From Pseudothermotoga sp. (GTDB taxonomy: Bacteria; Thermotogota; Thermotogae; Thermotogales; DSM-5069), in NCBI GenBank assembly GCA_025060105.1, contig JANXCS010000009.1, forward strand, positions 1-64,000: 64,000 nt of DNA, given 5' to 3'. The number at the start of each line of letters is the position of its first letter. The first letter of the stretch is position 1. A program made the position numbers and the translations under genes. Positions 1 through 64,000 of the stretch are shown here, piece by piece. The notes beneath the pieces are model-generated. The model was not told the origin of the DNA. It did no database searches and saw only the letters and a list, made by a program, of their open reading frames with translations.

Positions 1-17
1 TCTTTCCTTCAACTAAA

Positions 18-515
18 GTCCGAAAAGAGATACTCTCTGAAAGAGATGGCAATCTTTGGCCAGACCCGGGCCAAAGCTCCAATTAATTCTCCCAAACGTC
101 CGAAAAGAGATACTCTCTGAAAGAGATGGCAATCAAGTTTCTTGGTCTGGCCGCTTCCGCCTCGGCCAGACCCGGTCCGAAAAGAGATACTCTCTGAAAG
201 AGATGGCAATCCGGAGTCCTCTATATCCATTCCTTTCTATGAATTCGATGGTCCGAAAAGAGATACTCTCTGAAAGAGATGGCAACTATAATCGCCATAT
301 TTAAACGTGGCCGTCCTGTCGTATTCGAGTCCGAAAAGAGATAATCTCTGAAAGAGATGGCAATAAAAAATATGCCACCCCCCAGACTCCTGCTGCGTAT
401 ATTGTCCGAAAAGAGATACTCTCTGAAAGAAACACCAATTTGCCTTTGTAAATCTCAATTTGAGAAACAGTGTCAGAAAGTTTGGAGTAAGATACTCTTT
501 AAAGAAACGGGAGCT
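18..515 (+). CRISPR. CRISPR array, leader-distal end (7 repeats, last two degenerate)
   Basis: Seen directly: 36-base repeats starting GTCCGAAAAGAG and ending GAGATGGCAAT lie at 18-53, 98-133, 175-210, 251-286 (last base C), 329-364 (one internal change), 404-439 (four changes near the 3' end) and 480-515 (strongly diverged but in register). Spacers are 44, 41, 40, 42, 39 and 40 bases. The repeat has an internal dyad, AGAGA-TAC-TCTCT, able to form a small hairpin. Repeat decay increases to the right, so the leader should lie to the left, outside the window, with transcription rightward (inference). No cas gene is in view, so the subtype cannot be stated. Confidence 0.96.
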
Positions 516-529
516 TCTCTGGGAGAAAA

Positions 530-1231
530 ATGCAGTATTCAAAGACTGAAAAAAATACAAGTGAGGTGATGAAATTGTATCCGGAAGCAGTGAGGATGTT
601 TCCAGATGTGTCGAATTTTAAAGCGCTGTACGAATTGACTGCAGACGAGCTTGAACGGCTCTTGACAATCAACCCGGCGCTGATGTTTGGAAGTTACGAT
701 GAACAACCTGAGAAATTTGCGAACAATGCGATAGGCTGTACTGTGAGTCCGAAGTTGGTGCGTATCGAAGAGGATTGCGTAAAATTCACAGCCGACGTGA
801 CGGTTGTCGGGGAAGGAAACCGAGCAGTTGGTATGCACGTGTACGGTATAATGAAACCGAACTCGGTGATGTATTTCAGTCCGCTCCCGCCTGATGCGAT
901 CAGTATCATGCTCAATCTCATCCGCGAAAACAACGTCGTGTACGTAACGACAGTGAACTCCATGACAGAACCTTGTGGAGGTGTTCATCCTATGTTGGCA
1001 TTTTTCAAGAATCTGAGTGCTTATGTGGATGCTTTGCATGGTGCGATTGGATTGTTGGAGAGTAATATCAATCAGTTGAGACAGATGGCGGAGCAGACAG
1101 ATGATGAGAACTTGAAGGCAACTGTTGAAGCACTTGAAAATGAAGCGATTGATGCAATTCGCAGAATCAACAGCCTGCTTCCAAAGATCACTGAGACCTA
1201 CGCAGCGATTTCCAAGCGTGCAAGCAATTGA
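530..1231 (+). CDS. Hypothetical protein with a C-terminal helical region
   Basis: A 233-residue soluble protein that I do not recognise. The N-terminal half is mixed; a beta-rich stretch sits at about residues 60-140. Residues about 165-230 are rich in Leu, Glu and Gln and look like a helical hairpin or coiled coil. No signal peptide or membrane segment is visible. The ATG at 530 is preceded by GGGAG at 521-525 with a short spacing; an ATG at 569 has GAGGTG immediately upstream and is less well spaced. The gene starts 14 bases after the last degenerate CRISPR repeat and ends just before a strong terminator, so it is a single-gene unit. The function is unknown; being next to the array is not evidence of a Cas role. 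Confidence 0.75.
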   Translation: MQYSKTEKNTSEVMKLYPEAVRMFPDVSNFKALYELTADELERLLTINPALMFGSYDEQPEKFANNAIGCTVSPKLVRIEEDCVKFTADVTVVGEGNRAVGMHVYGIMKPNSVMYFSPLPPDAISIMLNLIRENNVVYVTTVNSMTEPCGGVHPMLAFFKNLSAYVDALHGAIGLLESNINQLRQMAEQTDDENLKATVEALENEAIDAIRRINSLLPKITETYAAISKRASN

Positions 1232-1238
1232 CAAAGTG

Positions 1239-1260
1239 GGCGGCCATGCGGCCGCCTTTT
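1239..1260 (+). terminator. Intrinsic terminator after the 530-1231 gene
   Basis: GGCGGCC (1239-1245), loop ATGC, GGCCGCC (1250-1256), then TTTT. It begins seven bases after the stop codon of the hypothetical gene. Confidence 0.9.
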
Positions 1261-1459
1261 CTGTTAAATTCACTCGCAATACACTTCGGCGGTACTCGTA
1301 CAATCCTTCAAATTGAACACAAGGTTTTGAATCTGATTAGGTTCCAACTTTGACGATGTGGGCAAAAATTTAAGCGTTAGTGATTGGCGTAAAAACGTTG
1401 AATCGTGATCGTTGTAAGGGATCGAGTTAAAAATCAAATTCCACTGAGATGAAGGTGAA
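1257..1459. other. Non-coding gap before the decayed gene
   Basis: About 200 bases with no convincing reading frame, repeat or RNA. A minus-strand open frame here (to about 1626) is only the complement of the decayed plus-strand gene. Confidence 0.5.
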
Positions 1460-2111
1460 ATGATGGTAAACAGCTTGAACTGCGCTTTGGTCAAACGCGT
1501 GATCGAAATGGGAAAGCTTTGCTTATGCGAAGCTATAGAACAATTAAAACGGAGGTTTGTGGAACTTGTCGGTGAATGACCACCATCAGAACAAATATCT
1601 GCATGGTGTGGAAGTTTGAAACACACTCAAAATTTACTTCAACAACTCAATGAAGGTCTCTGGGGGGCTTTTGAATATCGCTTACCGATGAGTCACCAAA
1701 GAATTGACATGTTGCTGTTCGGTCACGACAAGGTTGGTCTTCTGCTTCTGAAAAGGTATCGTGGAAACTGGTGGAAAGTGCCTTCAACATTCTGACATTC
1801 AGACTACCGACTATGTAAACAAGCTACGATTTTCACATTCTGAAGCCCATAAGTATTGTCTTGAGGGCAATGATTTGGCCAATTACTTGAAGAATTTGAC
1901 ACCGACAAGTTCGGCGTGGGATGAAGTGGAAGCGTTCTTTCAAGGCACTTACGTTCAAACGGCACACCTTCTGAATGCTGTTGAAAAGCACAAAGGTGAA
2001 CTTCTTTGCGGGGCCATTGAAACGCTCAGTATGAAAGGCTTTGCACCATCGGAGAAGCAACGAGAAATCATTGCTCAGGCATTTGAAGTGTTCAAAATAA
2101 CGAGTCTGTAA
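1460..2111 (+). pseudogene. Decayed DUF2075-like gene (N-terminal part only)
   Basis: Three plus-strand pieces read as one interrupted protein. Piece one starts at the ATG ATG at 1460 and stops at TGA 1577-1579. The same frame continues with an ISAWCGSL stretch, an EYRLPMSHQRIDMLLFG stretch and a LLLLKRY end, closing at TGA 1793. A frameshift near 1755-1790 then leads into HSDIQTTDYV and runs to 2111. The order (I.SWR.S, E..iP...kRiD, vvELK.W, HPS.Q..dY) is what I recall for the N-terminal part of DUF2075-type proteins, which continue into a P-loop ATPase domain. That domain is absent. So: at least one in-frame stop, one frameshift and a 3' truncation. The family assignment is from memory and moderate; the decay is seen directly. 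Confidence 0.55.
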
Positions 2112-2224
2112 CTTTCTTGGCTAGGGAGAAAACGCGTTCAGAGAAGTGAATGAAATTTTCATACCACCGAGGTTGAGTAATCTTTTGAAATTTTTCAGCA
2201 CAATTCACTTTCAAAATGGATCAC
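2112..2224. other. Spacer between the pseudogene and the nan promoter
   Basis: AT-rich non-coding sequence; no terminator or gene recognised. Confidence 0.5.
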
Positions 2225-2253
2225 TTGACTGAGATTATCTCCAAATATATAAT
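2225..2253 (+). promoter_or_regulatory. Promoter of the amino-sugar operon
   Basis: TTGACT at 2225-2230, 17 bases, TATAAT at 2248-2253: a near-consensus housekeeping promoter. Predicted transcription start is about 2260, some 25 bases before the nanE ATG. Confidence 0.85.
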
Positions 2254-2259
2254 TAGTTG

Positions 2260-2274
2260 TGGAAATAATTTCCA
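2260..2274. promoter_or_regulatory. Palindromic operator overlapping the nan transcription start
   Basis: TGGAAAT-A-ATTTCCA is a perfect 7-base inverted repeat around one base, sitting on the predicted start site just downstream of the -10 box. That position suits repression. The natural candidate ligand is the RpiR-family regulator at the end of the same operon (inference). Confidence 0.6.
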
Positions 2275-2285
2275 GGAGGTATTGT

Positions 2286-2951
2286 ATGAGATATTTACCT
2301 AGAGGCATCATCATCAGTTGTCAGCTCGAACCTGGTGACCCTATAGAGGATGTTTCTTTCGTTGTAAATATGGCAAGGGCGGCGGTTCACGCAGGAGCTA
2401 TTGCTATAAGAACGAACGGACCCATTCATGTAGAAGAAATAAGGAAATCTGTATCGGTTCCCATCATCGGTTTAGTCAAAGACAGAAACTATGAAGCTTT
2501 CATTACACCGACTTTCGATCATGCTAGAAGTGTGATTGAAGCCGGTGCCAGTTTTGTTGCTATAGATTGTACGAGAAGGCAGCGCCCTGTTCCGTTGAAC
2601 ATTCTTTTCGAATCCATCCGAAGAAATTTCCCCGAAGTTGGAATCATTGCAGATATCGCTGATGAAATCGATGCACGCAATATCTTGCCATTGGGACCCG
2701 ATTATCTCGCGACAACTCTGTATGGTTATACCCCATACACAAACGACGATAATCTACCCAACATTGCGCTCGTGGGAAAAATCGCTGCGAAGTTCGATGT
2801 ACCTGTTATCGCTGAGGGTGGTTACACGACCCCACAGCAAGTTGAGCTAGCCTTTCAGGTTGGTGCACACGCAGTGGTCATAGGCACAGCGATAACTAGG
2901 CCTTGGTTGACTATTAAGAAGTTCGTTGAACGTGTAAAACCCTATCTATAA
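2286..2951 (+). CDS. nanE: N-acetylmannosamine-6-phosphate 2-epimerase
   Basis: 221 residues, a normal length for NanE. It converts ManNAc-6-phosphate to GlcNAc-6-phosphate in the cytoplasm, feeding the NagA/NagB route. The TIM-barrel pattern is visible: AIAIRTNGP, VPIIGLVKD early, FVAIDCTRRQRP in the middle, and VIAEGGY then AVVIGTAITRP at the C-terminus forming the phosphate site. The start is ATG 2286 with AGGAGG at 2274-2279; an upstream in-frame ATG at 2259 would lie on the transcription start and is rejected. It is first in a six-gene operon with an importer, a ROK kinase and an RpiR regulator, which supports amino-sugar catabolism. No sialic acid lyase (NanA) is in view, so the imported sugar may be ManNAc itself rather than sialic acid. 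Confidence 0.92.
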   Translation: MRYLPRGIIISCQLEPGDPIEDVSFVVNMARAAVHAGAIAIRTNGPIHVEEIRKSVSVPIIGLVKDRNYEAFITPTFDHARSVIEAGASFVAIDCTRRQRPVPLNILFESIRRNFPEVGIIADIADEIDARNILPLGPDYLATTLYGYTPYTNDDNLPNIALVGKIAAKFDVPVIAEGGYTTPQQVELAFQVGAHAVVIGTAITRPWLTIKKFVERVKPYL

Positions 2952-2967
2952 AGGGGAGGGATGAAGG

Positions 2968-4266
2968 ATGAGGAAGATTCTGACTCTGCTAGTGATCTGT
3001 CTGGTCTTGACAAGTTTTGCCGCAACGAAGGTTTCCATGGTCTACTGGCCCGGCCCAGAAAGTGAAGCGATGCAAAAAGTTGTGGATCACTGGAATGCGA
3101 CGTACGGAAAGAAGTTAGGTATCGAAGTTGAAATCATCAACTTCAGCAGAGAAGGTTTTTGGGAAAAGCAGGAAACATTACTCAATGCCAGATCTTCGGC
3201 AGTGGACATCATCTTCGTTGCCACCTACATCATTGGTCGACTTGCCCCACATTTGGTACCTCTGGAAGGTTTCGATTTGAATCCAGAAGTTTTCATAGCG
3301 TCTGCTTTAGAAAGTATGTCCTTCGAAGGTTTTCTCTATGGTCTTCCACTCGATGTCAGTAACCATTTCCTCTATTACAGAAAAGATTTAATGCTGAAAC
3401 TGCTGACAGATGCGACGTGGAAATCTAAATATGAAGATTTAAGCCAAAAGTACTTGGGTATCAAACTCTCCCCGAAAAAACCAGAAGAATGGAACTGGGA
3501 GGATTACAAAGCAACGGCTATTTTCTTCACGAAAAAATACAACCCCGATTCTCCCGTCGATTATGGAAACGTCCTTCAAATGAAAAATCTGGTTTATAAC
3601 ATCATGATTTGGAACAACGTACTTTGGTCTTTGGGTGGTACTTGGTTTGACCAGAGTGGTAACTTTAGGATCAACACAGAACCAGCGAAAAAAGCTGCGG
3701 CTTTGTTTAAAGAACTCTATGACCTAGGTACTGTTCCACCAGGCGTTATGACTTACGAGTTTGGAGAGGCGAATGAAGCATTTAAAACAGGAAAAGCGTT
3801 CATGATGATTCAATGGTCTGCTGCATATCACATATTGACCGATAAGAAAGAATCTCCTCTGGTGTTCGATAAGGTCGCTTTGGCACCAATACCAGGTCCA
3901 AAACCGTCTACTCATGTTCATTGCCTCGGTGTCGCGCTGAGCAAATACAGCAAGAAAAAAGATGCGGCTCTAAAGTTTCTATCTTTTCTTGCTAGCGAAG
4001 AAGCTATGAAGATGTATGCAGAAAACGGTGGTATTCCTCCCGTAGAACCAATTCTCACGGCGCTCGGTTCAAAAAGACCTGAATTTCCAGCCATAGCAGA
4101 ACATGTGAAGAAATATGGGTATGTAGAAAGCACACTTGGAGAAACTATGGCCATTCTTGAGGTATTATCGAACAAACTGACAGCTTATTGGGCTGGACAG
4201 ATGAAATTGGAAGATGCACTTGATCAAGCTCAACGCGAATGTGAGGCTATTCTCAAAAGAAAGTAA
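2968..4266 (+). CDS. ABC sugar-binding protein (amino-sugar uptake)
   Basis: A 432-residue extracytoplasmic solute-binding protein of the maltose/family-1 type. An N-terminal signal peptide with a hydrophobic core ends near residue 19 (SFAAT). A KVSMVYWPGPESEAM start, a VDIIFVATY region, a YGLPLDVSNHFLYYRKDL hinge-like stretch and a late GKAFMMIQWSAAY motif are typical. It lies 16 bases after nanE and is separated from the permease gene by a strong hairpin, a common way to make more binding protein than permease. The substrate is inferred from neighbours as ManNAc or another N-acetylated sugar. No ABC ATPase is encoded here, so a shared ATPase from elsewhere is likely. Confidence 0.85.
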   Translation: MRKILTLLVICLVLTSFAATKVSMVYWPGPESEAMQKVVDHWNATYGKKLGIEVEIINFSREGFWEKQETLLNARSSAVDIIFVATYIIGRLAPHLVPLEGFDLNPEVFIASALESMSFEGFLYGLPLDVSNHFLYYRKDLMLKLLTDATWKSKYEDLSQKYLGIKLSPKKPEEWNWEDYKATAIFFTKKYNPDSPVDYGNVLQMKNLVYNIMIWNNVLWSLGGTWFDQSGNFRINTEPAKKAAALFKELYDLGTVPPGVMTYEFGEANEAFKTGKAFMMIQWSAAYHILTDKKESPLVFDKVALAPIPGPKPSTHVHCLGVALSKYSKKKDAALKFLSFLASEEAMKMYAENGGIPPVEPILTALGSKRPEFPAIAEHVKKYGYVESTLGETMAILEVLSNKLTAYWAGQMKLEDALDQAQRECEAILKRK

Positions 4267-4275
4267 TAAAAAAGC

Positions 4276-4299
4276 GAGCCCCGCGGTGCGGGGCTCATT
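4276..4299 (+). terminator. Hairpin between binding protein and permease genes
   Basis: GAGCCCCGC (4276-4284), loop GGT, GCGGGGCTC (4288-4296), followed by ATTTCC. The stem is strong but the U-tract is short, so it probably acts as a partial terminator or 3' end stabiliser inside the operon. Confidence 0.75.
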
Positions 4300-4324
4300 T
4301 CCTTCACTCGAGAGGTGAACAAAC

Positions 4325-5194
4325 ATTAGGCTATCAAGTCATAGATTGATTATTGGATATCTGTTCCTTGTTCCACTTTTGATAACAGTGGTCGGTTTGT
4401 TGATCTACTTGTTGTTATCTTCTGTAAATATAAGCTTAAGGAATGTCTATTTTGGTTTCGTGGAAGGCTCAGAATTTACTGGATTCAGTAACTATTACAA
4501 GATTCTGAAAACTCCAAGATTCTGGGGTGCCATGAGATTCAGTTTGATATTCGGTTGTGTCACGACTTTACTCGAACTTGTCACAGGATTCGCTCTGGCA
4601 TACTTTTATTATTCCAAGTTTAAAGGTAACAAGTTGGTTTTCACTTTGCTCATAACTCCTATGCTCATGGCACCTTCTTTGTTTGGACTGATGAACAGGA
4701 TACTGTTCAACAATTTTATTGGGTTAATCCCTGGATATTTGAGATTTCTGTTTGGAATAGACATCGACTTTTTTTCACCGAGAAATATCGTTCTGACTTT
4801 GATATCGATAGATGTCTTACAATGGACGCCTTTTACTTTCTTGGTATTTTATGCTGCTCTTCTGTCAATACCACCACAGTTGATAGAAGCGGCAAGCATA
4901 GATGGAGCGAAACGTTCCCACGTCTTGTGGTATGTGGTTTTACCTTATGTAACACCAGCCTTGGTAACCGGTGGATTCCTCAGATTTTTGGAGTCCTTCA
5001 GGGTTTTCGATACAATCTATGTCTTAACCGGGGGAGGACCAGGTTACTTAACTACTAGCATCAGTATTTTCATATATAGAACTGGTTTCACAATGGGCGA
5101 TCAAAGTTCGTCCAGCGCGGCTGGTATGATACTGTTCGCTTTCATGATGATTCCAGCAATAATCTTCGCCAAGATGATGAAAAGGCGGTGGTGA
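4325..5194 (+). CDS. ABC sugar transporter permease, MalF type (probable ATT start)
   Basis: An integral membrane permease of the MalF/UgpA type, about 289 residues with six or so predicted helices. The EAA loop reads IEAASIDGAKRSHVLWYVVLP, the contact site for the ABC ATPase. The frame opens after a TGA at 4316-4318, and the first ATG/GTG/TTG is TTG 4346, inside the N-terminus and 28 bases beyond the ribosome site AGAGGTG (4311-4317). An ATT codon at 4325 is seven bases after that site and adds the positively charged leader RLSSHR expected before helix 1. I therefore place the start at ATT 4325; TTG 4346 is the fallback. It pairs with the next gene, overlapping by seven bases. Confidence 0.82.
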   Translation: MRLSSHRLIIGYLFLVPLLITVVGLLIYLLLSSVNISLRNVYFGFVEGSEFTGFSNYYKILKTPRFWGAMRFSLIFGCVTTLLELVTGFALAYFYYSKFKGNKLVFTLLITPMLMAPSLFGLMNRILFNNFIGLIPGYLRFLFGIDIDFFSPRNIVLTLISIDVLQWTPFTFLVFYAALLSIPPQLIEAASIDGAKRSHVLWYVVLPYVTPALVTGGFLRFLESFRVFDTIYVLTGGGPGYLTTSISIFIYRTGFTMGDQSSSSAAGMILFAFMMIPAIIFAKMMKRRW

Positions 5195-6015
5195 ACATCA
5201 CCGGAAAAAGGAATTTTCTCGACTGGTTTGTATTGATAATTCTTGTTTTAACACTCAATCTACCATTCATCAATGTTGCTATGACTTCTCTGAAGACGAA
5301 CGCTACTATTTCGCAATCTCCACCACCATTGTTGTTCAAACCAACTTTGGTTCATTACCGTGATATATTCACGAATCCCACCTTTATGTTTACAAGATTC
5401 TTGATGAACAGTCTCGTAATAGCTTTTAGTTCTTCTCTGATCACCGTGTTGATCTGCTTACCCGCAGCCTATGCCATTGTGAAAATCGGTATAGGATACA
5501 AATTTCTATTCCCATTTGTGACCAACTTGCGAGCAATCCCTCTGATAATATTTGCACCGTCTGTATACATATTGTTTAAAAGATTGAACCTCATTGACCA
5601 TCAATTCGCTATAATCATAATTCACATTCTAGTAAATGTTCCTATCGCGTTAGGACTCCTCTGCAGTTTCATGCAAGATGTGCCACACGAGATAGAAGAA
5701 TCGGCTCGGCTCGATGGAGCAACTGAACTACAGGTTCTTTCCAAGATCGTGGTACCTATGATTTCACCGTCTATAGCCGCCGTCTTTGTCTTGGGATTCA
5801 TATACTCATGGAATGAATTTTTATTTGCCTTGATATTGAGTGTAAAAAGGGCAACGACATTAACGGTTGGAGCGAGTCTATTCATCACCGCTTGGGGCGT
5901 TCAGTGGGGCAGAATCGCTGCAGCGACAACTTTGGCTGTGATACCACCTTTCCTATTTTCCTTTTATGTACAGAGATATCTGGTGCAAGTCTTCACTGGG
6001 GGTCTGAAGGAATGA
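5188..6015 (+). CDS. ABC sugar transporter permease, MalG type
   Basis: A 275-residue inner-membrane permease of the MalG/UgpE type. The first hydrophobic helix covers residues about 10-28, and the EAA loop EESARLDGATELQVLSKIVVP is followed by the last helices. The C-terminus, QRYLVQVFTGGLKE, is characteristic of MalG-like proteins. Two adjacent GTG codons (5188, 5191) could serve as start; the first overlaps the previous gene by seven bases. The stop overlaps the next gene as ATGA. It forms the importer with the preceding permease and binding protein. Confidence 0.9.
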   Translation: MVNITGKRNFLDWFVLIILVLTLNLPFINVAMTSLKTNATISQSPPPLLFKPTLVHYRDIFTNPTFMFTRFLMNSLVIAFSSSLITVLICLPAAYAIVKIGIGYKFLFPFVTNLRAIPLIIFAPSVYILFKRLNLIDHQFAIIIIHILVNVPIALGLLCSFMQDVPHEIEESARLDGATELQVLSKIVVPMISPSIAAVFVLGFIYSWNEFLFALILSVKRATTLTVGASLFITAWGVQWGRIAAATTLAVIPPFLFSFYVQRYLVQVFTGGLKE

Positions 6016-6881
6016 TAATCGCACTCGATATAGGTGGTACGGCAATAAAAGGAGGGTTAGTGTCCAAAGAAGGATTTCTTAAAAATAAATTTGTCTTGAC
6101 CAATTACTCTACACCCATGATGGCTATCTTCGAACTGATCGAAGAGTTCTTAAGTATTGAGACTCGTATTGAAGCTATCGCTGTAGCAACAGCGGGTAGG
6201 GTCAATATCGAAACAGGTGTAGTTTTGTACGCTTCACCTAACATTCCAAACTGGACTGGTACCCCCATCGCCAAGAATCTGTCTGAGCGGTACAAATTAC
6301 CCTGCTTCGTCTTGAACGACGCACAAGCTGCGGCTTTTGGTGAGGCAAAAGTCAGGAACATTGAAAGTTTAGTCATGTTAACCATTGGTACGGGGTTGGG
6401 TGGTGGTATCGTATTGAATGGAAAACTCATACATGGATACAATCACGAAGCGGGAGAGATTGGTCATACGATTTTGAAACCAAGAGGCAAGTTGTGTAAC
6501 TGTGGAAAGAGAGGATGCGCCGAACGATACATATCGATGCAAGTACTTCACAGATACTGTAGAATTGAGAACAGAGAGGAACTGATCAAAAAGTTTCAGA
6601 AAAAAGAAGCAGCGGTGATCGAAGGTCTAGAAAGAATGTGTGAGGATCTAGCGGTATTGATTGATAAAGTCTTTCTCATGATCGACCCACAAGTTGTCGT
6701 CATAGGAGGAGGATTTTCAGAATTGGGACCAGTAGTACTGGAAGTACTCAGGAAAAAGATTGAGCCTCACTCGACGAAGTCTCTTTATAAACCGAGTCAA
6801 ATTGAGCTTTCACTACTCAAAAACGATGCTGGCATCATAGGAGCGGCACTTTACGCTGAAGAAAACCTTTTGAGGTGTTGA
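6012..6881 (+). CDS. nanK: ROK-family sugar kinase, probable N-acetylmannosamine kinase
   Basis: 289 residues. The N-terminal phosphate loop IALDIGGTAIKGG, the NDAQAAAFGE catalytic-base region, LTIGTGLGGG and the ROK zinc motif (EIGHTILKP followed by CNCGKRGCAE) are all visible. In the operon with nanE it most likely phosphorylates ManNAc to ManNAc-6-phosphate using ATP (inference from context; ROK kinases vary in substrate). The start is ATG 6012, overlapping the permease stop (ATGA). A longer in-frame reading from 5892 lies inside the permease gene and is rejected. Confidence 0.85.
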   Translation: MIIALDIGGTAIKGGLVSKEGFLKNKFVLTNYSTPMMAIFELIEEFLSIETRIEAIAVATAGRVNIETGVVLYASPNIPNWTGTPIAKNLSERYKLPCFVLNDAQAAAFGEAKVRNIESLVMLTIGTGLGGGIVLNGKLIHGYNHEAGEIGHTILKPRGKLCNCGKRGCAERYISMQVLHRYCRIENREELIKKFQKKEAAVIEGLERMCEDLAVLIDKVFLMIDPQVVVIGGGFSELGPVVLEVLRKKIEPHSTKSLYKPSQIELSLLKNDAGIIGAALYAEENLLRC

Positions 6882-6883
6882 TC

Positions 6884-7714
6884 GTGTCTGAGGACATTGT
6901 GACCCTAATAAAGACTAATGAAAAAATTTTCACCAACAGAGAAGCTGAATTAGCTCATTTTGTATTGGAAAATGCTGAGAGAGTCATATACATGACCATC
7001 ACAGAACTTGCGGATGAATTGAAAATCGGTCAAGGAACTATCGTGAGATTCTGTCAGAAGCTCGGTTTTTCGGGTTTTCATCCATTCAAAATAGCCTTGG
7101 CGAAAAGCCTAGGACAGAGTTCAGAGGAAAACCACGAGATCGAGAGTTTGATCGACGTGGTTCGACGAAATCACATAGAAGCAATAGAAGAAACATCCAA
7201 ACTTTTAAGCGTGAACGAAAAAATCGTTCGCGAGTGTGCTACTAGGATTGCGACCTGCAGGAGGCTTTATCTACTCGGTGTAGGAGCATCTGGCGTAACC
7301 GCTATGGATGCCTTTTATAAGTTCATGAGGATAGGTATAGACGCTAGATACAATCAAGATCCACATCTCCTAGCGATGTGGCTCTCTGAATGCAACGAAC
7401 AAGACTGTGTTCTAGCTTTCTCTCAGAGTGGTTCCACAGCGATCGTGGTAGACATGGCAAATTTGGCCAAGCACAATGGATCTTGTATCATAGCGGTCAC
7501 AGCCTATGCACGATCCCCACTAGCTGAGCATGCGAATTTCGTCCTACTCACTTCGATCAGGGAAAGCCCATTCCAAAGTGGGGCGATAAGATCAAAAATA
7601 GCACAGTTACATGTTCTTGAAGTGCTGTTTGAGCAAACGAAATTCTTGCTTTCAGATAAAGCTATTGAAGCAACGAAGAGGACTGCAATGGCTGTGGAAA
7701 AATGGATCTATTGA
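6884..7714 (+). CDS. RpiR-family transcriptional regulator (HTH + SIS)
   Basis: About 276 residues: an N-terminal RpiR helix-turn-helix (ITELADELKIGQGTIVRFCQKLGFSGF, read in two pieces) at about residues 35-65, and a C-terminal SIS phosphosugar-binding domain (LYLLGVGASG, then CVLAFSQSGSTAIVVDMA) at about 120-260. Such regulators sense phosphosugars; here ManNAc-6-P or GlcNAc-6-P is plausible. The GTG at 6884 is chosen because GAGGTG at 6872-6877 is six bases upstream; the GTG at 6875 lies within that ribosome site. It is last in the nan operon and likely acts at the palindrome 2260-2274 (inference). Its 3' end overlaps the convergent creatininase gene by seven bases. Confidence 0.87.
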   Translation: MSEDIVTLIKTNEKIFTNREAELAHFVLENAERVIYMTITELADELKIGQGTIVRFCQKLGFSGFHPFKIALAKSLGQSSEENHEIESLIDVVRRNHIEAIEETSKLLSVNEKIVRECATRIATCRRLYLLGVGASGVTAMDAFYKFMRIGIDARYNQDPHLLAMWLSECNEQDCVLAFSQSGSTAIVVDMANLAKHNGSCIIAVTAYARSPLAEHANFVLLTSIRESPFQSGAIRSKIAQLHVLEVLFEQTKFLLSDKAIEATKRTAMAVEKWIY

Positions 7715-8556
7715 ACCAATTTCAAAAGTAACTTCACCGTACGGTTGAACAGCTTCGGTGGAGTGTAATTTCCCCGTTTTGCTACTTCGAACAACTCGAG
7801 TGTTCTTTTCACATGGTATTCAACCATCTTCCTTCCGCGTTCTGCATCAGAAAGTGAAGGATCACCGAGATAATATGGATTTTCAGAATCATTTATCCAA
7901 TCCACCGTGACGGCTAAGCTTTCAGTTTTGAGAAATCTCAAAAGGTTACCAAGGACAGTTCTTTTGGTCGGAAAGTATCGAGGAAGATTTTTTGTCCTCA
8001 CCATTTCAGGCCTTACGTACATCATCAAGGAAGTTTCGTTGGTACCGGCATGTAGGTCTCTCACATCGCCGTTCATCCCCGCAGGTATACCAATTTCGGG
8101 TGAATCGTTCAACATTTCTTGGAAGATATGAAGAAAAGGGACGATGAGATTGAAGCCGAACTTTTTCTTCAATTTCGTCGAAACTTCGGCGAGGGCGAGT
8201 TGGTGTCTTGGCCCACCGTGATTGTCGAACACGATCCAATATTTGAAACCCATCTTTGCAAGAGAGTAACCAACTTCCAGAACAAGATTTTTGAAAGTTC
8301 TATATTTCAACCAAATCGAGCCGAACACCGGTTGAGCATCACTACCGAGTGGAATCTCAAAGAGTTTCACAACTTCGTGGTCTTTCTCAAGATACTTACA
8401 AGTTTCCTCCATCACCCTCTGCGCGATGAATACGTCTGTGCCGAATGGAAGGTGTTTACCGTGTGTTTCTATTGGGGAAATCACAGAAACGAGCACCGTC
8501 TTTTCTCTATCGAGCTTTTGAACTTCCTCACAAGTGAGCGCAAGATAATCTTTCAT
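7708..8556 (-). CDS. Creatininase-family amidohydrolase
   Basis: 282 residues of the creatininase/creatinine amidohydrolase superfamily, metal-dependent cyclic-amide or formamide hydrolases. Seen: VISPIETHGKHLPFGTDVFIA near the N-terminus (the E-x-H-G-x-H-L-P...TD metal motif), DNHGGPRHQ in the middle and DLHAGTNETSLMM further on, together supplying the usual His/Asp/Glu ligands. The start is ATG 8556, eight bases after GAGGT; a TTG at 8571 overlapping the previous stop is less likely. It is co-directional with the upstream subtilase gene (12-base gap), so they form a two-gene operon. The substrate is unknown. Family members in sugar-derivative and cofactor pathways exist, so creatinine itself is not implied. 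Confidence 0.82.
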   Translation of the reverse strand: MKDYLALTCEEVQKLDREKTVLVSVISPIETHGKHLPFGTDVFIAQRVMEETCKYLEKDHEVVKLFEIPLGSDAQPVFGSIWLKYRTFKNLVLEVGYSLAKMGFKYWIVFDNHGGPRHQLALAEVSTKLKKKFGFNLIVPFLHIFQEMLNDSPEIGIPAGMNGDVRDLHAGTNETSLMMYVRPEMVRTKNLPRYFPTKRTVLGNLLRFLKTESLAVTVDWINDSENPYYLGDPSLSDAERGRKMVEYHVKRTLELFEVAKRGNYTPPKLFNRTVKLLLKLVQ

Positions 8557-8567
8557 ACTTCCGTACC

Positions 8568-10274
8568 TCAACGATCATCTCTCAATTTTTTGTAATGCTC
8601 ATTCATGATCTGGTTTTTGAAATTCACAAGCTTTTCAAGATCTTGAACTGAAAGACTTAGTGTAAAGCTTGCTTCGACGATCGGAGCTATGTTGAGATCG
8701 ATCAACTTCACTTCGTTCATCGACAAAACCAAAGTCTGAGCCAAATCATCTCTAGGTTTTCCACCAGCATAACCGTAATATCCAAGCAGATCACCGTAGC
8801 TCGGTTTGGCATCTCCATCAAAATCTAGCCAGGCATAGATCTTCACCCTAGGTTTATTAACCTTAAGCTCAAAACGCCCCAGCGCGTCGGCAAAAGTTAC
8901 ACTGTCAGGATTTCCACTCTCATCGACGCTATACACAACAAGCGGTTGCCAACCACCTTGCCAAGTCACAGCCGCATAAGCATTGATGAGCCCAGCACCG
9001 TAGTAAATGTCGTATCCACTTGATCCAAGATCTATAGCTGTTCTTCGAAGAACGGTTCTGATGTTTTCTACACCGACTATTCCTTGAGAGATCATCAAAG
9101 CAACCAAACCCGTCACGTGCGGTGCCGCCATCGACGTTCCAGCCATTCCAATGTATTTTACATAAGGATATAGATAGCTTGGATAAGTACTCAAAATCCC
9201 TCCTTGTTCATCACCGCCTGGTGCGACGACGTCCAATTCAGGTCCATAGTTTGAATAAGAAGCCCTCATAACACTCTGTGTCACAGCACCAACAGCTATG
9301 GTTTCAGGATAAGCGGCGGGATAACCTACAGGTCCATCATCGTTACCTGCAGCGCAGACCATGACAACATCGTTTTGATAAGCGTACCTGACCACGTCTT
9401 GGGACAAGTTGGATGGTCTAGAAGTTCCAAGCGAAACATTTATGATCTTTGCTCCATGATTGACTGCGTACACAACAGCTTTCGCAAAATCAAAAACTGT
9501 TCCATTGCCACTGCTTCCGACGATTTTCAACGGCATGATTTTCACTGCTTGACCCCACGTCACACCTGCAACACCTCTATAATTGTTCGTCAAAGCTGCG
9601 ATGATACCTGCAACGTGTGTTCCATGTCCATTTTCATCTTGTGGATAATTGTCGTTTTCGACAAAATCGTATCCTTCTACAAAGATTCCAGAGAGATCTT
9701 CGTGTGAGAAATCGACGCCCGAGTCGATAACCGCTATCGTGACAATGTCCGTACCTATCGTGTACGACCATGCATATGGAAGATTCACCATCGTCAAGTT
9801 CCATTGCCAATTGTAGTATGTATCATTCGGAACTATTCGAGAATGCAAACTTACAGTACAATTTGGCTCGATATTCAAAAAGCCAGGGATCAACGATAAA
9901 ATTTCTTTCAGCCTTGGGATGTTCAATTCAGTTCTGAGAAGATAAAAAACTTCTTTCTCAAAACGCAGTTCATCCAACACCACCCCAAGTTTTTGAAGCT
10001 CTTCTTTCACGTTGAGCGGAACTTTCTCGGCGTCGAAATGAACCACGTATTGATCTTCAATGCGATCTGCCGTGTTCAAGTTTTCTGATGGGACAAATCG
10101 AACAGCGTCAAAAGATCTCGTCACATCACCAACGTAAGCAGACACTTTCCCCACTATCTTCGCTGAAAAGCTAGTTGGTGGTTGCGGTATCAATGTCGGT
10201 GCACCACAGTTTGTTAAAAGAAAGACCATCAGCACGGTGAAGAATAAAAAGAAATACTTTCTCAACAACATCAT
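8568..10274 (-). CDS. Subtilisin-like serine protease, lipoprotein
   Basis: 568 residues. A lipoprotein signal ends at LLTNC (Cys23), predicting anchoring outside the membrane. An inhibitor-like propeptide region spans about 40-140 (QYVVHFDAEKVP, VFYLLRTELNIP). The S8 catalytic domain spans about 150-435: Asp184 in VIDSGVD, His217 in NGHGTHVAG, oxyanion Asn311 in AAGNDDG and Ser381 in GTSMAAPH. A C-terminal tail of about 130 residues includes a beta-like domain (SVTFADALGRFELKV). The first ATG abuts GGAGG, so translation may begin at TTG 10268, which changes only two residues. The role is extracellular protein or glycopeptide breakdown. Confidence 0.93.
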   Translation of the reverse strand: MMLLRKYFFLFFTVLMVFLLTNCGAPTLIPQPPTSFSAKIVGKVSAYVGDVTRSFDAVRFVPSENLNTADRIEDQYVVHFDAEKVPLNVKEELQKLGVVLDELRFEKEVFYLLRTELNIPRLKEILSLIPGFLNIEPNCTVSLHSRIVPNDTYYNWQWNLTMVNLPYAWSYTIGTDIVTIAVIDSGVDFSHEDLSGIFVEGYDFVENDNYPQDENGHGTHVAGIIAALTNNYRGVAGVTWGQAVKIMPLKIVGSSGNGTVFDFAKAVVYAVNHGAKIINVSLGTSRPSNLSQDVVRYAYQNDVVMVCAAGNDDGPVGYPAAYPETIAVGAVTQSVMRASYSNYGPELDVVAPGGDEQGGILSTYPSYLYPYVKYIGMAGTSMAAPHVTGLVALMISQGIVGVENIRTVLRRTAIDLGSSGYDIYYGAGLINAYAAVTWQGGWQPLVVYSVDESGNPDSVTFADALGRFELKVNKPRVKIYAWLDFDGDAKPSYGDLLGYYGYAGGKPRDDLAQTLVLSMNEVKLIDLNIAPIVEASFTLSLSVQDLEKLVNFKNQIMNEHYKKLRDDR

Positions 10275-10398
10275 CCTCCAACGATTCTCACTGAAACCAT
10301 GTTAGCACACAATTTAAACATCTGATATCATTCGTTGGATGAAGGTTCGATGAAAAAGCGAACTTGAAGCGTTGGGAAAGAATGAGAGGGGGTATTCC
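10275..10398. other. Divergent intergenic region, subtilase / GH20
   Basis: 124 bases between divergent genes must hold both promoters, but I see no convincing -35/-10 pair. Ribosome sites are clear: GGAGG for the subtilase (minus strand, 10275-10279) and GAGGGGGT (10385-10392) for the GH20 gene. Confidence 0.5.
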
Positions 10399-12225
10399 AT
10401 GATTCCTCCAGTGAAGAAGTTTGAGGCTATTTCTGGCAAATTCAAGTTGGCTTTTGGGAAAATCTTTACACACAGAGGCTCTTTTAAAATTGCAAAGTTG
10501 CTGTGCGAAGAACTTTCAAAATTTGGCTTAGATTTTTCCATCGTTGCTCATTCCAACAGCGGTTCAAAGATCGAGTTGTTAGAAGACAGAAACGTAGTTC
10601 ACCATGAACAAGGCTATAGAATCATCGTGCGAACTGAACGCGTCAGTATAGTCGCTGGCTCTGATCGAGGCTTGTTCTATGCAATACAGACTTTCAAACA
10701 ACTTTTGAGGGAACATGGATTCGAAATTCCCTGTTTATTCATTGAAGATGAGCCAGATTTTGAAAACAGGGGGTTCATGCTCGATATCAGCCGAGACAGG
10801 GTACCGAAACTGGAGACTTTGAAAAAACTCGTGGACTTACTCTGTGAATTGAAGTTCAATCAGCTTCAGCTCTATATGGAACACACTTTTGCTTACGAAA
10901 AACATGAAAAAGTCTGGAAAGATTATTCACCTCTGACGCATGGGGAAGTGATGGAACTCGATGAATACTGTAGAGAAAGGTTCATAGAACTCGTTCCAAA
11001 TCAGAATTGCTTCGGACATCTGGAAAAATGGCTTGCTCATGAAGATTACAAACACCTCGCTGAATGTCCAGATGGTTTTATTTTTCCTTGGGGAACTGCG
11101 TCTGGACCTTTTTCGTTGTCACCAGCTGTGCCGGATTCTTTGAAATTCGTTGAAGAACTTTTGGATGAACTTCTACCCCATTTCTCGAGTTCCAAAGTGA
11201 ACGTCGGTGCGGATGAAACCTTCGATCTTGGCCTTGGTCGTTCTAAGGAGCTCTGTGAGAAGTTTGGAAAAGGTAGAGTATACTTGAATTTCCTTCTGAG
11301 TTTGTACAAAATAGCTAGAAAACACGGTAGAACGATGATGTTCTGGGGTGACATCATAAAGAACCACCCAGAGCTTGTGGCGGAGCTACCGAAAGACATC
11401 GTCGCACTGATATGGGGTTATGAAGAAGCTCATCCTTACTGGGAAGAGTGTGCGTTGTTTGCTGGTAGCGGTGTGCCGTTCTACGTTTGCCCGGGCACAT
11501 CGAGTTGGAATTCGTTCGTCGGTAGAATCGATAACGCGTTGAAGAACATCGAAAACGCCATTCAAAATGGTAAGAAACATGGTGCCATTGGATTCTTGCT
11601 CACCGACTGGGGGGATAATGGCCATCCACAACATCTTCCTATTTCAATTGTTCCGATTGCACACGCAGCCTCTCTCGGTTGGAACGGCTCAGTAGAATTG
11701 TCCCCGGAAAAACTTTTGGAACAAACAGATGTGCATATTTTTAAGTCGAACGTGGCTTTATCAAGAAAACTGTATGTTCTTGGAAATCTCTACAAAAAAG
11801 TGAGCGTTCAAATTCCCAACGCTTCGATGTATTTTTTGACGATGATGCTTCCTGAAAGGTTTCTTGAGTCGATCAAAGCGATGAGCGAGGAGGACATCAA
11901 AAAGATGAGAGAGAATATCGAACAAGTCGAAGTTATGATTCAACAGCTTCGATCCATCCGTGATAAGACTGACCTTGAATCATGGATCGATCAGATCATC
12001 AACAATGCCGAAATGTTGAGACTATCGATGGAGTGGATAGTGTTGATGAACGAACACAAAGATATTGAAAAGATCCCACGTGAACGTTGGGGATCGTTCG
12101 AGGAAGAGTTCGAACACATGTTGAAAGACTATGAAAAACTGTGGCTCGAGTTGAACAAACCAGGTGGATTGAAACAGAGTGCAGAAAAGTTGGCACGTGT
12201 ACTCAATTTGAGAACTCGAAACTGA
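10399..12225 (+). CDS. Glycoside hydrolase family 20 (beta-N-acetylhexosaminidase-like)
   Basis: 608 residues. An N-terminal GH20b-like domain (about 1-115, ending GLFYAIQTFKQLL) precedes the catalytic barrel, which opens with FENRGFMLDISRDRVP and contains the Asp-Glu pair in VNVGADETFDLG, the expected acid/base for substrate-assisted cleavage of N-acetylhexosaminides. FLLTDWGDNGH lies near the barrel end; the last 170 residues are helical. No signal peptide is seen, so the enzyme is probably cytoplasmic and acts on imported oligosaccharides. The start is ATG 10399 with GAGGGGGT upstream; the longer reading from 10372 is rejected. The gene fits the nearby amino-sugar operon: it would release GlcNAc or GalNAc. 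Confidence 0.87.
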   Translation: MIPPVKKFEAISGKFKLAFGKIFTHRGSFKIAKLLCEELSKFGLDFSIVAHSNSGSKIELLEDRNVVHHEQGYRIIVRTERVSIVAGSDRGLFYAIQTFKQLLREHGFEIPCLFIEDEPDFENRGFMLDISRDRVPKLETLKKLVDLLCELKFNQLQLYMEHTFAYEKHEKVWKDYSPLTHGEVMELDEYCRERFIELVPNQNCFGHLEKWLAHEDYKHLAECPDGFIFPWGTASGPFSLSPAVPDSLKFVEELLDELLPHFSSSKVNVGADETFDLGLGRSKELCEKFGKGRVYLNFLLSLYKIARKHGRTMMFWGDIIKNHPELVAELPKDIVALIWGYEEAHPYWEECALFAGSGVPFYVCPGTSSWNSFVGRIDNALKNIENAIQNGKKHGAIGFLLTDWGDNGHPQHLPISIVPIAHAASLGWNGSVELSPEKLLEQTDVHIFKSNVALSRKLYVLGNLYKKVSVQIPNASMYFLTMMLPERFLESIKAMSEEDIKKMRENIEQVEVMIQQLRSIRDKTDLESWIDQIINNAEMLRLSMEWIVLMNEHKDIEKIPRERWGSFEEEFEHMLKDYEKLWLELNKPGGLKQSAEKLARVLNLRTRN

Positions 12226-12292
12226 AGATGTGTGTTTCGTTGGATTTTGAGAACACAATCATCTTGTTTCAACTTTCGCTGGAGGTGAACTT
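12226..12292. other. Gap before pullulanase
   Basis: 67 bases with the ribosome site GGAGGTGA just before ATG 12293. No terminator or clear promoter recognised. Confidence 0.4.
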
Positions 12293-14821
12293 ATGAAACG
12301 ATTCTTTCTAATGTCGCTGATGATTTTGAGCTTTGTCGTTTTTTCATCGACGAAAATCGTGGTTCACTATCATCGGTTCGATGGCAATTATGATGGTTGG
12401 AACCTTTGGATATGGCCCGTCGAACCTATATCTCGGGAAGGATCCGCTTATGAATTTGACGAGACGGATGATTTTGGCATGAAGGTAACGATAACTCTTC
12501 CTTGGGATTTAAACAAGGTCGGTATAATCGTTAGGTTGAGACAATGGGAAGAAAAAGATGTGGCCAAAGATAGGTTCATAGATATAGAAAACGGTTTTGC
12601 GGAGGTGTGGATATTGCAAGGTGTCGAAGAAATATTCAGAACGAAACCAGATACGAGTCCGAGGATAATGTTCGCTCGATTGATCGACTTTTCCACGATC
12701 GAAGCTTACGCAACGAATCCTTTCGATACATCGGGTAAGACTGACAGAGTGAGGGTTGAAATCGATGGCAAAGCTGTGGATGTAGCGAAAGTTGAGAAGT
12801 CTGATCCTACGGATATTTCTCGTACAAGACATTTCAAAGTGATACTGTCAAAACCACTCGATGAGGAAGACCTTCACAGAGACATTTTTTTGTACGTTGA
12901 AGGCTTTAAAGAATCTCGAGTTTTTCCCGTTGAAGTTCTCGATCAACTTTATTACGACGGTCCTCTAGGTTTCTTTTACACACCCAACCATACAGAATTT
13001 TATGTTTGGTCACCGGTGAGTCGCTCTGTCGAACTGCTCCTTTACAGTGACGCCAAACAGAATGAACCGACACGTACTCTGCGCATGGAAAGAAAAGAAA
13101 AAGGTGTCTGGTATGTGAAAGTTGATGGAGATTTGCAGGGTTGGTTCTACAAGTATCGTTACCACAGTTATGGTCAGATCAGAGAAGCCGTCGATCCATA
13201 CGCGAAGGCCCTTTCTTTGAAGGGTAAACTCGGTGCGATCGTGGATATGAAACGGTTGAATCCCGAAGGATGGGAGAAAGACAGTTTTGTTCGACTCGAT
13301 TCTTACGTGGATGCTATCATCTACGAGATCCATATCGCCGATATGACCGGTTCTGTGAACAGTGGGGTGAAGAACCGTTGTTCGTACATTGGTATGAGCG
13401 AGGAGGGTACAAAAGGTCCAAGCGGTGTTACGACCGGTTTGGATCACATAAAGGAACTGGGTGTGACACACGTCCACATACTTCCCATACTCGATTTCCA
13501 CACAGGTGATGAACAAGACAGAGATTTCGAGAAACATTACAATTGGGGATACGACCCTTACCACTACATGGTGCCAGAAGGTTGTTACAGTCTGAACCCA
13601 AAAGATCCAACGGCGAGGATATACGAAGTGAAAAAGATGATCCAAACCTTCCACAAAAACAACATAGGTGTTATACTGGACGTAGTTTTTCCACACACTT
13701 ACGGCGTGGGGGCGCTCTCTGTTCTCGATCAAGCGGTACCTTATTACTATTACAGGATCACTAAGACGGGTCAGTACATAGATGAAACTGGTTGTGGTAA
13801 CACCACGAACAGTGAAAGGCTCATGATGAGGAGATACATCATCGATACACTAGTTCACTGGGTGGAAGAATACCACGTGGACGGCTTCAGATTCGATCAG
13901 ATGGGATTGATAGACAGAGAAACGATGATTTTGGTCGAAAGAACCTTGAGGAAGATCAATCCGAGCGTGATCATATATGGAGAACCTTGGGGAGGATGGG
14001 GTGCAAAAGTGAGGTTCGCCAAATCGCAGTTGCTCGATCTTAGGGTAGCTGTTTTCAACGATAGTTTCAGAGATGCGCTCAGAGGATCCGTGTTCGATGC
14101 GAAAGCGAAAGGCTTTCTGATGGGAGCTTTGGCCAAGGAAAATTTGGTCAAAAGGGGGATTGTGGGCAGTATCAATTACGATAACAGATTGATCGTCGAC
14201 TTCGCAACGAGCCCAGAACAGACGATAAACTACGTTGAGTGCCACGATAATCACACGCTGTGGGACAAGAACGTGCTCGCTGCGAAAGCCGACAAGCGCG
14301 AGTGGAGCGAAGATGAGCTCAAATCTGCTCAAAAACTGGCTGCGGCCATCCTTTTGACATCACAAGGTGTTCCTTTTTTACACGCCGGTCAAGATTTCTG
14401 CAGAAGTAAAAACTTCAACGACAATTCTTACAATGCACCGCTTTCATTGAATGCGTTAGACTACGAGAGAAAAGCTCAGTTCCTCGATGTTTTCGAGTAC
14501 CACAAAGGCTTGATCAAGCTCAGAAAGTTTCATCCTGCATTCAGAATGAGATCGGCTCAGGAGATTAAGAAACATCTGCATTTCCTTGACTCACCGAGGA
14601 GAACTGTAGCCTTTTTGATCAAAGACCATGCCAACAATGATTCTTGGAGAGAAATTCTGGTGATTTACAACGGTGATTTGACCCAGAAGGAATTCACACT
14701 GCCTGAAGGAGAATGGAACGTCGTCGTCGATAAAGACAGAGCAGGAACCGATGTTCTTTACACACTGAGCGGCACGATCAAGGTTTCTCCAATCTGTGCC
14801 ATGGTGATGTACAGAAACTGA
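12293..14821 (+). CDS. pulA: Type I pullulanase (GH13), secreted
   Basis: 842 residues, close to the known Thermotoga pullulanase length. A signal peptide at 1-19 is followed by a starch-binding CBM41/PUD-type domain ([19 protein letters not shown]), a CBM48-like domain near 230-320 ([18 protein letters not shown]), the YNWGYDP pullulanase motif, and the GH13 catalytic residues: Asp535 in DGFRFDQMG, Glu564 in IYGEPWGG and Asp652 in ECHDNHTLW. It debranches alpha-1,6 links of pullulan or starch outside the membrane. The start has GGAGGTGA upstream. The next gene begins ten bases after its stop. Confidence 0.95.
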
Positions 14822-14831
14822 GGAACGGGGG

Positions 14832-15572
14832 ATGATCAACGTGGTCGTTGAGGTCGTTGATCTGAGGAAAAAATTTGGTTCCATAGAGGCACTCAAAGGT
14901 ATAAGTTTTGAAATCGAAAAAGGTGAAATCTTTGGTCTCATAGGACCGAACGGAGCTGGGAAAACGACCACACTCAGGATCATTTCGACCCTGCTCAAAC
15001 CTGACAGTGGAACTGTGAGAGTCTTCGGATACGATGTCGAGAAAGAACCTCAAGAGGTCAGAAAACTCATAAGTTATCTTCCAGAGGAAGCTGGCGCTTA
15101 CAGAGAATTGACCGGGCTTGGATATCTAAAATTTGTGGCCAGATTCTTCGCGAAGAACAACGCCGAGTTTGATGAGATGATCGAGGATGGAATTCAAATA
15201 GCTAACCTCAAAGATAGATTACGTTCGAAGGTGGCCACTTACAGCAAAGGTATGACTAGAAGACTCCTCATCGCTAGAACCTTGATGGTTAAACCAAAGC
15301 TCGCCATACTCGATGAACCCACCTCAGGTCTCGATGTTCTCAACGCACGAGAAGTGAGATCGATCATAAAGCACTTCGTGGAGGATGGAGGAACGGTTCT
15401 TCTATCTTCGCACAACATGCTTGAAGTGGAGTTCCTCTGCGACAGAATCGCGTTGATAAGTAATGGTGAGATAGTTGAAATGGGTAAACCCGAGGAGTTG
15501 AAAAAGAAATATTCAGCTTCGAACATAGAGGAGGTCTTTGCGGAGGTGGTTCAATGTTCTGGAACTTGCTGA
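14832..15572 (+). CDS. ABC transporter ATPase, NatA/ABC-2 type
   Basis: 246 residues. Walker A GPNGAGKTTT at about 37-46, signature YSKGMTRRL, Walker B LAILDEPTSGLD and a switch His in SSHN. It couples ATP hydrolysis to the membrane protein of the next gene, which overlaps by 19 bases. The pair resembles NatAB Na+ exporters and other ABC-2 exporters; the cargo cannot be told. ATG 14832 follows a GGGGG ribosome site ten bases after pulA, so it may be co-transcribed with pulA. Confidence 0.92.
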   Translation: MINVVVEVVDLRKKFGSIEALKGISFEIEKGEIFGLIGPNGAGKTTTLRIISTLLKPDSGTVRVFGYDVEKEPQEVRKLISYLPEEAGAYRELTGLGYLKFVARFFAKNNAEFDEMIEDGIQIANLKDRLRSKVATYSKGMTRRLLIARTLMVKPKLAILDEPTSGLDVLNAREVRSIIKHFVEDGGTVLLSSHNMLEVEFLCDRIALISNGEIVEMGKPEELKKKYSASNIEEVFAEVVQCSGTC

Positions 15573-16789
15573 AAAAAGAACTGAGAGAGATCCTCACCGT
15601 TTCGAGTTTAATATCAATCGTGGCTGTTTCCGCAATTTATGCCTTCATAGGTAAAGGTATCGGCAGTGTCACCGAGGAAGCGTTGAAGAAACCTGTGGTG
15701 GCCGTAGTGAACATGGACAAAGGCGATTTTGGAAAGGCGCTCGAAGATGCCATAGATAAATTCGCGCAGGTGGTTTACAAAGGTTCGAGTGTTGAAGAAG
15801 CTGTTGAGCGATTGCGGAAAGAGGCTGGCTCTGCCTTACTCATCGTTCAAGAAGATTTCAGCCAAAAATTGGCCTCGAGACAACAAGCGAAGATCAAAGT
15901 GATTTCGTTTCTGAAAGGCCTAGGTATCATGGATGTCGTTCCTTCGGAAAGTTTCAACAAATTCTTGGACACGTTGGAACATCAAATGACCGTGGCCTTG
16001 TTGACGCAGTACGGCGTTGATAATCCCAGCTTCGTGCTCGACCCTTTGGGTAAAGAAGAAGCGACGATGTATCTTGGAAAGATTTTGGAGGGTCTATCCC
16101 CTTCGCAACTTTTGAGTTATTTCTCCAACAGGTGGCTCATCGTCTCCGTTGTTATAATGATGCTCATATTGATGTCTGGTAGCACCGTGATCGCGTCGAT
16201 GGGGCTCGAGAAGGAAAATAAAACTCTCGAAACACTGCTCACCATGCCTGTCAGACGAAGCTACATCATACTTTCGAAGATATTGGCTGCGGCGACCTCT
16301 GGTCTCATCATGGCGGTCATCTACATGGTTGGTTTCAGTTTCTACATGAAGTCATTCGAGGTTCCAGCACCGATTCAATCGAACTTTAAAATCAGCTTAC
16401 CAGATTATAGCTTGATCGGTCTTTCGATGTTCTCCGCCCTTCTCTGCGGTATAAGTCTGGCAATGCTTTTGGGACTGATCTCTAGAGATTTCAAGAGCGC
16501 TCAAACTATGACCTTCCCCTTAGTAGCCTTGACACTTTTCAGCATGATGTTGACCATGTTCAAGGATTTCACCACAATGCCTGGAATTTTGAAAATCGTA
16601 GCCTTCGCGATTCCTTTCACACACGCTATGACTTCCGTGAGAAATATCTTCCTCAACAACTATCTTTTGGTGATATATGGTAGTTTGTACAATTTCGTAC
16701 TCGCAGCGGTTCTACTGGGGATCATCGTGAAAATTTTCAACAGCGATAGCTTAATAACAGGAGTGCGATTCTTCAAACCGAAAAAATGA
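15554..16789 (+). CDS. ABC-2 type transporter permease (NatB-like)
   Basis: 411 residues. A first helix at about 18-32 is followed by a large extracytoplasmic domain (about 33-190) and then five or six helices from residue about 195 on. TLLTMPVRRSYIILSKILAA is the conserved cytosolic loop of ABC2_membrane_3 proteins. It is the partner of the upstream ATPase. It ends eight bases short of the convergent galactanase stop, with no clear terminator in between. Confidence 0.88.
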   Translation: MFWNLLKKELREILTVSSLISIVAVSAIYAFIGKGIGSVTEEALKKPVVAVVNMDKGDFGKALEDAIDKFAQVVYKGSSVEEAVERLRKEAGSALLIVQEDFSQKLASRQQAKIKVISFLKGLGIMDVVPSESFNKFLDTLEHQMTVALLTQYGVDNPSFVLDPLGKEEATMYLGKILEGLSPSQLLSYFSNRWLIVSVVIMMLILMSGSTVIASMGLEKENKTLETLLTMPVRRSYIILSKILAAATSGLIMAVIYMVGFSFYMKSFEVPAPIQSNFKISLPDYSLIGLSMFSALLCGISLAMLLGLISRDFKSAQTMTFPLVALTLFSMMLTMFKDFTTMPGILKIVAFAIPFTHAMTSVRNIFLNNYLLVIYGSLYNFVLAAVLLGIIVKIFNSDSLITGVRFFKPKK

Positions 16790-16797
16790 GTGAAAAT

Positions 16798-18597
16798 TCA
16801 TTTGATCCTGATCAATTGAAACTCATCTAACCAGCCCCAATTGCCAGCTTTTCCTTTCACACGCAGTTTGACTTTGACCTTACCAGTCGTTACGTAAAAT
16901 TCCATCGTCGGATGGTTCCACTGGAGCCAGCCTCTGTTGGTCACTTTGAGAGATTTGAATTCTCCACCATGTTCACTGACACTCAATTCTACGTCGTCCC
17001 CACCGCTACCTTGAATCCACATCGACAGTTTGTACGTTCCCTCAGCAAGTCCATATACAGTTTGGTACATCTCAAACTCGAAAGGTTTGTCGAGCCAATA
17101 GTTGACGGCGTAGACACCATGACGCGCGTTCTGCGGGGGATTGGCGCGCACCACCTTCACAGCTTGCCGATCACCCTCAACGATCCACGGATCGAAAGAT
17201 CCCGTTTCGAAGCTCGCATTCACCATATAGTTGTATGGCTCTCGTACGATCAACTTTGCTTGAACGACTTTATCATAATCAACGATTTTTCCAGCTATTA
17301 CGTACTCTCCAGCCTCTTTCAATTTCTCGAGTTCCACTTGCCAAGTTACAGGAACCAACCTCACAGAATCGTCGGAGAACAGCGCTTTGATCTTCTCAGG
17401 CAAATCGATTTTTTGTCCAACGATCGTTTCAATCAATATCGGAAAAAGCTCAGCTATCTCGACTTTTTCTTCGTGTTCTTCGAACACGTTCAAGCTTTCC
17501 AGAGCACGACCATGAAAATCGAAAAGTGCTTGATTTTCCCAAGGATTTCCTTCACCAGTTTTCCATCCAACACCTCTGACTGGTATCCAAGCACCTTCCC
17601 AGTAGAAAAAGCCAAGGCCTCTGTTGTTCGGAACCTGTTTCAAGACTTTCACAAGGTCTCTCAGAAAACTCTTTTGCCCTTTGACGGTGGCTTTATAGCC
17701 CGCCAACCATTGTAATTTTTCATCACCGAAGATGTTGGGATGACCGTCTGCTTCTTCCAAGGTCCAAGCGTAAGCAGTTTCCACAATTAGAACATCTTTG
17801 TCGTACCGCGCAGCGATATCGTTCAAATTGAAGGCCAGTTCCAAGAGCGTTCCGTGCCAATAAGGATAGAAGGAAACGCCTATGATGTCGAAATCAACGT
17901 TGCGTTTTAAAAGCTCATCGAAAAACCATCTGTACAAAGAATTGTTTCCTCCATCGGCAAGGTGCACCACCACGCGAATGTTTGGATCGAAATCTCTAAC
18001 AGCTTTCACTGCAGATTTCAAAAGCTCGGCAAATTCATTGAATCCTCCCGCACCAGGACCCGATATCTGCCCATCGGGCCATAGAAAACCGTTGTTCAGT
18101 TCGTTTCCAACCTGCACCATATCCACATGCACACCTTTGCTTTTCATGTAATCGAGCACGAATTTTGTATACTTGTACACGGCTTCTTTCAGCTCTTCAC
18201 CGTGAAGGTTTCGCCACGCCTTCGGTTTGTTCTGTTTCCCAGGATCTGCCCACCAGTCGCTGTAATGAAAATCGATCAAAACTTTCATTCCAAGATTCTT
18301 CGCTCTCTTCGCTATCTCAACCATGTTCACATGGGAGCAATTTCCACCACCCAGGGGTGTTCCATTCTCATCCGTCGGGTCGTTCCAAATCCTGAGCCTT
18401 ATCCAATTGACACCACGACTTTTTAGAATCTCAAGACAATCTCTAGCTGCGTCTCCATCGTAGAAAATTCCACCGGATTTTTCGATCTCGTGTAGCATGG
18501 ACACGTCGACACCGAAAATGAACTCTCTTTCAGAGGCGATCGCCGAACTGACGAGTAAGATCACCATCAAAGCACCCACTTTCCACACCTTTCTCAT
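16798..18597 (-). CDS. Arabinogalactan endo-beta-1,4-galactanase (GH53) with galactan-binding module
   Basis: 599 residues from ATG 18597, which overlaps the upstream permease stop (ATGA). A signal peptide covers about 1-21. The GH53 domain spans about 25-390: WIRLRIWNDP, then LIDFHYSDWWADPG, acid/base Glu166 in QVGNELNNG and nucleophile Glu273 in VETAYAW. A linker (about 390-455) leads to a C-terminal beta-sandwich (about 460-599, NASFETGSFDPW), matching the galactan-binding CBM61-type module known on Thermotoga GH53. It cleaves beta-1,4-galactan side chains of pectin outside the cell. The adjacent importer genes upstream should take up the galacto-oligosaccharides released. Confidence 0.93.
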   Translation of the reverse strand: MRKVWKVGALMVILLVSSAIASEREFIFGVDVSMLHEIEKSGGIFYDGDAARDCLEILKSRGVNWIRLRIWNDPTDENGTPLGGGNCSHVNMVEIAKRAKNLGMKVLIDFHYSDWWADPGKQNKPKAWRNLHGEELKEAVYKYTKFVLDYMKSKGVHVDMVQVGNELNNGFLWPDGQISGPGAGGFNEFAELLKSAVKAVRDFDPNIRVVVHLADGGNNSLYRWFFDELLKRNVDFDIIGVSFYPYWHGTLLELAFNLNDIAARYDKDVLIVETAYAWTLEEADGHPNIFGDEKLQWLAGYKATVKGQKSFLRDLVKVLKQVPNNRGLGFFYWEGAWIPVRGVGWKTGEGNPWENQALFDFHGRALESLNVFEEHEEKVEIAELFPILIETIVGQKIDLPEKIKALFSDDSVRLVPVTWQVELEKLKEAGEYVIAGKIVDYDKVVQAKLIVREPYNYMVNASFETGSFDPWIVEGDRQAVKVVRANPPQNARHGVYAVNYWLDKPFEFEMYQTVYGLAEGTYKLSMWIQGSGGDDVELSVSEHGGEFKSLKVTNRGWLQWNHPTMEFYVTTGKVKVKLRVKGKAGNWGWLDEFQLIRIK

Positions 18598-21059
18598 TCC
18601 TTCACAGCTCCTCTCGTTAAGCCACTGACGAGATATCGCTGCATGGACAAGAACAGTATGACCATCGGTAACATTCCAAGTAGAGCGGCCGCGGTGAACA
18701 ATCCCCACTCAGTTTCATAAGGTCCAACAGCGAAAGATTGCAGCCCCAGAGCGTAAGTATAATTTCTAACGTTTTGTAGCACGATCCTTGCAACGACGTA
18801 CTCATTGAAGGTACCGATGAAAACTAGCAAGAAGACCACAACGAGGATCGGTCTAGCGAGTGGCAACACTATCATGTAGAAACTTTGAAATTTTGTCGCC
18901 CCATCAACTATGGCAGCCTCTTCGAGTGAAGCAGGTATGAGATCGTAGAAACCTTTTATGAGATAAACGTTGTACGCGATGTTCGTAAGGTAAGCCAAAG
19001 CGAGTCCTCCTATGGTGTCGATACCAAGGAGGGGTATGTACTTTCCAAGGAAATTGAGCAAGTTGTATATCGCGATCATGAAGATCACGCCAGGAAACAT
19101 CTGAATGAGCAGAAAGCTGAGTATGCCGTACCTTCTGCCTACGAACCTCATCCTGCTGAATGGATAAGCTGCCGTGGCGCAGACGAAGGTAGTTATGAGA
19201 GCAACGATCACCGAAACGATTATGGAGTTCAGCACCCATCGTCCAAAGTAGTGTTTCATTTTCTCTTTCCATATTTGATCTATCCTGAACAAACGCTTGT
19301 CTATATCACGATAAAACTTTTCCATCTCCGAAAAAGGACAAATCTTTATTAAAGTTCCTACCCTTCTGGAAACGACTGAAAGGTCCGCTCGAACCTTGTT
19401 GACGAAATCCAGTTTCACCAGATCGAGCAACCTTGTGAGATGCTCTGAATTAACAAAAACACCACTCTGAGATAAGACTAAGAGCTTATCGTAAATTTTT
19501 TCAAAGTCATTCAACGTTCGATCGAACTCTTTCAACGTTTGATCGTAATTTCTAGAGTAATTCTCGAAACGCAAGACGAACGTTCTGTACTCCTCGATCC
19601 ATCTCAGATCATCAATGGCCTTCCGCACACTTTGCTTGACTCTGTCATCAGGTTCATAAGAATTGGCGAAATTTCTGAGCCAAGTCAGAACGGCCGAATA
19701 CCTTTGAAGATCGACTCTCGATAGAGATTTGATCGCTTCGACGGTGGAAATCCTCACCCTCAAGTCATTGCGAAAGAGATAAAGTTGTAACCATGTTCGC
19801 TCTTCCTTCAACTTCGTCTCGAGAGAGGCTTTCTCTTGCTGCAATTCATTCAACCGTTGATTCAGCTGCGCTAGTTCGGTTTTCTTCTCGTTCAACGTTC
19901 TGTTCAGCTCGGCCAATTTCGAGATGTCGTCTTGATAACGTTCGAAGAGTGATTGAAGATCATCGCATATTCGTTCAAGTTTTGGCTTGATCTCTAAATA
20001 AGTTTTCACCATATCACTGTAAGCTTTCAAGGCTCTGTATTGCTCGTCAACCTCTGCAAGATGGGTAAGCTTTGTGGCCAAATCCACAACGATACTCCGA
20101 AGCTCTGAAAGATCTTCAAAATTTTCCATCGATGACGCCATATCCTTCAACCTGAGACTTAGAGTTTCTGCACTCTGCAGAAAAATAGCATCATCAATGG
20201 GAAGAACACTCACCATTGAGGTTTGAACTAAGGAATCCTTCATCTTGACTAATGCAGACACTGCATCAGTTACAGAACGTACCTCACTGAGAACATCTTT
20301 TTTCAACAAAAGTTGTGTTTCGATGACGGACCTTTCCAAAGGTTGTGAAATTTTCATAATATTTCCTATTTCACCATTGAGCGAGGAAATCTGCGAAGAG
20401 ATTGTTTTCAACTCTTCCAACGAAATTCCACCCAATTTTTCATAGGTCGATCTCAACTGCTCGAGTGCGAGCAAATAAGATTCTTCACTCAGAACATCGA
20501 AATTCATCATCTCTTTTACCACTGGGCGGAGAGATTTTTCCAATTCTGAATTGAACCTTTCTTTGGCTAACGCTTCATAGAGTACGAAAGCCATCTCGTT
20601 TTGATCGATCTTCAGCTCGTTCAAAACTCGTTCAACATCCATTTCAACTTGGCGCAGATCATTCGAAACACTCGTCTTCACTGAATCTGATTTTGCACCA
20701 AGGAGCTTCACTATCTCATCATAAGAAGCCCTCGCAGATTCGTTCAACCTGTTCGATTCGTTTATGTATCTTCTCAACTTTTTCAGCAGTTCATTCGCTT
20801 TTTTCTGAACCTGCTCAAAGCTCATTCTGTCGTAAGGTTTCACCCGAGCAACGAGATTTTGGAGTTCTTTGATGAGTATTGGCACATTCTGCTCCGGCAA
20901 TAAGAGGTCTATGTAATTTTGAAATGTGAGTCTGCTGGAGAAGAGATCCGTCGAGAACGCGGCTTCATCTCTTCTCAGAGAAGTCATCACTACCCAAACG
21001 GTTGGAAAGAGGATGACTACGATCAAGAAAATCAATATCAGATGTACGTGAAATCTCAT
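18594..21059 (-). CDS. MalG-type permease with a ~550-residue extracytoplasmic coiled-coil insertion
   Basis: 821 residues, nearly three times the normal MalG length. TM1 lies at about 5-27. Residues about 50-600 are a hydrophilic insertion dense in Leu, Glu, Lys and Asp heptads (for example NEKKTELAQLNQRLNELQQE). The canonical remaining helices follow from about 605. The EAA loop LEEAAIVDGATKFQSFYMIVLP and the C-terminal QRYLVSGLTRGAVKE are intact. By the positive-inside rule the insertion should lie outside the cytoplasm, between TM1 and TM2. From memory, Thermotoga maritima has a similarly oversized permease in its corresponding locus. Start and stop overlap both neighbours by four bases. 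Confidence 0.92.
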   Translation of the reverse strand: MRFHVHLILIFLIVVILFPTVWVVMTSLRRDEAAFSTDLFSSRLTFQNYIDLLLPEQNVPILIKELQNLVARVKPYDRMSFEQVQKKANELLKKLRRYINESNRLNESARASYDEIVKLLGAKSDSVKTSVSNDLRQVEMDVERVLNELKIDQNEMAFVLYEALAKERFNSELEKSLRPVVKEMMNFDVLSEESYLLALEQLRSTYEKLGGISLEELKTISSQISSLNGEIGNIMKISQPLERSVIETQLLLKKDVLSEVRSVTDAVSALVKMKDSLVQTSMVSVLPIDDAIFLQSAETLSLRLKDMASSMENFEDLSELRSIVVDLATKLTHLAEVDEQYRALKAYSDMVKTYLEIKPKLERICDDLQSLFERYQDDISKLAELNRTLNEKKTELAQLNQRLNELQQEKASLETKLKEERTWLQLYLFRNDLRVRISTVEAIKSLSRVDLQRYSAVLTWLRNFANSYEPDDRVKQSVRKAIDDLRWIEEYRTFVLRFENYSRNYDQTLKEFDRTLNDFEKIYDKLLVLSQSGVFVNSEHLTRLLDLVKLDFVNKVRADLSVVSRRVGTLIKICPFSEMEKFYRDIDKRLFRIDQIWKEKMKHYFGRWVLNSIIVSVIVALITTFVCATAAYPFSRMRFVGRRYGILSFLLIQMFPGVIFMIAIYNLLNFLGKYIPLLGIDTIGGLALAYLTNIAYNVYLIKGFYDLIPASLEEAAIVDGATKFQSFYMIVLPLARPILVVVFLLVFIGTFNEYVVARIVLQNVRNYTYALGLQSFAVGPYETEWGLFTAAALLGMLPMVILFLSMQRYLVSGLTRGAVKE

Positions 21060-22771
21060 TTTCCCACCTCTTCGAAGACACCAGAGAATCTGAAATTGAA
21101 ATAGCTGATGCCACCCACAAGGAAGAAAATCAAAATCGATATGGCTGCTGCTAGACCGAAGTCCTGCCCTGTACCAGCTTGGAAGGCAAGCTTGTACACA
21201 TAAGAGATGAGGATGTCTGTGTATCCTGTGGGTGTGGTGGATCCGGGTATGGGAGGTCCTCCCCCCGTGATGAGGTAAATGATCGTGAAGTTGTTGAAAC
21301 TGAAAGCAAAGCTACTCACGAGCAAGGGAGCGATCACCGTCATGAGTAACGGGAAAGTGATGTTCCAAAAACGCTTAAATTTGCCAGCCCCATCGATCAT
21401 TGCAGCTTCATACAGTTCGTAGGGTATACCCTGAAGTGCTCCGAGCGATATAGTCATCATGTAAGGATAGGTGAGCCAGACATTCACCAGAATGACCCCG
21501 ACCCTCGCCCAGAAGGGATCGTTCATCCATCTGAGTGCCGGTAAACCCAAAGCGGGTAGCAAAAATTTGTTTATGACCCCATAGCTTTCGTTCAAAAGGC
21601 CGTTCCTCCACACGAGCGCCGATATGAACACAGGGATCGCCCATGGAACGATGAGTAAAGTTCTGTAAATGTTCCTCCCCTTCAACTTCGGATCGTTCAA
21701 AACGAGTGCGAACGGTAAACCAACCGCGAGAGACACAATTACGCTCAACACCGCCCAGACAAATGTCCAAGCGAAGATCTTCAAGAAAGGCCCAGCTATC
21801 CTTGGATCTTTCAAAACCCTTGAAAAGTTTTTCCATCCCACGAAATCTATGTAACCTATGAGGTAAACTTCTTCACCATTCTCGTTCACATCGTAGAAAG
21901 AACCTTCCTTTTCGATCAACGGCCTGTTCGTTCTGTTGTTAACAACAACTACCTTCGTCTTTGGCTTTCCATCTTCAGCTGTTTGAAGCAGATCGAGTCT
22001 GTACAACCTTTCGATTCTAACGAAACTCCATTCGCCTGTTCGATCCATCCTCAACGCGTATTTGTTTCCACTCGGATGAACATAATCGGATCTGTGAAGA
22101 TGGATCTGCCCAATACGACTTTTGAAAGTCGGTTCGTTGACCTTCAAGAATTCTTCGCGCGGTGAATAGAAAGCTTTGTAAGTCTTTTCTCCCAGAAGAA
22201 TCATTCTGATCTGTGCCAACTCGTTGGACTGCGGAACCAGTTGATAAGCCGAACCTTTGACCAGTGTGAGCTGAGCTTCACTCAGCAGAACATCCTTTCC
22301 TTTCCTCTTAACGGGCGAAGGTTTTTCTCCCACGAACAATTCACCGTCGATTTTAAAAAGGATCAAAAAGTCATCGTGAGATGCGGTGAACCCATCGTAA
22401 GCAACAAAAACTTTGTACTCAACCGAGTCATTTTCAACCTGGTAAGTGTACACCGGATCGTAAAGGAGTCTCTCTATCGCTTCTTCTTTGGACATGTAAT
22501 GTCCTGTCCCATAGTTAGTGAAGGCTGTCTTGATCGTGAAATAGATTGGATAGATCACGAGTACGGTTAGCAGAACCAGTGCGGGAGCGACGTATCTGTA
22601 AGGATAACCTCTTGGATTGAAAATGAAAAAATCTATCAGCATCACCAAGACTATGAACAGTGTGCCGAGAGCATAGTAAGCGTTACCGAAAAGGAAGAAT
22701 GCGATCCAGAAAAAGAAAACATTCAACAGTCCAACAAAAAACAAGCCCAAAAGTTTTCCAAAACCGTGCAC
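21056..22771 (-). CDS. MalF-type permease with large periplasmic loop
   Basis: 571 residues. Two or three N-terminal helices (about 5-80) are followed by a hydrophilic loop at about 85-320, analogous to the P2 loop of enteric MalF, then the transport core. The EAA loop reads YEAAMIDGAGKFKRFWNITFP. The start is GTG 22771, six bases after GAGGTG; an ATG at 22775 is out of frame. It is partner to the oversized MalG and the binding protein upstream. By context the substrate is galacto-oligosaccharides from galactan. Confidence 0.92.
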   Translation of the reverse strand: MHGFGKLLGLFFVGLLNVFFFWIAFFLFGNAYYALGTLFIVLVMLIDFFIFNPRGYPYRYVAPALVLLTVLVIYPIYFTIKTAFTNYGTGHYMSKEEAIERLLYDPVYTYQVENDSVEYKVFVAYDGFTASHDDFLILFKIDGELFVGEKPSPVKRKGKDVLLSEAQLTLVKGSAYQLVPQSNELAQIRMILLGEKTYKAFYSPREEFLKVNEPTFKSRIGQIHLHRSDYVHPSGNKYALRMDRTGEWSFVRIERLYRLDLLQTAEDGKPKTKVVVVNNRTNRPLIEKEGSFYDVNENGEEVYLIGYIDFVGWKNFSRVLKDPRIAGPFLKIFAWTFVWAVLSVIVSLAVGLPFALVLNDPKLKGRNIYRTLLIVPWAIPVFISALVWRNGLLNESYGVINKFLLPALGLPALRWMNDPFWARVGVILVNVWLTYPYMMTISLGALQGIPYELYEAAMIDGAGKFKRFWNITFPLLMTVIAPLLVSSFAFSFNNFTIIYLITGGGPPIPGSTTPTGYTDILISYVYKLAFQAGTGQDFGLAAAISILIFFLVGGISYFNFRFSGVFEEVGK

Positions 22772-22780
22772 TCATTTCAC

Positions 22781-22815
22781 CTCGAAAAACCCGGGGCGCT
22801 CTGCCCCGGGTCGAG
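22781..22815 (-). terminator. Hairpin between binding-protein and permease genes (galactan locus)
   Basis: On the minus strand: CTCGA, then CCCGGGGC, loop AGAGC, GCCCCGGG and TTTTT, with the outer CTCGA/TCGAG also pairing. A partial intrinsic terminator here would set high binding protein and lower permease, as in the nan operon. Confidence 0.85.
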
Positions 22816-22816
22816 T

Positions 22817-23992
22817 TCACTGAATCTGGGCTTTGATTCTTTCTACAGCGTTCTTCATCGCTTCTTCCGGTGTGGCTTTCCCGTTGACGATCAAATTCAG
22901 AGCGTCATCCATCGCGCCCCACACAAAACCCATTTGAGGCACATTGGGCATGGGTATACCGTTACCAGCACTCAGAGTGAACGCGACGACATCGGGATTA
23001 TCTTTCACTAGTTCCAGCACGTCCTTTCTAGCAGGCAACCTTGGGTCAGCCAGATACAGTCTGTACATGGTGTCTCTCTTGGCGATGAAGTTGGTCAGGA
23101 ACTCTAGAGCGAGCAATTTGTTCGGTGACTTGGAATTGACCATGAATCCTTGCACACCGACGAACGGCTTAGCGACCAAACCAGGTTCCATGTCGGGGAT
23201 CAGAGCAACACCATAGTCTATTCCAGCGTCTCTATAGTCTTTTATAGCCCAAGGACCGTTGATGATCATGGCTGCTTTACCTTCTTTGAACATCGAATCC
23301 ATGATTTGATAGTTGTCAGCCGGATCAACGATCTTTTCATCCACAAAACGTTTTATGAGCCTGGCACCTTTGATGGCACCCTCGTTGGCAAGACCGATAT
23401 CTTTGACGTTGAGCCCCGTCGGTGTGTCTTTGAAGACGTATCCACCATAACCGAAGATGAACGGAACCGCATAATAGAACGTCGTCACTGGGAAGACTAG
23501 TCCCCTGACACCCCGACCGAATTCGACATCGATCTGCCTAGCGATCTTGATCATTTCTTCCACCGTTTTGGGAGGTTTTGACACGTAGTCTTTGTTATAG
23601 ATGAGCGCTATGGCTTCCAGTGCGTAAGGAAGTCCATAGAGTCTACCCCCATAAGAGAAGGCACTCAAACCACTGTCGAAGAATTGGTTTCGTTCGGCAA
23701 AACTTGGGATCGGTTCAAGTAAGCCGTTCGCAACAAGCTCTCCAACCCAGTCGTGTGCACCGACGATGATGTCCGCACCTTGTCCCTCTGGTGCCGCCGT
23801 TAGGAATTTTGGTTTGATGTCTGGAAAGTTCACGTACTGAACTTCGACCATCACGCCGTACCTCGCCTTGAACTCTTCACCGAGCCTTTGAAGTATGTCC
23901 ACTTGCTTTTCTGAACACCAAATCACCAGTTTTGGTTGTGCGAAAGCTAGGAATGTGATCAAGATCATGCTCAAAACTAAAAATTTCCTCAC
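22817..23992 (-). CDS. ABC sugar-binding protein (MalE-like; galacto-oligosaccharide by context)
   Basis: 391 residues with a signal peptide ending at LAFAQ (about residue 18). KLVIWCSEKQVDIL at the mature N-terminus, ADIIVGAHDWVGELVANG, YGLPYALEAIALIYNKD and the AMIINGPWAIKDY stretch are characteristic of maltose-type binding proteins. GTG start with GGGGGTGA upstream. It is first gene of the galactan operon; substrate assignment to beta-galacto-oligosaccharides rests on the GH53 gene at the operon end and is an inference. Maltose-type sugars remain possible. Confidence 0.9.
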   Translation of the reverse strand: MRKFLVLSMILITFLAFAQPKLVIWCSEKQVDILQRLGEEFKARYGVMVEVQYVNFPDIKPKFLTAAPEGQGADIIVGAHDWVGELVANGLLEPIPSFAERNQFFDSGLSAFSYGGRLYGLPYALEAIALIYNKDYVSKPPKTVEEMIKIARQIDVEFGRGVRGLVFPVTTFYYAVPFIFGYGGYVFKDTPTGLNVKDIGLANEGAIKGARLIKRFVDEKIVDPADNYQIMDSMFKEGKAAMIINGPWAIKDYRDAGIDYGVALIPDMEPGLVAKPFVGVQGFMVNSKSPNKLLALEFLTNFIAKRDTMYRLYLADPRLPARKDVLELVKDNPDVVAFTLSAGNGIPMPNVPQMGFVWGAMDDALNLIVNGKATPEEAMKNAVERIKAQIQ

Positions 23993-24012
23993 AACATCAC
24001 CCCCGTCAAATT

Positions 24013-24042
24013 AGCTTAGCACTTTGGACGTGACATAGTCAA
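24013..24042 (-). promoter_or_regulatory. Candidate promoter of the galactan operon
   Basis: On the minus strand TTGACT (24042-24037) precedes TAAGCT (24018-24013) by 18 bases. The -35 is good and the -10 poor, as expected of an activated or tightly regulated promoter. Confidence 0.45.
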
Positions 24043-24117
24043 GTTTGGCAAAGACTATTTAACAGAAGGAGCATACCTGCGCATACTTAAGAGCGAGTGC
24101 GAATGGAATAAGAGTAA

Positions 24118-24142
24118 CGAGTTTTTTGATGAAAAAAACTCG
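24118..24142. repeat. A/T-rich inverted repeat between divergent operons
   Basis: CGAGTTTTTT (24118-24127), loop GATGA, AAAAAACTCG (24133-24142): a perfect 10-base stem in the 278-base region between the galactan operon and glutamate dehydrogenase. It could be a regulator site or a bidirectional transcription block; the sequence alone does not decide. Confidence 0.6.
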
Positions 24143-24193
24143 AATGGTGGCGAAAACGGCGTTTCATTGGATTTTCATGATTCAGTAAGGTGA

Positions 24194-24202
24194 TGGTAGA
24201 AT
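24194..24202 (+). promoter_or_regulatory. Candidate extended -10 promoter for glutamate dehydrogenase
   Basis: TGG-TAGAAT gives an extended -10 element; the -35 region 17 bases upstream (TTCATG) is weak. It lies about 68 bases before the start codon. Confidence 0.4.
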
Positions 24203-24270
24203 GAAGTTGTGAACTAATTCACGAATCGAACCGAGCGACCCATTCACCCTACGTGAGAGGAGGTTTTAAA

Positions 24271-25521
24271 ATGGAAAAATCACTTTATGAACAGGCGCTC
24301 GAGGTCTTCAGACAAGCAGCCGGTGTCATGAAACTCGATCCCAACATTCAAAGGTTCCTCGAAAGGCCTCAGCGCACAATAATCGTTGAATTCCCAGTAC
24401 TGATGGACGATGGTAGAGTGGAAATGTTCGTTGGCTATCGTTGCCAGCATAACACGGCGCTTGGACCAGCCAAGGGTGGCATAAGGTATCACCCAAACGT
24501 GACCCTTGACGAAGTCCAAACGCTCGCGTTCTGGATGACTTGGAAATGCTCTCTGCTGAATCTACCCTATGGGGGTGGAAAAGGCGGAGTCAAGGTCGAT
24601 CCGAGTAAACTTTCCAGAAACGAACTTGAGAGGCTCTCCAGAAGATTCTTCTTCGAGATATCACAGTTCGTCGGTCCACACAAGGATATTCCTGCACCCG
24701 ATGTGAACACCAACCCCCAGGTCATGGCATGGTATCTGGATACCTACAGCATGCACGTTGGTTACACCGCACTCGGTGTCGTGACGGGTAAACCTGTGGA
24801 ACTCGGGGGATCAGTGGGTAGGAACGAAGCGACGGGTAGAGGAGTTGCTGTGGTGACGGCTGAAGCATGCAAACTCTTGGGTAAAGACATTTCCAAAGCG
24901 AAGGTGGCAGTACAAGGTTTTGGAAACGTCGGATCGTTCTCTGCAAAGATACTGCACGAAGATTTTGGCGCAAAAATCGTAGCCGTCAGCGATGTTTCTG
25001 CAGCTTATTACGATCCAAACGGGCTGGACATCAACGATTTGATCGCTTACAGAGACAGCAACAAAGGCCTCATCGATGGTTATCCGAAGGCTCAGAAAAT
25101 CAAACACGAAGAACTGTTCGAGTTAGATGTGGACATACTCATTCCGGCAGCCCTAGAGAATGCGATCACCGAGGAAAACGTCGACAAGATCAAAGCTAAG
25201 CTCATCGTCGAAGGTGCAAACGGACCTATCACTCCGACTGCCGACAAGATTCTTCGCTCCAAGGGAGTAACTGTCATACCTGATATTCTAGCCAATGCAG
25301 GTGGTGTAACTGTATCTTACTTCGAATGGGTGCAAGATCTACAATCCTTCTTCTGGGACATCGACGACGTCAGAACGAAACTCGCAAAAATGATGAAAGC
25401 CGCTTTCGCAGAAGTTGCGAAGACTAAAGAAAAATACAACACAGATTTCAGAACGGCAGCCTACATCGTAGCGATCGATCGGGTGGCGAAAGCAGTCAAA
25501 CTGAGAGGTATCTATCCATGA
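24271..25521 (+). CDS. gdhA: Glutamate dehydrogenase
   Basis: 416 residues, the exact length I recall for the hyperthermophilic Thermotoga enzyme. It interconverts glutamate and 2-oxoglutarate plus ammonia, usually a hexamer. Seen: substrate Lys in GPAKGGIRYHP, catalytic Lys in PYGGGKGGVKVDP, PAPDVNT, and the dinucleotide fold VQGFGNVGS at about residues 218-226. The start is ATG 24271 with GAGAGGAGGT at 24255-24263; an in-frame start at 24253 lies in the ribosome site. A strong hairpin follows the stop, so it is a single-gene unit. Confidence 0.95.
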   Translation: MEKSLYEQALEVFRQAAGVMKLDPNIQRFLERPQRTIIVEFPVLMDDGRVEMFVGYRCQHNTALGPAKGGIRYHPNVTLDEVQTLAFWMTWKCSLLNLPYGGGKGGVKVDPSKLSRNELERLSRRFFFEISQFVGPHKDIPAPDVNTNPQVMAWYLDTYSMHVGYTALGVVTGKPVELGGSVGRNEATGRGVAVVTAEACKLLGKDISKAKVAVQGFGNVGSFSAKILHEDFGAKIVAVSDVSAAYYDPNGLDINDLIAYRDSNKGLIDGYPKAQKIKHEELFELDVDILIPAALENAITEENVDKIKAKLIVEGANGPITPTADKILRSKGVTVIPDILANAGGVTVSYFEWVQDLQSFFWDIDDVRTKLAKMMKAAFAEVAKTKEKYNTDFRTAAYIVAIDRVAKAVKLRGIYP

Positions 25522-25523
25522 AC

Positions 25524-25549
25524 GAAAGCGGGGCTTATGCCCCGCTTTC
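25524..25549. terminator. Hairpin terminator, possibly bidirectional
   Basis: GAAAGCGGGGC, loop TTAT, GCCCCGCTTTC, then a pyrimidine-rich tract on the plus strand. It separates gdhA from the convergent small gene, whose stop lies at its edge. Confidence 0.85.
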
Positions 25550-25862
25550 ACTTTCTTTCATCGAAATTGGATTGCCGTTGATTGGTGGAGTAACTTTTTA
25601 AGGCTTGCTGTGACGTTCGAATCTGTAAGGCTTGATTTTTGAATTTTTCGAGCAATGCGTTCATCTTTTCAAGCCTCGTTTTATCAGCTTGAATTATTGA
25701 TTCTGCAAGTTCTTCAGGAACAGTTGAAAGAGATTTCAGTAGAAATTCTCTCTGCTCCAAAAGTAAGTTCATACGTTCGAAGTCCTCTTGCTCTAAGGCT
25801 CTGTCGAGTTCTATTTCAATTTGCATCAATTCTTGTACCAGTTCCTCGTCACTAGTTGGCAT
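25548..25862 (-). CDS. Small coiled-coil protein, FliT-like in appearance
   Basis: 104 residues, highly charged and helical throughout (LVQELMQIEIELDRALEQED, then LEQREFLLKSL). Size and composition recall FliT-type flagellar chaperones, but no diagnostic motif is seen, so the function is open. The ATG at 25862 has AGGTGA just upstream and the gene overlaps the end of the acpS-folK gene by 37 bases, indicating translational coupling. An internal ATG at 25826 would remove the overlap. Confidence 0.65.
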   Translation of the reverse strand: MPTSDEELVQELMQIEIELDRALEQEDFERMNLLLEQREFLLKSLSTVPEELAESIIQADKTRLEKMNALLEKFKNQALQIRTSQQALKSYSTNQRQSNFDERK

Positions 25863-26641
25863 TCTTCACCTTCTTTCAAAAATTTTTTCAGCTCACCTTC
25901 CGTTGGATGTCTGAGTTCAGCTAAATCCAAGAGCGGTCTCAAGACAAACTGTCTATTGATCAAATCGTAGTGGGGTATCGTCAGCGTTTCTGTTTTCAAA
26001 ACCAGATTTCCAAACAGCACGATGTCTAGATCTATGGTTCTCGGTCCCCACCTTTGCTTTCTAGTCCTTCCAAGCTGTTTTTCTACCTCTAAAAGCACTT
26101 CAAGTAGTCGAAACGGCGTCAAATCGGTTTTTACCTCGACCACACAGTTGAGAAAATCTGTTTGTTCCAAAAAACCGTACGGTTTCGTCAGATAAATCGG
26201 TGAGGTTTTGATTATCTCAATGCCAAATTCTTCCATCAAGCGACACGCGTTTTGGATGTTCCTCAACCTATCACCAACGTTGGAACCAAGTGCGATATAG
26301 ATGTGACCCTCGCTCCTTTCAAGTACGACCATGGCTATGGTGAAGACATCGTGCGATAAACTCACGTGTGCAAAGTTAAAATGGACATCCCTGTGGAAAA
26401 TAAGAACGGGTTTTCCCAGATCATCGTGCACGAGCTCTACCTCTTTGAAAGAAAAATCTCTCAAACCTGTACCTAAAGCTTTGAAGAAAGCTTCCTTCAC
26501 GGCAAAGTGAGAGGCTAAAAATTGCTTTTTGTCACTCGCACGATGGTACTCTTCGAATTCTTTTTCGCCCAAAATTCTAACAGCGATCTTTTCGTCCAAT
26601 CTGTTTGTTTCAACAACGTCGACACCGATACCAAGGATCAT
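25826..26641 (-). CDS. Fused holo-ACP synthase / HPPK (AcpS-FolK)
   Basis: 271 residues carrying two complete enzymes. Residues about 1-110 are AcpS: GIGVDVVETNR with the metal Asp, and ASHFAVKEAFFKALGTGL with the Glu/Lys pair that moves 4'-phosphopantetheine from CoA to acyl carrier protein. Residues about 112-271 are FolK (6-hydroxymethyl-7,8-dihydropterin pyrophosphokinase): YIALGSNVGDRLRN, TDFLNCVVEV, RWGPRTIDLDIVLFG. The linker is only a few residues. The two activities belong to lipid and folate synthesis and have no shared substrate. The start overlaps the upstream carboxyltransferase stop (ATGA). Confidence 0.9.
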   Translation of the reverse strand: MILGIGVDVVETNRLDEKIAVRILGEKEFEEYHRASDKKQFLASHFAVKEAFFKALGTGLRDFSFKEVELVHDDLGKPVLIFHRDVHFNFAHVSLSHDVFTIAMVVLERSEGHIYIALGSNVGDRLRNIQNACRLMEEFGIEIIKTSPIYLTKPYGFLEQTDFLNCVVEVKTDLTPFRLLEVLLEVEKQLGRTRKQRWGPRTIDLDIVLFGNLVLKTETLTIPHYDLINRQFVLRPLLDLAELRHPTEGELKKFLKEGEECQLVTRNWYKN

Positions 26642-28020
26642 ACCGGATGAACGGGAGCTTCTAACTCTTTGACGAGCTCCAGATCGACTTTCAACTGATC
26701 GAAATATCGCTTCTGTAAGAATTTTTTGCCGACTTCGCCCAAGATGATGTATATCAAAAGATCCTCATCGTTCCTCGCGAGTAAGCCGATTTGTTTTCTT
26801 GCTTTTTCCACCTCTGGTTCAATGAGTTCTCCCGGCCTAACGTCTATGGGTTTCTCGTCCTTCAAGATCTTTTTCACCAGTTCTGGATCGATCGGTGCAG
26901 GAGGTCTTCCGTACAATCCTTTCACGTAGTCTTTCACTTCACGGGTAACCTTTGCATATCTTTCACCGGTCATCACGTTGAGCACAGCCTGCACACCAAC
27001 GATCTGACTGGTAGGTGTGACGAGAGGAGGATATCCCAAGTCTTTCTGAACCTTTGGTATTTCTTCGAGGACCTCGTGGAGTTTGTGGAGCATCTTTTGT
27101 TCTTGCAACTGTTTCAGCATGTTCGAGTACATACCACCAGGAACTTGTGCGTATAGCACCCTGGCATCCACAGTCAACATCTTCACATCGTAGTCTGCGT
27201 ATTTCTGTCTGACCTTCGAGAAATGTTCGTTCAAGAAAGAGAGTAGTTCCCATTTCGGCGGTGGGACTAAACCTTCTTTGCTGAGCGAATAGTAAATCGG
27301 CTCGAATGGGGGTTGAGAAGTTCCAAGCGCGAAAGGAGAAAGTGCCGTATCTATGATGTCAGCCCCAGCATCAATGGCGGATTGGTATGTGAGGGGAGCC
27401 AATCCGCAAGTACAATGAGAATGCACATCCACAATTATTGCAAAGCGTTCTTTGAGAGCTTTAACGAGCTTGTATGCATCTTGAGGTGTGAGTAAACCTG
27501 CCATGTCCTTTATACATATGGAATCGACGCCCATTTCAACGAGCTTTTCTGCGTAATTCAAATAGTACTCAAGTGTATGCACAGGGCTCACAGTGTAGGA
27601 AATCGCTCCCTGCACATGCATACCACACTTTTTTGCTTCTTCCACGGCGATGACGAGGTTACGTTCGTCGTTCAGAGCGTCGAAGACCCTGACTATGTCC
27701 ATCCCGTTTTCCGCCATCTTTCTAACGAAGAGTCTGACGGTGTCATCCGCGTAGTGTCTATACCCAACCAGATTTTGTCCCCTTAAAAGCATTTGTAACT
27801 TGGCATTTTTGATCTTTTCTCTTATCTTTCTCAACCTTTCCCAAGGATCTTCGTTGAGAAACCTCACAGCCACATCGAACGTGGCTCCGCCCCACATTTC
27901 GAGTGAATAGAAACCAACCTCGTCCATGGCCTCGAGTGCGGGCAACATATCGTTGATGGACATGCGTGTCGCGATGAGCGATTGATGTCCATCCCTCAGA
28001 GTCGTATCGACGAACTTCAT
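26638..28020 (-). CDS. Oxaloacetate decarboxylase / pyruvate carboxylase type carboxyltransferase subunit
   Basis: 460 residues. TTLRDGHQSLIATRM at the N-terminus, EMWGGATFDVAVRFLNEDPW and LLRGQNLVGYRHYADD are hallmarks of the alpha/PycB carboxyltransferase barrel with its divalent metal (IIVDVHSHCTCGLAP). A conserved C-terminal PycA/OadA-type domain follows (about 290-460). The biotinyl domain (A-M-K-M) found at the C-terminus of longer homologues is absent, so a separate biotin carrier must exist elsewhere. The activity is either oxaloacetate decarboxylation or pyruvate carboxylation; the sequence does not settle the direction. Confidence 0.88.
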   Translation of the reverse strand: MKFVDTTLRDGHQSLIATRMSINDMLPALEAMDEVGFYSLEMWGGATFDVAVRFLNEDPWERLRKIREKIKNAKLQMLLRGQNLVGYRHYADDTVRLFVRKMAENGMDIVRVFDALNDERNLVIAVEEAKKCGMHVQGAISYTVSPVHTLEYYLNYAEKLVEMGVDSICIKDMAGLLTPQDAYKLVKALKERFAIIVDVHSHCTCGLAPLTYQSAIDAGADIIDTALSPFALGTSQPPFEPIYYSLSKEGLVPPPKWELLSFLNEHFSKVRQKYADYDVKMLTVDARVLYAQVPGGMYSNMLKQLQEQKMLHKLHEVLEEIPKVQKDLGYPPLVTPTSQIVGVQAVLNVMTGERYAKVTREVKDYVKGLYGRPPAPIDPELVKKILKDEKPIDVRPGELIEPEVEKARKQIGLLARNDEDLLIYIILGEVGKKFLQKRYFDQLKVDLELVKELEAPVHPV

Positions 28021-28024
28021 AGCG

Positions 28025-29113
28025 TCACCTCCTTTCGTCGAAATATCTCAGCAGTTCCAAAGATAGCTTCACGCGTTCATCGAAACTTTGAATGAACGCG
28101 AACTCTTCTTCTGAATGAAACCTTCCACCGCACAAACCGAGACCATCCAGCGTTGGCACGCCCAGCGCCGTGAAGAAAGCCCCGTCCGCTCCTCCGCTTG
28201 AATGCTCAAATTCATAGCGTTTACCCAGTCTCTGGAAAACTTCTTCGAGGGCTTGCTTCATTTCTTCCATGAAACTCATAGCGGGTCTTCTTTCATTGAG
28301 ATTGTACTCACACGTGGTGCGTTCTACGAAACTCGTTCGGGTTATTTCAGCGAGTTTCTTCTCAAACTCTTTCAGTTCTTGTTTGCTCGAAAATCTCACA
28401 TCACAGTAAACTTTACATAGATCCGGTGTTATGTTCGACTTTTCTCCACCGTTGATGATCGTCGGATTGACACTCAAACTTCCCACAATTCCGTTCATGG
28501 AATAGATTTGACAGATTTTGTGCGAGGCTTCAACGATAGCATTGGCACCTTCTTCCAATCTCGAGGCGTGCCCTTTAACTCCCTTAACAACGATATCGAG
28601 AGAAGCTATACCCTTTCTTGAAGTGACGATCTCTCCGTTGATGCCTCCAGGTTCGAACGAAAGACAACATACGCTCTTTCTGGCATAATTTTCAAACGTG
28701 TTTCTACTTTCCTTCGAACCGAGTTCTTCATCAACGTTGAGAACGACGCACAAACCATCCAAATTCTCTTTCAAAGCCTCCTCAACCGTCGCCAATAAAA
28801 CGATCACGCCACCCTTCATATCAGCGACACCCGGGCCTTTTGCCACACCGTTTTCTACCTTGAACGGCCTTCTGATGGCTTCACCCTCTTTGAAAACCGT
28901 ATCGAGGTGACCTATCAGCGTCAAATAGGGCGGCTGGCCTTTCTCAGCAACGTGTGCTGCCTTCTCCTCGTGTACTTCAAAGCCAAGTTTTTTCAAAGAA
29001 TCCATCACGAACCGAGTTCTAGAGAGCTTCGTTTCCACATCCAAATCGAAGCCAGTATCGATGTTAACGAGTCTTTCAAACAAATCGAGCCATCTTTTCT
29101 CCATTTCAACCAC
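28025..29113 (-). CDS. M20-family metallopeptidase (carboxypeptidase G2-like)
   Basis: 362 residues. Zinc-site motifs are visible: LTLIGHLDTVF, GPGVADMKGG, and VLNVDEELGSKES with the catalytic Glu; a dimerisation domain spans about 175-285, starting GIASLDIVVKGVKGHASRLEEG. HSSGGADGAFFTALGVPTLDGLG near the C-terminus carries the last ligands. It probably hydrolyses an N-acyl or dipeptide-like amino acid conjugate. GTG 29113 directly follows the upstream stop; ATG 29104 is an alternative. Next to a LUD protein and opposite an amino-acid degradation operon, a role in amino-acid salvage is plausible. Confidence 0.85.
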   Translation of the reverse strand: MVEMEKRWLDLFERLVNIDTGFDLDVETKLSRTRFVMDSLKKLGFEVHEEKAAHVAEKGQPPYLTLIGHLDTVFKEGEAIRRPFKVENGVAKGPGVADMKGGVIVLLATVEEALKENLDGLCVVLNVDEELGSKESRNTFENYARKSVCCLSFEPGGINGEIVTSRKGIASLDIVVKGVKGHASRLEEGANAIVEASHKICQIYSMNGIVGSLSVNPTIINGGEKSNITPDLCKVYCDVRFSSKQELKEFEKKLAEITRTSFVERTTCEYNLNERRPAMSFMEEMKQALEEVFQRLGKRYEFEHSSGGADGAFFTALGVPTLDGLGLCGGRFHSEEEFAFIQSFDERVKLSLELLRYFDERR

Positions 29114-29746
29114 TCACAATCCAAATTCCTTCAAAGAGAGGATGATCTTGATCCTTCCAGGTTGATTCCTCGAGTCGAATACCACATGATAATGCCTGCA
29201 GATTCTTCTAGGTGAATCACAATCTTGACAAATTCCCGTCACAGCGCACGGTGTCGTGAGAGACAATCTTTTCGCGTTCATAGGTGCTATGTATCTGATT
29301 CGCTCTCGTGCGGCATCGAGATCTTTCACGATCTTGTTCGCACTCGTAACGATGATCACGTTCTTCGGACCATACGTCACCGCCGCAACCCTGTTTCCAC
29401 CACCGTCCATGAAAACCAGCTCGCCGTTCATCGTTATAGCATTGACACTACAAAGATAATAATCGCATTTAAAAGCTTCCAGTTCGACAGCCCTCCTATC
29501 GGGTGCATTGTATCTATCCAAAAAGCTGTATTTTCCAGACCTCAAAAGATCTATCACACCAGTTTCAGAAAGAGTGACCGAACCACCTGAACTCACAGTT
29601 GAACCTGCTGGTATGAGTTTTTCAATGATCTGTAGTATCTGTTTCTCATCCTCAGCGATGTAAACCTCAAATCCCTTCTTTTCGAGGATCGGTTTGACCA
29701 TGTTGCAGAGCGATTCGTATTTGAATCTGTAAAGTTCTGTCCTCAT
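29114..29746 (-). CDS. LUD-domain protein (LutC/DUF162 family)
   Basis: 210 residues. The LUD pattern is clear: GSTVSSGGSVTLSETGVIDLL, DYYLCSVNAITMNGELVFMDGGGNR, GPKNVIIVTSANKIV. The C-terminus has a Cys-rich segment, TPCAVTGICQDCDSPRRIC, that could bind metal or an Fe-S cluster. LUD proteins occur in lactate utilisation and as stand-alone proteins of unknown role. The start is ATG 29746 because AGGAGGTG is six bases upstream; GTG 29755 lies inside that site. First gene of the minus arm of the divergon. Confidence 0.85.
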   Translation of the reverse strand: MRTELYRFKYESLCNMVKPILEKKGFEVYIAEDEKQILQIIEKLIPAGSTVSSGGSVTLSETGVIDLLRSGKYSFLDRYNAPDRRAVELEAFKCDYYLCSVNAITMNGELVFMDGGGNRVAAVTYGPKNVIIVTSANKIVKDLDAARERIRYIAPMNAKRLSLTTPCAVTGICQDCDSPRRICRHYHVVFDSRNQPGRIKIILSLKEFGL

Positions 29747-29862
29747 CGACAACACCTCCTATGAAGGATTATCTCACAGGTAAGTTCCGACGATTTTTCC
29801 GTGATTTCTTCCAAAATATCGACTTTTGTGTTTGAATATCATGAAAGATCTCGCTGTACCTT

Positions 29863-29891
29863 AAAATAATTTGTTGTATCATCTACAACAA
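29863..29891 (-). promoter_or_regulatory. Candidate promoter of the minus arm of the divergon
   Basis: On the minus strand TTGTTG (29891-29886), 17 bases, TATTTT (29868-29863). The -35 box lies within one arm of the palindrome 29871-29891, so binding there would block this promoter. Confidence 0.5.
29871..29891. promoter_or_regulatory. Palindromic operator in the divergent control region
   Basis: TTGTTGTA-TCATC-TACAACAA is a perfect 8-base inverted repeat with a 5-base centre. A further half-site, GTTGTAT, sits at 29915-29921 over the plus -10 box. The likely ligand is the YheO-type regulator encoded immediately downstream (inference). Confidence 0.65.
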
Positions 29892-29895
29892 AAAT

Positions 29896-29924
29896 TTGTA
29901 TGAGATATCAATAAGTTGTATAAT
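29896..29924 (+). promoter_or_regulatory. Promoter of the YheO-like regulator operon
   Basis: TTGTAT (29896-29901), 17 bases, TATAAT (29919-29924), immediately before the ribosome site GGGGAGGG and ATG 29936. The start-to-ATG distance is very short, giving an almost leaderless message. Confidence 0.7.
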
Positions 29925-29935
29925 GGGGAGGGATC

Positions 29936-30610
29936 ATGGTGAAGAAACTGCATCCAATTCTCAAGGCATTCGTACCATTGGTGAAAGCTTTGGCGGAGAC
30001 GTTGGGGCCAGATTGTGAAGTGGTCTTACACGATGTTTCCGATCCAGAACATTCCGTGGTGGCCATAGAAAATGGACACATCACGGGTAGAAACGTTGGT
30101 TCACCCCTAACTGATTTTGGATTGTACCTGCTCAGATCACCGAGGTTCAGAGATGTGGATTATGTGGCTAACTATCTCACTAGGACGAACGATGGCAGGA
30201 AACTTCGCTCCACCACAGTTTTCATCAGAGATGAATTCAACACGACGATAGGTTTTTTGTGCATCAACTACGATACGACCAAAGCAACCGCAGTGAAAGA
30301 ATTCATAGAACAATTTTTGAAGCTTCAGAATCTAGAAGAGATAGCTGGGACGAAAGAAGAAAAGTTTGCAAGTAAAGTCGACGAACTCTTGGCAGAGGCC
30401 ATGCAGGAAATCAAGAGTTTGACAGGAAAACCCCTGAGGTTTGCGAGCAGGGAAGAGAAACTAGCTGTCATCAAAAAACTCGACGAGAAAGGTTTTTTCT
30501 TGCTGAAAGGCGCCGTCGAGATGCTCGCACGAGAACTTGGAAATTCGAAATTCACAGTGTATGCGTACCTGAGGGAAGCAAGAAGAAAAAATGATTCGAT
30601 AATGATCTGA
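29936..30610 (+). CDS. YheO/DauR-like transcriptional regulator (PAS + HTH)
   Basis: 224 residues. Residues about 8-120 match a YheO-type PAS domain ([20 protein letters not shown], then IGFLCINYD); residues about 165-220 match the HTH_22 type ([25 protein letters not shown]). Relatives include DauR, which controls D-arginine catabolism, so sensing of a D- or basic amino acid is a reasonable hypothesis given the racemase and aminomutase genes downstream. It is the first gene of the plus arm and probably autoregulated through the palindrome 29871-29891. Confidence 0.85.
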
Positions 30611-30623
30611 GGAGGTGTACACG

Positions 30624-31010
30624 ATGAGGATCGTTCAGACAGATGCAGCTCCTAAGGCTATAGGACCGTATTCTCAAGCGATTGAAGCAAACGGTTTCGT
30701 CTTCGTTTCAGGTCAGATACCGCTCGACCCACAAACTGGTCAGCTGGTCGATGGGGATATAAAAAAACAGACTAAAAGAGTTTTTGAAAATATCAAAGCT
30801 ATTTTGGCCGCAGCCGGATGTCAACTGAGTGACGTTGTGAAGGTCACTGTGTTCACCAAAGATATCTCCAATTTTTCAGCGATCAATGAAGTTTACAGTG
30901 AATATTTTCAGAACCACAAACCTGCGAGGTCTTTCGTCGAAGTTTCAGCTCTACCAAGGGATGCACAAGTTGAAATTGAAGTGATCGCTATCAAGGAGGT
31001 AAAGGCATGA
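30624..31010 (+). CDS. ridA: RidA/YjgF-family enamine/imine deaminase
   Basis: 128 residues, the standard family length. [25 protein letters not shown], the [24 protein letters not shown]-terminal block (read in pieces) and the conserved Arg in PARS are all present. RidA hydrolyses reactive 2-aminoacrylate and related enamines or imines released by PLP enzymes. The start is ATG 30624 with AGGAGGTG upstream; GTG 30615 is within that site. Placed directly before a PLP enzyme and an FAD oxidase-like enzyme, it most likely clears their imine product. Confidence 0.93.
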
Positions 31011-31444
31011 AAGAACCATACTCTGCTGGCATGTTGAAATTCGATCCCTACGCAAAAAAACAACCAGTCGTTGGAAAAGTTGTGGCGGTTCTGAGGGGAA
31101 AACTCGAAAACAGAGGTCTCAATCTGATAGATCCTCGTTCGAGAGCCTTGAGAATTGGAGAAATCCACGAGTTGCTCGTCACCGATGAAGAGGAGGCCGC
31201 ACCTGGCAGAACTGTGAATCGGGTTGCCTACATCGCTTTCATAGAGATTGTCCAGCCTGGAGTGATCGTTTTCCAAGATGTGATCAAGCTCAGTAGTGGC
31301 GAGAAAATCGGCACCCTGGTAGGTTTTGACGAAACACACATGCCCAACCACGAAAACATCGTCATACGTTCTGAGAAATTGGTGAGCGGCGAAGAACTCG
31401 GTTTGGAACTTCAAGACGTGATCGTCTTTGAGAGGGAGGGATGA
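31007..31444 (+). CDS. DUF6917-like conserved protein
   Basis: 145 residues with a compact beta-rich look ([57 protein letters not shown]). No signal or membrane segment. I recall similar proteins under the DUF6917 label beside PLP enzymes, but the family name is from memory. It overlaps ridA by four bases (ATGA) and ends overlapping or abutting the PLP gene, so it probably works with that enzyme. Invariant-looking His and Asn residues in [10 protein letters not shown] are candidates for an active or metal site. Function unknown. Confidence 0.7.
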
Positions 31445-31446
31445 GT

Positions 31447-32901
31447 ATGTTCAAGTACAGATACCATCTGTACAGACATTTGAAGCAATCTTTGCCAAAG
31501 ATCTTGGAAGATGCAAGAAAAGCTGCTGATGAGATCGGGATCCCACAAGAATGGAGAGGGAAGTTCGGTCTAACAGGTGCGATATCTGGTTGTCATGGTC
31601 TCATCACCAAAGAAGTGGACGAGGCTATCAGTGCGGTGGCCCGTGAGGTGATACCGAACAAGGTCTTCGCTGATGAGATCAGAGATATAGTCAAAGATCA
31701 CTATGGCGATGATTACGATGCACTCTTAGTGAATACATGCGAAGCGGCACTCTGGTTGAGCTTCGATGTGTTGGTTTCACCACCTTTCACTGGTAGGGGT
31801 GATAAGTACAGAACTAGATACATCATCCCCTACGAGAGGCACCTCCACCATCACGGCGGATATGGTAGACCTTTTCCACCTCACTACAAGGACGTTTTTG
31901 CAGACAGAGGTTGCACCGCCGGAGAACTGGGATTCTATGGAAAGAGACTTGAGAACGTCGATGTGATCGTAGTCCCGATGGTCGGAGCTCGTTACACGGT
32001 CCACGGGATAAAGTATCATCCTGCTGTCCTCTTGAGTGGTGTCAAGGCCGAAGAGACCTTCAAGAAAATTGAACAAATCGCAGAACGACACATCGATACA
32101 CTGGCAGGTTTTTCCTCACTCGGTTACGATACCGTTGGCTACGGTTACGGTGAGAAAGACAAAGATGGTGTGCCGATACTCCAGAAAAAGCTCGGAGAAC
32201 TTGCGAGTGAATTGAACGTGCCATACATAGTGGACAACGCGTGGGGTGTACCGTTCATCGGAACGGATCCAAGAAAGATAGGAGCTTGGGTGATGACCTA
32301 CAGTATGGACAAAGCTGCAGGTGCACCGACGTGCGGTTTGATCATTGGAAAAGAAGACGTGATGGTCTCCCTCAGGAGAGCCATGGGCACTCACGGTGAC
32401 AGGTATGGAACTTGGTCCAGCTATGGGAAAGCAGCCTACGTGACGTTCGATCCAGGTAAAGAAGCACTCGCAGGTGCCATCGCCGCACTGAAAGCTTTGA
32501 AGAACAAAGCTGATAAGTTCAAAAAGAACGTGGACAAACTCTATGAAATCACGTTGGAAGAATTCTCCAAAATGGATTCACGCATCAAGCATATTTTCAA
32601 GATCTCCAAGAGTTACAACTCCGGTGCTGTGGAGATCAATTACGATGATTGCTGGGAGAAAGGTGTACCGTTCCCGATATTCACCATCGAAGATATGTAC
32701 GCGGGTACCAACATACTCCAGATCGGAACCGACGCGATGGGTATTGTACAAACAATTGCATATGATGGAAACATATTTGTTTCACTAGGTCTCGGCACAA
32801 CTGATGAAAATGGAGATATCATTGAAGACAAAGTGAGACTCGCTGTTAGAGGGTTAGTTAGGTTGATAGAAATCGTAGCAAAATATACAAATGTTCTCTG
32901 A
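31447..32901 (+). CDS. PLP-dependent fold-type I enzyme, substrate unknown
   Basis: 484 residues. YIVDNAWGVPF supplies the Asp that contacts the PLP pyridine nitrogen, and YSMDKAAGAPTCGLIIG contains the expected Schiff-base Lys (about residue 289). HHHGGYGRPFPPHY (about 137-150) is an unusual His-rich insertion. The fold is like SepCysS, SelA and class V aminotransferases; whether it is a transaminase, lyase or thiolase-like enzyme cannot be told. ATG 31447 is chosen with GGGAGGG six bases upstream, though ATG 31441 (overlapping the previous stop) is possible. It sits between DUF6917 and an FAD enzyme in the amino-acid operon. Confidence 0.78.
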   Translation: MFKYRYHLYRHLKQSLPKILEDARKAADEIGIPQEWRGKFGLTGAISGCHGLITKEVDEAISAVAREVIPNKVFADEIRDIVKDHYGDDYDALLVNTCEAALWLSFDVLVSPPFTGRGDKYRTRYIIPYERHLHHHGGYGRPFPPHYKDVFADRGCTAGELGFYGKRLENVDVIVVPMVGARYTVHGIKYHPAVLLSGVKAEETFKKIEQIAERHIDTLAGFSSLGYDTVGYGYGEKDKDGVPILQKKLGELASELNVPYIVDNAWGVPFIGTDPRKIGAWVMTYSMDKAAGAPTCGLIIGKEDVMVSLRRAMGTHGDRYGTWSSYGKAAYVTFDPGKEALAGAIAALKALKNKADKFKKNVDKLYEITLEEFSKMDSRIKHIFKISKSYNSGAVEINYDDCWEKGVPFPIFTIEDMYAGTNILQIGTDAMGIVQTIAYDGNIFVSLGLGTTDENGDIIEDKVRLAVRGLVRLIEIVAKYTNVL

Positions 32902-32917
32902 CGAGAGGGTGGGGGTC

Positions 32918-34210
32918 ATGGTGCGGGCACCGAAGGTTGTCGTCGTCGGAGGAGGATGGGGTGGTTGTGCGGCCGCAGCGGCCGCACGTAAGGCTGGCGC
33001 CGAGGTTATTCTGCTCGAAAGGGCAGACATGCTTTTAGGAACAGGGCTCGTTGGTGGTATATTCAGAAACAACGGTAGATTCACCGCGGCAGAGGAAATG
33101 CTCGAGATGGGTGCGGATATTTTTTCAGTGATGGACAAATGCACCACGCACACCAACATTGAATTTCCCGGCCACAAACATGTAAGTTTGTACAACGTTT
33201 ACAGAATGGAACCAGCCATTCGAGAATATCTCTCCAACCTTGGCGTTCGAATATTGACTAACGCACGTGTCATAGACGTGGCAAGAGAAGGCAAAAAAAT
33301 CAGCTGTGTCGTTGTCGAGGATCATGAACCGATACATGGAGACGTGTTCATCGATGCGACAGGTACTTCCGCTGTTCCTGCCAACTGCACAAAATACGGT
33401 AACGGTTGCGCTATGTGTATACTCAGATGCCACAGCTTTGGTCCTAGGGTGAGCATTACAACTAAAGTTGGGGTCGAAGAGTGGGTCGGCAAAAAATCCG
33501 ACGGCACTGTTGGAGCCATGAGTGGATCATGCAAGTTGTGTAAAGATTCTATAGCCCCAGACATAGTGAAAGAACTCGAAGAAAAAGGTTGTGTACTCAT
33601 ACCAGTACCACCAGAAGCCAGAGAAGAAGAAAAATTGCTCAGTATGAAGGCTTGTCAGCAATACGCTTCAGAAGAGTTCCTTGAGAATTTGGTTCTGCTC
33701 GACACCGGTCCTGTGAAACTGATGACCCCATTCTTTCCACTCGAACGACTCAGGAAAGTGCCTGGCATGGAGAGGGCTCGATACGAAGATCCGATCGCTG
33801 GTGGAAAGGGCAATTCAATGAGATATTTTGGATTTGCCAACTGCACGCCCGAACTTCAAGCGATAGGTCCTGTGGACAACCTGTTTTGTGCTGGTGAAAA
33901 AGCTGGAGCCATGGTGGGTCACACGGAAGCGATCGTCACTGGAACCTTGGCTGGTCACAACGCCGTGAGGAAGGCGCTGGGAGAAAAACTTTTGAGATAC
34001 CCCGATGGACTCGCCGTCGGTGACTTTGTGAACCACGTGATCGCAGAAATGAAGAGAGAGGAGGGCCGTCAGTACAAATACACCTTCTCAGGTTCCATCT
34101 ATTTCAAAAGGATGGTTCAGAAGGGACTCTATACTACGAACGTCGAAGAGATCAGAAAAAGGGTTAACAATGCTGGTTTGAAGAACATCTTCAACACCAA
34201 ACTAGTTTGA
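32918..34210 (+). CDS. FAD-dependent oxidoreductase with Cys-rich middle
   Basis: 430 residues. The N-terminal FAD fold KVVVVGGGWGGCAAAAAARK is clear, as is a C-terminal FAD motif LFCAGEKAGAMVGHTEAIVTGTLAGHNAV (read in pieces), reminiscent of GidA/TrmFO-type flavoproteins. The middle has paired cysteines in NGCAMCILRC and GSCKLCKDS plus FANC, which could hold an Fe-S cluster or act as redox disulfides. The start is ATG 32918 after GAGGGTGGGGG; an ATG at 32891 lies inside the previous gene. By position it probably oxidises an amino-acid intermediate whose imine RidA would hydrolyse (inference). Confidence 0.8.
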   Translation: MVRAPKVVVVGGGWGGCAAAAAARKAGAEVILLERADMLLGTGLVGGIFRNNGRFTAAEEMLEMGADIFSVMDKCTTHTNIEFPGHKHVSLYNVYRMEPAIREYLSNLGVRILTNARVIDVAREGKKISCVVVEDHEPIHGDVFIDATGTSAVPANCTKYGNGCAMCILRCHSFGPRVSITTKVGVEEWVGKKSDGTVGAMSGSCKLCKDSIAPDIVKELEEKGCVLIPVPPEAREEEKLLSMKACQQYASEEFLENLVLLDTGPVKLMTPFFPLERLRKVPGMERARYEDPIAGGKGNSMRYFGFANCTPELQAIGPVDNLFCAGEKAGAMVGHTEAIVTGTLAGHNAVRKALGEKLLRYPDGLAVGDFVNHVIAEMKREEGRQYKYTFSGSIYFKRMVQKGLYTTNVEEIRKRVNNAGLKNIFNTKLV

Positions 34211-34225
34211 GGGGGTGCTCCGTCC

Positions 34226-35599
34226 GTGGTGGAGTTGACGTTGGCTCACTGGTTGTACCTCATCTTCATGGTCGCGGTCGTCGTCACCATGTTCCTGCGA
34301 AAAGACACACCACTGATCTGTCTGCTCGGCTCGTTGCTCATCGGCTGGGCTGTGACAAAATCTTTCATTGGCGCCATTCAGTCCGTGTTCAACGCCATCG
34401 TCGTGGCCGGTGTCGAGCTACTCGGTATCGTCGTGGTCATCTCACTCATGGTGGCTTTGTCCAAGCAGATGGAAAAGAGTGGAGCTGCAGCAGTGCTCAT
34501 AAGAACTTTGGGTAAACCTATCAAGGGTCCGAAGTCTGCTTTCTGGTTTGTCGGCATCATCACAGCTATCCTTGCACTCTTCATCTGGCCAACACCGTCT
34601 GTTGCGCTCATCGGTAGCTTGCTCGTCCCTGTTGCTGTCAGTGCTGGTCTTTCTCCGGTCGGAGCTGGTGTGGCGATCGCTATGTTCGCCTACGGTGTGG
34701 CCCTCACCACCGACTTCGTCATCCAAGGTGCACCGACTCTGACGGCGAAAGCGGCTGGCATAGGTGTGGGTGAAGTCATGGTCGCGATGGTGCCCCTCAT
34801 CATAGCTTGGGCAGTCGTTGCGATTCCATTGAGTTATTTTTGGACGATGAGAGCTAACAGAAACTACGATCCCCGCAGAGACATCGAACTGTTCGGTGAG
34901 AGCGTCATGAAGAGTAAAAGAGAGGAATTCAGCACATTCGCAAAAGCTGAGGCTGCAATAGTCGCACTCGCTTTCCTGATCGATATAGTCCTGATGCTCG
35001 CTTTGAAATTGCGTGGAGGAGATGCCACAGCATTGCTCGGTGGAACTGCAGCAATGCTTTTGTTCGTGTTCACTCTCGCTCAGTACAAGAAAGAAGGATT
35101 CGAAATCGGAGCTGACTTCCTTAGGGAGGGCTTCATGTTCGGAGTGAAGATTTTCGCGCCAGTTTTCGTTATCGCGGCTATGTTCTATATGGGTAGCGGT
35201 GCAGCCAAACAGATATTCGGTGATGCTGGAAGACCTCTGTTGTTCGATCTTGCGAACGCACTCGCTCAGAGAGTGCCTTTGAACAAGTTCGCAGTTGGCC
35301 CGATGCAAGCAGTCATTGGTGCTATCACAGGTTTGGATGGATCGGGCTTTTCCGGTTTACCGCTGATGGGAACACTCGCGGGTGGTTTGGCGCCAGTCGC
35401 CAAGGTGAAGACATCCGTCATGGCCGCTCTCGGTCAGCTCACCGCAGTGAACTGTGGAGGGGGAACGATCGTTCCATGGGCACTCATCGCTGTCGCTGCT
35501 GTGTGCAAGACTAAGCCGGAGGAGATCGCCAGAAAGAACTTCATGCCGGTCATCCTTGGCTACGTTGCCGCTACGATCGTTGCGATCATCCTCATGTGA
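34226..35599 (+). CDS. Membrane transporter, ion-transporter-superfamily type (GntP/NhaC-like)
   Basis: About 457 residues with 11-12 hydrophobic segments. A central cytoplasmic hinge lies at about 215-250 (RANRNYDPRRDIELFGES). The two halves contain TPSVALIGSLLVPVAVSAGLSP and TGLDGSGFSGLPLMGTLAGGL, re-entrant-loop-like segments typical of this superfamily. Being last in an amino-acid catabolic operon, it likely imports the substrate amino acid or exchanges substrate for product. Two GTG codons (34226, 34229) are possible starts after GAGGGGG. A terminator follows directly. Confidence 0.8.
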   Translation: MVELTLAHWLYLIFMVAVVVTMFLRKDTPLICLLGSLLIGWAVTKSFIGAIQSVFNAIVVAGVELLGIVVVISLMVALSKQMEKSGAAAVLIRTLGKPIKGPKSAFWFVGIITAILALFIWPTPSVALIGSLLVPVAVSAGLSPVGAGVAIAMFAYGVALTTDFVIQGAPTLTAKAAGIGVGEVMVAMVPLIIAWAVVAIPLSYFWTMRANRNYDPRRDIELFGESVMKSKREEFSTFAKAEAAIVALAFLIDIVLMLALKLRGGDATALLGGTAAMLLFVFTLAQYKKEGFEIGADFLREGFMFGVKIFAPVFVIAAMFYMGSGAAKQIFGDAGRPLLFDLANALAQRVPLNKFAVGPMQAVIGAITGLDGSGFSGLPLMGTLAGGLAPVAKVKTSVMAALGQLTAVNCGGGTIVPWALIAVAAVCKTKPEEIARKNFMPVILGYVAATIVAIILM

Positions 35600-35606
35600 A
35601 CGATGT

Positions 35607-35629
35607 GGGGCGCGTCAAGCGCCCCTTTT
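35607..35629 (+). terminator. Intrinsic terminator after the transporter gene
   Basis: GGGGCGC (35607-35613), loop GTCAA, GCGCCCC (35619-35625), TTTT. It begins eight bases after the transporter stop. No new promoter is obvious in the 26 bases before dapF, so read-through probably feeds the downstream genes. Confidence 0.9.
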
Positions 35630-35655
35630 CATCCTCTCCGAAGGGGTGTGGCCAA

Positions 35656-36492
35656 TTGAAAATAAAATTTTTCAAAATGAACGGTGCGGGAAACGATTTC
35701 ATAGTCATCGACAACAGAGAGAACATCCTTGCAGATTTTGATATCAATCACTTCGTTAAGATGGTTTGCCGTAGAGGCAAATCCATAGGTGCAGATGGAC
35801 TCATGCTACTTGAAAATTCGAACACAGTCGATTTCAAAATGAGGTACTTCAACTCTGATGGTTCTGAAGGAGAGATGTGTGGAAACGGTGCGCGCTGCAT
35901 AGCGCGGTTCGCGAACATGATTGGTGTGGCAGGTAAGGCGATGAAGTTTGAAACGATCTCTGGAGTGCACGAGGCACTCTTAGTGGATGATGAGGTGCGC
36001 ATCATGTTTCCAGATCTGAGTTTGGACAACTTCAAACTGTTTCAAAAACACGATTTTGGTTTCGGACCAGTTGAGTATCATTTCGCCACAGTTGGAGTGC
36101 CACACACGATGATCTTCAGAGAGGACGTCGAATCGATGGACTATGGCACATTACTTGAATGGGGAAGAAAGATCAGATACACTTTGAACGTTTTCCCAAA
36201 AGGTACGAACGTGAATTTCATCAAAATCGTTGATGGGTCGAACATAACAGTCAGAACGTATGAGCGTGGTGTGGAAAACGAAACACTCGCTTGTGGTACT
36301 GGTTCGGTCGCGTCTTCGATCGTTTGCTTTCTGATCGGTCGTGTCGAACCGCCTGTGCAGGTGAAAGTGAGGGGTGGAAGACTGAAAGTCGGTTTCGAAT
36401 TGATCGATGAACGGTTCGTCAATGTCTATCTTCAAGGCGATGCCCGTACTGTGGCCGAAGGCTACATCCTTCCAGATGCTTGGAAAGAATGA
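35656..36492 (+). CDS. DapF-like PLP-independent amino acid epimerase/racemase
   Basis: 278 residues, normal DapF length. Both catalytic cysteines are present: GEMCGNGARC (N-terminal half) and TLACGTGSVAS (C-terminal half); FKMNGAGNDFIVID starts the fold. The start is TTG 35656 with AAGGGGTG seven bases upstream. Classical DapF converts LL- to meso-diaminopimelate, but no other lysine-biosynthesis gene is nearby; instead the gene is coupled to an aminomutase-like protein. Aminomutases of the ornithine/lysine class act on D-amino acids, so a racemase for lysine, ornithine or a relative is a strong alternative. A cell-wall role (Thermotoga peptidoglycan contains D-lysine) is a second alternative. 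Confidence 0.85.
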   Translation: MKIKFFKMNGAGNDFIVIDNRENILADFDINHFVKMVCRRGKSIGADGLMLLENSNTVDFKMRYFNSDGSEGEMCGNGARCIARFANMIGVAGKAMKFETISGVHEALLVDDEVRIMFPDLSLDNFKLFQKHDFGFGPVEYHFATVGVPHTMIFREDVESMDYGTLLEWGRKIRYTLNVFPKGTNVNFIKIVDGSNITVRTYERGVENETLACGTGSVASSIVCFLIGRVEPPVQVKVRGGRLKVGFELIDERFVNVYLQGDARTVAEGYILPDAWKE

Positions 36493-36518
36493 GCCTACTG
36501 AAAAGTGAGGTGGGTTTG

Positions 36519-36746
36519 ATGATAGACAAAATCATCGACGCACTCGACGTTGAAACAACACTGCTCGCCAAGAGTGAAGAGGAAGCGAAGAGTGTGGCTA
36601 TACAGTACTTCAAATCTCTGGGCTTCAACGATGTCGATGTGGTGTTCATCGAGCATAACGGCTTTGCGGCGCGAGTTCGATTGCGCGCTTACATCTTCAG
36701 ACCTGGCGACAAATATGTGTGGGTCTTTGGAGGCGATGGGAAATGA
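36519..36746 (+). CDS. Small protein coupled to the aminomutase (possible small subunit)
   Basis: 75 residues, one alpha/beta unit (SEEEAKSVAIQYFKSLGF, then VDVVFIEHNGFAARVRLRAY). The start is ATG 36519, six bases after GTGAGGTG; earlier ATG 36489 overlaps the dapF stop and lacks a site. Its stop overlaps the mutase start (ATGA), implying 1:1 synthesis, so it may be an accessory subunit. It does not look like the usual OraS small subunit; a segment of that type is found inside the next protein instead. Function unassigned. Confidence 0.7.
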   Translation: MIDKIIDALDVETTLLAKSEEEAKSVAIQYFKSLGFNDVDVVFIEHNGFAARVRLRAYIFRPGDKYVWVFGGDGK

Positions 36747-38521
36747 AATTTGTACTTTTTCCCCTCGACCCTGTCCACGACGTGGCTTTGAAGATGTTGA
36801 ATAGAGAACTTGTGAAGAGAAAACACCAAGTGATTTTACTACCCCCGGATACCAAAATGGAAGAAGTGATCGAGTTATGCCAAAGGGAGATGCCAGATTT
36901 CATCATGGTGAGTCGAACGGTTGGTTATGGCGCTGCAGAACTGCTTGCAAGGTTCATAGATATGTTGGATGCGGCAGGTCTGAGAGATAAATGCAAAGTG
37001 GTGGTGGGGGGCAAAGCGATCACGAAGGAGTTGGCGGCGGAATTGGGTTACGATGCTGGATTTGGTGAAAGAACGAGCTGGGAAGAAGTAATCGCTTATG
37101 TCGAAGGAAGGCAAATGGAGAAAGAAAAACTCAAAGTCAAAAAGAATAAGCGCGACATCACTCAAGGTTACACCTATCGTGTGCACGAACCAACCTTCAA
37201 ACAACTGCTCGATAAAATCACAGACCAAATTTTGGATTGGGTTAAAGACAAGACTAGTCCAGCTATCGAAAGGGTGAAGATCAGAGAAAGAATGCTCGAA
37301 GGTGAGGATTTGATCGAAGAATACCTCAAGTTTTGTGATGAAACGGTTGTCTCTTACTTCAAAAAGAACCTTTTACCAAAGAAAGTGAGGTTCATAACCC
37401 GAGAAGAGAGTAAAAAATTCGATCAGTTGATAAAAAGCCTGAAGTTAGACGACAGAATCCTCCGCCACACGCTCGACAAACCTCTCGTGTTCGTTCAGTA
37501 CGGAACAGGTTGTCCTTTCATGGATGCGATGCACATCAAAGTGAGTGAAGCTTGGGGGGCCGATGGTGTATTGCATTTTGATCCTTCTTGGGGTGCGAGG
37601 TGTGAAGGATTACTCGAAGGTTTACTGGCGCACGAAGAGGATGGTTCGATAATAACTTTAGAGAATTTGAAGCTCATCAAATCGTCTCTCGATGTTTCAA
37701 CTCTCTGGTGCGTCAGGGCGCACAGAGGATTGAACACGCCGGAAACGATCTTGCTCGCAGCTCGTGCCGGAGCAGACCTGACGAAGATAAACATGGTCTA
37801 TGGTTCGCTCAACGGCGGTACCGATCCAGAAAGACTCACTGTGGATGGTGTGTACGCTCTAAAGCTTGCAGCGAAATACAATTTGCCATTCGATATCCCC
37901 ACCAATGAAGAACTCGGTGGAGTTCCTGCACCCAAAGCTTTCGCTGGTATGCTCGTGGTTGCACACCTTGGGGTGAAGCTGAACGCTAAACCTATCTTGA
38001 AGCCACTGTTTTGCTATTCACCTGATGTGATGATCAACGATTACATGAAAGACAATTACATCGATTACAACGTAGCAAAGGTGATCGCACTGCGGCAGAT
38101 CATGGACGCTCCAATATGGCCTGGTGAACCCATTGGATTCATGACTCACACAGAAGACAGGATCCAATCGGCTATGACGACGGCTCTTCACGCCGCACTC
38201 GCAAGTTCTCTGAGACTCGACGCGATAACCATCGCTTCTACGGATGAGGCTTATGCTCGTGGTGCCATCACCGTGAGTGCTCGTATCGATACACTCAGAG
38301 CCATAGCAGAAGCCTTCAGGTTCTTTGGACAAGCGAAGATCGAACCGACGAAAAGGGCCGAAGAATATGCTCAGATGATAGTGAATGGTATCTACGAAAC
38401 TCTCGAGAAAGTTGCGAAAAGGGAAGATTTCGTGGCTTCTCTCTATGAAGGTCTGTTTGGAACGAGAGAGGAAGGTGCGAATCCAGGCAGGGCAGGTAGA
38501 GGAACGGTGAGAAAGTGTTGA
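36743..38521 (+). CDS. Cobalamin-dependent aminomutase-like protein with N-terminal B12 domain
   Basis: 592 residues. Residues 1-125 resemble the B12-binding Rossmann domain of lysine 5,6-/ornithine 4,5-aminomutase: DAAGLRDKCKVVVGGKAITK and AELGYDAGFGERTSWEEV match closely. Residues about 145-195 resemble an OraS-like segment (DWVKDKTSPAIERVKIRERM). Residues about 225-560 form a barrel with FVQYGTGCPFMDAMHIKVSE and DAITIASTDEAYARGAITVS. The order is reversed: in the known enzymes the B12 domain is C-terminal or a separate chain. The B12 motif DxHxxG reads DPVHDVA here, and the PLP-lysine position 11 residues after the His is Leu23, with Lys25/Lys27 nearby. It may be a new subfamily; the substrate is unknown. 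Confidence 0.8.
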   Translation: MKFVLFPLDPVHDVALKMLNRELVKRKHQVILLPPDTKMEEVIELCQREMPDFIMVSRTVGYGAAELLARFIDMLDAAGLRDKCKVVVGGKAITKELAAELGYDAGFGERTSWEEVIAYVEGRQMEKEKLKVKKNKRDITQGYTYRVHEPTFKQLLDKITDQILDWVKDKTSPAIERVKIRERMLEGEDLIEEYLKFCDETVVSYFKKNLLPKKVRFITREESKKFDQLIKSLKLDDRILRHTLDKPLVFVQYGTGCPFMDAMHIKVSEAWGADGVLHFDPSWGARCEGLLEGLLAHEEDGSIITLENLKLIKSSLDVSTLWCVRAHRGLNTPETILLAARAGADLTKINMVYGSLNGGTDPERLTVDGVYALKLAAKYNLPFDIPTNEELGGVPAPKAFAGMLVVAHLGVKLNAKPILKPLFCYSPDVMINDYMKDNYIDYNVAKVIALRQIMDAPIWPGEPIGFMTHTEDRIQSAMTTALHAALASSLRLDAITIASTDEAYARGAITVSARIDTLRAIAEAFRFFGQAKIEPTKRAEEYAQMIVNGIYETLEKVAKREDFVASLYEGLFGTREEGANPGRAGRGTVRKC

Positions 38522-39429
38522 TCCTCGGAGTACTCGGTACAGCAAAAAATACAGGTAAGACCACGACTACCAACGCTCTTTTGAAATGTCTGAGTGACAA
38601 ACCTTTGGCCATAACGAGCATAGGTTTCGATGGAGAGGATCTCGACCACATCACTGGTCTTCCAAAGCCGAAAGTTTTTGTGGAAGAAAGTACCGTTGTA
38701 GCCACCAGCGAAATGGCCGCGAAACATTCGACCGCCAAATTGCAATTACTCAAAAAACTAGAAATAACGACCGCTTTGGGCCCAGTTGGCATTTACAGAG
38801 TAAAACAACCTGGAACGGTCGTGCTCGTCGGACCACACAGCAGCAACGGGCTCCTCACCCTTGCAGAAACGCTGAGGAGTGAAAATATCGAAATCTTCTT
38901 GGTGGACGGTGCTATAAACAGGATCGTGCCGTTTCAACATGCGGACTTCGTGATACTTGCAGTGGGTGCTTCAAGGTCAACGAACATAGACTTTCTATTC
39001 CTAGAAACGAAAGTGATCATCAGAACCTTCGAATTACCGCTGGGAAGAGGGACTCGAAAGGTCCTAAAAGGTTTGATCAGCACCGAAAAACTCTCGATGT
39101 TTCGTGGTGAATCCATCTCAGTCGAATCTCCCATGCACCTTTTGCTCACCGAAGATTTTGCGAAACTTGAAAAACTTTTGCAAGAAATCGACATTGCTGT
39201 GATGAGAAAACCAAAATTGCTGTGTGTGACCATCAATCCATGCTACGCTGAAAGAAGAGCGGAAGGTTTCACACTCGCCCAGATTGATTTGAGTGAGCTT
39301 TCGAAGATGATCGAGCGTGAACTGAACATACCTTGTCTCGATGTCGTGAAGGAAGAAGAAAGACTGTGCCGAATCGTTGAAGAAGAGATCGGTAAAATGG
39401 GTACCTTGGAAGGAGGAATTTCTCCATGA
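38515..39429 (+). CDS. P-loop NTPase, possible mutase reactivase (KamB-like)
   Basis: 304 residues. The P-loop GTAKNTGKTTTTN at residues about 8-20 is followed by an SIGFDGED switch-like segment, VEESTVVATSEMA, VLVGPHSSNGLL and VDGAINRI. The N-terminal motif resembles KamB, a subunit of the lysine 5,6-aminomutase reactivase (recalled from memory). It overlaps the mutase gene by seven bases and has no KamC-like MutS partner nearby. A role in exchanging damaged cobalamin on the adjacent mutase is the simplest inference. The start is GTG 38515 or TTG 38518. Confidence 0.7.
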   Translation: MLILGVLGTAKNTGKTTTTNALLKCLSDKPLAITSIGFDGEDLDHITGLPKPKVFVEESTVVATSEMAAKHSTAKLQLLKKLEITTALGPVGIYRVKQPGTVVLVGPHSSNGLLTLAETLRSENIEIFLVDGAINRIVPFQHADFVILAVGASRSTNIDFLFLETKVIIRTFELPLGRGTRKVLKGLISTEKLSMFRGESISVESPMHLLLTEDFAKLEKLLQEIDIAVMRKPKLLCVTINPCYAERRAEGFTLAQIDLSELSKMIERELNIPCLDVVKEEERLCRIVEEEIGKMGTLEGGISP

Positions 39430-40844
39430 AAGTATCCATCATCGGCGCAGGAAGTGTGAGATTTTCATTACAACTCATAGGGGATATCGCTCAGACAGAA
39501 GAACTATCGCGGGACGTTCACATCTACATGATGGACATCAACGAAAGAAGGCTCCACGCTTCGTACATCCTTGCAAAAAAGTACGTAGAGGAGCTCGACT
39601 CGCCCGTGAGGATAACGAAAACATTGTCTCTGGACGAGGCGATAGAGGGTGCGGACTTCATCATCAACACTGCCTATCCTTACGATCCTCGCTTCCACGA
39701 AGATGGAGCCAAAAGATGGGATATCGTCACCAAGATAGGTGAAAAGCACGGTTATTACAGGGGGATAGATTCTCAAGAGTTCAACATGGTATCCACTTAC
39801 ACCTACGTTCTGGCTTCTTACCCGGACGTGAAACTTGCTCTGGACATCGCACAGAAAATGGAGAAATCAGCCCCGAAAGCTTATTTGATGCAAACTGCGA
39901 ATCCCGTTTTCGAGATCACTCAAATTGTGAGAAGGTTGACCAACGCCAAGATAATAGGTTTTTGCCATGGTGTTGCCGGTGTTTACGAAGTTTTCGAGAG
40001 ATTAGGTTTGGATCCAAAGGAAGTTGATTGGCAAGTTGCTGGGGTGAACCACGGTATCTGGTTGAACAGGTTCAGATACAAAGGCCAAAACGCCTATCCA
40101 CTCTTGGACGAATGGATAGAGAAAGAATCTATCAAATGGAAGCCAAGGAATCCTTGGGATATACAGATGTCTCCAGCAGCGATAGACATGTACAAGTTCT
40201 ACGGGATGCTTCCGATCGGTGACACGGTTAGAAACGGTACATGGAAGTATCATTGGAATCTGGAAACAAAGAAAAAGTGGTTTGGAGAATACGGTGGCAT
40301 CGACAACGAGGTTGAAAGAACCAAATTCCACCAACAGCTGAGAAAAGCAAGGGAAAATTTGGTCAAATTGGCAGAAGAAGTTCAAACTGATCCCAGGGTA
40401 AAACTCACAGAGCGCTTACCACAAATCTTCGCGAAGGATAGATTGAGTGGCGAACAGCATATTCCATTCATCAATGCGATAGTGAATGGAAAAAGAGTGA
40501 GGCTGTTCCTGAACGTGGAAAATCAAGGTGCGGTCGAAGGTTTTCCGAAAGATTTGGTGATGGAACTCCCAGTTTGGGTGGATAAAAATGGAATTCAAAG
40601 AGAGAAAATAGAACCGGATTTAACAGACAGGATCAAAAAATTCTATCTGTGGCCAAGAATATTGAGAATGGAATGGAACTTGGAAGCGTTCATCAGCAGA
40701 GATATTAAAGTTTTGGAAGAAATCTTGATCAGAGACCACAGAACAAGATCCTACGAACAAGTCCTGAATGTTTTAGAAGAAATTCTGAATCTACCTTTCA
40801 ATGAGGAGCTGAGAGAGCATTTCAAAGTATCCGAAAGAATATAG
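39426..40844 (+). CDS. Glycoside hydrolase family 4, probable alpha-glucuronidase type
   Basis: 472 residues. An NAD-binding N-terminus, KVSIIGAGSVRFSLQLIGDI, is typical of GH4, which uses NAD+ and Mn2+ in an oxidation-elimination-reduction cycle. Metal ligands are seen as GFCHGVAG and GVNHGIWLNR. In GH4 the CHGx motif is, as I recall, associated with alpha-glucuronidases, against CHEV/CHSV for alpha-glucosidases and galactosidases and CNxP for phospho-enzymes. The start is ATG 39426 after AAGGAGGA, overlapping the preceding stop by four bases, so it is translationally coupled to the aminomutase operon, an odd partnership for a glycosidase. Cytoplasmic; no signal peptide. Confidence 0.88.
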   Translation: MKVSIIGAGSVRFSLQLIGDIAQTEELSRDVHIYMMDINERRLHASYILAKKYVEELDSPVRITKTLSLDEAIEGADFIINTAYPYDPRFHEDGAKRWDIVTKIGEKHGYYRGIDSQEFNMVSTYTYVLASYPDVKLALDIAQKMEKSAPKAYLMQTANPVFEITQIVRRLTNAKIIGFCHGVAGVYEVFERLGLDPKEVDWQVAGVNHGIWLNRFRYKGQNAYPLLDEWIEKESIKWKPRNPWDIQMSPAAIDMYKFYGMLPIGDTVRNGTWKYHWNLETKKKWFGEYGGIDNEVERTKFHQQLRKARENLVKLAEEVQTDPRVKLTERLPQIFAKDRLSGEQHIPFINAIVNGKRVRLFLNVENQGAVEGFPKDLVMELPVWVDKNGIQREKIEPDLTDRIKKFYLWPRILRMEWNLEAFISRDIKVLEEILIRDHRTRSYEQVLNVLEEILNLPFNEELREHFKVSERI

Positions 40845-40961
40845 CCAGATAGAACACGAACGAGTGAGAGTTTTTTCACTTCGTATTCCATCGAGTTTTC
40901 TTTTGATCATTTCCTAAGAACTAGATGTGCGTTGATCTCTTTGAGAATCATAAAGGTACGC
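40845..40961. other. Gap between GH4 and the glp promoter
   Basis: 117 bases without a gene. GAGTGAGAG, a T-run, then TTCACTTCG near 40861-40883 may form a weak imperfect terminator hairpin for the GH4 operon. Confidence 0.35.
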
Positions 40962-40990
40962 TTGAATGTTCACATGCCGTGTGCTAAAAT
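40962..40990 (+). promoter_or_regulatory. Promoter of the glpA-like operon
   Basis: TTGAAT (40962-40967), 17 bases, TAAAAT (40985-40990), with an extended TGC just before the -10 box. Predicted transcription start is about 40997, exactly at the GGTGTGG element. Confidence 0.8.
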
Positions 40991-40996
40991 AAAATT

Positions 40997-41053
40997 GGTG
41001 TGGTAGAGAATTGGAGAAAGCCACATCCCTCATGGGGTGTGGCTTTTTCTTTT
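40997..41053 (+). promoter_or_regulatory. Transcription attenuator leader (terminator/antiterminator) of the glpA-like operon
   Basis: The terminator has left arm 41017-41029 (AAAGCCACATCCC), loop TCAT, right arm 41034-41046 (GGGGTGTGGCTTT) and a U-tract to 41053. The right arm contains GGTGTGG, and the same heptamer occurs at 40997-41003, the predicted 5' end of the message. That copy can pair with CCACATC (41021-41027), which destroys the terminator. The 17-base intervening loop is purine-rich (TAGAGAATTGGAGAAAG). The matching leader before glpK and the nearby glpP gene point to GlpP-mediated antitermination with glycerol-3-phosphate as signal (inference from the known Bacillus system). Confidence 0.85.
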
Positions 41054-41065
41054 GGAGGGATGGAT

Positions 41066-42505
41066 TTGAAAATCGCAGTGATCGGAGCCGGAGTGGTTGG
41101 TTCACTGATCGCTCGAGAACTGTGTAAGTACGATGCAGAAGTGTTACTCATAGAGAAAAATATGGATGTTGGCTGGGGTGTGACGAAAGCGAACTCCGCC
41201 ATTCTCCACGCTGGATATGACGATCCAGTCGGTAGTGTGAGATCGAAATTCTGTAGCCTTGGTAATGCGATGTACACAGAGCTCGCCAAAGAGTTGGATT
41301 TCGAGATCAAAAGGACCGGTTCATACGTTCTTGCCTTCAACGACGAGGAAATCAGTGTGCTTCACAAGCTTTTGAAACAGGGTGAAGTCAACAAAGTTCC
41401 CGGTCTCGAACTTCACGATCGTGATGAGATTCTCTCGAGGGAACCGAGGGTCAATCCAAAAGTGAAGATGGGACTTTGGGCACCAACAGCTGGTATAACG
41501 GAACCATGGATGATTGCAATCGCCGCCGTGGAAAACGCACTCGAGAATGGGTTGAAGCTGTTTTTGAATGAAGAAGTCATCGGTTTTGAAAAGTCCAACG
41601 GCAAGATCAAAAAGATCATCACCAATAAGCAGGAGCATTCTGTAGACATAGTCATAAACGTGGCTGGTTTGTTCGCCGATGAAATTTCGAAGTTGGCTGG
41701 CGCAGAATATGTGCCACTACATCCAAGGAAAGGTCAATACATTCTACTCGATAAGAAACTCGGTAAAATCGTCAATTCAGTCATCTTTCCAACCCCGACG
41801 GAAAAATCCAAAGGTATCTTGGTGTTACCAACGATAGATGGTGGTCTACTTCTAGGACCAACAGCCGAAGACTTGCCGAGTGATAGGAAACACGATTTAA
41901 CCACGACGAGTGAAGGGTTACAGCAGATCAAAGACTTTGTCCTCAAGCTCGTTCCAGATATAGACTTTTCCCTAGTCGTTAAGACCTTCGCCGGCCTGAG
42001 GCCAGAAAGTCCACAGAAAGATTTCTTCATCTCAGCCAGTCGAACCGTTCAAAATTTCATCAATGTCATGGCGATGAGATCACCAGGTCTCACGGCAGCT
42101 CCAGCGATAGCAAAGTACGTGGTCGAAGATCTCATACAAGATCAACTGAAACTAACGCTGAAAAGAAAAAGAAATTTCAAGTCGAAGAGAGAGGCTATAA
42201 AGAAGTACACGCAACTCAGTCTCGAAGAATGGCAAGAAGTGGTTGCGAGAAAACCGTCTGCGGGAAGAATGGTTTGCTTCTGTAACGAGGTGACCGAGGC
42301 CGAGATAGTTGAAGCCATCAGCAGAGGTGCTAGAACTCTAGACGGTGTGAAGTTCAGAACACGCGCCATGTTTGGGCGTTGCCAGGGTGGTTTCTGTATG
42401 AGCAAAATTTTAAAGATCCTTGAACGTGAACTTGGAACGGACGCTTCGAACATCACCCTCAAATCACCTGGCAGCTGGATCGTCGATGGGAAGGTGAGAG
42501 AATGA
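41066..42505 (+). CDS. glpA: FAD-dependent glycerol-3-phosphate dehydrogenase, GlpA type with BFD-like Fe-S domain
   Basis: About 479 residues. A DAO-type FAD fold (KIAVIGAGVVGSLIARELCK) is followed by the body of the dehydrogenase (TKANSAILHAGYDDPVGS, AGITEPWMIAIAAVE). The C-terminal domain from about residue 395 has the cysteines of a BFD-type [2Fe-2S] site: MVCFCNEVTEAEIVEA, then GRCQGGFC. It oxidises glycerol-3-phosphate to dihydroxyacetone phosphate. TTG 41066 is preferred because GGAGGG (41054-41059) is six bases upstream; ATG 41060 abuts that site. It overlaps the next gene by four bases. Confidence 0.88.
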   Translation: MKIAVIGAGVVGSLIARELCKYDAEVLLIEKNMDVGWGVTKANSAILHAGYDDPVGSVRSKFCSLGNAMYTELAKELDFEIKRTGSYVLAFNDEEISVLHKLLKQGEVNKVPGLELHDRDEILSREPRVNPKVKMGLWAPTAGITEPWMIAIAAVENALENGLKLFLNEEVIGFEKSNGKIKKIITNKQEHSVDIVINVAGLFADEISKLAGAEYVPLHPRKGQYILLDKKLGKIVNSVIFPTPTEKSKGILVLPTIDGGLLLGPTAEDLPSDRKHDLTTTSEGLQQIKDFVLKLVPDIDFSLVVKTFAGLRPESPQKDFFISASRTVQNFINVMAMRSPGLTAAPAIAKYVVEDLIQDQLKLTLKRKRNFKSKREAIKKYTQLSLEEWQEVVARKPSAGRMVCFCNEVTEAEIVEAISRGARTLDGVKFRTRAMFGRCQGGFCMSKILKILERELGTDASNITLKSPGSWIVDGKVRE

Positions 42506-43719
42506 AAACCGATGTACTCGTGATAGGTGCGGGAGCCGCTGGCATGGGTGCTGCGATCGCTGCAGCAAAGAGGGGATTGAACGTTGTCATCGCCGAGCGT
42601 GACGAGATCACTGGTGGTATTCTCAATCAATGCATTCACAACGGCTTTGGCCTTCATTATTTCAGAGAGGAACTCACGGGACCAGAATACGCAGAACGTT
42701 TTCGCGAACAACTCGAAAAACTCAGTGACCGAATCAAAGTGTTCACAGACTGTCACGTGCTGAAATTGGGTGAAGATAGAAAAGCCTTGCTCGTCTCACC
42801 GAAAGGCATTTTAGAACTTGAAGCAAAAGCTGTTGTGTACACATCTGGAGCACGTGAAAGACCATTCGGTTCACTCATGATTCCTGGAGACAGGCCCTCT
42901 GGCATCTTCACGGCGGGCGTCGCACAACGTCTCATGAACATAGACAACAGAAAAGTGGGACACAGGGCTTTGATCGTTGGATCCGGTGACATTGGGATGA
43001 TCATGGCACGAAGGTTGACCTTGGAAGGAACCGAAGTGGTGGCGGTCGTGGAGAGGTTGCCCTATCCGGGAGGGCTTTTGAGAAACGTTATACAATGCTT
43101 GAAAGATTTCAACATACCGCTGTACCTTTCAAGTACAGTTATAGAAGTCAAAGGAAGGGAGAGACTCGAAGAAGTTGTGATCGCGAACGTGGATGAGCAA
43201 TTTAAACCCATCCCAGGTACTGAACGGAGCTTCAAGGTGGACACACTGATCCTTTCGGTGGGGTTGATACCACAAGTGGAGATGCTCGATGGTCTAGTTC
43301 AAACGGATAGAAGAACCAAAGGTGTGGCATGTTCAAACATTGGTCAGTCCTCCAGAGAATGGATATTCGCAGCTGGCAACTGCACGGCCATTTTTGATCT
43401 GGTCGATTACGTTACGAAAGAAGGCGAGCGTGCCGGCGAGTATGCCTCACGTTACGCCATGGGAGAACGCTTTTCACAGAACGTTCCGATCTCACCAGGT
43501 GAGAACGTCATGCTGACCTTTCCCAATTTCTACAACGCTGTCGATGATCTCACACTTTATGTCAGATGCAAAAAACCTATGGAAAAAGCCATGTTGAAAG
43601 TTGGTAACTTTGAAAAAATCTTTGAAGATCTGATACCCAGTGAGATGATCGTGGCCAAAATCCCGAATCAAAAGCTCTCTGGCTTGGACCGAATCGTCGT
43701 CGAACTGAAGGAGGTGTGA
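42502..43719 (+). CDS. FAD/NAD(P)-binding oxidoreductase partner of the GlpA-like enzyme
   Basis: 405 residues. Two dinucleotide folds: TDVLVIGAGAAGMGAAIAAA at the N-terminus (FAD) and HRALIVGSGDIGMIMARRL at about residue 155 (NAD(P)H). ILNQCIHNGFG and EWIFAAGNCTAIFDLVDYV are conserved-looking. The architecture is that of a thioredoxin-reductase-like flavoprotein, replacing GlpB of enteric GlpABC. It probably accepts electrons from the GlpA-like protein. Its start overlaps the preceding stop (ATGA). Confidence 0.85.
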   Translation: MKTDVLVIGAGAAGMGAAIAAAKRGLNVVIAERDEITGGILNQCIHNGFGLHYFREELTGPEYAERFREQLEKLSDRIKVFTDCHVLKLGEDRKALLVSPKGILELEAKAVVYTSGARERPFGSLMIPGDRPSGIFTAGVAQRLMNIDNRKVGHRALIVGSGDIGMIMARRLTLEGTEVVAVVERLPYPGGLLRNVIQCLKDFNIPLYLSSTVIEVKGRERLEEVVIANVDEQFKPIPGTERSFKVDTLILSVGLIPQVEMLDGLVQTDRRTKGVACSNIGQSSREWIFAAGNCTAIFDLVDYVTKEGERAGEYASRYAMGERFSQNVPISPGENVMLTFPNFYNAVDDLTLYVRCKKPMEKAMLKVGNFEKIFEDLIPSEMIVAKIPNQKLSGLDRIVVELKEV

Positions 43720-43721
43720 AA

Positions 43722-44090
43722 ATGGAAAAGATCGTGTGCGTCCTTTGTCCGATGGGCTGTAAGATAAAGTACAATGCAGTCGATGGAAAGATAATCTCGC
43801 TCGAAGGTAATCGTTGCCCCAGGGGAGTTTCTTATCTCGAGGATGAGTTGAGGGAGCCAAAAAGGATCGTTCCAACGAGCGTTAGAGTCATTAACGGTGA
43901 GATGCCCTTGGTTTCTGTGAAAACATCCAAGCCCATACCGCGCAGACTCATCTCGCAGTTTATGCAGACGGTGAAGAACGTTAAAGTAGAAGCTCCGGTC
44001 AGAGTCGGCGATGTGATAATCAAGAACGTTTTGGAAACCGGTGCAGATGTGATCGCCACCAGGACTGTGAAGAGGGTTAACTCAGCTTAA
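43722..44090 (+). CDS. DUF1667 protein, possible small redox subunit
   Basis: 122 residues. The N-terminus VCVLCPMGCKIKY plus a later RCPRG gives four cysteines in a CxxCxxxC...C pattern suited to an Fe-S cluster, as in molybdopterin-enzyme N-termini. DUF1667 proteins are regularly found behind GlpA-like dehydrogenases, so it is probably the third subunit of the complex. The start is ATG 43722 with AGGAGGTG upstream; GTG 43716 is inside that site. Its 3' end overlaps the convergent glpP gene by nine bases. Confidence 0.85.
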   Translation: MEKIVCVLCPMGCKIKYNAVDGKIISLEGNRCPRGVSYLEDELREPKRIVPTSVRVINGEMPLVSVKTSKPIPRRLISQFMQTVKNVKVEAPVRVGDVIIKNVLETGADVIATRTVKRVNSA

Positions 44091-44654
44091 TCTCAAATTC
44101 CACAGACTTTCCTCACTCGTTGAAACGGCCACCGCTCCCTTCTTCAGTGCTTCCATCACGTGAGCGACAGTCTTGATCAACCCACCAGTGATCACCGGTA
44201 TACTCGTTTCCTTGCTGATCTGCTCGATCAAGTCTGGTATCAAACCCGGAAGCACCTCTATGTAGTCCGGACGATGCGTCTTGATCTGCGCTATGCCCGT
44301 GAGGAGTGATTGCGAATCGAGAAGAAAGATCCTTTGTATAGGTACCAAACCTATCTTTTTGGCCACATCCACCAAATTTCCCTTCGTCGTTATGATGCCA
44401 TCCGCCATGACTTCAGCTTTCAAATATTCAACTGCACTCTCATCTTTACCGAGTCCCTTCACCAAGTCTAGGTGCACGAACACACTCTTTCCACATTCAT
44501 GAAGATATTCAACCAAGCGTTTCAGATCGAGCAGATCTCCGTACAGTAAAAACACCGAGGTAGCCAGACTTTCCGCTGCGCATCGCAACTTTTCCTCGTT
44601 CCTGATCGCTGGAACTACTGGATGGGCGAAATATCTACTACCACTGTTTTTCAT
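44082..44654 (-). CDS. glpP: Glycerol-3-phosphate-responsive antiterminator
   Basis: 190 residues, normal GlpP length. A TIM-barrel-like protein: [18 protein letters not shown] at the N-terminus, [48 protein letters not shown], and the phosphate-site [11 protein letters not shown] near the C-terminus. In Bacillus, GlpP bound to glycerol-3-phosphate acts on leader RNA of glp operons to prevent termination. Here two matching leaders lie at 40997-41053 and 46171-46225. ATG 44654 overlaps the glpK stop (ATGA), so regulator and kinase are made together, giving positive feedback. Confidence 0.92.
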
Positions 44655-46144
44655 GCCTCTAACCACCTTCTCGATCTTTCAACGGCCTTTTTCCAACCTT
44701 TGTAGAGTCTTTGCCTTTTTTCCTCGTCCATATTTGGAACGAATTTTCTATCCAGCTGCCACTGAGATTCTATCTGATCCAAACTGTCCCAATATCCGAC
44801 GGCCAAACCTGCCAGGTACGCTGCACCCAACGCGGTCGTCTCGTTGATCTTCGGTCTTTCGACAGGCACGTTCAGTATGTCAGCTTGAAATTGCATCAAA
44901 AAATTGTTCTTCGAGGCGCCACCATCTACACGGAGGGATTTCAACTGTTTTTGGCACTCTTTACACATCACCTCTATCACATCCCTGGTTTGATAAGCGA
45001 TGGACTCGAGCACAGCCCTCACGATGTGTTCCTTCCTTGATCCACGAGTTAAACCAAGGATCGCGCCCCGAGCGTACATATCCCAATAAGGAGCCCCAAG
45101 CCCAACGAAAGCAGGAACGATGTAGACACCCGCTGAGTCTGGAACACTGAACGCAATCTGTTCCGTTTCTGCAGCATTTTCGATCATTCTGAGCTCATCT
45201 CTCAACCATTGTATAGCCGCACCCGCGATGAAAACACTTCCCTCCAAAGCGTACGAGACTGCATCATTCAGCTTCCAAGCGATGGTGGTGAGCAGGCCAG
45301 ATTCAGATGGTACCGGTTTTTCACCAACATTCATGAGTATGAAACAACCTGTGCCATAGGTGTTTTTGACCATGCCAGGGTGTACACACATCTGTCCAAA
45401 CAGAGCAGCTTGCTGATCTCCGACATCCGCAGATATGGCTATTTCAACCCCGAAAATATCTTTTTCGGTGTATCCGTACACGAAGCTTGAGGGCAACACT
45501 TCAGGTAAAACCGAGCGAGGCACGCCGAAGATTTCCAAAAGTTCCTCGTCCCACGTGAGTGTGTTTATGTTGAACAGCATCGTTCTGGATGCGTTCGACA
45601 CGTCCGTTGCATGCACTCTTCCACCCGTGAGGTTCCAGATGAGCCAGCTATCGACTGTACCGAAAGCGATCTCGCCTTTCTTCGCTTTCTCAAAAACACC
45701 AGGCACATTTTGAAGGATCCATTGAAGCTTCGTTGCGGAGAAGTATGCATCCACGACTAGTCCCGTTTTACTCTTTATCGTGCTCTCAAGACCCCTCACT
45801 TTGAGTTGATCACAGAGCTCTGCAGTCCTTCTGCACTGCCAAACTATGGCGTTGTAAACCGGTTTCCCTGTTCTCTTATCCCACACGATCGTGGTTTCTC
45901 TCTGATTCGTGATGCCTATGGCGGCGATCTGGTTCGGTTCAATGTTCGTCATACGCAACAGTTTTCTTGCAACACTCAGTTGAGATTCGAGTATATCGTA
46001 TGGATCGTGTTCGACCCATCCGGGTTTAGGATAGATCTGGGCGAATTCTTGGTTCACCATACCAACCACGTCACCGTTTGAATCGAAGAGTATCGCACGC
46101 GAACTCGTTGTGCCTTGATCGAGCGCCAAAATGTAGCGTTGCAT
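44651..46144 (-). CDS. glpK: Glycerol kinase
   Basis: 497 residues, standard length. The FGGY kinase motifs are clear: [18 protein letters not shown] at the N-terminus, [22 protein letters not shown], the signature-like [19 protein letters not shown] and [12 protein letters not shown]. It phosphorylates glycerol to glycerol-3-phosphate, the substrate of the GlpA-like enzyme and effector of GlpP. It is preceded by a leader terminator (46171-46203) and followed, overlapping, by glpP. No glycerol facilitator gene (glpF) is in view. Confidence 0.96.
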
Positions 46145-46170
46145 CGTCTACACACCCCCATCGATAAATC

Positions 46171-46225
46171 AAAAAAGACCACACCCCAAAGGGGCATGGT
46201 CTTCTCTCCTCTTCTCCGCCACACC
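46171..46225 (-). promoter_or_regulatory. Transcription attenuator leader of glpK-glpP
   Basis: Minus strand, 5' to 3': GGTGTGG (46225-46219), a purine-rich stretch (CGGAGAAGAGGAGAGAAGA), then a terminator with left arm AAGACCATGCCCC (46203-46191), loop TTT, right arm GGGGTGTGGTCTT (46187-46175) and a run of six T. The 5' GGTGTGG can pair with CCATGCC (46199-46193), displacing the identical heptamer of the right arm. The layout is the same as in the leader at 40997-41053. Confidence 0.85.
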
Positions 46226-46231
46226 GTTTTT

Positions 46232-46242
46232 ATTTTATAACA
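46232..46242 (-). promoter_or_regulatory. Extended -10 promoter of glpK-glpP
   Basis: Minus strand TGT-TATAAAAT (46242-46232). No good -35 is seen; the extended -10 should compensate. Predicted start about 46227, so the message would begin one or two bases before GGTGTGG. It lies between the stop of the upstream methyltransferase gene and the leader. Confidence 0.6.
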
Positions 46243-46251
46243 TGAGCCGTG

Positions 46252-46812
46252 CTAAATGAACATCCTCGTCCTTCGTCTGTAGTTCAGATACTCTTCACCG
46301 AACTCTTCCATGAGTTTTTTCTCTTCAACGAGCGCACGATGAACGAACGCGATCGCAGGAAATACGAATATAAAAATAGAGGAAGGTACATGCTGAAAGA
46401 CGATAGCTAAGCCGAGGAATGAAATGATCTCACCTGTGTAACTGGGATGTCTGATATATCTGTAGATGCCTTTATAAACGAGCTTTCTCTCTTTCGCAAC
46501 CACTATATCCGCTGAGAAATTCTTACCGAGTGTGAGGATCGCGATGAACCTGAGAATCACCCCAAAACAAAGCACGATCGTTCCAAGAATTTGGTAAAAG
46601 CCAAACTCCCTGCTACGCCACGTGTTTCTGAAACTTTCCGGAGAGATAGCCAAGATGACCCCAAGTGAGATGAGCACAGTCATGATGAATTTACTCTTCT
46701 TGTCCAGAACTTTGTGATACTCGTTTCTCTTGAGAACAAGAACATAAAAATCCATGATCCACCAGGCAAAAACTATCAACCAAAACGCCAGTTTCATCCA
46801 AACATTCCTCAC
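46252..46812 (-). CDS. Isoprenylcysteine carboxyl methyltransferase (ICMT)-family membrane protein
   Basis: 186 residues with five hydrophobic segments (about 5-25, 45-60, 75-95, 135-165). The C-terminal half has the ICMT/PEMT-like SAM-binding pattern GIYRYIRHPSYTGEIISFLG and EEYLNYRRRTRMFI. Bacterial members have mostly unknown substrates, probably small lipophilic molecules in the membrane. GTG start 46812 overlaps the preceding stop (GTGA), so it is co-transcribed with the TPR gene. Confidence 0.85.
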   Translation of the reverse strand: MRNVWMKLAFWLIVFAWWIMDFYVLVLKRNEYHKVLDKKSKFIMTVLISLGVILAISPESFRNTWRSREFGFYQILGTIVLCFGVILRFIAILTLGKNFSADIVVAKERKLVYKGIYRYIRHPSYTGEIISFLGLAIVFQHVPSSIFIFVFPAIAFVHRALVEEKKLMEEFGEEYLNYRRRTRMFI

Positions 46813-47552
46813 ATTCTTTCAAGATATTCGAGTGCTTCTTTCACATTTTCTTCGTGCGCCTTAATGAACAATTGGTGTGGCTTGGTCGATAAAACTTTCA
46901 AAAACATCTTCCTCGCTTCCTCTTTGTGCCCAAACTTCAAATGATAAATGCCCAAATACAAGTACACTCCAGAATAATCTGGGATATACTCGGTAGCCTT
47001 CTCAAGATAAAATCTCGCTTTTTTGTGATCGTTGAAAGGCCAAGGTGGGCTCATGTATCTGATCCCAAAACCCATCAGTGCTAGACCCAAATAGAGTGGT
47101 TCGTCCAAAAGATCGACGGCTTTCTGCATGTGATGATCGAAATCCTTCAACATAGAAAGCTTTCGAAAAACGTCCACATGTTCCATGAGTCTTGAAATGG
47201 CTAAGGCGTACAGATAATGAGCTTTCCCAACGTTGACGTCCATCGATAGGATTTCTTTTATAATTTTCAAAGACGTTTCGAGATGTTTCTTCTTTTCTTT
47301 CGCATCGCTCGAGAGCATCGCACGCTCGATCAATGCCTCAGCCAACAGCAATTTGTGTTCGATACCATCTGCTTTTTCTTTCAAGACGACTTCCTGCAGC
47401 TCATCTATCAATCGTTCTATCGTTTCGACATCCTGCAGGCTCCTTGCCGTTGAAAAGCGATACCAATATTCTTTTTGGTCTGAAACCTGAGAAAGAACGG
47501 TAATGTTCGACACGAGCATCATGAACACAAGAAGAAAGAATTTAAGCATCAT
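46809..47552 (-). CDS. Exported TPR-repeat protein
   Basis: 247 residues. A hydrophobic signal peptide covers residues about 1-22. TPR-like helical pairs run from about 60 to 240, best seen in AHYLYALAISRLMEH and SGVYLYLGIYHLKFGHKEEA. Probably an extracytoplasmic protein-interaction scaffold; no catalytic motif. ATG 47552 (or 47549) follows GAGGTG. Confidence 0.75.
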   Translation of the reverse strand: MMLKFFLLVFMMLVSNITVLSQVSDQKEYWYRFSTARSLQDVETIERLIDELQEVVLKEKADGIEHKLLLAEALIERAMLSSDAKEKKKHLETSLKIIKEILSMDVNVGKAHYLYALAISRLMEHVDVFRKLSMLKDFDHHMQKAVDLLDEPLYLGLALMGFGIRYMSPPWPFNDHKKARFYLEKATEYIPDYSGVYLYLGIYHLKFGHKEEARKMFLKVLSTKPHQLFIKAHEENVKEALEYLERM

Positions 47553-47859
47553 GGCACCTCATCCCAATCGAAGCTCCAGTCTATTTGAAATGTTATCATA
47601 CATTTCTTTATTCCAATCCTATAATTTTTGCATTCTGTACTATGATCGCCGTTGTTAGGTAATGAAACTTTCCTGGAAGATGCCACTACCGGAAGGAAGA
47701 TGGAAAATTGAAACACGAATTTGGATTTCGAGTCGTTCAGATCAAGTTAGGTTTCATTTCCCTTCGCCAAAAGTAACGAAGTTCGCACCTTTCATCCATG
47801 AAGGGTCAGTATAATAGAGTTGGAGTTTTGGAGATCCTCTTTCACAGGGAGTGTTAGAA
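47553..47859. other. Divergent intergenic region, TPR gene / PhoU-like gene
   Basis: About 300 bases with no gene. A TATAAT box at 47810-47815 is placed to serve the PhoU-like gene, with no clear -35. A short dyad, TTCAT-CC-ATGAA, lies just upstream near 47791-47802 and could be an operator. Nothing else recognised. Confidence 0.45.
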
Positions 47860-48510
47860 ATGAGTTGGATTGTGGGTAAAAAGGAACAAGAGATCGTCAA
47901 TCTCGTGCGAGAACATCTCAACAGAATCAGTGAAACGCTGGCCAGTTTGACCGATCTGCTCGAAGCTTACCTTTCTCAACAGTTCGAGCGCATCGGTGAG
48001 CTGGCCGAAGAGGTCCGAAGGTTGGAACACGAAGCCGATATCGTTAGGAGACAAGTTGAGAACATCATGTACGGTGGGGCGTTTTTACCAAATTTCAGAG
48101 GTGATCTACTCGGAATCATCGAGGCGGCAGACAAGGTGGCGAACAAAGCCGAATACGTTGCTGACGTGCTCGAGATCGAAAGACCTTACATTCCACTATC
48201 TCTACACGCCGATATCAGAAGATTGCTTGACATGAGTGTGGAAACATACAACGCTTTGAAAGCATCCATAAATTATCTCTTCGAAGATTTGGATCAAGTC
48301 GTTGGTTATGTCAAGAAAACGGAGGAGAGAGAACACGATGTGGATGGTATCGAGAGAAGTTTGTTGAGACAGATTTTTGCAATATCCGACATTTCTCACG
48401 GCCAGAAGATGCACTTGAAGGATTTGGTGAGGAGCATCGCGGACATCGCAGACAGGGCCGAAGACTGCTCCGACAGAGTCCAGATCGTGTCGCTCAAGAG
48501 GAGGGTATAA
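47860..48510 (+). CDS. DUF47 / PhoU-like protein
   Basis: 216 residues, all helical. It has the PhoU/DUF47 pattern of acidic metal-binding helices, for example EEVRRLEHEADIVRRQVEN and EEREHDVDGIERSLLRQIF. DUF47 proteins usually accompany low-affinity Pit phosphate transporters, but none is adjacent here. The start is ATG 47860, with an AGGGAG site nine bases upstream; GTG 47851 is less likely. First gene of a series with mazG, the foldase, mtnA and further genes, with one- to few-base gaps. Confidence 0.85.
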   Translation: MSWIVGKKEQEIVNLVREHLNRISETLASLTDLLEAYLSQQFERIGELAEEVRRLEHEADIVRRQVENIMYGGAFLPNFRGDLLGIIEAADKVANKAEYVADVLEIERPYIPLSLHADIRRLLDMSVETYNALKASINYLFEDLDQVVGYVKKTEEREHDVDGIERSLLRQIFAISDISHGQKMHLKDLVRSIADIADRAEDCSDRVQIVSLKRRV

Positions 48511-48511
48511 C

Positions 48512-49282
48512 TTGGAAAAAATCTGTGAGGAATTTGAAAGACTCGTTCAGATCATGGAGACACTCCGTTCTGAACGTGGATGTGAGTGGGACCGTAGCCA
48601 AACCCATGATTCTTTGAAACCCTACATGGTCGAAGAAGCCTACGAACTTCTCGACGCCATCGATGAGAAGAACGACACAAAAATGATGGAAGAACTCGGA
48701 GACGTTTTACTGCAAGTGATCTTTCATTCCCAGATAGCTAAAGAACGGAACGCGTTCGATGTGCTAGATGTGCTACGAACTTTGAATGAAAAGCTCATCA
48801 GACGTCATCCACACGTTTTTGGTGAAAGTCCAGGTTACTCTTATGAACAATGGGAGAGGATCAAATCTCAAGAAAAAGGTTCAACGAAAACTTCAGCCAT
48901 CGGCGAGTTGAACAAAGCTTTGCCAGCATTGAGCCTTGCCAGAAGGATACAAGAAAACGCTGCGGCAGTTGGTTTCGATTGGCCCGATGTGTCTGGTGCC
49001 TTGGAAAAGGTCAAAGAAGAAGTCAAGGAACTGGAAGAAGCGTTGCAAAACGGTGATTCAAAGTGTGTGGAGGAAGAGCTTGGAGATCTACTGTTCGCGG
49101 TGGTAAACATTGCAAGGTTTTCCAACGTTGATCCCGAGGTAGCGTTGCGCAAAGCTACTGAGAAATTCGCCTCTAGGTTTAAAATGGTTGAAAATTTTGC
49201 GAAAGAACGCGGGCTCGAGTTGAACAAGATGACTTTGGAACAACTCGACGCTCTGTGGGAAGAAGCGAAGGGAGGAGAGTGA
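48512..49282 (+). CDS. mazG: Nucleoside triphosphate pyrophosphohydrolase
   Basis: 256 residues with two MazG domains. Domain one (about 10-110) has CEWDRSQTHDSLKPYMVEEA and MEELGDVLLQVIFH; domain two (about 135-250) has VKEEVKELEEAL and VEEELGDLLFAVVNIARF. The EExxD-type acidic helices bind Mg2+. It hydrolyses NTPs to NMP and pyrophosphate, cleaning the pool. TTG start with AGGAGGG upstream. Confidence 0.92.
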   Translation: MEKICEEFERLVQIMETLRSERGCEWDRSQTHDSLKPYMVEEAYELLDAIDEKNDTKMMEELGDVLLQVIFHSQIAKERNAFDVLDVLRTLNEKLIRRHPHVFGESPGYSYEQWERIKSQEKGSTKTSAIGELNKALPALSLARRIQENAAAVGFDWPDVSGALEKVKEEVKELEEALQNGDSKCVEEELGDLLFAVVNIARFSNVDPEVALRKATEKFASRFKMVENFAKERGLELNKMTLEQLDALWEEAKGGE

Positions 49283-49283
49283 A

Positions 49284-50312
49284 GTGAGAAAACTGTTCAT
49301 AGCGGTCATGGTGTTGTTGAGTCTGGTCATCTTCGCCCAAGAGACGTCAAAAACGTTGGTGGCTGAGGTCAACGGTAGACCAGTCACGCAAGAAGAACTC
49401 GACAGGGAAGCGAACTTGAACAGATTGCTACTGCAACTACAGTCGATCGATGAGAGATTCTACGAAGTACTCACCACCACACCAGAAGGTCTCGCACTGA
49501 TACAGCGTTACAAAAGAGAAGTGCTCAACAACTTGATCGATCAAATTCTGATAGTTCAAATCGGTGAGAAGATGAATGTCAGTGTATCTAAAGACACGAT
49601 AGAGAAAATGGTCTCCGACGAGTTGAACAAGACACTCTCTCAGTACAACATGACTGAGAGCGATCTGGATTGGTATCTCAAAACGGCCAATCTAGGAGAC
49701 CTCGAGACCTTCAAAAACAGATTGAGATGGATCTTCAAAGTTCAACAAACACTTCAACAGATCCAACAAAAAGTGACCGCCAACGCGACGGTTACGGACG
49801 AGGAAGTGAAGAAATTCTACGAAGAGAACAAAGAGTTCTTTGCCGTAGAAGAGTCCGCAAAATTGTTGAGAATCATCGTTGAAACGCAGGAACAAGCGAA
49901 CAAGGTGCTGGAGAGATTGAGAACTGGGGAAGATTTTTCCAAGATCGCCAGCGAAGTTTCTATCGATCCGTTGACGAAGGGTAAAGCCGGGGACCTTGGA
50001 TGGGTCGAACGGTACAGCGGTTTACTCGCTCAGGAAGTCGAGGAAAAAATATTCGCGACTCCAACTGGTGCGATACTTGGCCCGATGAAGACGAGTGGCG
50101 GTTGGGAGATATACCGCATCCTTGAGAAACGACCCAAAGGTTATAAATCACTCGAAGAAGTTTCCACGGACATAAGGAACTATCTATCACAATCGAAAGC
50201 GAACGAACTTTGGCAGAGATGGATTCAAGAAGAATTTTTGAAGTTCAAGCAGACCAGCGATATAAAGATCTATTTGTTGACTGAACAACAAGGGGGAACT
50301 CAACAGCGATGA
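49284..50312 (+). CDS. Peptidyl-prolyl isomerase/foldase, SurA/PrsA type, exported
   Basis: 342 residues. Signal peptide about 1-18 (LSLVIFAQ). A SurA-N-like helical region (about 25-185) begins VAEVNGRPVTQEELDREA. The parvulin domain (about 200-300) has AKLLRIIVETQEQAN, GEDFSKIASEVSIDP, AGDLGWVERYSG and GAILGPMKTSGGWEIYRI. A C-terminal helix completes the family layout. It helps fold proteins outside the cytoplasmic membrane. GTG start one base after mazG; the stop overlaps mtnA (ATGA). Confidence 0.9.
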   Translation: MRKLFIAVMVLLSLVIFAQETSKTLVAEVNGRPVTQEELDREANLNRLLLQLQSIDERFYEVLTTTPEGLALIQRYKREVLNNLIDQILIVQIGEKMNVSVSKDTIEKMVSDELNKTLSQYNMTESDLDWYLKTANLGDLETFKNRLRWIFKVQQTLQQIQQKVTANATVTDEEVKKFYEENKEFFAVEESAKLLRIIVETQEQANKVLERLRTGEDFSKIASEVSIDPLTKGKAGDLGWVERYSGLLAQEVEEKIFATPTGAILGPMKTSGGWEIYRILEKRPKGYKSLEEVSTDIRNYLSQSKANELWQRWIQEEFLKFKQTSDIKIYLLTEQQGGTQQR

Positions 50313-51352
50313 CACTCAAGACAATAACGATGCATTGGACTGGAGATTCGCTCATACTGATCGATCAAAGAAAGCTTCCCCACGTCGTTGAAAACGTTGT
50401 GTGCAGAACCTTCGAGGAAGTTGCTCAGGCAATCAAAGAGATGGTCGTCCGCGGCGCACCAGCCATAGGCGCCGCGGCGGCTTTCGGTTACGTGCTCGGT
50501 GCCAAGCAGTTTTCTCAGCTGAAAGGTGAGAAGCTGTTGCAAGCTATGCGTACGGTTCACGATACCATCGCTGGTACGCGGCCGACAGCCGTGAACCTCT
50601 TCTGGGCACTCAAAAGGATGCACGAAAAATTCTTGTCGTATCAAAACGGAGATTTCATAACCGTGCTCGAAAAAGAAGCTTTGAAGATTGCACAAGAAGA
50701 CATAGAGACTAACAAGGCCATAGGCAGACACGGTCAAACTCTCTTGAAGGATGGCGATAAGGTTTTGACACATTGTAATGCTGGAGCCTTGGCGACCGTC
50801 GATTACGGTACAGCACTCGGTATCATACGCTCTGCCGTGGAAAACGGCAAAAAATTGACGGTGTACGTCGATGAAACGAGACCTTACTTGCAAGGAGCGC
50901 GCCTCACGGCTTGGGAAATGGTCCAGCTCGGTGTGGAAACGATCCTGATCTGTGACAACATGGCTGGTTGGGTGATGAAACAAGGTAAAATCGATGCGGT
51001 CATAGTCGGTGCTGACAGAATCGCTTCTAACGGCGACGTGGCAAACAAGATAGGTACTTACACACTCGCAGTGCTTGCGAACAGACATGGTATACCGTTC
51101 TACGTAGCTGCACCAACTTCGACGATAGATCTGAGCATCAAAGATGGTTCGCAGATACCGATTGAAGAACGCTCTCACACGGAAGTGACTCATGTTGCTG
51201 GTTTGCGAATAGCCGCTGAAGGTGTGAAAGTGTACAACCCTGCTTTCGATGTGACCGAGCACGAACTAGTCAGTGCAATAATCACCGAAAAAGGTATCGT
51301 GCGACCTCCTTACGAAGTGAACTTGAAGAAAATCATGGGGGTTGAAGCTTGA
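50309..51352 (+). CDS. mtnA: Methylthioribose-1-phosphate isomerase
   Basis: 347 residues. VVRGAPAIGAAAAFGYVLG at the N-terminus, the catalytic Cys in LTHCNAGALATVDYGTALG and the catalytic Asp in VIVGADRIASNGDVANKIGT are intact. It isomerises 5-methylthioribose-1-phosphate to the ribulose form in methionine salvage, or acts on the 5-deoxyribose equivalent. No other salvage gene is adjacent. The start overlaps the previous stop; the stop overlaps the next start. Confidence 0.94.
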   Translation: MTLKTITMHWTGDSLILIDQRKLPHVVENVVCRTFEEVAQAIKEMVVRGAPAIGAAAAFGYVLGAKQFSQLKGEKLLQAMRTVHDTIAGTRPTAVNLFWALKRMHEKFLSYQNGDFITVLEKEALKIAQEDIETNKAIGRHGQTLLKDGDKVLTHCNAGALATVDYGTALGIIRSAVENGKKLTVYVDETRPYLQGARLTAWEMVQLGVETILICDNMAGWVMKQGKIDAVIVGADRIASNGDVANKIGTYTLAVLANRHGIPFYVAAPTSTIDLSIKDGSQIPIEERSHTEVTHVAGLRIAAEGVKVYNPAFDVTEHELVSAIITEKGIVRPPYEVNLKKIMGVEA

Positions 51353-51795
51353 GGATAAATCCATTGGAAGATGGCAACATGAAGAGTCATCATGTAAAAA
51401 ACAAAAAGATCGTTAAAAGCAAACTCTCCGTTCGGGCGAGCGGTGAGGGTGGTTTTCTCGATGTGCTCGAAGAAATCGAAGAAGAAACCTACAATCAGTT
51501 GCTCGAAAAAGCCATAAAAACTGTTGTGGATAGGGGTAACGAGCTGATTCGATCCCCGACTCAAGAAAATTTCAAAAAGTATCGCGAGAGCATCAAGCAG
51601 TTCATCCAATTGGTTGAAAAGAAACTCTACAAAATTGAGAAGAACGCGGGAGTGGACCTGCACGTTGTGGCGAATCAAATCGACGAAAAATTGAACGAAA
51701 TAGCCTTTACCTTGCTTCAAGCCGAGAACGGTGCGATAAAATTGTCGGCAAAGATCGAAGAGATCTATGGTTTGTTGATAAATATCTACAGGTGA
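51349..51795 (+). CDS. YaaR/DUF327 family protein
   Basis: 148 residues, helical after a basic N-terminus. Family-like segments: GGFLDVLEEIEEETYNQLLE and IKQFIQLVEKKLYKIEKNAG. It is followed by holB and ricT, the same order as yaaR-holB-yaaT in Firmicutes, which supports the assignment. TTG start overlapping the mtnA stop, with a GGGGG site upstream. The molecular function is unknown. Confidence 0.82.
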   Translation: MRINPLEDGNMKSHHVKNKKIVKSKLSVRASGEGGFLDVLEEIEEETYNQLLEKAIKTVVDRGNELIRSPTQENFKKYRESIKQFIQLVEKKLYKIEKNAGVDLHVVANQIDEKLNEIAFTLLQAENGAIKLSAKIEEIYGLLINIYR

Positions 51796-52673
51796 TGCCA
51801 GTGGAGGAAATCTTTGAACGTCTCAAGCTTTTCCTTGAGAAGAACATCGGTAGTTCTGTGTGTGTACGCTCGCACGATGACAGCTTGTTGCGTCGAGTTC
51901 GAGATGTCATCGGTCATCTCACTAAAGAATACTTGATCTTCGAAGAACCTTCCATAGATGATGTGCGAGAGGCAGAGCAGTTCCTCTTCACCGCATCCAG
52001 CGATGACGTAAAGGCAGCACTGTTCCACAGATTTGAGCGTTCTTCCATCGAAGCGATCAACGCTTTTTTGAAGACACTCGAAGAGCCCCCCGTGTACAGT
52101 TTGATCGTCTTGACCTGTGTAAAATTTCGTGACTTGCCTCAAACCGTACGGAGCAGGGTGAAGGTGTTCGACTTGTTCGTACCAGAAGATTTTTATAATG
52201 GGTTGAGAGAAAAAATCCCGATCGAACCTGACCTGATACTTTCACTCTGTAAAGCCGATTTCGATGTGGCCGCTCACGTGAAAGAAAAAGGCGTAGTGGC
52301 TGAACAAGTTCAGTTTGAACCTTCCTCCTTTTTCTCTATTTTTAAAGTTGAAAGATTTGGACCAGAAGGAAAGATCAAAGCTCTATTGATGCTGAACGAT
52401 CTTTTCAAACGCTTCGCAAACGGTGAGATCGATGATAAAAAGTTTGCCGAGATCTATACAAATTCTATCGAGCAAACCAAGAAGATCGATCTGAACCAGG
52501 CATTAGTTCAAATCTCATCTTTGTGCGAGGTACTGCTCGAATACAACGGTGTAAAAGATCTATCTGTTTACAAGTGGTTCAACTCGGTCCTCAAGAACAA
52601 ACTCTTGAATTTCAACGGTCAACTGACACTTGCCAATCTGCTGATCAAATTGAGACGATCAGCCAAGAGGTGA
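51792..52673 (+). CDS. holB: DNA polymerase III delta' subunit-like protein
   Basis: 293 residues. The middle shows the clamp-loader pattern: SSIEAINAFLKTLEEPPVYSLIVLTC (read in two pieces) and LPQTVRSRVKVFDL (sensor 1 and the SRC-like SR motif). The Walker A region is not recognisable, as is common for delta' in this lineage. The position between yaaR and ricT matches the Firmicute holB order. GTG 51792 or ATG 51795 start. Confidence 0.82.
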   Translation: MMPVEEIFERLKLFLEKNIGSSVCVRSHDDSLLRRVRDVIGHLTKEYLIFEEPSIDDVREAEQFLFTASSDDVKAALFHRFERSSIEAINAFLKTLEEPPVYSLIVLTCVKFRDLPQTVRSRVKVFDLFVPEDFYNGLREKIPIEPDLILSLCKADFDVAAHVKEKGVVAEQVQFEPSSFFSIFKVERFGPEGKIKALLMLNDLFKRFANGEIDDKKFAEIYTNSIEQTKKIDLNQALVQISSLCEVLLEYNGVKDLSVYKWFNSVLKNKLLNFNGQLTLANLLIKLRRSAKR

Positions 52674-52679
52674 TGAAGT

Positions 52680-53510
52680 GTGGATATGACAGCGGTCGTT
52701 TATGCGATAGAGCTTCTGCCAAAAGGTAAGCTCACCTACTATGCGGACAACGGTGAAGAGATCAAACCGAACGATCTTGTCATCGTCATGACCGAGTTCG
52801 GTCTCGACGTAGGTCGTGTGTTGTTCGGTCCAAGAGAACTGAGCATAGAACAGATCGGGAGTGAATTGAAGCCGATCATCAGAAAACTCACGGAAGAAGA
52901 TTTAAAACAGCACGAACAGAATTTGAAAGACGCCGCAGAAGCTCACGAAATATGTAAACAAAAGATCAAGGAACATGCCCTACCTATGAAACTACTTCAC
53001 ACTCGCTACATGTTCGATCGATCTAGGCTCGTGTTTTATTTCAGCTCGGAAACACGGGTCGATTTCAGGGAATTGGTGAAAGACCTGGCGCGCATATTCA
53101 AAACCCGCATCGAACTCAGGCAAGTTGGTGTGAGAGACGAGCTCAAATTCATGGGAAGCCTCGGTTTGTGCGGACTCAGCGTGTGTTGTAGTGTGTTTCT
53201 GAGAGAATTCGACAGTGTCACACTGAAGCATGCGAAAGCACAACAGTTGATGATCAACACCGCCAAGATCTCGGGAGCCTGTAGAAGGCTGCTCTGTTGT
53301 TTGACTTACGAGTATGAGTTCTACAAAGAGATGCTCGAAGGTATCCCAGACGAAGGTGAAACCTTCGTCTATGAAGGTAAAAATTGCGTCGTTCAGGCCA
53401 TAGATGTTTTCAAGCAAAGAGTACTCGCTGTATCGGAGGCCGAAGATGCCATGTTCTATGTACCGTTCTCCTACTTCAGGGGAGGTAGCGAGCATGGTAG
53501 TACTGGCTAG
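52680..53510 (+). CDS. ricT: PSP1-domain protein RicT (YaaT)
   Basis: 276 residues. PSP1 core: DLVIVMTEFGLDVGRVLFGP near the N-terminus, FRELVKDLARIFKTRIELRQVGVRDE, and the conserved cysteines GSLGLCGLSVCCSVFL and CRRLLCCLTYEYEFY. RicT is part of the RicA/F/T complex in Bacillus that affects RNase Y and carries Fe-S clusters; the cysteines fit that. GTG start after GAGGTGA. It overlaps the DUF2905 gene by 17 bases. Confidence 0.9.
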   Translation: MDMTAVVYAIELLPKGKLTYYADNGEEIKPNDLVIVMTEFGLDVGRVLFGPRELSIEQIGSELKPIIRKLTEEDLKQHEQNLKDAAEAHEICKQKIKEHALPMKLLHTRYMFDRSRLVFYFSSETRVDFRELVKDLARIFKTRIELRQVGVRDELKFMGSLGLCGLSVCCSVFLREFDSVTLKHAKAQQLMINTAKISGACRRLLCCLTYEYEFYKEMLEGIPDEGETFVYEGKNCVVQAIDVFKQRVLAVSEAEDAMFYVPFSYFRGGSEHGSTG

Positions 53511-53715
53511 GTTCCTCATTTTCATCGGTGTTGTACTCTTGGTGACCGGATTGGTGCTGTACGTCATAGGCAGATTCACACCGCTGGGAAAGCTTCCTGG
53601 TGATATCGTGATCAAAAGAGAAAAGTTCGTGTTCTACTTTCCCATCATGACGAGCTTGCTTTTGAGCCTTGTTTTGACGGTTCTGTTTTTCATCATCTCG
53701 AGATTTGGAAGATGA
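53494..53715 (+). CDS. DUF2905 small membrane protein
   Basis: 73 residues with two hydrophobic helices (about 2-24 and 46-70) joined by the conserved-looking loop GRFTPLGKLPGDIVIKREKF, which matches DUF2905. Function unknown. The start is ATG 53494 with GGGGAGGT upstream, inside the end of ricT. Confidence 0.88.
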   Translation: MVVLARFLIFIGVVLLVTGLVLYVIGRFTPLGKLPGDIVIKREKFVFYFPIMTSLLLSLVLTVLFFIISRFGR

Positions 53716-53733
53716 ACTTCAGGAGGGATACGT

Positions 53734-55623
53734 GTGAAGAGGTTCGACAAGGAAACGGTGAGAAAACTGAAAGAGTTGGCGCGCATATGTCGTGGCGATG
53801 TGCTCAAGATGACCTACATAGCTAATTCGGGACATCCCGGAGGGTCGATGTCTTCAATCGAGATCTTCCTGAGCATCTACAGCTTTGCCAACATCGATCC
53901 GAAGAATCCTTTCGATCCACTCCGTGATAGGGTCGTCATCAGCCATGGCCATACCTCACCAGGAGTGTACTCAGTTCTGGCTCGACTCGGATTCGTTGAT
54001 ATAGAAAAAGTTTTAGTTGGCTTCCGACACCACTCTAGTATTTTTGAAGGTCACGTCACCCGCGGAATCCCCGGCGTAGACTGGTCTACTGGGAATTTGG
54101 GCCAAGGACTGGCAGCCGGTGTTGGATTCGCTCTGGCCGCCAAAGTGAAGGAACAAGATTACCACGTGTTCGTCGCCATGAGCGATGCTGAACAGGCGAA
54201 AGGTCAGGTCGCCGAGGCACGTAGGGTGGCGAAAAAGTACGGTTTGTCCAACGTGACGGTCGTCATAGATTACAACGATGCACAGATCTCTGGTCGAGCA
54301 CGAGATGTCATGCCGGTGAATATAAAGGAAAATTACCTAGCGGATGGTTGGAGGGTCATCGAAGTCGATGGTCACGACATAGAGCAACTACTCTTCGCAT
54401 TGAAAGAAGCCGTCGAAGACAAGGTCAATCCCGTCGCCATCGTGGCACACACACTCATGGGAAAAGGCGTTTCTTTCATGGAAAACGATGTTTCTTATCA
54501 CGGTAAACCCCTCACGAAGGAGCAGCTCGAAAAAGCGCTCGCCGAACTTGGCATAGAGAACGATGTTGAAAAATACATTCAGCTCAGAAAACAACTGCCT
54601 TTAGTCAAACACGATCCGTTGAAAATCGAATACAAAATCAAAATCAGCGTGCCTGCACCGAAGACCTACACGGAGAAGACTGACAATCGCAGCGCGTTCG
54701 GAAAAGCTCTCCTGGACATTGTGAAAGCCAACGTGAACAGTGAAACACCGGTTGTAGTTGTGGACTGCGACCTTGCAGCTTCTACCAGAACTGATGAAGT
54801 CATGAAAAATGTCCCAGACAAGTTCATTCAGATAGGTGTGCAGGAGCACACGGCAGCCACCGTTTCGGGAGCCATGTCTGCTGACGGTGTCGTGACGTTC
54901 TTCGCTGATTTTGGTGTTTTCGGTGTGAGTGAAACTTACAACCAACACAGGTTGAACGCTATAAACCATACGAACCTGAAGCTCGTCGTCACACATTGCG
55001 GTTTGAACGTTGGGGAAGACGGTAAGACGCACCACGGCTTGGACTATATCTCTGCCCCCGCGAACTGGCTCGGTTACAAAATCATCGTCCCAGCCGATCC
55101 CAACCAAACTGATAGGGTCGTTCGCTACGTCGCATCGATTTACGGAAATTTTGTGATCGCCATGGGTAGAGCAAAGCAGTCGATCATCAAGCGCGAAGAT
55201 GGGAGACCTTTCTTCGCCGATGACTACACTTTTGAATATGGGAAAATAGATGTGATCAGAGAAGGGTCCGAAGTGACGCTCATAGGGTGTGGGGCGATCG
55301 TGGAAAACTTGGTCGCTGCCGCCGACAATTTCAAAGGTAAAGTTTCGGTCTTGAACGTTTCCTGTCCACTCGAACTCGACGAGCAGGTTTTGAGAAAGTA
55401 CTGTGATGGTAAAAAAGTTCTCGTCGTCGAAGATCATGCCGCACCGCTTGGCCTCGCGGCATTGCTCGCCAAATACATGATGAGTAAGAAGATCTTTCCG
55501 AATCAATTTGAACAAATTGCAGTCGAAGAGCATGCCGTTTCTGGACCTTACGAAGCACTGTACGAACTCTACGGTTTGAGCAGCGTTAAGATCACCGAAA
55601 GGGTGGCAAAACTTTTATCATGA
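53734..55623 (+). CDS. tkt: Transketolase
   Basis: 629 residues in one chain. N-terminal TPP region: NSGHPGGSMSSIEIF, VISHGHTSPGVYS, TGNLGQGLAAGVGFALA and SDAEQAKGQVAEA with VVIDYNDAQISG. The pyrimidine domain starts at about 315 with RSAFGKAL; FIQIGVQEHTAATVSGAM carries the catalytic Glu, and a C-terminal transketolase domain ends the protein. It moves two-carbon units in the pentose phosphate pathway. GTG 53734 after AGGAGGG. Confidence 0.92.
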   Translation: MKRFDKETVRKLKELARICRGDVLKMTYIANSGHPGGSMSSIEIFLSIYSFANIDPKNPFDPLRDRVVISHGHTSPGVYSVLARLGFVDIEKVLVGFRHHSSIFEGHVTRGIPGVDWSTGNLGQGLAAGVGFALAAKVKEQDYHVFVAMSDAEQAKGQVAEARRVAKKYGLSNVTVVIDYNDAQISGRARDVMPVNIKENYLADGWRVIEVDGHDIEQLLFALKEAVEDKVNPVAIVAHTLMGKGVSFMENDVSYHGKPLTKEQLEKALAELGIENDVEKYIQLRKQLPLVKHDPLKIEYKIKISVPAPKTYTEKTDNRSAFGKALLDIVKANVNSETPVVVVDCDLAASTRTDEVMKNVPDKFIQIGVQEHTAATVSGAMSADGVVTFFADFGVFGVSETYNQHRLNAINHTNLKLVVTHCGLNVGEDGKTHHGLDYISAPANWLGYKIIVPADPNQTDRVVRYVASIYGNFVIAMGRAKQSIIKREDGRPFFADDYTFEYGKIDVIREGSEVTLIGCGAIVENLVAAADNFKGKVSVLNVSCPLELDEQVLRKYCDGKKVLVVEDHAAPLGLAALLAKYMMSKKIFPNQFEQIAVEEHAVSGPYEALYELYGLSSVKITERVAKLLS

Positions 55624-56342
55624 AGGAGGAAGAAATAAAGCGAATAATTGAACTGATGGATAAAATTGAATATCGTTTCTACGATCCATCCTTGTTGTTC
55701 ACAGCACTATGTCATTCTTCTTACGCGCACGAGGAAAAGCAGCGGGGAAGGAAGGATATCGAATCCAACGAGAGGCTCGAATTCTTAGGCGATGCCGTGT
55801 TAAATCTGTTGATGGCGGAACATCTTTACAAGAACTATCCGGAAGCACCTGAGGGAACCATGGCGAAGGTGAAAGCAGCCGCGGCGAGTGAAGAAGTTTT
55901 AGCACAGGTTGCTAGAGATATAGAATTGAACCGTTACATCTTCTTGGGTCACGGTGAAGAACTGAACGCGGGTCGAGAGAGGGATTCGATCCTTTCAGGA
56001 TCACTCGAGGCGCTGGCGGCAGCCCTGTATTTAGACGGTGGTTTCAAAGTGGTGGATAGGATTCTGATTCCCCACATTTCTCGTTACGTTTCTCAAATCA
56101 TCGAAGGTAAAGTCATCTTCGACTATAAAACTGCCTTGCAAGAACTCGCTCAAGAAAAATACAAAGCTTTGCCAAAATACGTGCTCGTTCGTCAAGAAGG
56201 ACCACCACACATGAAGAAATTCTTCGTTGAGGTGAAATTGAAGGGTCGATCCCTCGCAATTGGAGAGGGACCTTCGATAAAGGACGCTGAAAAGAACGCA
56301 GCAAAGTTGGCAATGGAAAAATTGAAGGAGATGGGACTTTGA
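55620..56342 (+). CDS. rnc: Ribonuclease III
   Basis: 240 residues. The RNase III signature NERLEFLGDAVLNLL carries the catalytic acidic residues; GSLEALAAALYLDGG is the second acidic motif. The C-terminal dsRNA-binding domain (about 165-238) ends KDAEKNAAKLAMEKL. It processes rRNA and structured RNA. The start overlaps the tkt stop (ATGA). Confidence 0.96.
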   Translation: MKEEEIKRIIELMDKIEYRFYDPSLLFTALCHSSYAHEEKQRGRKDIESNERLEFLGDAVLNLLMAEHLYKNYPEAPEGTMAKVKAAAASEEVLAQVARDIELNRYIFLGHGEELNAGRERDSILSGSLEALAAALYLDGGFKVVDRILIPHISRYVSQIIEGKVIFDYKTALQELAQEKYKALPKYVLVRQEGPPHMKKFFVEVKLKGRSLAIGEGPSIKDAEKNAAKLAMEKLKEMGL

Positions 56343-57328
56343 AGATCCTAGCCGTGTTCTTACCCAACAGGGGTTGTAAGAACAAATGTGTTTTCTGTTC
56401 TCAAAAAGCCATCGTCGGTTCCGATGAACCGATGAATCTTGAAGAACTCGATGAATTAGTGGGACACTATCTCACCACCACGGACAAATTCGAAATAGCC
56501 TTCTATGGTGGAACATTCACAGCTTTGAGCAGAGAAGAGCAAACGTACTATCTTGACTGGGCTGAAAAGTATATTCGCTTTGGTGTTTGCTCTGGGATCA
56601 GATTGTCCACAAGACCCGATGAGATAGATGAGGAAAAAGCAAAATTTTTGAAAACCCGTGGAGTGAGTTTCATTGAACTCGGTGTGCAATCTTTCGACGA
56701 CGAAGTTTTGAAAGCGAGCGGACGAGGTTACACACACGACGATGTGGTGAGGGCATGTCAAACCCTTAAGCGTTGTGGTATAGATTTTGGAATCCATCTC
56801 ATGATCGGTTTGATCGGTGATGATACAACCAAAGATATCTCGAGCGCTTGGGAAACGGTCAAGTTAGGTGCTAAAACTTGCAGAATCCATCCAACGCTCG
56901 TTTTAAAAGATTCTCCACTCGAATCCATCTATGAACGTGGTGAATACACACCCATGAATCTCCAGGAAGCTATAGAAATTTGTAGCGACATGCTCGCCGT
57001 GCTTGAAAGTCACGACGTGCGAGTGATCAGGCTGGGTCTCTACGTGCCCACAGAGCTACGTAAAAACATCGTTGCGGGACCGTACCATCCAAGGTTCGGT
57101 GAACTTGTCAGAATCAGATTGATCGAGAAAGTGGCTGAGTTTTTGAAACCAGACATCGTCCTTCACACTCAGAAAGAATCGAGCTGGGTTATAAAACTTC
57201 CTCTGCTGAAAGTGGAAAGTGATCGCTTTGGCTTTGTGGTGCACGATGACTTCATCACATGGAAAGATGCGCTGAAATGTTACGCTGACAAACTTCTGCA
57301 AGAGGTGATCGCATGTTCGACGAGCTGA
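56339..57328 (+). CDS. Radical SAM protein, Elp3-like C-terminal type
   Basis: 329 residues. The radical SAM cluster motif is GCKNKCVFC, with [37 protein letters not shown] and HLMIGLIGD following in the standard order of Elp3/YhcC-type enzymes. The substrate is unknown; it lies between rnc and pheS, so a tRNA-related role is conceivable. TTG start overlapping the rnc stop; the end overlaps pheS by 16 bases. Confidence 0.87.
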
Positions 57329-58317
57329 AAGAAAAAGCTCTCAAAGAAATCGAGTTGGCTCAAGACTTAACTCAACTTGAAAGAATAAGGGTCACATACC
57401 TTGGAAAAAAGGGCCTCATAACTGAACAGATGAGGTCCATCGGTAAGCTACCTTTAGAAGAAAGACCCAGAGCGGGGCAAGTTTTGAACGAATTGAGAGA
57501 CAGTTTAGAAAGAGCACTGGAGGAGAAGAGAAAATTTTTAGAAGCCAAAGAAGCAGAGAAAAGCTTACAAAAACTTTGGATCGACGTGACGCTACCTGGT
57601 GCGATCCGCAGGGTGGGTCATCCTCATCCCATTTCGAAGGTTCTGGAAGAGATAGAGACCATTTTCGTTTCGATGGGTTTCAAAGTCGTTGAAGGCCCAG
57701 AAATAGAAGATAGTTGGCACAACTTCGATGCGCTCAACACCCCAGAATGGCATCCAGCCAGAGACATGCACGATTCTTTCTATCTGAAGAACATGTTGCT
57801 GCGCACTCACACTTCACCAGTTCAAATAAGAACGATGCTCGCTGAACAACCCCCGATTGCTATCATCTCACCCGGAAGAGTCTACAGGAGAGATTACGAC
57901 GCAACGCATCTTCCAATGTTCACACAGGTGGAAGGACTCTACGTCGATGAAAACGTCAGTGTGGCGCATTTGAAATACACATTAGAGATCTTCGCAAAAC
58001 GCATCTTCGGATCAGAAAGAAAGATCAGGCTGAGGCCGAGTTATTTTCCCTTCACAGAACCAAGTTTTGAAGTCGATGTTTCTTGTGGTATTTGCAATGG
58101 AAAGGGCTGTCCGTCTTGCAAATACACAGGTTGGCTTGAAATTCTTGGCGCAGGCATGGTACATCCAAACGTTTTCAAAAACGTCGGGTACGATCCAGAG
58201 AAGTATACAGGCTTTGCTTTCGGTATGGGAGTAGAACGCATCGCCATGCTGAAGTACGGAATAAGGGATATCAGAGATTTCGTTCGAAACGACGAAAGGT
58301 TCCTCGAATGTTTCTGA
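57313..58317 (+). CDS. pheS: Phenylalanine-tRNA ligase alpha subunit
   Basis: 334 residues. An N-terminal coiled coil (about 1-85) precedes the class II catalytic core: [35 protein letters not shown] and [16 protein letters not shown] (motif 3). Before [11 protein letters not shown] is a Cys4 element, [17 protein letters not shown], that looks like a small zinc knuckle absent from the enteric enzyme. ATG 57313 with GAGGTGA upstream. Followed by pheT. Confidence 0.96.
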
Positions 58318-58330
58318 AAGGGTGATCCTC

Positions 58331-60694
58331 GTGCTGGTACCATTCGAATGGCTCAAAGAACTCGTCGACATAGATCTGAGTGTTGAAGAACTCGCACACA
58401 GACTCACGATGGCAGGCGTAAGCGTGGAGAGAATCTTCAACCCATTCGCTTCAGGAAAGTTCGTTTCCGCTCTGGTGGTCGAAACTTATCCACATCCAAA
58501 CGCAGAAAAACTGAAAGTATGCAAAGTTTTCGATGGCACTTCTCACCACACAACGATCACCTCGGACATGAACGTGAAAGAAAACAGCACGGTCGCGATA
58601 GCTTTTCCTGGTTCGAAATTCGCCGATGGAACCGAGGTCCGTCAAACGAACATAAAAGGCGTTCTTTCTGAAGTGGTGATGTGTTCACTCCAAGAACTCG
58701 GATTGGAAGAAAGATCTGAAAGGGTCTATCTGATAGATGAAAAGATCGAACCGGGAACAGATTTGATCAAACACTGGAAGTTGGACGAACCTGTCTTTGA
58801 TCTGGACATCACGCCCAACAGACCAGATTGCTTAGGTATGGTTGGTATCGCGCGTGAGGTGGCTGTGCTCCTCGATAAAGAACTTAGATTGCCGACACCG
58901 AACCTGAAAGTTTTCAATGAACCTGTGGAAAGATTCGTTTCGGTTCAGATAGAAGATCTCGATGGTTGTCCGAGATACTGTGCCGGTTATATAAAATCCG
59001 TCATCGTCAAAGATAGCCCCATCTGGATGAAAAGACGGCTTATGGCTTGTGGAATTAGGCCCATAAACAACGTTGTCGATGCGTCGAACTACGTGATGTT
59101 GCTCACGGGACATCCTGTGCATGTCTTCGATTACAACAAGGTGAGGGGTGGAAAAATAATTGTCAGATGTGCCAAGCGAGGAGAAGAAGTGATCCTACTG
59201 GATGAAAAACTCTACAAGCTCAACGGCATCGAAACACTCATCACGGATGGTGAAAACATCCTCGCAGTTGGTGGTGTAATGGGTGCACACGGTTCTGGCG
59301 TCTCCCAAACTTCAAGGGAACTCCTTTTGGAAGTGGCTTATTTCGATCCAGTGAGAATCCGAAAAACCGTCAAGGCTTTGAACATAAAATCCGACGCTTC
59401 CTATAGGTTCGAGCGCGGTGTGGACCCGAACGATGCGAACTACGTGATGAAAATTTTGATCAGCACGATTCAGCAGGTGGCAGGTGGATTGAGTGCGGAA
59501 GGGTTCGTGGACGTTTATCCTAAAAAAATAGAGCGAAGAACTGTGAAACTGAGGAGAGAAAGACTTCAAAGAGTTCTCGGTATGAACGTGCCAGATGGTC
59601 AAGTTCAACGAATACTTGAAAAACTTGGTATGGAAGTTCAGCAAACACCGAACGGTTGGAGCGCGCTTGCCCCAACGCACAGACCAGACATATCGATCGA
59701 GGAAGATCTCATAGAGGAAATCGGCAGAATCTTCGGTTATGAAAAGATAAAGAGTGAGGCTCCGCGTGTCCTCACACTGGCTGGTGGCTGGAGCGACTAT
59801 CAAAAGTTCAGACGCAGGGTAAAACAACTGATGCTCGCTTGCGGTTTCAACGAAGTGGTGAACCTTTCATTCTGCAAATCTTCACTGGTTAAGCAAACTA
59901 CGAATCAAGAACCTTTGATGCTCGACAACCCCATGGTTGAGGATATGGACTGTTTGAGACCTTCACTGTTGTTTGGACTCATCGATTGCGTAGCTTACAA
60001 CATCAGAAGGCAGAACAAGGATGTGAAATTTTTCGAAATTGCCAAGGTCTACGGTGTGAGAAACGTGACACTCGAATGTGAAAAACTTGGCATGATAGCC
60101 TCTGGAAAGCTTGAAGAAGACGATTACACCGACACAAGACAAGTATCTCTGCTTTGGTTAAAAGGTGTAATTGAGGAAATCGGTAGGCATTTGAACTTAA
60201 ATTTCGAATTTGAGCCAGCGAAGATAGATTGGCTCACGCCAGGCAGGAGTGCCCTCGTATACCTCAACGGTTCACAAGTTGGAGTGATCGGTATGTTATC
60301 TCGCAAGTTCAACGAACTGTACGATTTCAAAGGTGAGGTTTATTTCGCCGAGCTGGACATGGAAACACTCTTCAATTGTTATAAACCTTTCAGAACAGTC
60401 TTTACGCCAGCCATGTTCCCATTCGTGAGAAGGGATATCTCTTTACTTTTGCCTGTGGGGAGCAAGGCGGTGGACATACTTGCATTTTTGAAAGAATCGC
60501 ACCAGTTCGTTGAACGGGTCGGCGTGAGCGATGTTTACACAGGTAAGGGTATTCCTGAAGGAACTGTGAGCGTAACCTTCTACGCCATCTACCGTGCTCC
60601 AGACAGATCGCTCACCGATGAGGAAGTGAACGAGCTGTTCGAAAAGACCATCAACCAAGTTGAAGAGAAGTTCAATGTGAAACGAAGATTTTAA
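58331..60694 (+). CDS. pheT: Phenylalanine-tRNA ligase beta subunit
   Basis: 787 residues. Domains in order: an EMAP-like tRNA-binding domain (about 40-150, VETYPHPNAEKLKVCKVF), the B3/B4 editing domain (about 205-370), B5 (about 395-470), a catalytic-like core and the C-terminal FDX-ACB anticodon domain (about 690-787, FPFVRRDISLLLP). GTG 58331 fits AGGGTGA five bases upstream and gives the usual LVPFEWLKELVD N-terminus; GTG 58322 is part of the ribosome site. It works as the alpha2-beta2 tetramer with PheS. Confidence 0.95.
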   Translation: MLVPFEWLKELVDIDLSVEELAHRLTMAGVSVERIFNPFASGKFVSALVVETYPHPNAEKLKVCKVFDGTSHHTTITSDMNVKENSTVAIAFPGSKFADGTEVRQTNIKGVLSEVVMCSLQELGLEERSERVYLIDEKIEPGTDLIKHWKLDEPVFDLDITPNRPDCLGMVGIAREVAVLLDKELRLPTPNLKVFNEPVERFVSVQIEDLDGCPRYCAGYIKSVIVKDSPIWMKRRLMACGIRPINNVVDASNYVMLLTGHPVHVFDYNKVRGGKIIVRCAKRGEEVILLDEKLYKLNGIETLITDGENILAVGGVMGAHGSGVSQTSRELLLEVAYFDPVRIRKTVKALNIKSDASYRFERGVDPNDANYVMKILISTIQQVAGGLSAEGFVDVYPKKIERRTVKLRRERLQRVLGMNVPDGQVQRILEKLGMEVQQTPNGWSALAPTHRPDISIEEDLIEEIGRIFGYEKIKSEAPRVLTLAGGWSDYQKFRRRVKQLMLACGFNEVVNLSFCKSSLVKQTTNQEPLMLDNPMVEDMDCLRPSLLFGLIDCVAYNIRRQNKDVKFFEIAKVYGVRNVTLECEKLGMIASGKLEEDDYTDTRQVSLLWLKGVIEEIGRHLNLNFEFEPAKIDWLTPGRSALVYLNGSQVGVIGMLSRKFNELYDFKGEVYFAELDMETLFNCYKPFRTVFTPAMFPFVRRDISLLLPVGSKAVDILAFLKESHQFVERVGVSDVYTGKGIPEGTVSVTFYAIYRAPDRSLTDEEVNELFEKTINQVEEKFNVKRRF

Positions 60695-60696
60695 CC

Positions 60697-61617
60697 ATGC
60701 CGTTCGAGTACGATAGAAACAAGCCTTTCAATCTGCAGAAGAAAACTTTTCTCAATTTCAACCTCGTTTCTTTCGACGCCGTTTATGAGACAGATGTCGA
60801 AGAGTCAAACCGTGTGTACGTGTACGAATTCATCGCGGAAGAGCCGAAGTTGAATTTAGTTTTCATCCATGGTATCGGTAATAGAAATATCCCTTATCTC
60901 CTCTGGTTCGCCGAAAGGTTCAAAAAACACAAAATCAATACGTATTTTCTCATTCTTCCTTACCATTGGTTCCGTGCACCCAAAGATTGGCGGGGGGGAG
61001 AGCCTTTCTTTTCGACCTCTCCGAATCACTGCGTTGTGAGGTTTCATCAAGCTGTGAAAGATGTACTCAGAACTCTAGATTATGTTGATAGAAAATCGAA
61101 CCTTCCCAAAGCGATCATGGGGTTCAGCTTCGGCGGTATGATCGCAACGATGGCCCTCGCAGTCGATAAGAGATTGAAAAAAGGTATCCTAGCTTTCACA
61201 GGTGGAGATTGGCGATGGATCAACTGGCACTCATCGCGCACAGAACAACTCAGAAAAGACTATTTGAACTTCAGCAACGAATACGGATGCGGAGATGAAG
61301 AAACGTGTATCAAGAACAGATCAGCCTCGCTTGAAAAAATTTCATCGCTCAAGAATATCGAAGAGATCTTTCAACTTCAACCAATTTGTTTTCATTACGA
61401 TCCAATTTCATACGCGAAATTTGTAGATCAACCGATACTGTTCTTCAAAGGCATGTTCGACAAAATCATCGTCTCTGAGAGTTCAGACCGTTTGTTTGAG
61501 CTTCTACCAAACGCTCGACGTGTGTCTTTACCAGTAGGACACAGATCTTCTTACTTTTTGAGACACTACATTCTGAGAAAATCACTCGATTTTCTCCTTC
61601 GAGGTGAGTTGATCTGA
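60697..61617 (+). CDS. Alpha/beta hydrolase
   Basis: 306 residues. The oxyanion region LVFIHGIGNRN, nucleophile elbow IMGFSFGGMIATMALA (Ser in G-F-S-F-G-G) and a late VGHRSSYF supplying the likely catalytic His. No signal peptide; the substrate is unknown. It starts two bases after pheT with a poor ribosome site, and its stop overlaps the thiI start. Confidence 0.82.
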   Translation: MPFEYDRNKPFNLQKKTFLNFNLVSFDAVYETDVEESNRVYVYEFIAEEPKLNLVFIHGIGNRNIPYLLWFAERFKKHKINTYFLILPYHWFRAPKDWRGGEPFFSTSPNHCVVRFHQAVKDVLRTLDYVDRKSNLPKAIMGFSFGGMIATMALAVDKRLKKGILAFTGGDWRWINWHSSRTEQLRKDYLNFSNEYGCGDEETCIKNRSASLEKISSLKNIEEIFQLQPICFHYDPISYAKFVDQPILFFKGMFDKIIVSESSDRLFELLPNARRVSLPVGHRSSYFLRHYILRKSLDFLLRGELI

Positions 61618-62711
61618 TCTTAGTTCGCTACGGAGAACTAGCACTCAAAGGCAAGAACAGAGGCGAATTTCAAAGGAAGTTGATTGAGTGTATAAAAAAC
61701 GTTTTAAAGCGTCATGGGTTTGAAGCTAAAATTCATATCACTCAAGGTAGATTGATCGTTGATGCACCCCACCAAGCTGCACAGTTTGTGAAGAAGGTAC
61801 CTGGTGTCGTTTCTGTTTCACCAGCTTGGAAAATGGAGTACGAAGAGGTGTCAAACTTTCTATACGAACAACTGAAGAACTTCAATCCTTCTTCGTTCAA
61901 GATAGAGGCTAGAAGGATCGCGAAAGGCTTTCATAAAAATTCACAGCAGATCAACGAAGAAATCGGAGCTTTCATCGTTCAAAAATTTGGATGGAAAGTA
62001 GATTTAGAAAAACCAGAACTCGTTATAGGTATCGAAATGATCGAAGGAGAAGCTTATGTGTTTTTCGAAACATTGAAGGGTGTAGGTGGCCTTCCTGCCG
62101 GCACACAAGGAAGATTGGTTCTGATGATGAGTGTCGGCATCGATTCACCAGTGGCAGGGTTCTTGATGCTCAAAAGAGGTGTCGAATTGACAGCAATCCA
62201 CTTCGACCAAGGTCATGCAGAACATGCCAGATCGATGATCGAAGTTCTGAATGATTATTCCTCTGAACCCATCGAACTCATAGTTGTCGATCACACCGAA
62301 TATTTTTCACCGTACATCGCTGAGCTTGAAAAATTGAGAAAAAGAGAATGGACGTGCGTTCTTTGCAAAGCTTTAATGCTCAAAAAAGCCGAACAAATCG
62401 CGAGAGAAAAATCGGCTTTTGGGATCGTCACGGGTGATTCGCTCGGACAAGTAGCTTCCCAAACCTTGGAAAACCTCTTTTTGGAATCGAGTGTTGTGAA
62501 CGTTCCTATTTACAGACCACTGATAGGCATGGACAAAGATGAAACGGTGAAGATCGCTAGACAGATTGGCACCTTCGATATCTTCACAAAGGTAGCAAGA
62601 CACGTCTGCCCATTCAGACCTCGTTCCGTTGTCACACGAGGATCTCCAAACGGATTTAAAAAAATCATTGAAAACTTGATAGCCGAAGGTCTGTGGCCAA
62701 AACAGATCTGA
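61614..62711 (+). CDS. thiI: tRNA 4-thiouridine synthase ThiI (apparent CTG start)
   Basis: About 365 residues. The N-terminal ThiI motif LVRYGELALKGKNRGEFQRK is encoded at 61620-61679, upstream of the first conventional start (TTG 61680). The frame opens only after TGA 61605-61607, with no ATG, GTG or TTG before that motif. GAGGTGA (61601-61607) is followed six bases later by CTG at 61614, which I take as the start; ATC 61617 is another possibility. The THUMP domain (about 60-165) and PP-loop MMSVGIDSPVAGF (about 170-182) follow; VCPFRPRS near the C-terminus has a candidate catalytic Cys. No rhodanese domain. It sulfurates tRNA U8 and/or serves thiamin synthesis. Confidence 0.85.
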   Translation: MILVRYGELALKGKNRGEFQRKLIECIKNVLKRHGFEAKIHITQGRLIVDAPHQAAQFVKKVPGVVSVSPAWKMEYEEVSNFLYEQLKNFNPSSFKIEARRIAKGFHKNSQQINEEIGAFIVQKFGWKVDLEKPELVIGIEMIEGEAYVFFETLKGVGGLPAGTQGRLVLMMSVGIDSPVAGFLMLKRGVELTAIHFDQGHAEHARSMIEVLNDYSSEPIELIVVDHTEYFSPYIAELEKLRKREWTCVLCKALMLKKAEQIAREKSAFGIVTGDSLGQVASQTLENLFLESSVVNVPIYRPLIGMDKDETVKIARQIGTFDIFTKVARHVCPFRPRSVVTRGSPNGFKKIIENLIAEGLWPKQI

Positions 62712-63233
62712 ACTTCGAAGTGCCATTAAGTGTAATTAAATACTAACAAGCGGTATTCCCAAGCTAAAGAGTATGGTTCAAAAAAGTACGGTATCGATAT
62801 CGAGGATAAACTCTGTTGGGAAACTTTCCCAGAAGGAAATAGAGCATACAATTGACAAACAGCACCCGTTTACGTTGAATCGAAACTTACTAGAGGTTAG
62901 ATGTCGCACTCGGTGCAAACGTTGACGGGCTCGACAGGAATTTTGAAAAACATCTAGCCATTCAAAGATTCATCTTTGGAAAGAACAAAGATCTTTTGAG
63001 CTGCTTTTCAGAAGCAAAAATCTTAGAAAAATATCCGCGAAATGGTTAAAAATGACTCGGCGAAATTCTTAAAGAAGGTCGAAGTGCAAAGAACATTCTC
63101 CCCAACCATCTTTGATCTCACTAGAACTGTTCCACTCTGGTGGAGATTCACCTTGTCAGTTTCCTCAAATTGAAGTGGCCAGCTCTCGGAATTTTCCTAG
63201 TCTTTAAAAAATGATTTTATTGGAGGAAAGCAA
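62712..63233. other. Non-coding, apparently degenerate 520-base gap
   Basis: Short open stretches interrupted by stops resemble broken coding sequence: a reading near 62747-62840 gives a KEYGSKKYGIDIEDKL-like piece and one near 62965-63047 gives a FGKNKDLLSCFSEAKILEKY-like piece. I cannot assign a family. No tRNA or clear terminator was seen. GGAGG at the right end serves the next gene. Confidence 0.45.
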
Positions 63234-64000
63234 ATGGATCAAATTTTGCAAGAAATTGCAACATTCATTCAGCGTGGGGACTTTCAAAAAGCAAAGCAGT
63301 TTGTAGACAAGATCGATTCGGACGTGGATCGATACAACGTGCTGGGCATCATTTTTTATCATGAAGGTAGACTCGACGAAGCTATGGACAATTTCAAAAA
63401 AGCTCTCCAGATCGATCCTACGCACGACGATACACTGTTCAACTATGCAAAAGTTCTTTTCGAAAATCACGATTATTTTGAATCGTGGCGTTATCTGACG
63501 AGGATCAAACAAAAAACTTGGGAAGTTTACGACATGCTCGGTGATACACAGCTGAGACAAAACAATTTTGCAATGACTATCCACTACTACAGGAAAGCTG
63601 CGGAACTTTCAAATCTTCCACAGATGAAAGAAAAGTACCAGCAGGCGAAGGATCAATACAAAAGATCTGAAAAACTTGCCATTTTTTGTTTGCCTGGCTT
63701 AGACAACTTCATAAAGGACATCGCTGACATACTTTCGAACATATACGATGTGAAATTGGTCGTGACGACCGACAGCAAACAGATCGTGGAGGCGTACAAC
63801 TGGTCCGACATCGTCTGGCTCGAATGGGCCAACGAGATGGCCGTGGAGATAACGAACAAATTGAGCAAAGGTGACAAGAAAATTCTGTGTAGATTGCACA
63901 GTTACGAAGCCTTGGCAGGTTATCCAGAAAAAATAAACTGGCGAAACATCGATGTGCTCATTCTGGTCGCCGATCACATGCGTGATATCCTTGAAGATTA
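63234..64000 (+). CDS. TPR-glycosyltransferase protein (partial, runs off the window)
   Basis: 255 residues visible from ATG 63234 (GGAGG upstream); the 3' end is outside the window. Residues about 1-145 are TPR-like repeats (YNVLGIIFYHEGRLDEAMDN, KALQIDPTHDDTLFNYAKVL). From about 148 a new domain begins: KLAIFCLPGLDNFIKDIADIL, DIVWLEWANEMAVEITN, ILCRLHSYEAL, resembling the N-terminal half of a GT-B glycosyltransferase. A probable surface-polysaccharide or protein glycosyltransferase; no donor site is visible yet. Confidence 0.75.
   Translation, partial: MDQILQEIATFIQRGDFQKAKQFVDKIDSDVDRYNVLGIIFYHEGRLDEAMDNFKKALQIDPTHDDTLFNYAKVLFENHDYFESWRYLTRIKQKTWEVYDMLGDTQLRQNNFAMTIHYYRKAAELSNLPQMKEKYQQAKDQYKRSEKLAIFCLPGLDNFIKDIADILSNIYDVKLVVTTDSKQIVEAYNWSDIVWLEWANEMAVEITNKLSKGDKKILCRLHSYEALAGYPEKINWRNIDVLILVADHMRDILED

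Follow-up and report, generated by a model that had tools for sequence, protein, structure and literature searches.

A conserved family of probable B12-dependent mutases with reordered domains and a lost PLP site in Thermotogota and a second phylum

The gene at positions 36743-38521 (+ strand) of the window (the whole 64,000-nucleotide stretch of a Pseudothermotoga sp. contig analyzed here) encodes a 592-amino-acid protein of the B12-dependent mutase kind, a variant in which the domains are reordered and the PLP site is lost. Computational analysis shows that the PLP lysine and the PLP contacts are lost family-wide, while the glutamate that assists homolysis is kept. We consider it rather probable that these proteins are AdoCbl radical mutases or eliminases, with the KamDE/OraSE architecture distributed over two chains, which do not use PLP as the known aminomutases do, and whose substrate is likely anionic.

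PLP- and B12-dependent aminomutases are, to our knowledge, few in number. In ornithine aminomutase, release of PLP and motion of the B12 domain are coupled (PMC4256349), and a natural family that keeps the same scaffold and homolysis glutamate, without the PLP site, offers a direct test of that coupling. The family also hints at how B12 mutases that need PLP are related to those that do not, and points to a metabolic pathway carried by roughly one in ten of the genomes sampled from one phylum.

Domain order and distribution

The large chain (assigned from Pfam, AlphaFold2 and Foldseek results) begins with a B12-binding Rossmann domain (residues 1-126; 36743-37120, + strand), delimited by alignment and by invariance in 65 sequences. 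An earlier note on this DNA had proposed a permuted order with the B12 domain N-terminal, and the Pfam match to PF02310 at residues 11-112 (E 1.8e-10, exceeding the curated cut-off) bears this out. There follows a helical segment resembling OraS and the N-terminus of KamD (about residues 139-235; 37157-37447, + strand), where the match to OAM_alpha (OraS) is weak (residues 149-178, E 0.016, under cut-off), the structural model contains helices at residues 150-167, 173-185, 191-195, 200-208 and 220-232, and a joint alignment co-aligns the segment with KamD. The remainder is a TIM barrel (about residues 245-535; 37475-38347, + strand), which carries D280, R286, R325, H327, R328, K348, Y353 and E502.

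Structure prediction against OraE and KamD/KamE, proposed in the earlier note, was carried out with AlphaFold2 and Foldseek. The model, built from an alignment of 39 sequences with 127 invariant columns, has a pLDDT of 87.5 and a pTM of 0.82; its first-ranked match in the PDB is KamD of lysine 5,6-aminomutase (1xrs_A, E 2.8e-16, 526 columns), followed by OraE (E 3.1e-11) and GlmE (E 3.5e-10). The OraS-like segment is thus built in, as had been read from the sequence, but it is not novel by itself, because KamD has one too and aligns to the model over those 526 columns.

Overlooked in that first reading, which had the order and the segment right, was a separate open reading frame (ORF) directly upstream. 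The dimerisation domain that stands ahead of the B12 domain in KamE is missing from the 592-residue chain, and a 75-residue ORF (36519-36746, + strand), overlapping the mutase start (ATGA), encodes a detached dimerisation domain of the OAM/KamE type. PF16554 matches this ORF with E 0.0039 and matches 10 of 27 homologues (best 7.9e-5), and hhalign pairs it with the KamE N-terminus (92%, E 7e-7). The ORF is found at 29 of 31 larger mutase loci, L131 and L133 being the exceptions; L131, which has no recognisable dimerisation ORF upstream, is the lowest-scoring full-length member in a draw of 399 genomes from one phylum. A frameshift or assembly artefact splitting off the domain is ruled out, as dozens of genomes show the identical split. 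The gene order is dimerisation ORF, B12 domain, helical segment, barrel, a layout that resembles KamE placed ahead of KamD, cut past the dimerisation domain, with the B12 end joined to KamD.

Close homologues (76-86% identity) occur in eight Thermotogota genomes among 151 relative genomes searched, and a scan of GTDB contigs returned a 54% homologue in a metagenome-assembled genome named Candidatus Fermentithermobacillaceae. Within the class of that genome the mutase is present in 33 of 154 genomes, and within its phylum in 39 of the 399 genomes drawn evenly. A scan of 39 family members recovered the B12 domain in each of them. Residue conservation was assessed in 65 unique sequences, a broader sample of Thermotogota and the second phylum, in which the key residues of the 39-sequence alignment are also kept. 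Homologues in two phyla, together with this retention of key residues, indicate that the family is real and widespread, and not a damaged gene. Some genomes hold two copies of the mutase module (loci L141/L142 in genome G598, L143/L144 in G341). An 1101-residue frame at locus L069 was considered as a larger fusion and rejected, because its N-terminal half reads the upstream gene out of frame. No plasmid copies were found, and a comparison with viral structures gave no meaningful match. Our search of the literature available without subscription found no account of the family.

The B12 motif and the lost PLP site

The motif within the N-terminal B12 domain is PLDPVHDVALK, numbered D9-P10-V11-H12-D13-V14-A15, with His12 as putative ligand. 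The reading DPVHDVA in place of DxHxxG is accurate for this protein and largely holds for its relatives: D9, P10, H12 and K17 are invariant in the 65 unique homologues, all members have Pro in place of the Asp at -2 from the ligand His, and an invariant Asp stands at -3. The DPVH loop is thus particular to the family; the final Ala, although present here, is a minority variant (9 of 65, with Gly in the other 56). With Pro at -2, binding of B12 by the mutase would be expected from the remainder of the B12 domain.

Eleven residues past His12, where the PLP-holding residue is expected, the protein has Leu23, as previously noted, a residue shared by 61 of the 65 sequences, the other 4 having Phe. 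The suggestion that nearby Lys25 or Lys27 might substitute fails on conservation: 8 of the 65 sequences have Lys at position 25 and 31 have Glu there, and position 27 is Gly in 61. Both are ruled out as PLP lysines. Lys17 is unlikely, as it corresponds to the generic lysine of DxHxxGxK, also found in the genome's own DGHDRGAK-type B12 domain. An alignment of the family's B12 domain with that domain, the genome's own KamE and an OraE shows that the insert after helix 1, which bears the PLP lysine, is present in KamE (MKGFHGDYGLERY) and OraE (IKHGG) and absent from the family; the insert itself reads KGFHGDYGLERY in KamE and KHGG in OraE. In its short layout the family's domain resembles ordinary, PLP-free B12 domains. 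In OraE, the lysine within EVIDIKHG is K629, as deduced from the D627A primer printed in PMC4256349. The alignment indicates that the PLP lysine has been neither shifted nor substituted, and that the loop carrying it is deleted in the aligned members.

Two observations that the earlier note had named as contrary to its reading were sought. The canonical motif does not move into register, the PLP-lysine insert being absent. An additional B12 subunit does exist in the genome, a canonical KamE on contig C11 beside its own KamD, but it is not explanatory because the 592-residue protein has a B12 domain of its own.

The barrel has lost most of its PLP contacts as well. KamD holds PLP through R184, Q188, S189, Y236, S238, Y263, R268 and N299 (PMC3958899). 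When the family is aligned together with KamD and OraE by MAFFT, seven of these eight are replaced (R184 by D280, Q188 by G284, S189 by A285, Y236 by A326, S238 by R328, R268 by G358 and N299 by L391), and only Y263 is retained, as Y353. Strands 2-4 fall in the same register by MAFFT and by an independent hhalign comparison. Single-residue assignments in the barrel carry some risk, because it shares only about 18% of its residues with KamD, OraE and GlmE and the hhalign match to a combined KamD/OraE barrel profile is modest (78%, E 1.7e-5). Every one of the 64 sequences that extend over these positions has D280, R325, R328, K348, L391 and E502. The substrate and PLP contacts of OraE, mapped by anchoring on motifs since indels shift the numbering, have changed as well (E81 to Q252, Y160 to A326, H182 to K348, H225 to T387, R297 to G465 and Q299 to M467, with S162 changed too); among them, Y160, H182, H225, R297 and Q299 contact the carboxylate of the substrate.

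In alignments with real GlmE sequences, R325 falls on R149, the residue that binds the substrate carboxylate in glutamate mutase. GlmE R66 aligns with G254, and R100 lies near R286, out of register. The invariant E502 aligns with OraE E338 and GlmE E330, both of which assist homolysis of the Co-C bond (PMC4413051). A tree that placed the family with GlmE (support 0.99) was set aside, the identities being about 18%.

These data support the proposal of a distinct, conserved subfamily with a changed domain order and an altered cofactor site (65 homologues, a deleted loop and seven of eight contacts replaced). They also bear on the main rival explanation, that of a PLP- and AdoCbl-dependent aminomutase which binds PLP in the barrel, with K348, where strand 4 ends, forming the Schiff base, and R286, R325 and R328 making up a new site for the phosphate and the pyridine nitrogen. 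K348 is invariant and aligns with OraE active-site H182, the invariant Y353 corresponds to the tyrosine that stacks on PLP in KamD (Y263), R328 takes the place of KamD Ser238, a contact of the pyridine nitrogen, and a KamB homologue is retained. However, the contacts that are gone include all of the listed phosphate-holding side chains, and a lysine in the barrel is incompatible with the release of PLP from its lysine that frees the B12 domain (PMC4256349). We regard this rival as unlikely. Several points nevertheless count against the PLP-free mutase reading: the invariant arginines may form a new phosphate cup, so that PLP could bind differently; KamB has so far been named as the reactivase of a PLP-dependent enzyme; the resemblance to GlmE is weak by profile (E 0.034); and the -2 Asp of the B12 motif is Pro.

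Operon partners and a candidate reaction

Conservation of the operon was counted over the 31 larger mutase loci, which span two phyla. Immediately downstream, overlapping the mutase stop, lies a gene for a KamB-like P-loop aminomutase reactivase (38515-39429, + strand; NF052386, reactivase_KamB, E 8.6e-55, 186 bits, just below the 210-bit cut-off), whose homologues are present at 27 of the loci; a second KamB-like gene lies elsewhere in the genome. Equally frequent (27 of 31) is a fold-type-I PLP enzyme (31441-32901, + strand) that resembles SepCysS, SelA and SufS, identified from an AlphaFold2 model (pTM 0.88) with which Foldseek pairs SepCysS first (E 1.1e-13), then SelA and SufS. Lys291 within its YSMDK motif is invariant in alignment A3, its identity outside Thermotogota is 52-63%, and no Pfam or NCBIfam family matched it above cut-off. 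An FAD-dependent oxidoreductase of the GIDA/FAD_oxidored type (32891-34210, + strand; PF01134, E 9.8e-31; PF12831, E 1.2e-18) is present at 23 loci. A second, diverged FAD oxidoreductase lies near the operon at two loci (L138, 12385-13707; L140, 2680-4002), and at L138 a cysteine-rich ORF (11404-12381) adjoins this second copy.

Further upstream in the window, a DUF6917 protein (31007-31444, + strand; PF21891, E 1e-46) accompanies the mutase at 24 loci, and its steady partnership with the mutase in two phyla hints at a possible accessory role or a step of the pathway for it. A permease weakly similar to CitMHS (34226-35599, + strand; PF03600, E 1.4e-5, below cut-off) occurs at 13 loci; a putative RidA-family protein (30615-31010, + strand), so assigned from its own sequence, has RidA-like counterparts at 13. 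The remaining members are a YheO-type transcriptional regulator (29936-30610, + strand; PF08348, E 1.5e-44; PF13309, E 2.6e-20) and the diaminopimelate epimerase DapF (35596-36492, + strand; TIGR00652, 231.5 bits; 3 of 31 loci). DapF is encoded only once in the genome, both PF01678 matches being the two halves of this gene, and lies within the operon only in Thermotogota relatives, not in the second phylum; a role as dedicated racemase is therefore unlikely, and DapF is probably not a dedicated part of the operon. No riboswitch was detected at Rfam gathering thresholds between positions 20000 and 46000. As a whole, the operon looks like one that imports an amino or organic acid and breaks it down.

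The reading as a plain lysine or ornithine aminomutase with a mere rearrangement of its parts is already largely refuted and very improbable: KamD and OraE are the nearest folds, and a KamB-like partner and the dimerisation domain are present, but canonical KamD and KamE are already encoded on contig C11, the NCBIfam scores of the mutase lie far under the curated cut-offs (56.3 of 280 bits for NF052385, Lys_5_6_beta; 26 of 800 for OraE), all seven OraE residues listed above are changed, and no genes of lysine or ornithine fermentation routes were recognised in the operon. The reordered domains and the loss of nearly all PLP-holding residues suggest that the family probably performs a different chemistry on a different substrate than the lysine and ornithine aminomutases. 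A B12-binding protein lacking radical catalysis, such as a sensor or methyl-group carrier, is equally hard to credit, for although the B12 domain is weakly similar to corrinoid carrier proteins and has Pro for the Asp of DxHxxG, E502 is invariant, as are many polar residues of the barrel, the gene is regularly accompanied by that of the reactivase and by those of other metabolic enzymes, and Foldseek returns AdoCbl mutases.

PLP-free chemistry, as suggested earlier by analogy with glutamate mutase, remains the best-supported reading; the loss of the site fits it, and PLP independence is what we infer from that loss. The scaffold would be re-packed into two chains: the dimerisation subunit, which is small (36519-36746), and a long chain that opens with the B12 domain, in which His12 would hold AdoCbl base-off. 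Binding of the substrate in the barrel may free the B12 domain to move across the mouth of the barrel, at which E502 would help to break the Co-C bond; the resulting 5'-deoxyadenosyl radical would abstract a hydrogen from the substrate, and a radical rearrangement or elimination would follow. In place of the PLP cup, the barrel has conserved residues, Asp, Arg, His and Lys among them, of which R286, R325, R328 and K348 may grip an anionic acid, in principle as glutamate mutase does, and the KamB-like protein would reactivate the enzyme. AdoCbl chemistry, an anionic substrate and a catabolic use are all predicted on these grounds. The fullest statement is more tentative, with something near an even chance of being right: the family may consist of widespread PLP-free AdoCbl radical mutases on a PLP-aminomutase scaffold, which act on an acidic substrate gripped by arginines and serve, with the SepCysS/SelA-fold and FAD enzymes, a new catabolic pathway. 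If true, the family would connect the glutamate mutase group with the aminomutases that depend on PLP.

Comparison with known B12-dependent mutases

KamD/KamE (PDB 1xrs, 8t0v, 9q1a) shares with the mutase the helical segment and TIM barrel, the dimerisation domain and a KamB-like partner, and the B12 domain of KamE is about 26-29% identical to that of the mutase. Here, in contrast to KamDE, the B12 domain is N-terminal to the barrel, the dimerisation domain has its own gene, the PLP-lysine loop (KamE K144) is deleted and the barrel PLP contacts are replaced at seven of eight positions. OraS/OraE (PDB 3kow-3kp1) has the same set of OraS-like, barrel, dimerisation and B12 domains, with Glu338 equivalent to E502. 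In OraSE, however, the B12 domain is C-terminal and OraS is a separate subunit, whereas the B12 domain of the mutase comprises residues 1-126, and the equivalents of Lys629, H182, H225, R297 and Q299 are unconserved in the mutase. The mutase therefore lacks defining features of KamDE and of OraSE, though it is built like both.

The arginine claw of glutamate mutase consists of R66, R100 and R149. GlmE/GlmS (PDB 1cb7, 6h9e) is a PLP-free relative in fold, in which R149 and E330 align with R325 and E502, and the loop of the mutase B12 domain has a length like that of PLP-free B12 domains. Unlike the mutase, GlmE has R66 and K326, whose equivalents are absent here, R100 corresponds only approximately to R286, and GlmS is a separate subunit.

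Follow-up and report, generated by a model that had tools for sequence, protein, structure and literature searches.

Two glp operons converge in the window, a stretch of 64,000 nucleotides of Pseudothermotoga sp. DNA (contig JANXCS010000009.1, positions 1 to 64,000). The plus-strand operon opens with glpD (41060–42505), which encodes an FAD-dependent glycerol-3-phosphate oxidase/dehydrogenase with a DAO domain (PF01266) and a BFD-type [2Fe-2S] domain (PF04324), and which scores 301.8 bits against NF033460, under the cut-off of 460. It is followed by an NAD/FAD oxidoreductase gene (42502–43719; PF07992) and, as the final gene, by one for a DUF1667 protein (43716–44090; PF07892). The minus strand carries glpK (44651–46144), which encodes glycerol kinase (PF00370, PF02782), and glpP (44082–44666), which encodes a glycerol-3-phosphate responsive antiterminator that matches PF04309 at 218.5 bits and PDB 3kts at 1.2e-38, the latter over an alignment of 176 residues. 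The two genes overlap by 16 nt at the end of glpK and lie in the same operon. The ends of glpP and the DUF1667 gene overlap by 9 bp tail to tail (44082–44090), and no terminator was found between these convergent ends, though joint induction is expected.

Each operon is preceded by a short leader. On the plus strand, the glpD promoter (40962–40990), found in the sequence and by promoter scan, has the −35 element TTGAAT at 40962–40967, a 17-nt spacer and the extended −10 element TGCTAAAAT, read as TG-C-TAAAAT with TAAAAT at 40985–40990. The 5′ arm GGTGTGG (40997–41003) lies at the predicted transcript start, and sequence, folding and covariation mark it as the antiterminator strand. Next comes a purine box, TAGAGAATTGGAGA (41004–41017), which fits RGAG-N5-GAGA and is the presumed GlpP recognition element. 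The intrinsic terminator identified by folding (41018–41053) has the left arm AAGCCACATCCC, the loop TCAT, the right arm GGGGTGTGGCTT and a U-tract; in detail, AAG is followed by CCACATCCC (41021–41029), TCAT, GGGGTGTGG (41034–41042) and the U-tract, which ends at 41053. The ribosome-binding site GGAGGG begins at 41054 and the glpD ATG at 41060.

The glpK leader, on the minus strand, has its parts in the same order from 46225 to 46171. Sequence and folding place its 5′ arm GGTGTGG at 46219–46225, the purine box CGGAGAAGAGGAGA follows at 46205–46218, and the folded terminator (46171–46204) is made up of GAAGA, the left arm CCATGCCCC (46199–46191), TTT, the right arm GGGGTGTGG (46187–46179) and a U-tract to 46171. 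Its extended −10 element, TGTTATAAAAT (46232–46242), was recognized in the sequence and missed by the promoter scan. The extended −10 promoters that the initial annotation saw as shared are present in both leaders, but the glpK leader has no strong −35 element.

Folding and conserved parts of the leaders

Both leaders of the initial annotation were confirmed at the positions it gave, and chance is a poor explanation for them: the composite leader pattern occurs twice in the window, compared to 0.02 occurrences expected from shuffles. The terminators fold at −29.4 kcal/mol in the glpD leader and −24.8 kcal/mol in the glpK leader (z −5.2 and −4.4 against shuffles), and the terminator fold extends to 17 bp once A-U pairs with the U-tract are included. 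In both leaders the 5′ arm can pair alternatively with the terminator left arm, and the 5′ hairpins folded alone reach −9.5 kcal/mol (glpD) and −8.0 kcal/mol (glpK). In a simple scan of the window, which scored six terminators, no other terminator had an upstream arm pairing with at least 6 bp of its left arm. At 75–80 °C the computed energy of the 5′ hairpin is about 0 kcal/mol, while the terminator is much stronger. This suggests that the leaders are off by default and that a stabilizing protein is needed to open them. Matches to the simple pattern with three mismatches elsewhere in the same genome (L003–L008) lacked the box-plus-terminator layout and were set aside as chance.

The purine box is the core of the leader. 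RGAG-N(3–8)-GAGA, the spacer being mostly 5 nt, is present in 77 of 82 leaders compared to 2% of shuffled segments, and four of the remaining five have GAG-N-GAGA with a different base ahead of GAG. The box directly abuts the terminator left arm, and when the terminator is formed the last A residues of the box are paired to the U-tract. Pairing in the terminator itself reaches 98.7%, and 10 of its 11 pairs show compensatory changes.

Pairing in the 5′ stem is strongest next to the loop. Counted from the loop outward, pairs 7, 6, 5 and 4 are formed in about 96, 98, 90 and 88% of rows, and the outermost pair in 39%. The 5′ arm and the left arm change together as GTGG/CCAC, ATGG/CCAT and AAGG/CCTT, the last being a double switch in L132, L144 and L168, and pair 4 is GC in 41 cases and AU in 30. 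Clade membership partly confounds these covariation counts; when clades are weighted equally, own pairing exceeds cross-clade pairing at pair 4 (85% vs 66%) and only slightly at pair 5 (89% vs 82%). In the window's own family (f1), 30 of 32 leaders have a stem of at least 4 bp; the counts for other families are 21/21 (f9), 13/14 (f10), 4/5 (f11), 5/7 (f2), 4/10 (f8) and 2/8 (f3), and for Bacillota leaders 8/24. The full 7-bp stem of the GGTGTGG type is largely confined to f1 (23/32). The GGTGTGG heptamer is peculiar to the window's family, and conservation reaches further in the purine box.

Family f3 is Thermotoga proper: one of its GlpP paralogues is identical to PDB 1vkf, a T. maritima protein, over 166 residues. 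At L283 (5122–5670, genome G090), 1vkf corresponds to a divergent second GlpP paralogue and not to the leader-adjacent one. The Thermotoga leaders (L156–L158, L283) keep the box and the terminator beside glpP and lack the 5′ arm, because the −10 element is close enough to place the expected transcript start at the box. The same is seen at L135 in the window's own genome, where the box is kept, the arm is absent and the −10 element puts the predicted start at the box itself. The pairing of a 5′ arm with the left arm, on which the competition proposed in the initial annotation rests, is therefore kept in the window's family and most others, but not everywhere, and the loss of the arm that it had named as counting against its model does occur in some relatives that keep both glpP and the box. 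Since the arm was lost and the box kept in these leaders, the box appears essential and the arm common but dispensable. The 5′-terminal position of the arm, as in the glpD leader, is likewise not general, because in several leaders of transporter and hydrolase genes the promoter lies at a greater distance upstream.

Distribution and gene content

Among 103 Thermotogota genomes, 79 carry glpP, scored as PF04309 above its cut-off. Sixteen f1 leaders went into a covariance model (R1), and matches confined to its positions 21–57 were discarded as generic terminators or reverse-strand mirror images. R1 finds full-length leaders in families f1–f5 and f8–f11, that is, in nearly all glpP-carrying Thermotogota families. 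A broader model (R2, E 1e-4), slightly weakened by a few mirror fragments still in its alignment, finds a leader in 71 of the 79 genomes with glpP compared to 3 of the 24 without it (Fisher p about 1.6e-12). Two of those three matches are terminator-like at about 32 bits; only the third is convincing, and it comes from a 71%-complete assembly. The covariation search proposed in the initial annotation thus recovered the leader phylum-wide, with covariation in both the 5′ stem and the terminator. Co-occurrence with glpP and covariation between the 5′ arm and the left arm together support its assignment of the leaders to GlpP-type attenuators.

At E 1e-4, R2 finds no leader in 8 of the 79 glpP-carrying genomes, which belong to family f7 and to some Thermosipho relatives; at least two of them have weaker matches. 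In three f7 genomes with glpP (G005, G006 and G007) neither R1 nor R2 finds a leader. The f7 genomes may use a diverged box or other targets.

The initial annotation treated the two leaders as the whole regulon; the R1 search shows four in this genome. The third (L135) precedes an ABC transporter operon of the UgpB type (NF008211, 249 bits, under the equivalog cut-off of 411), and the fourth (L163) precedes a gene for a secreted-looking alpha/beta hydrolase of 601 aa. The regulon of this genome therefore comprises at least the glpD operon, glpK-glpP, the UgpB-type transporter and the secreted hydrolase. All 82 inspected leaders precede glpD, glpK, UgpB-like operons, the hydrolase, a PHO4 permease (once) or an Fe-dependent alcohol dehydrogenase (once). 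The two single cases are a lone leader with the box variant GTGA upstream of the PHO4 phosphate permease gene (L130, 2501–2575) and a lone leader upstream of the alcohol dehydrogenase gene (L170, 301–356), and both genes are possible lineage-specific regulon members.

Secreted-looking alpha/beta hydrolases of about 600–690 aa have either their own leader or a place between a leader and glpK-glpP (L163, 301–2172; L095, L096, L132 and L144). The latter arrangement is that of the sister genera at L095 and L096, and it suggests that the enzyme releases glycerol from esters. The hydrolase is thus a candidate thermophilic lipase/esterase feeding glycerol catabolism.

The initial annotation also placed glpP inside one of the two operons, and this is borne out by the glpK operon and recurs in other Thermotogota. 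By coordinates, glpP lies within a leader-controlled operon in f1 (with glpK) and in f2 and f10 (as the last gene of the glpD operon). In f3 and some of f8 it precedes the leader, and in f9 it is divergent.

An alignment query yielded 79 loci and plasmid records two more, a query with a single GlpP having found none. Outside Thermotogota, leaders at these loci have the box, and frequently a closing stem with it, in Thermoanaerobacter, Tepidanaerobacter, Caloramator, Oceanobacillus, Virgibacillus, Bacillus sp. V3-13, Hydrogenispora and one Atribacterota genome. Examples are GTATGG-TGGAGATTTGGAGAA-CCATAT in Thermoanaerobacter and TTTGG-ACGGAGAATTGGAGAAA-CCACAAA in Virgibacillus, and the covariation between the 5′ arm and the left arm extends across phyla. 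These leaders stand beside glpP, and the genes after the box, where identified, are glpD or glpK, the latter also with a first gene at the glpF position ahead of it. Cytobacillus has a looser box before glpF and glpD (AGAG-ATTA-AGAGA and TAGAG-ACCAC-GAGAGACC).

Proposed mechanism and alternatives

The two leaders are very probably GlpP-dependent transcription attenuators, in which the box and its short closing stem are held by GlpP with glycerol-3-phosphate. Comparison of sequences directly yields the terminator, the covarying stem that competes with it, the conserved box, the gene content and the co-occurrence with glpP. It is the competing stem that makes the terminator likely to be conditional, and homology that points to GlpP binding and to an effect of glycerol-3-phosphate. 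When glycerol-3-phosphate is absent, the nascent RNA would form the terminator and transcription would end ahead of glpD or glpK-glpP. Once GlpK has produced glycerol-3-phosphate, ligand-loaded GlpP would bind the RGAG-N5-GAGA box as the RNA leaves the polymerase, and would hold the box together with the closing stem, formed by the 5′ arm and the first 4–7 nt of the terminator left arm. The left arm would then be unavailable to the right arm, allowing transcription of the operon. Because glpP is part of the glpK operon, induction would feed back positively. In leaders that lack the arm, the bound box itself would have to hinder the left arm.

The strongest alternative, though less probable, is that GlpP binds the box alone and either blocks the terminator sterically or keeps GAGAAA off the U-tract, the 5′ arm only tuning or presenting the box. 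The near universality of the box and the missing 5′ stem in the Thermotoga leaders and L135 fit this well. However, most families, with nearly every f1, f9 and f10 leader, retain a stem of at least 4 bp that shows compensatory changes, as do some Bacillota and Atribacterota; this speaks for a role of the stem where it occurs. Conversely, since the stem is absent or very short in Thermotoga and weak in f8 and many Bacillota, helix exchange is not the whole mechanism everywhere.

It is very unlikely that the leaders work independently of GlpP, either as ligand-binding riboswitches or as sensors of another signal. They are short and conserved and show alternative pairing, as such elements would, but they co-occur tightly with glpP, their Bacillota counterparts stand in GlpP-controlled gene settings, and the conserved part is a purine loop of 14 nt, small for a known aptamer. 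Moreover, no Rfam covariance model, be it for riboswitches, T-boxes or protein leaders, matches at its gathering score in the window or at 15 leader loci. No RAT or two-hairpin ANTAR architecture was seen in the leaders, and a T-box or RAT leader was also rejected. Least credible of all is that these are ordinary terminators of upstream genes and that their repeat merely reflects similar promoters or DNA-binding sites: both leaders do lie close behind an upstream gene, whose end the glpK promoter overlaps, but the elements lie after a promoter and just before a ribosome-binding site, on the glp coding strand and phylum-wide, and genomes without glpP lack the full element, apart from the one convincing R2 match.

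GlpP-dependent attenuation of this kind is best read, from the sequences, as a phylum-wide extension of the known Bacillus GlpP mechanism that is absent from Rfam. On balance, we favor a broader reading, in which GlpP would recognize one uncatalogued protein-binding RNA element, GG-N-RGAG-N5-GAGA-R-CC, in Thermotogota, Bacillota and Atribacterota alike; the element is a purine loop whose closing stem is the start of the terminator. Lineages would have moved between helix-exchange switching with an extended arm, as in Pseudothermotoga, and leaders that start at the box and need a protein block alone, as in Thermotoga, sometimes within one genome.

Relation to known systems

It has been established that B. 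subtilis GlpP acts by antitermination, binds the leader and stabilizes mRNA, as summarized in PMC9604022, PMC7430163 and PMC3997798 and in works cited there. The glpD, glpFK and glpTQ leaders of B. subtilis and their relation to GlpP were described by Holmberg and Rutberg (1991, 1992), Glatz et al. (1996, 1998) and Darbon et al. (2002), as cited in PMC9604022 and PMC3997798. For T. maritima, GlpP was the only RNA-binding sugar regulator listed in 2013, and its regulon was not studied there (PMC3750489); the main text of the T. maritima transcript map makes no mention of glycerol or GlpP (PMC3636130). Within the searchable literature, neither the Thermotogota leader nor the cross-phylum box is described, and part of the box may stand in the early Bacillus papers (1991–2002).

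The leaders probably supply the RNA side so far missing for T. maritima GlpP, and the likely recognition site is narrowed to about 14 nt. The covariance model finds GlpP regulons phylum-wide and into Bacillota, with predicted new members in the UgpB-type transporter and in the secreted hydrolase found in one operon with glpK-glpP. In addition, natural variants with and without the exchanging arm bear on whether the protein or an RNA helix antiterminates at 70–80 °C.

The window's leaders share with the B. subtilis GlpP leaders a promoter, a short leader, an intrinsic terminator, glp genes and a GlpP of the same Pfam family. The RGAG-Nx-GAGA box ahead of the terminator left arm is shared with the Bacillaceae leaders compared, namely those of Cytobacillus, Oceanobacillus, Virgibacillus and Bacillus sp. 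V3-13. In contrast to B. subtilis, the closing stem reaches 7 bp in the Pseudothermotoga family, glpD is of a different type (DAO plus BFD domain, with two partner genes), glpP lies within the glpK operon, no glpF was found beside the glp genes in the window, and the regulon takes in a UgpB-type transporter and a secreted hydrolase. By analogy, the leaders resemble the purine/NAG-repeat leaders of HutP and TRAP, which also combine a metabolite-activated protein with short purine-rich repeats and a terminator; the proteins are unrelated, however, and here two GAG-type motifs share one small loop whose closing stem overlaps the terminator. With the BglG/LicT (RAT) and ANTAR systems they would share a protein that stabilizes an antiterminator hairpin overlapping the terminator, although the protein families and RNA motifs are different.
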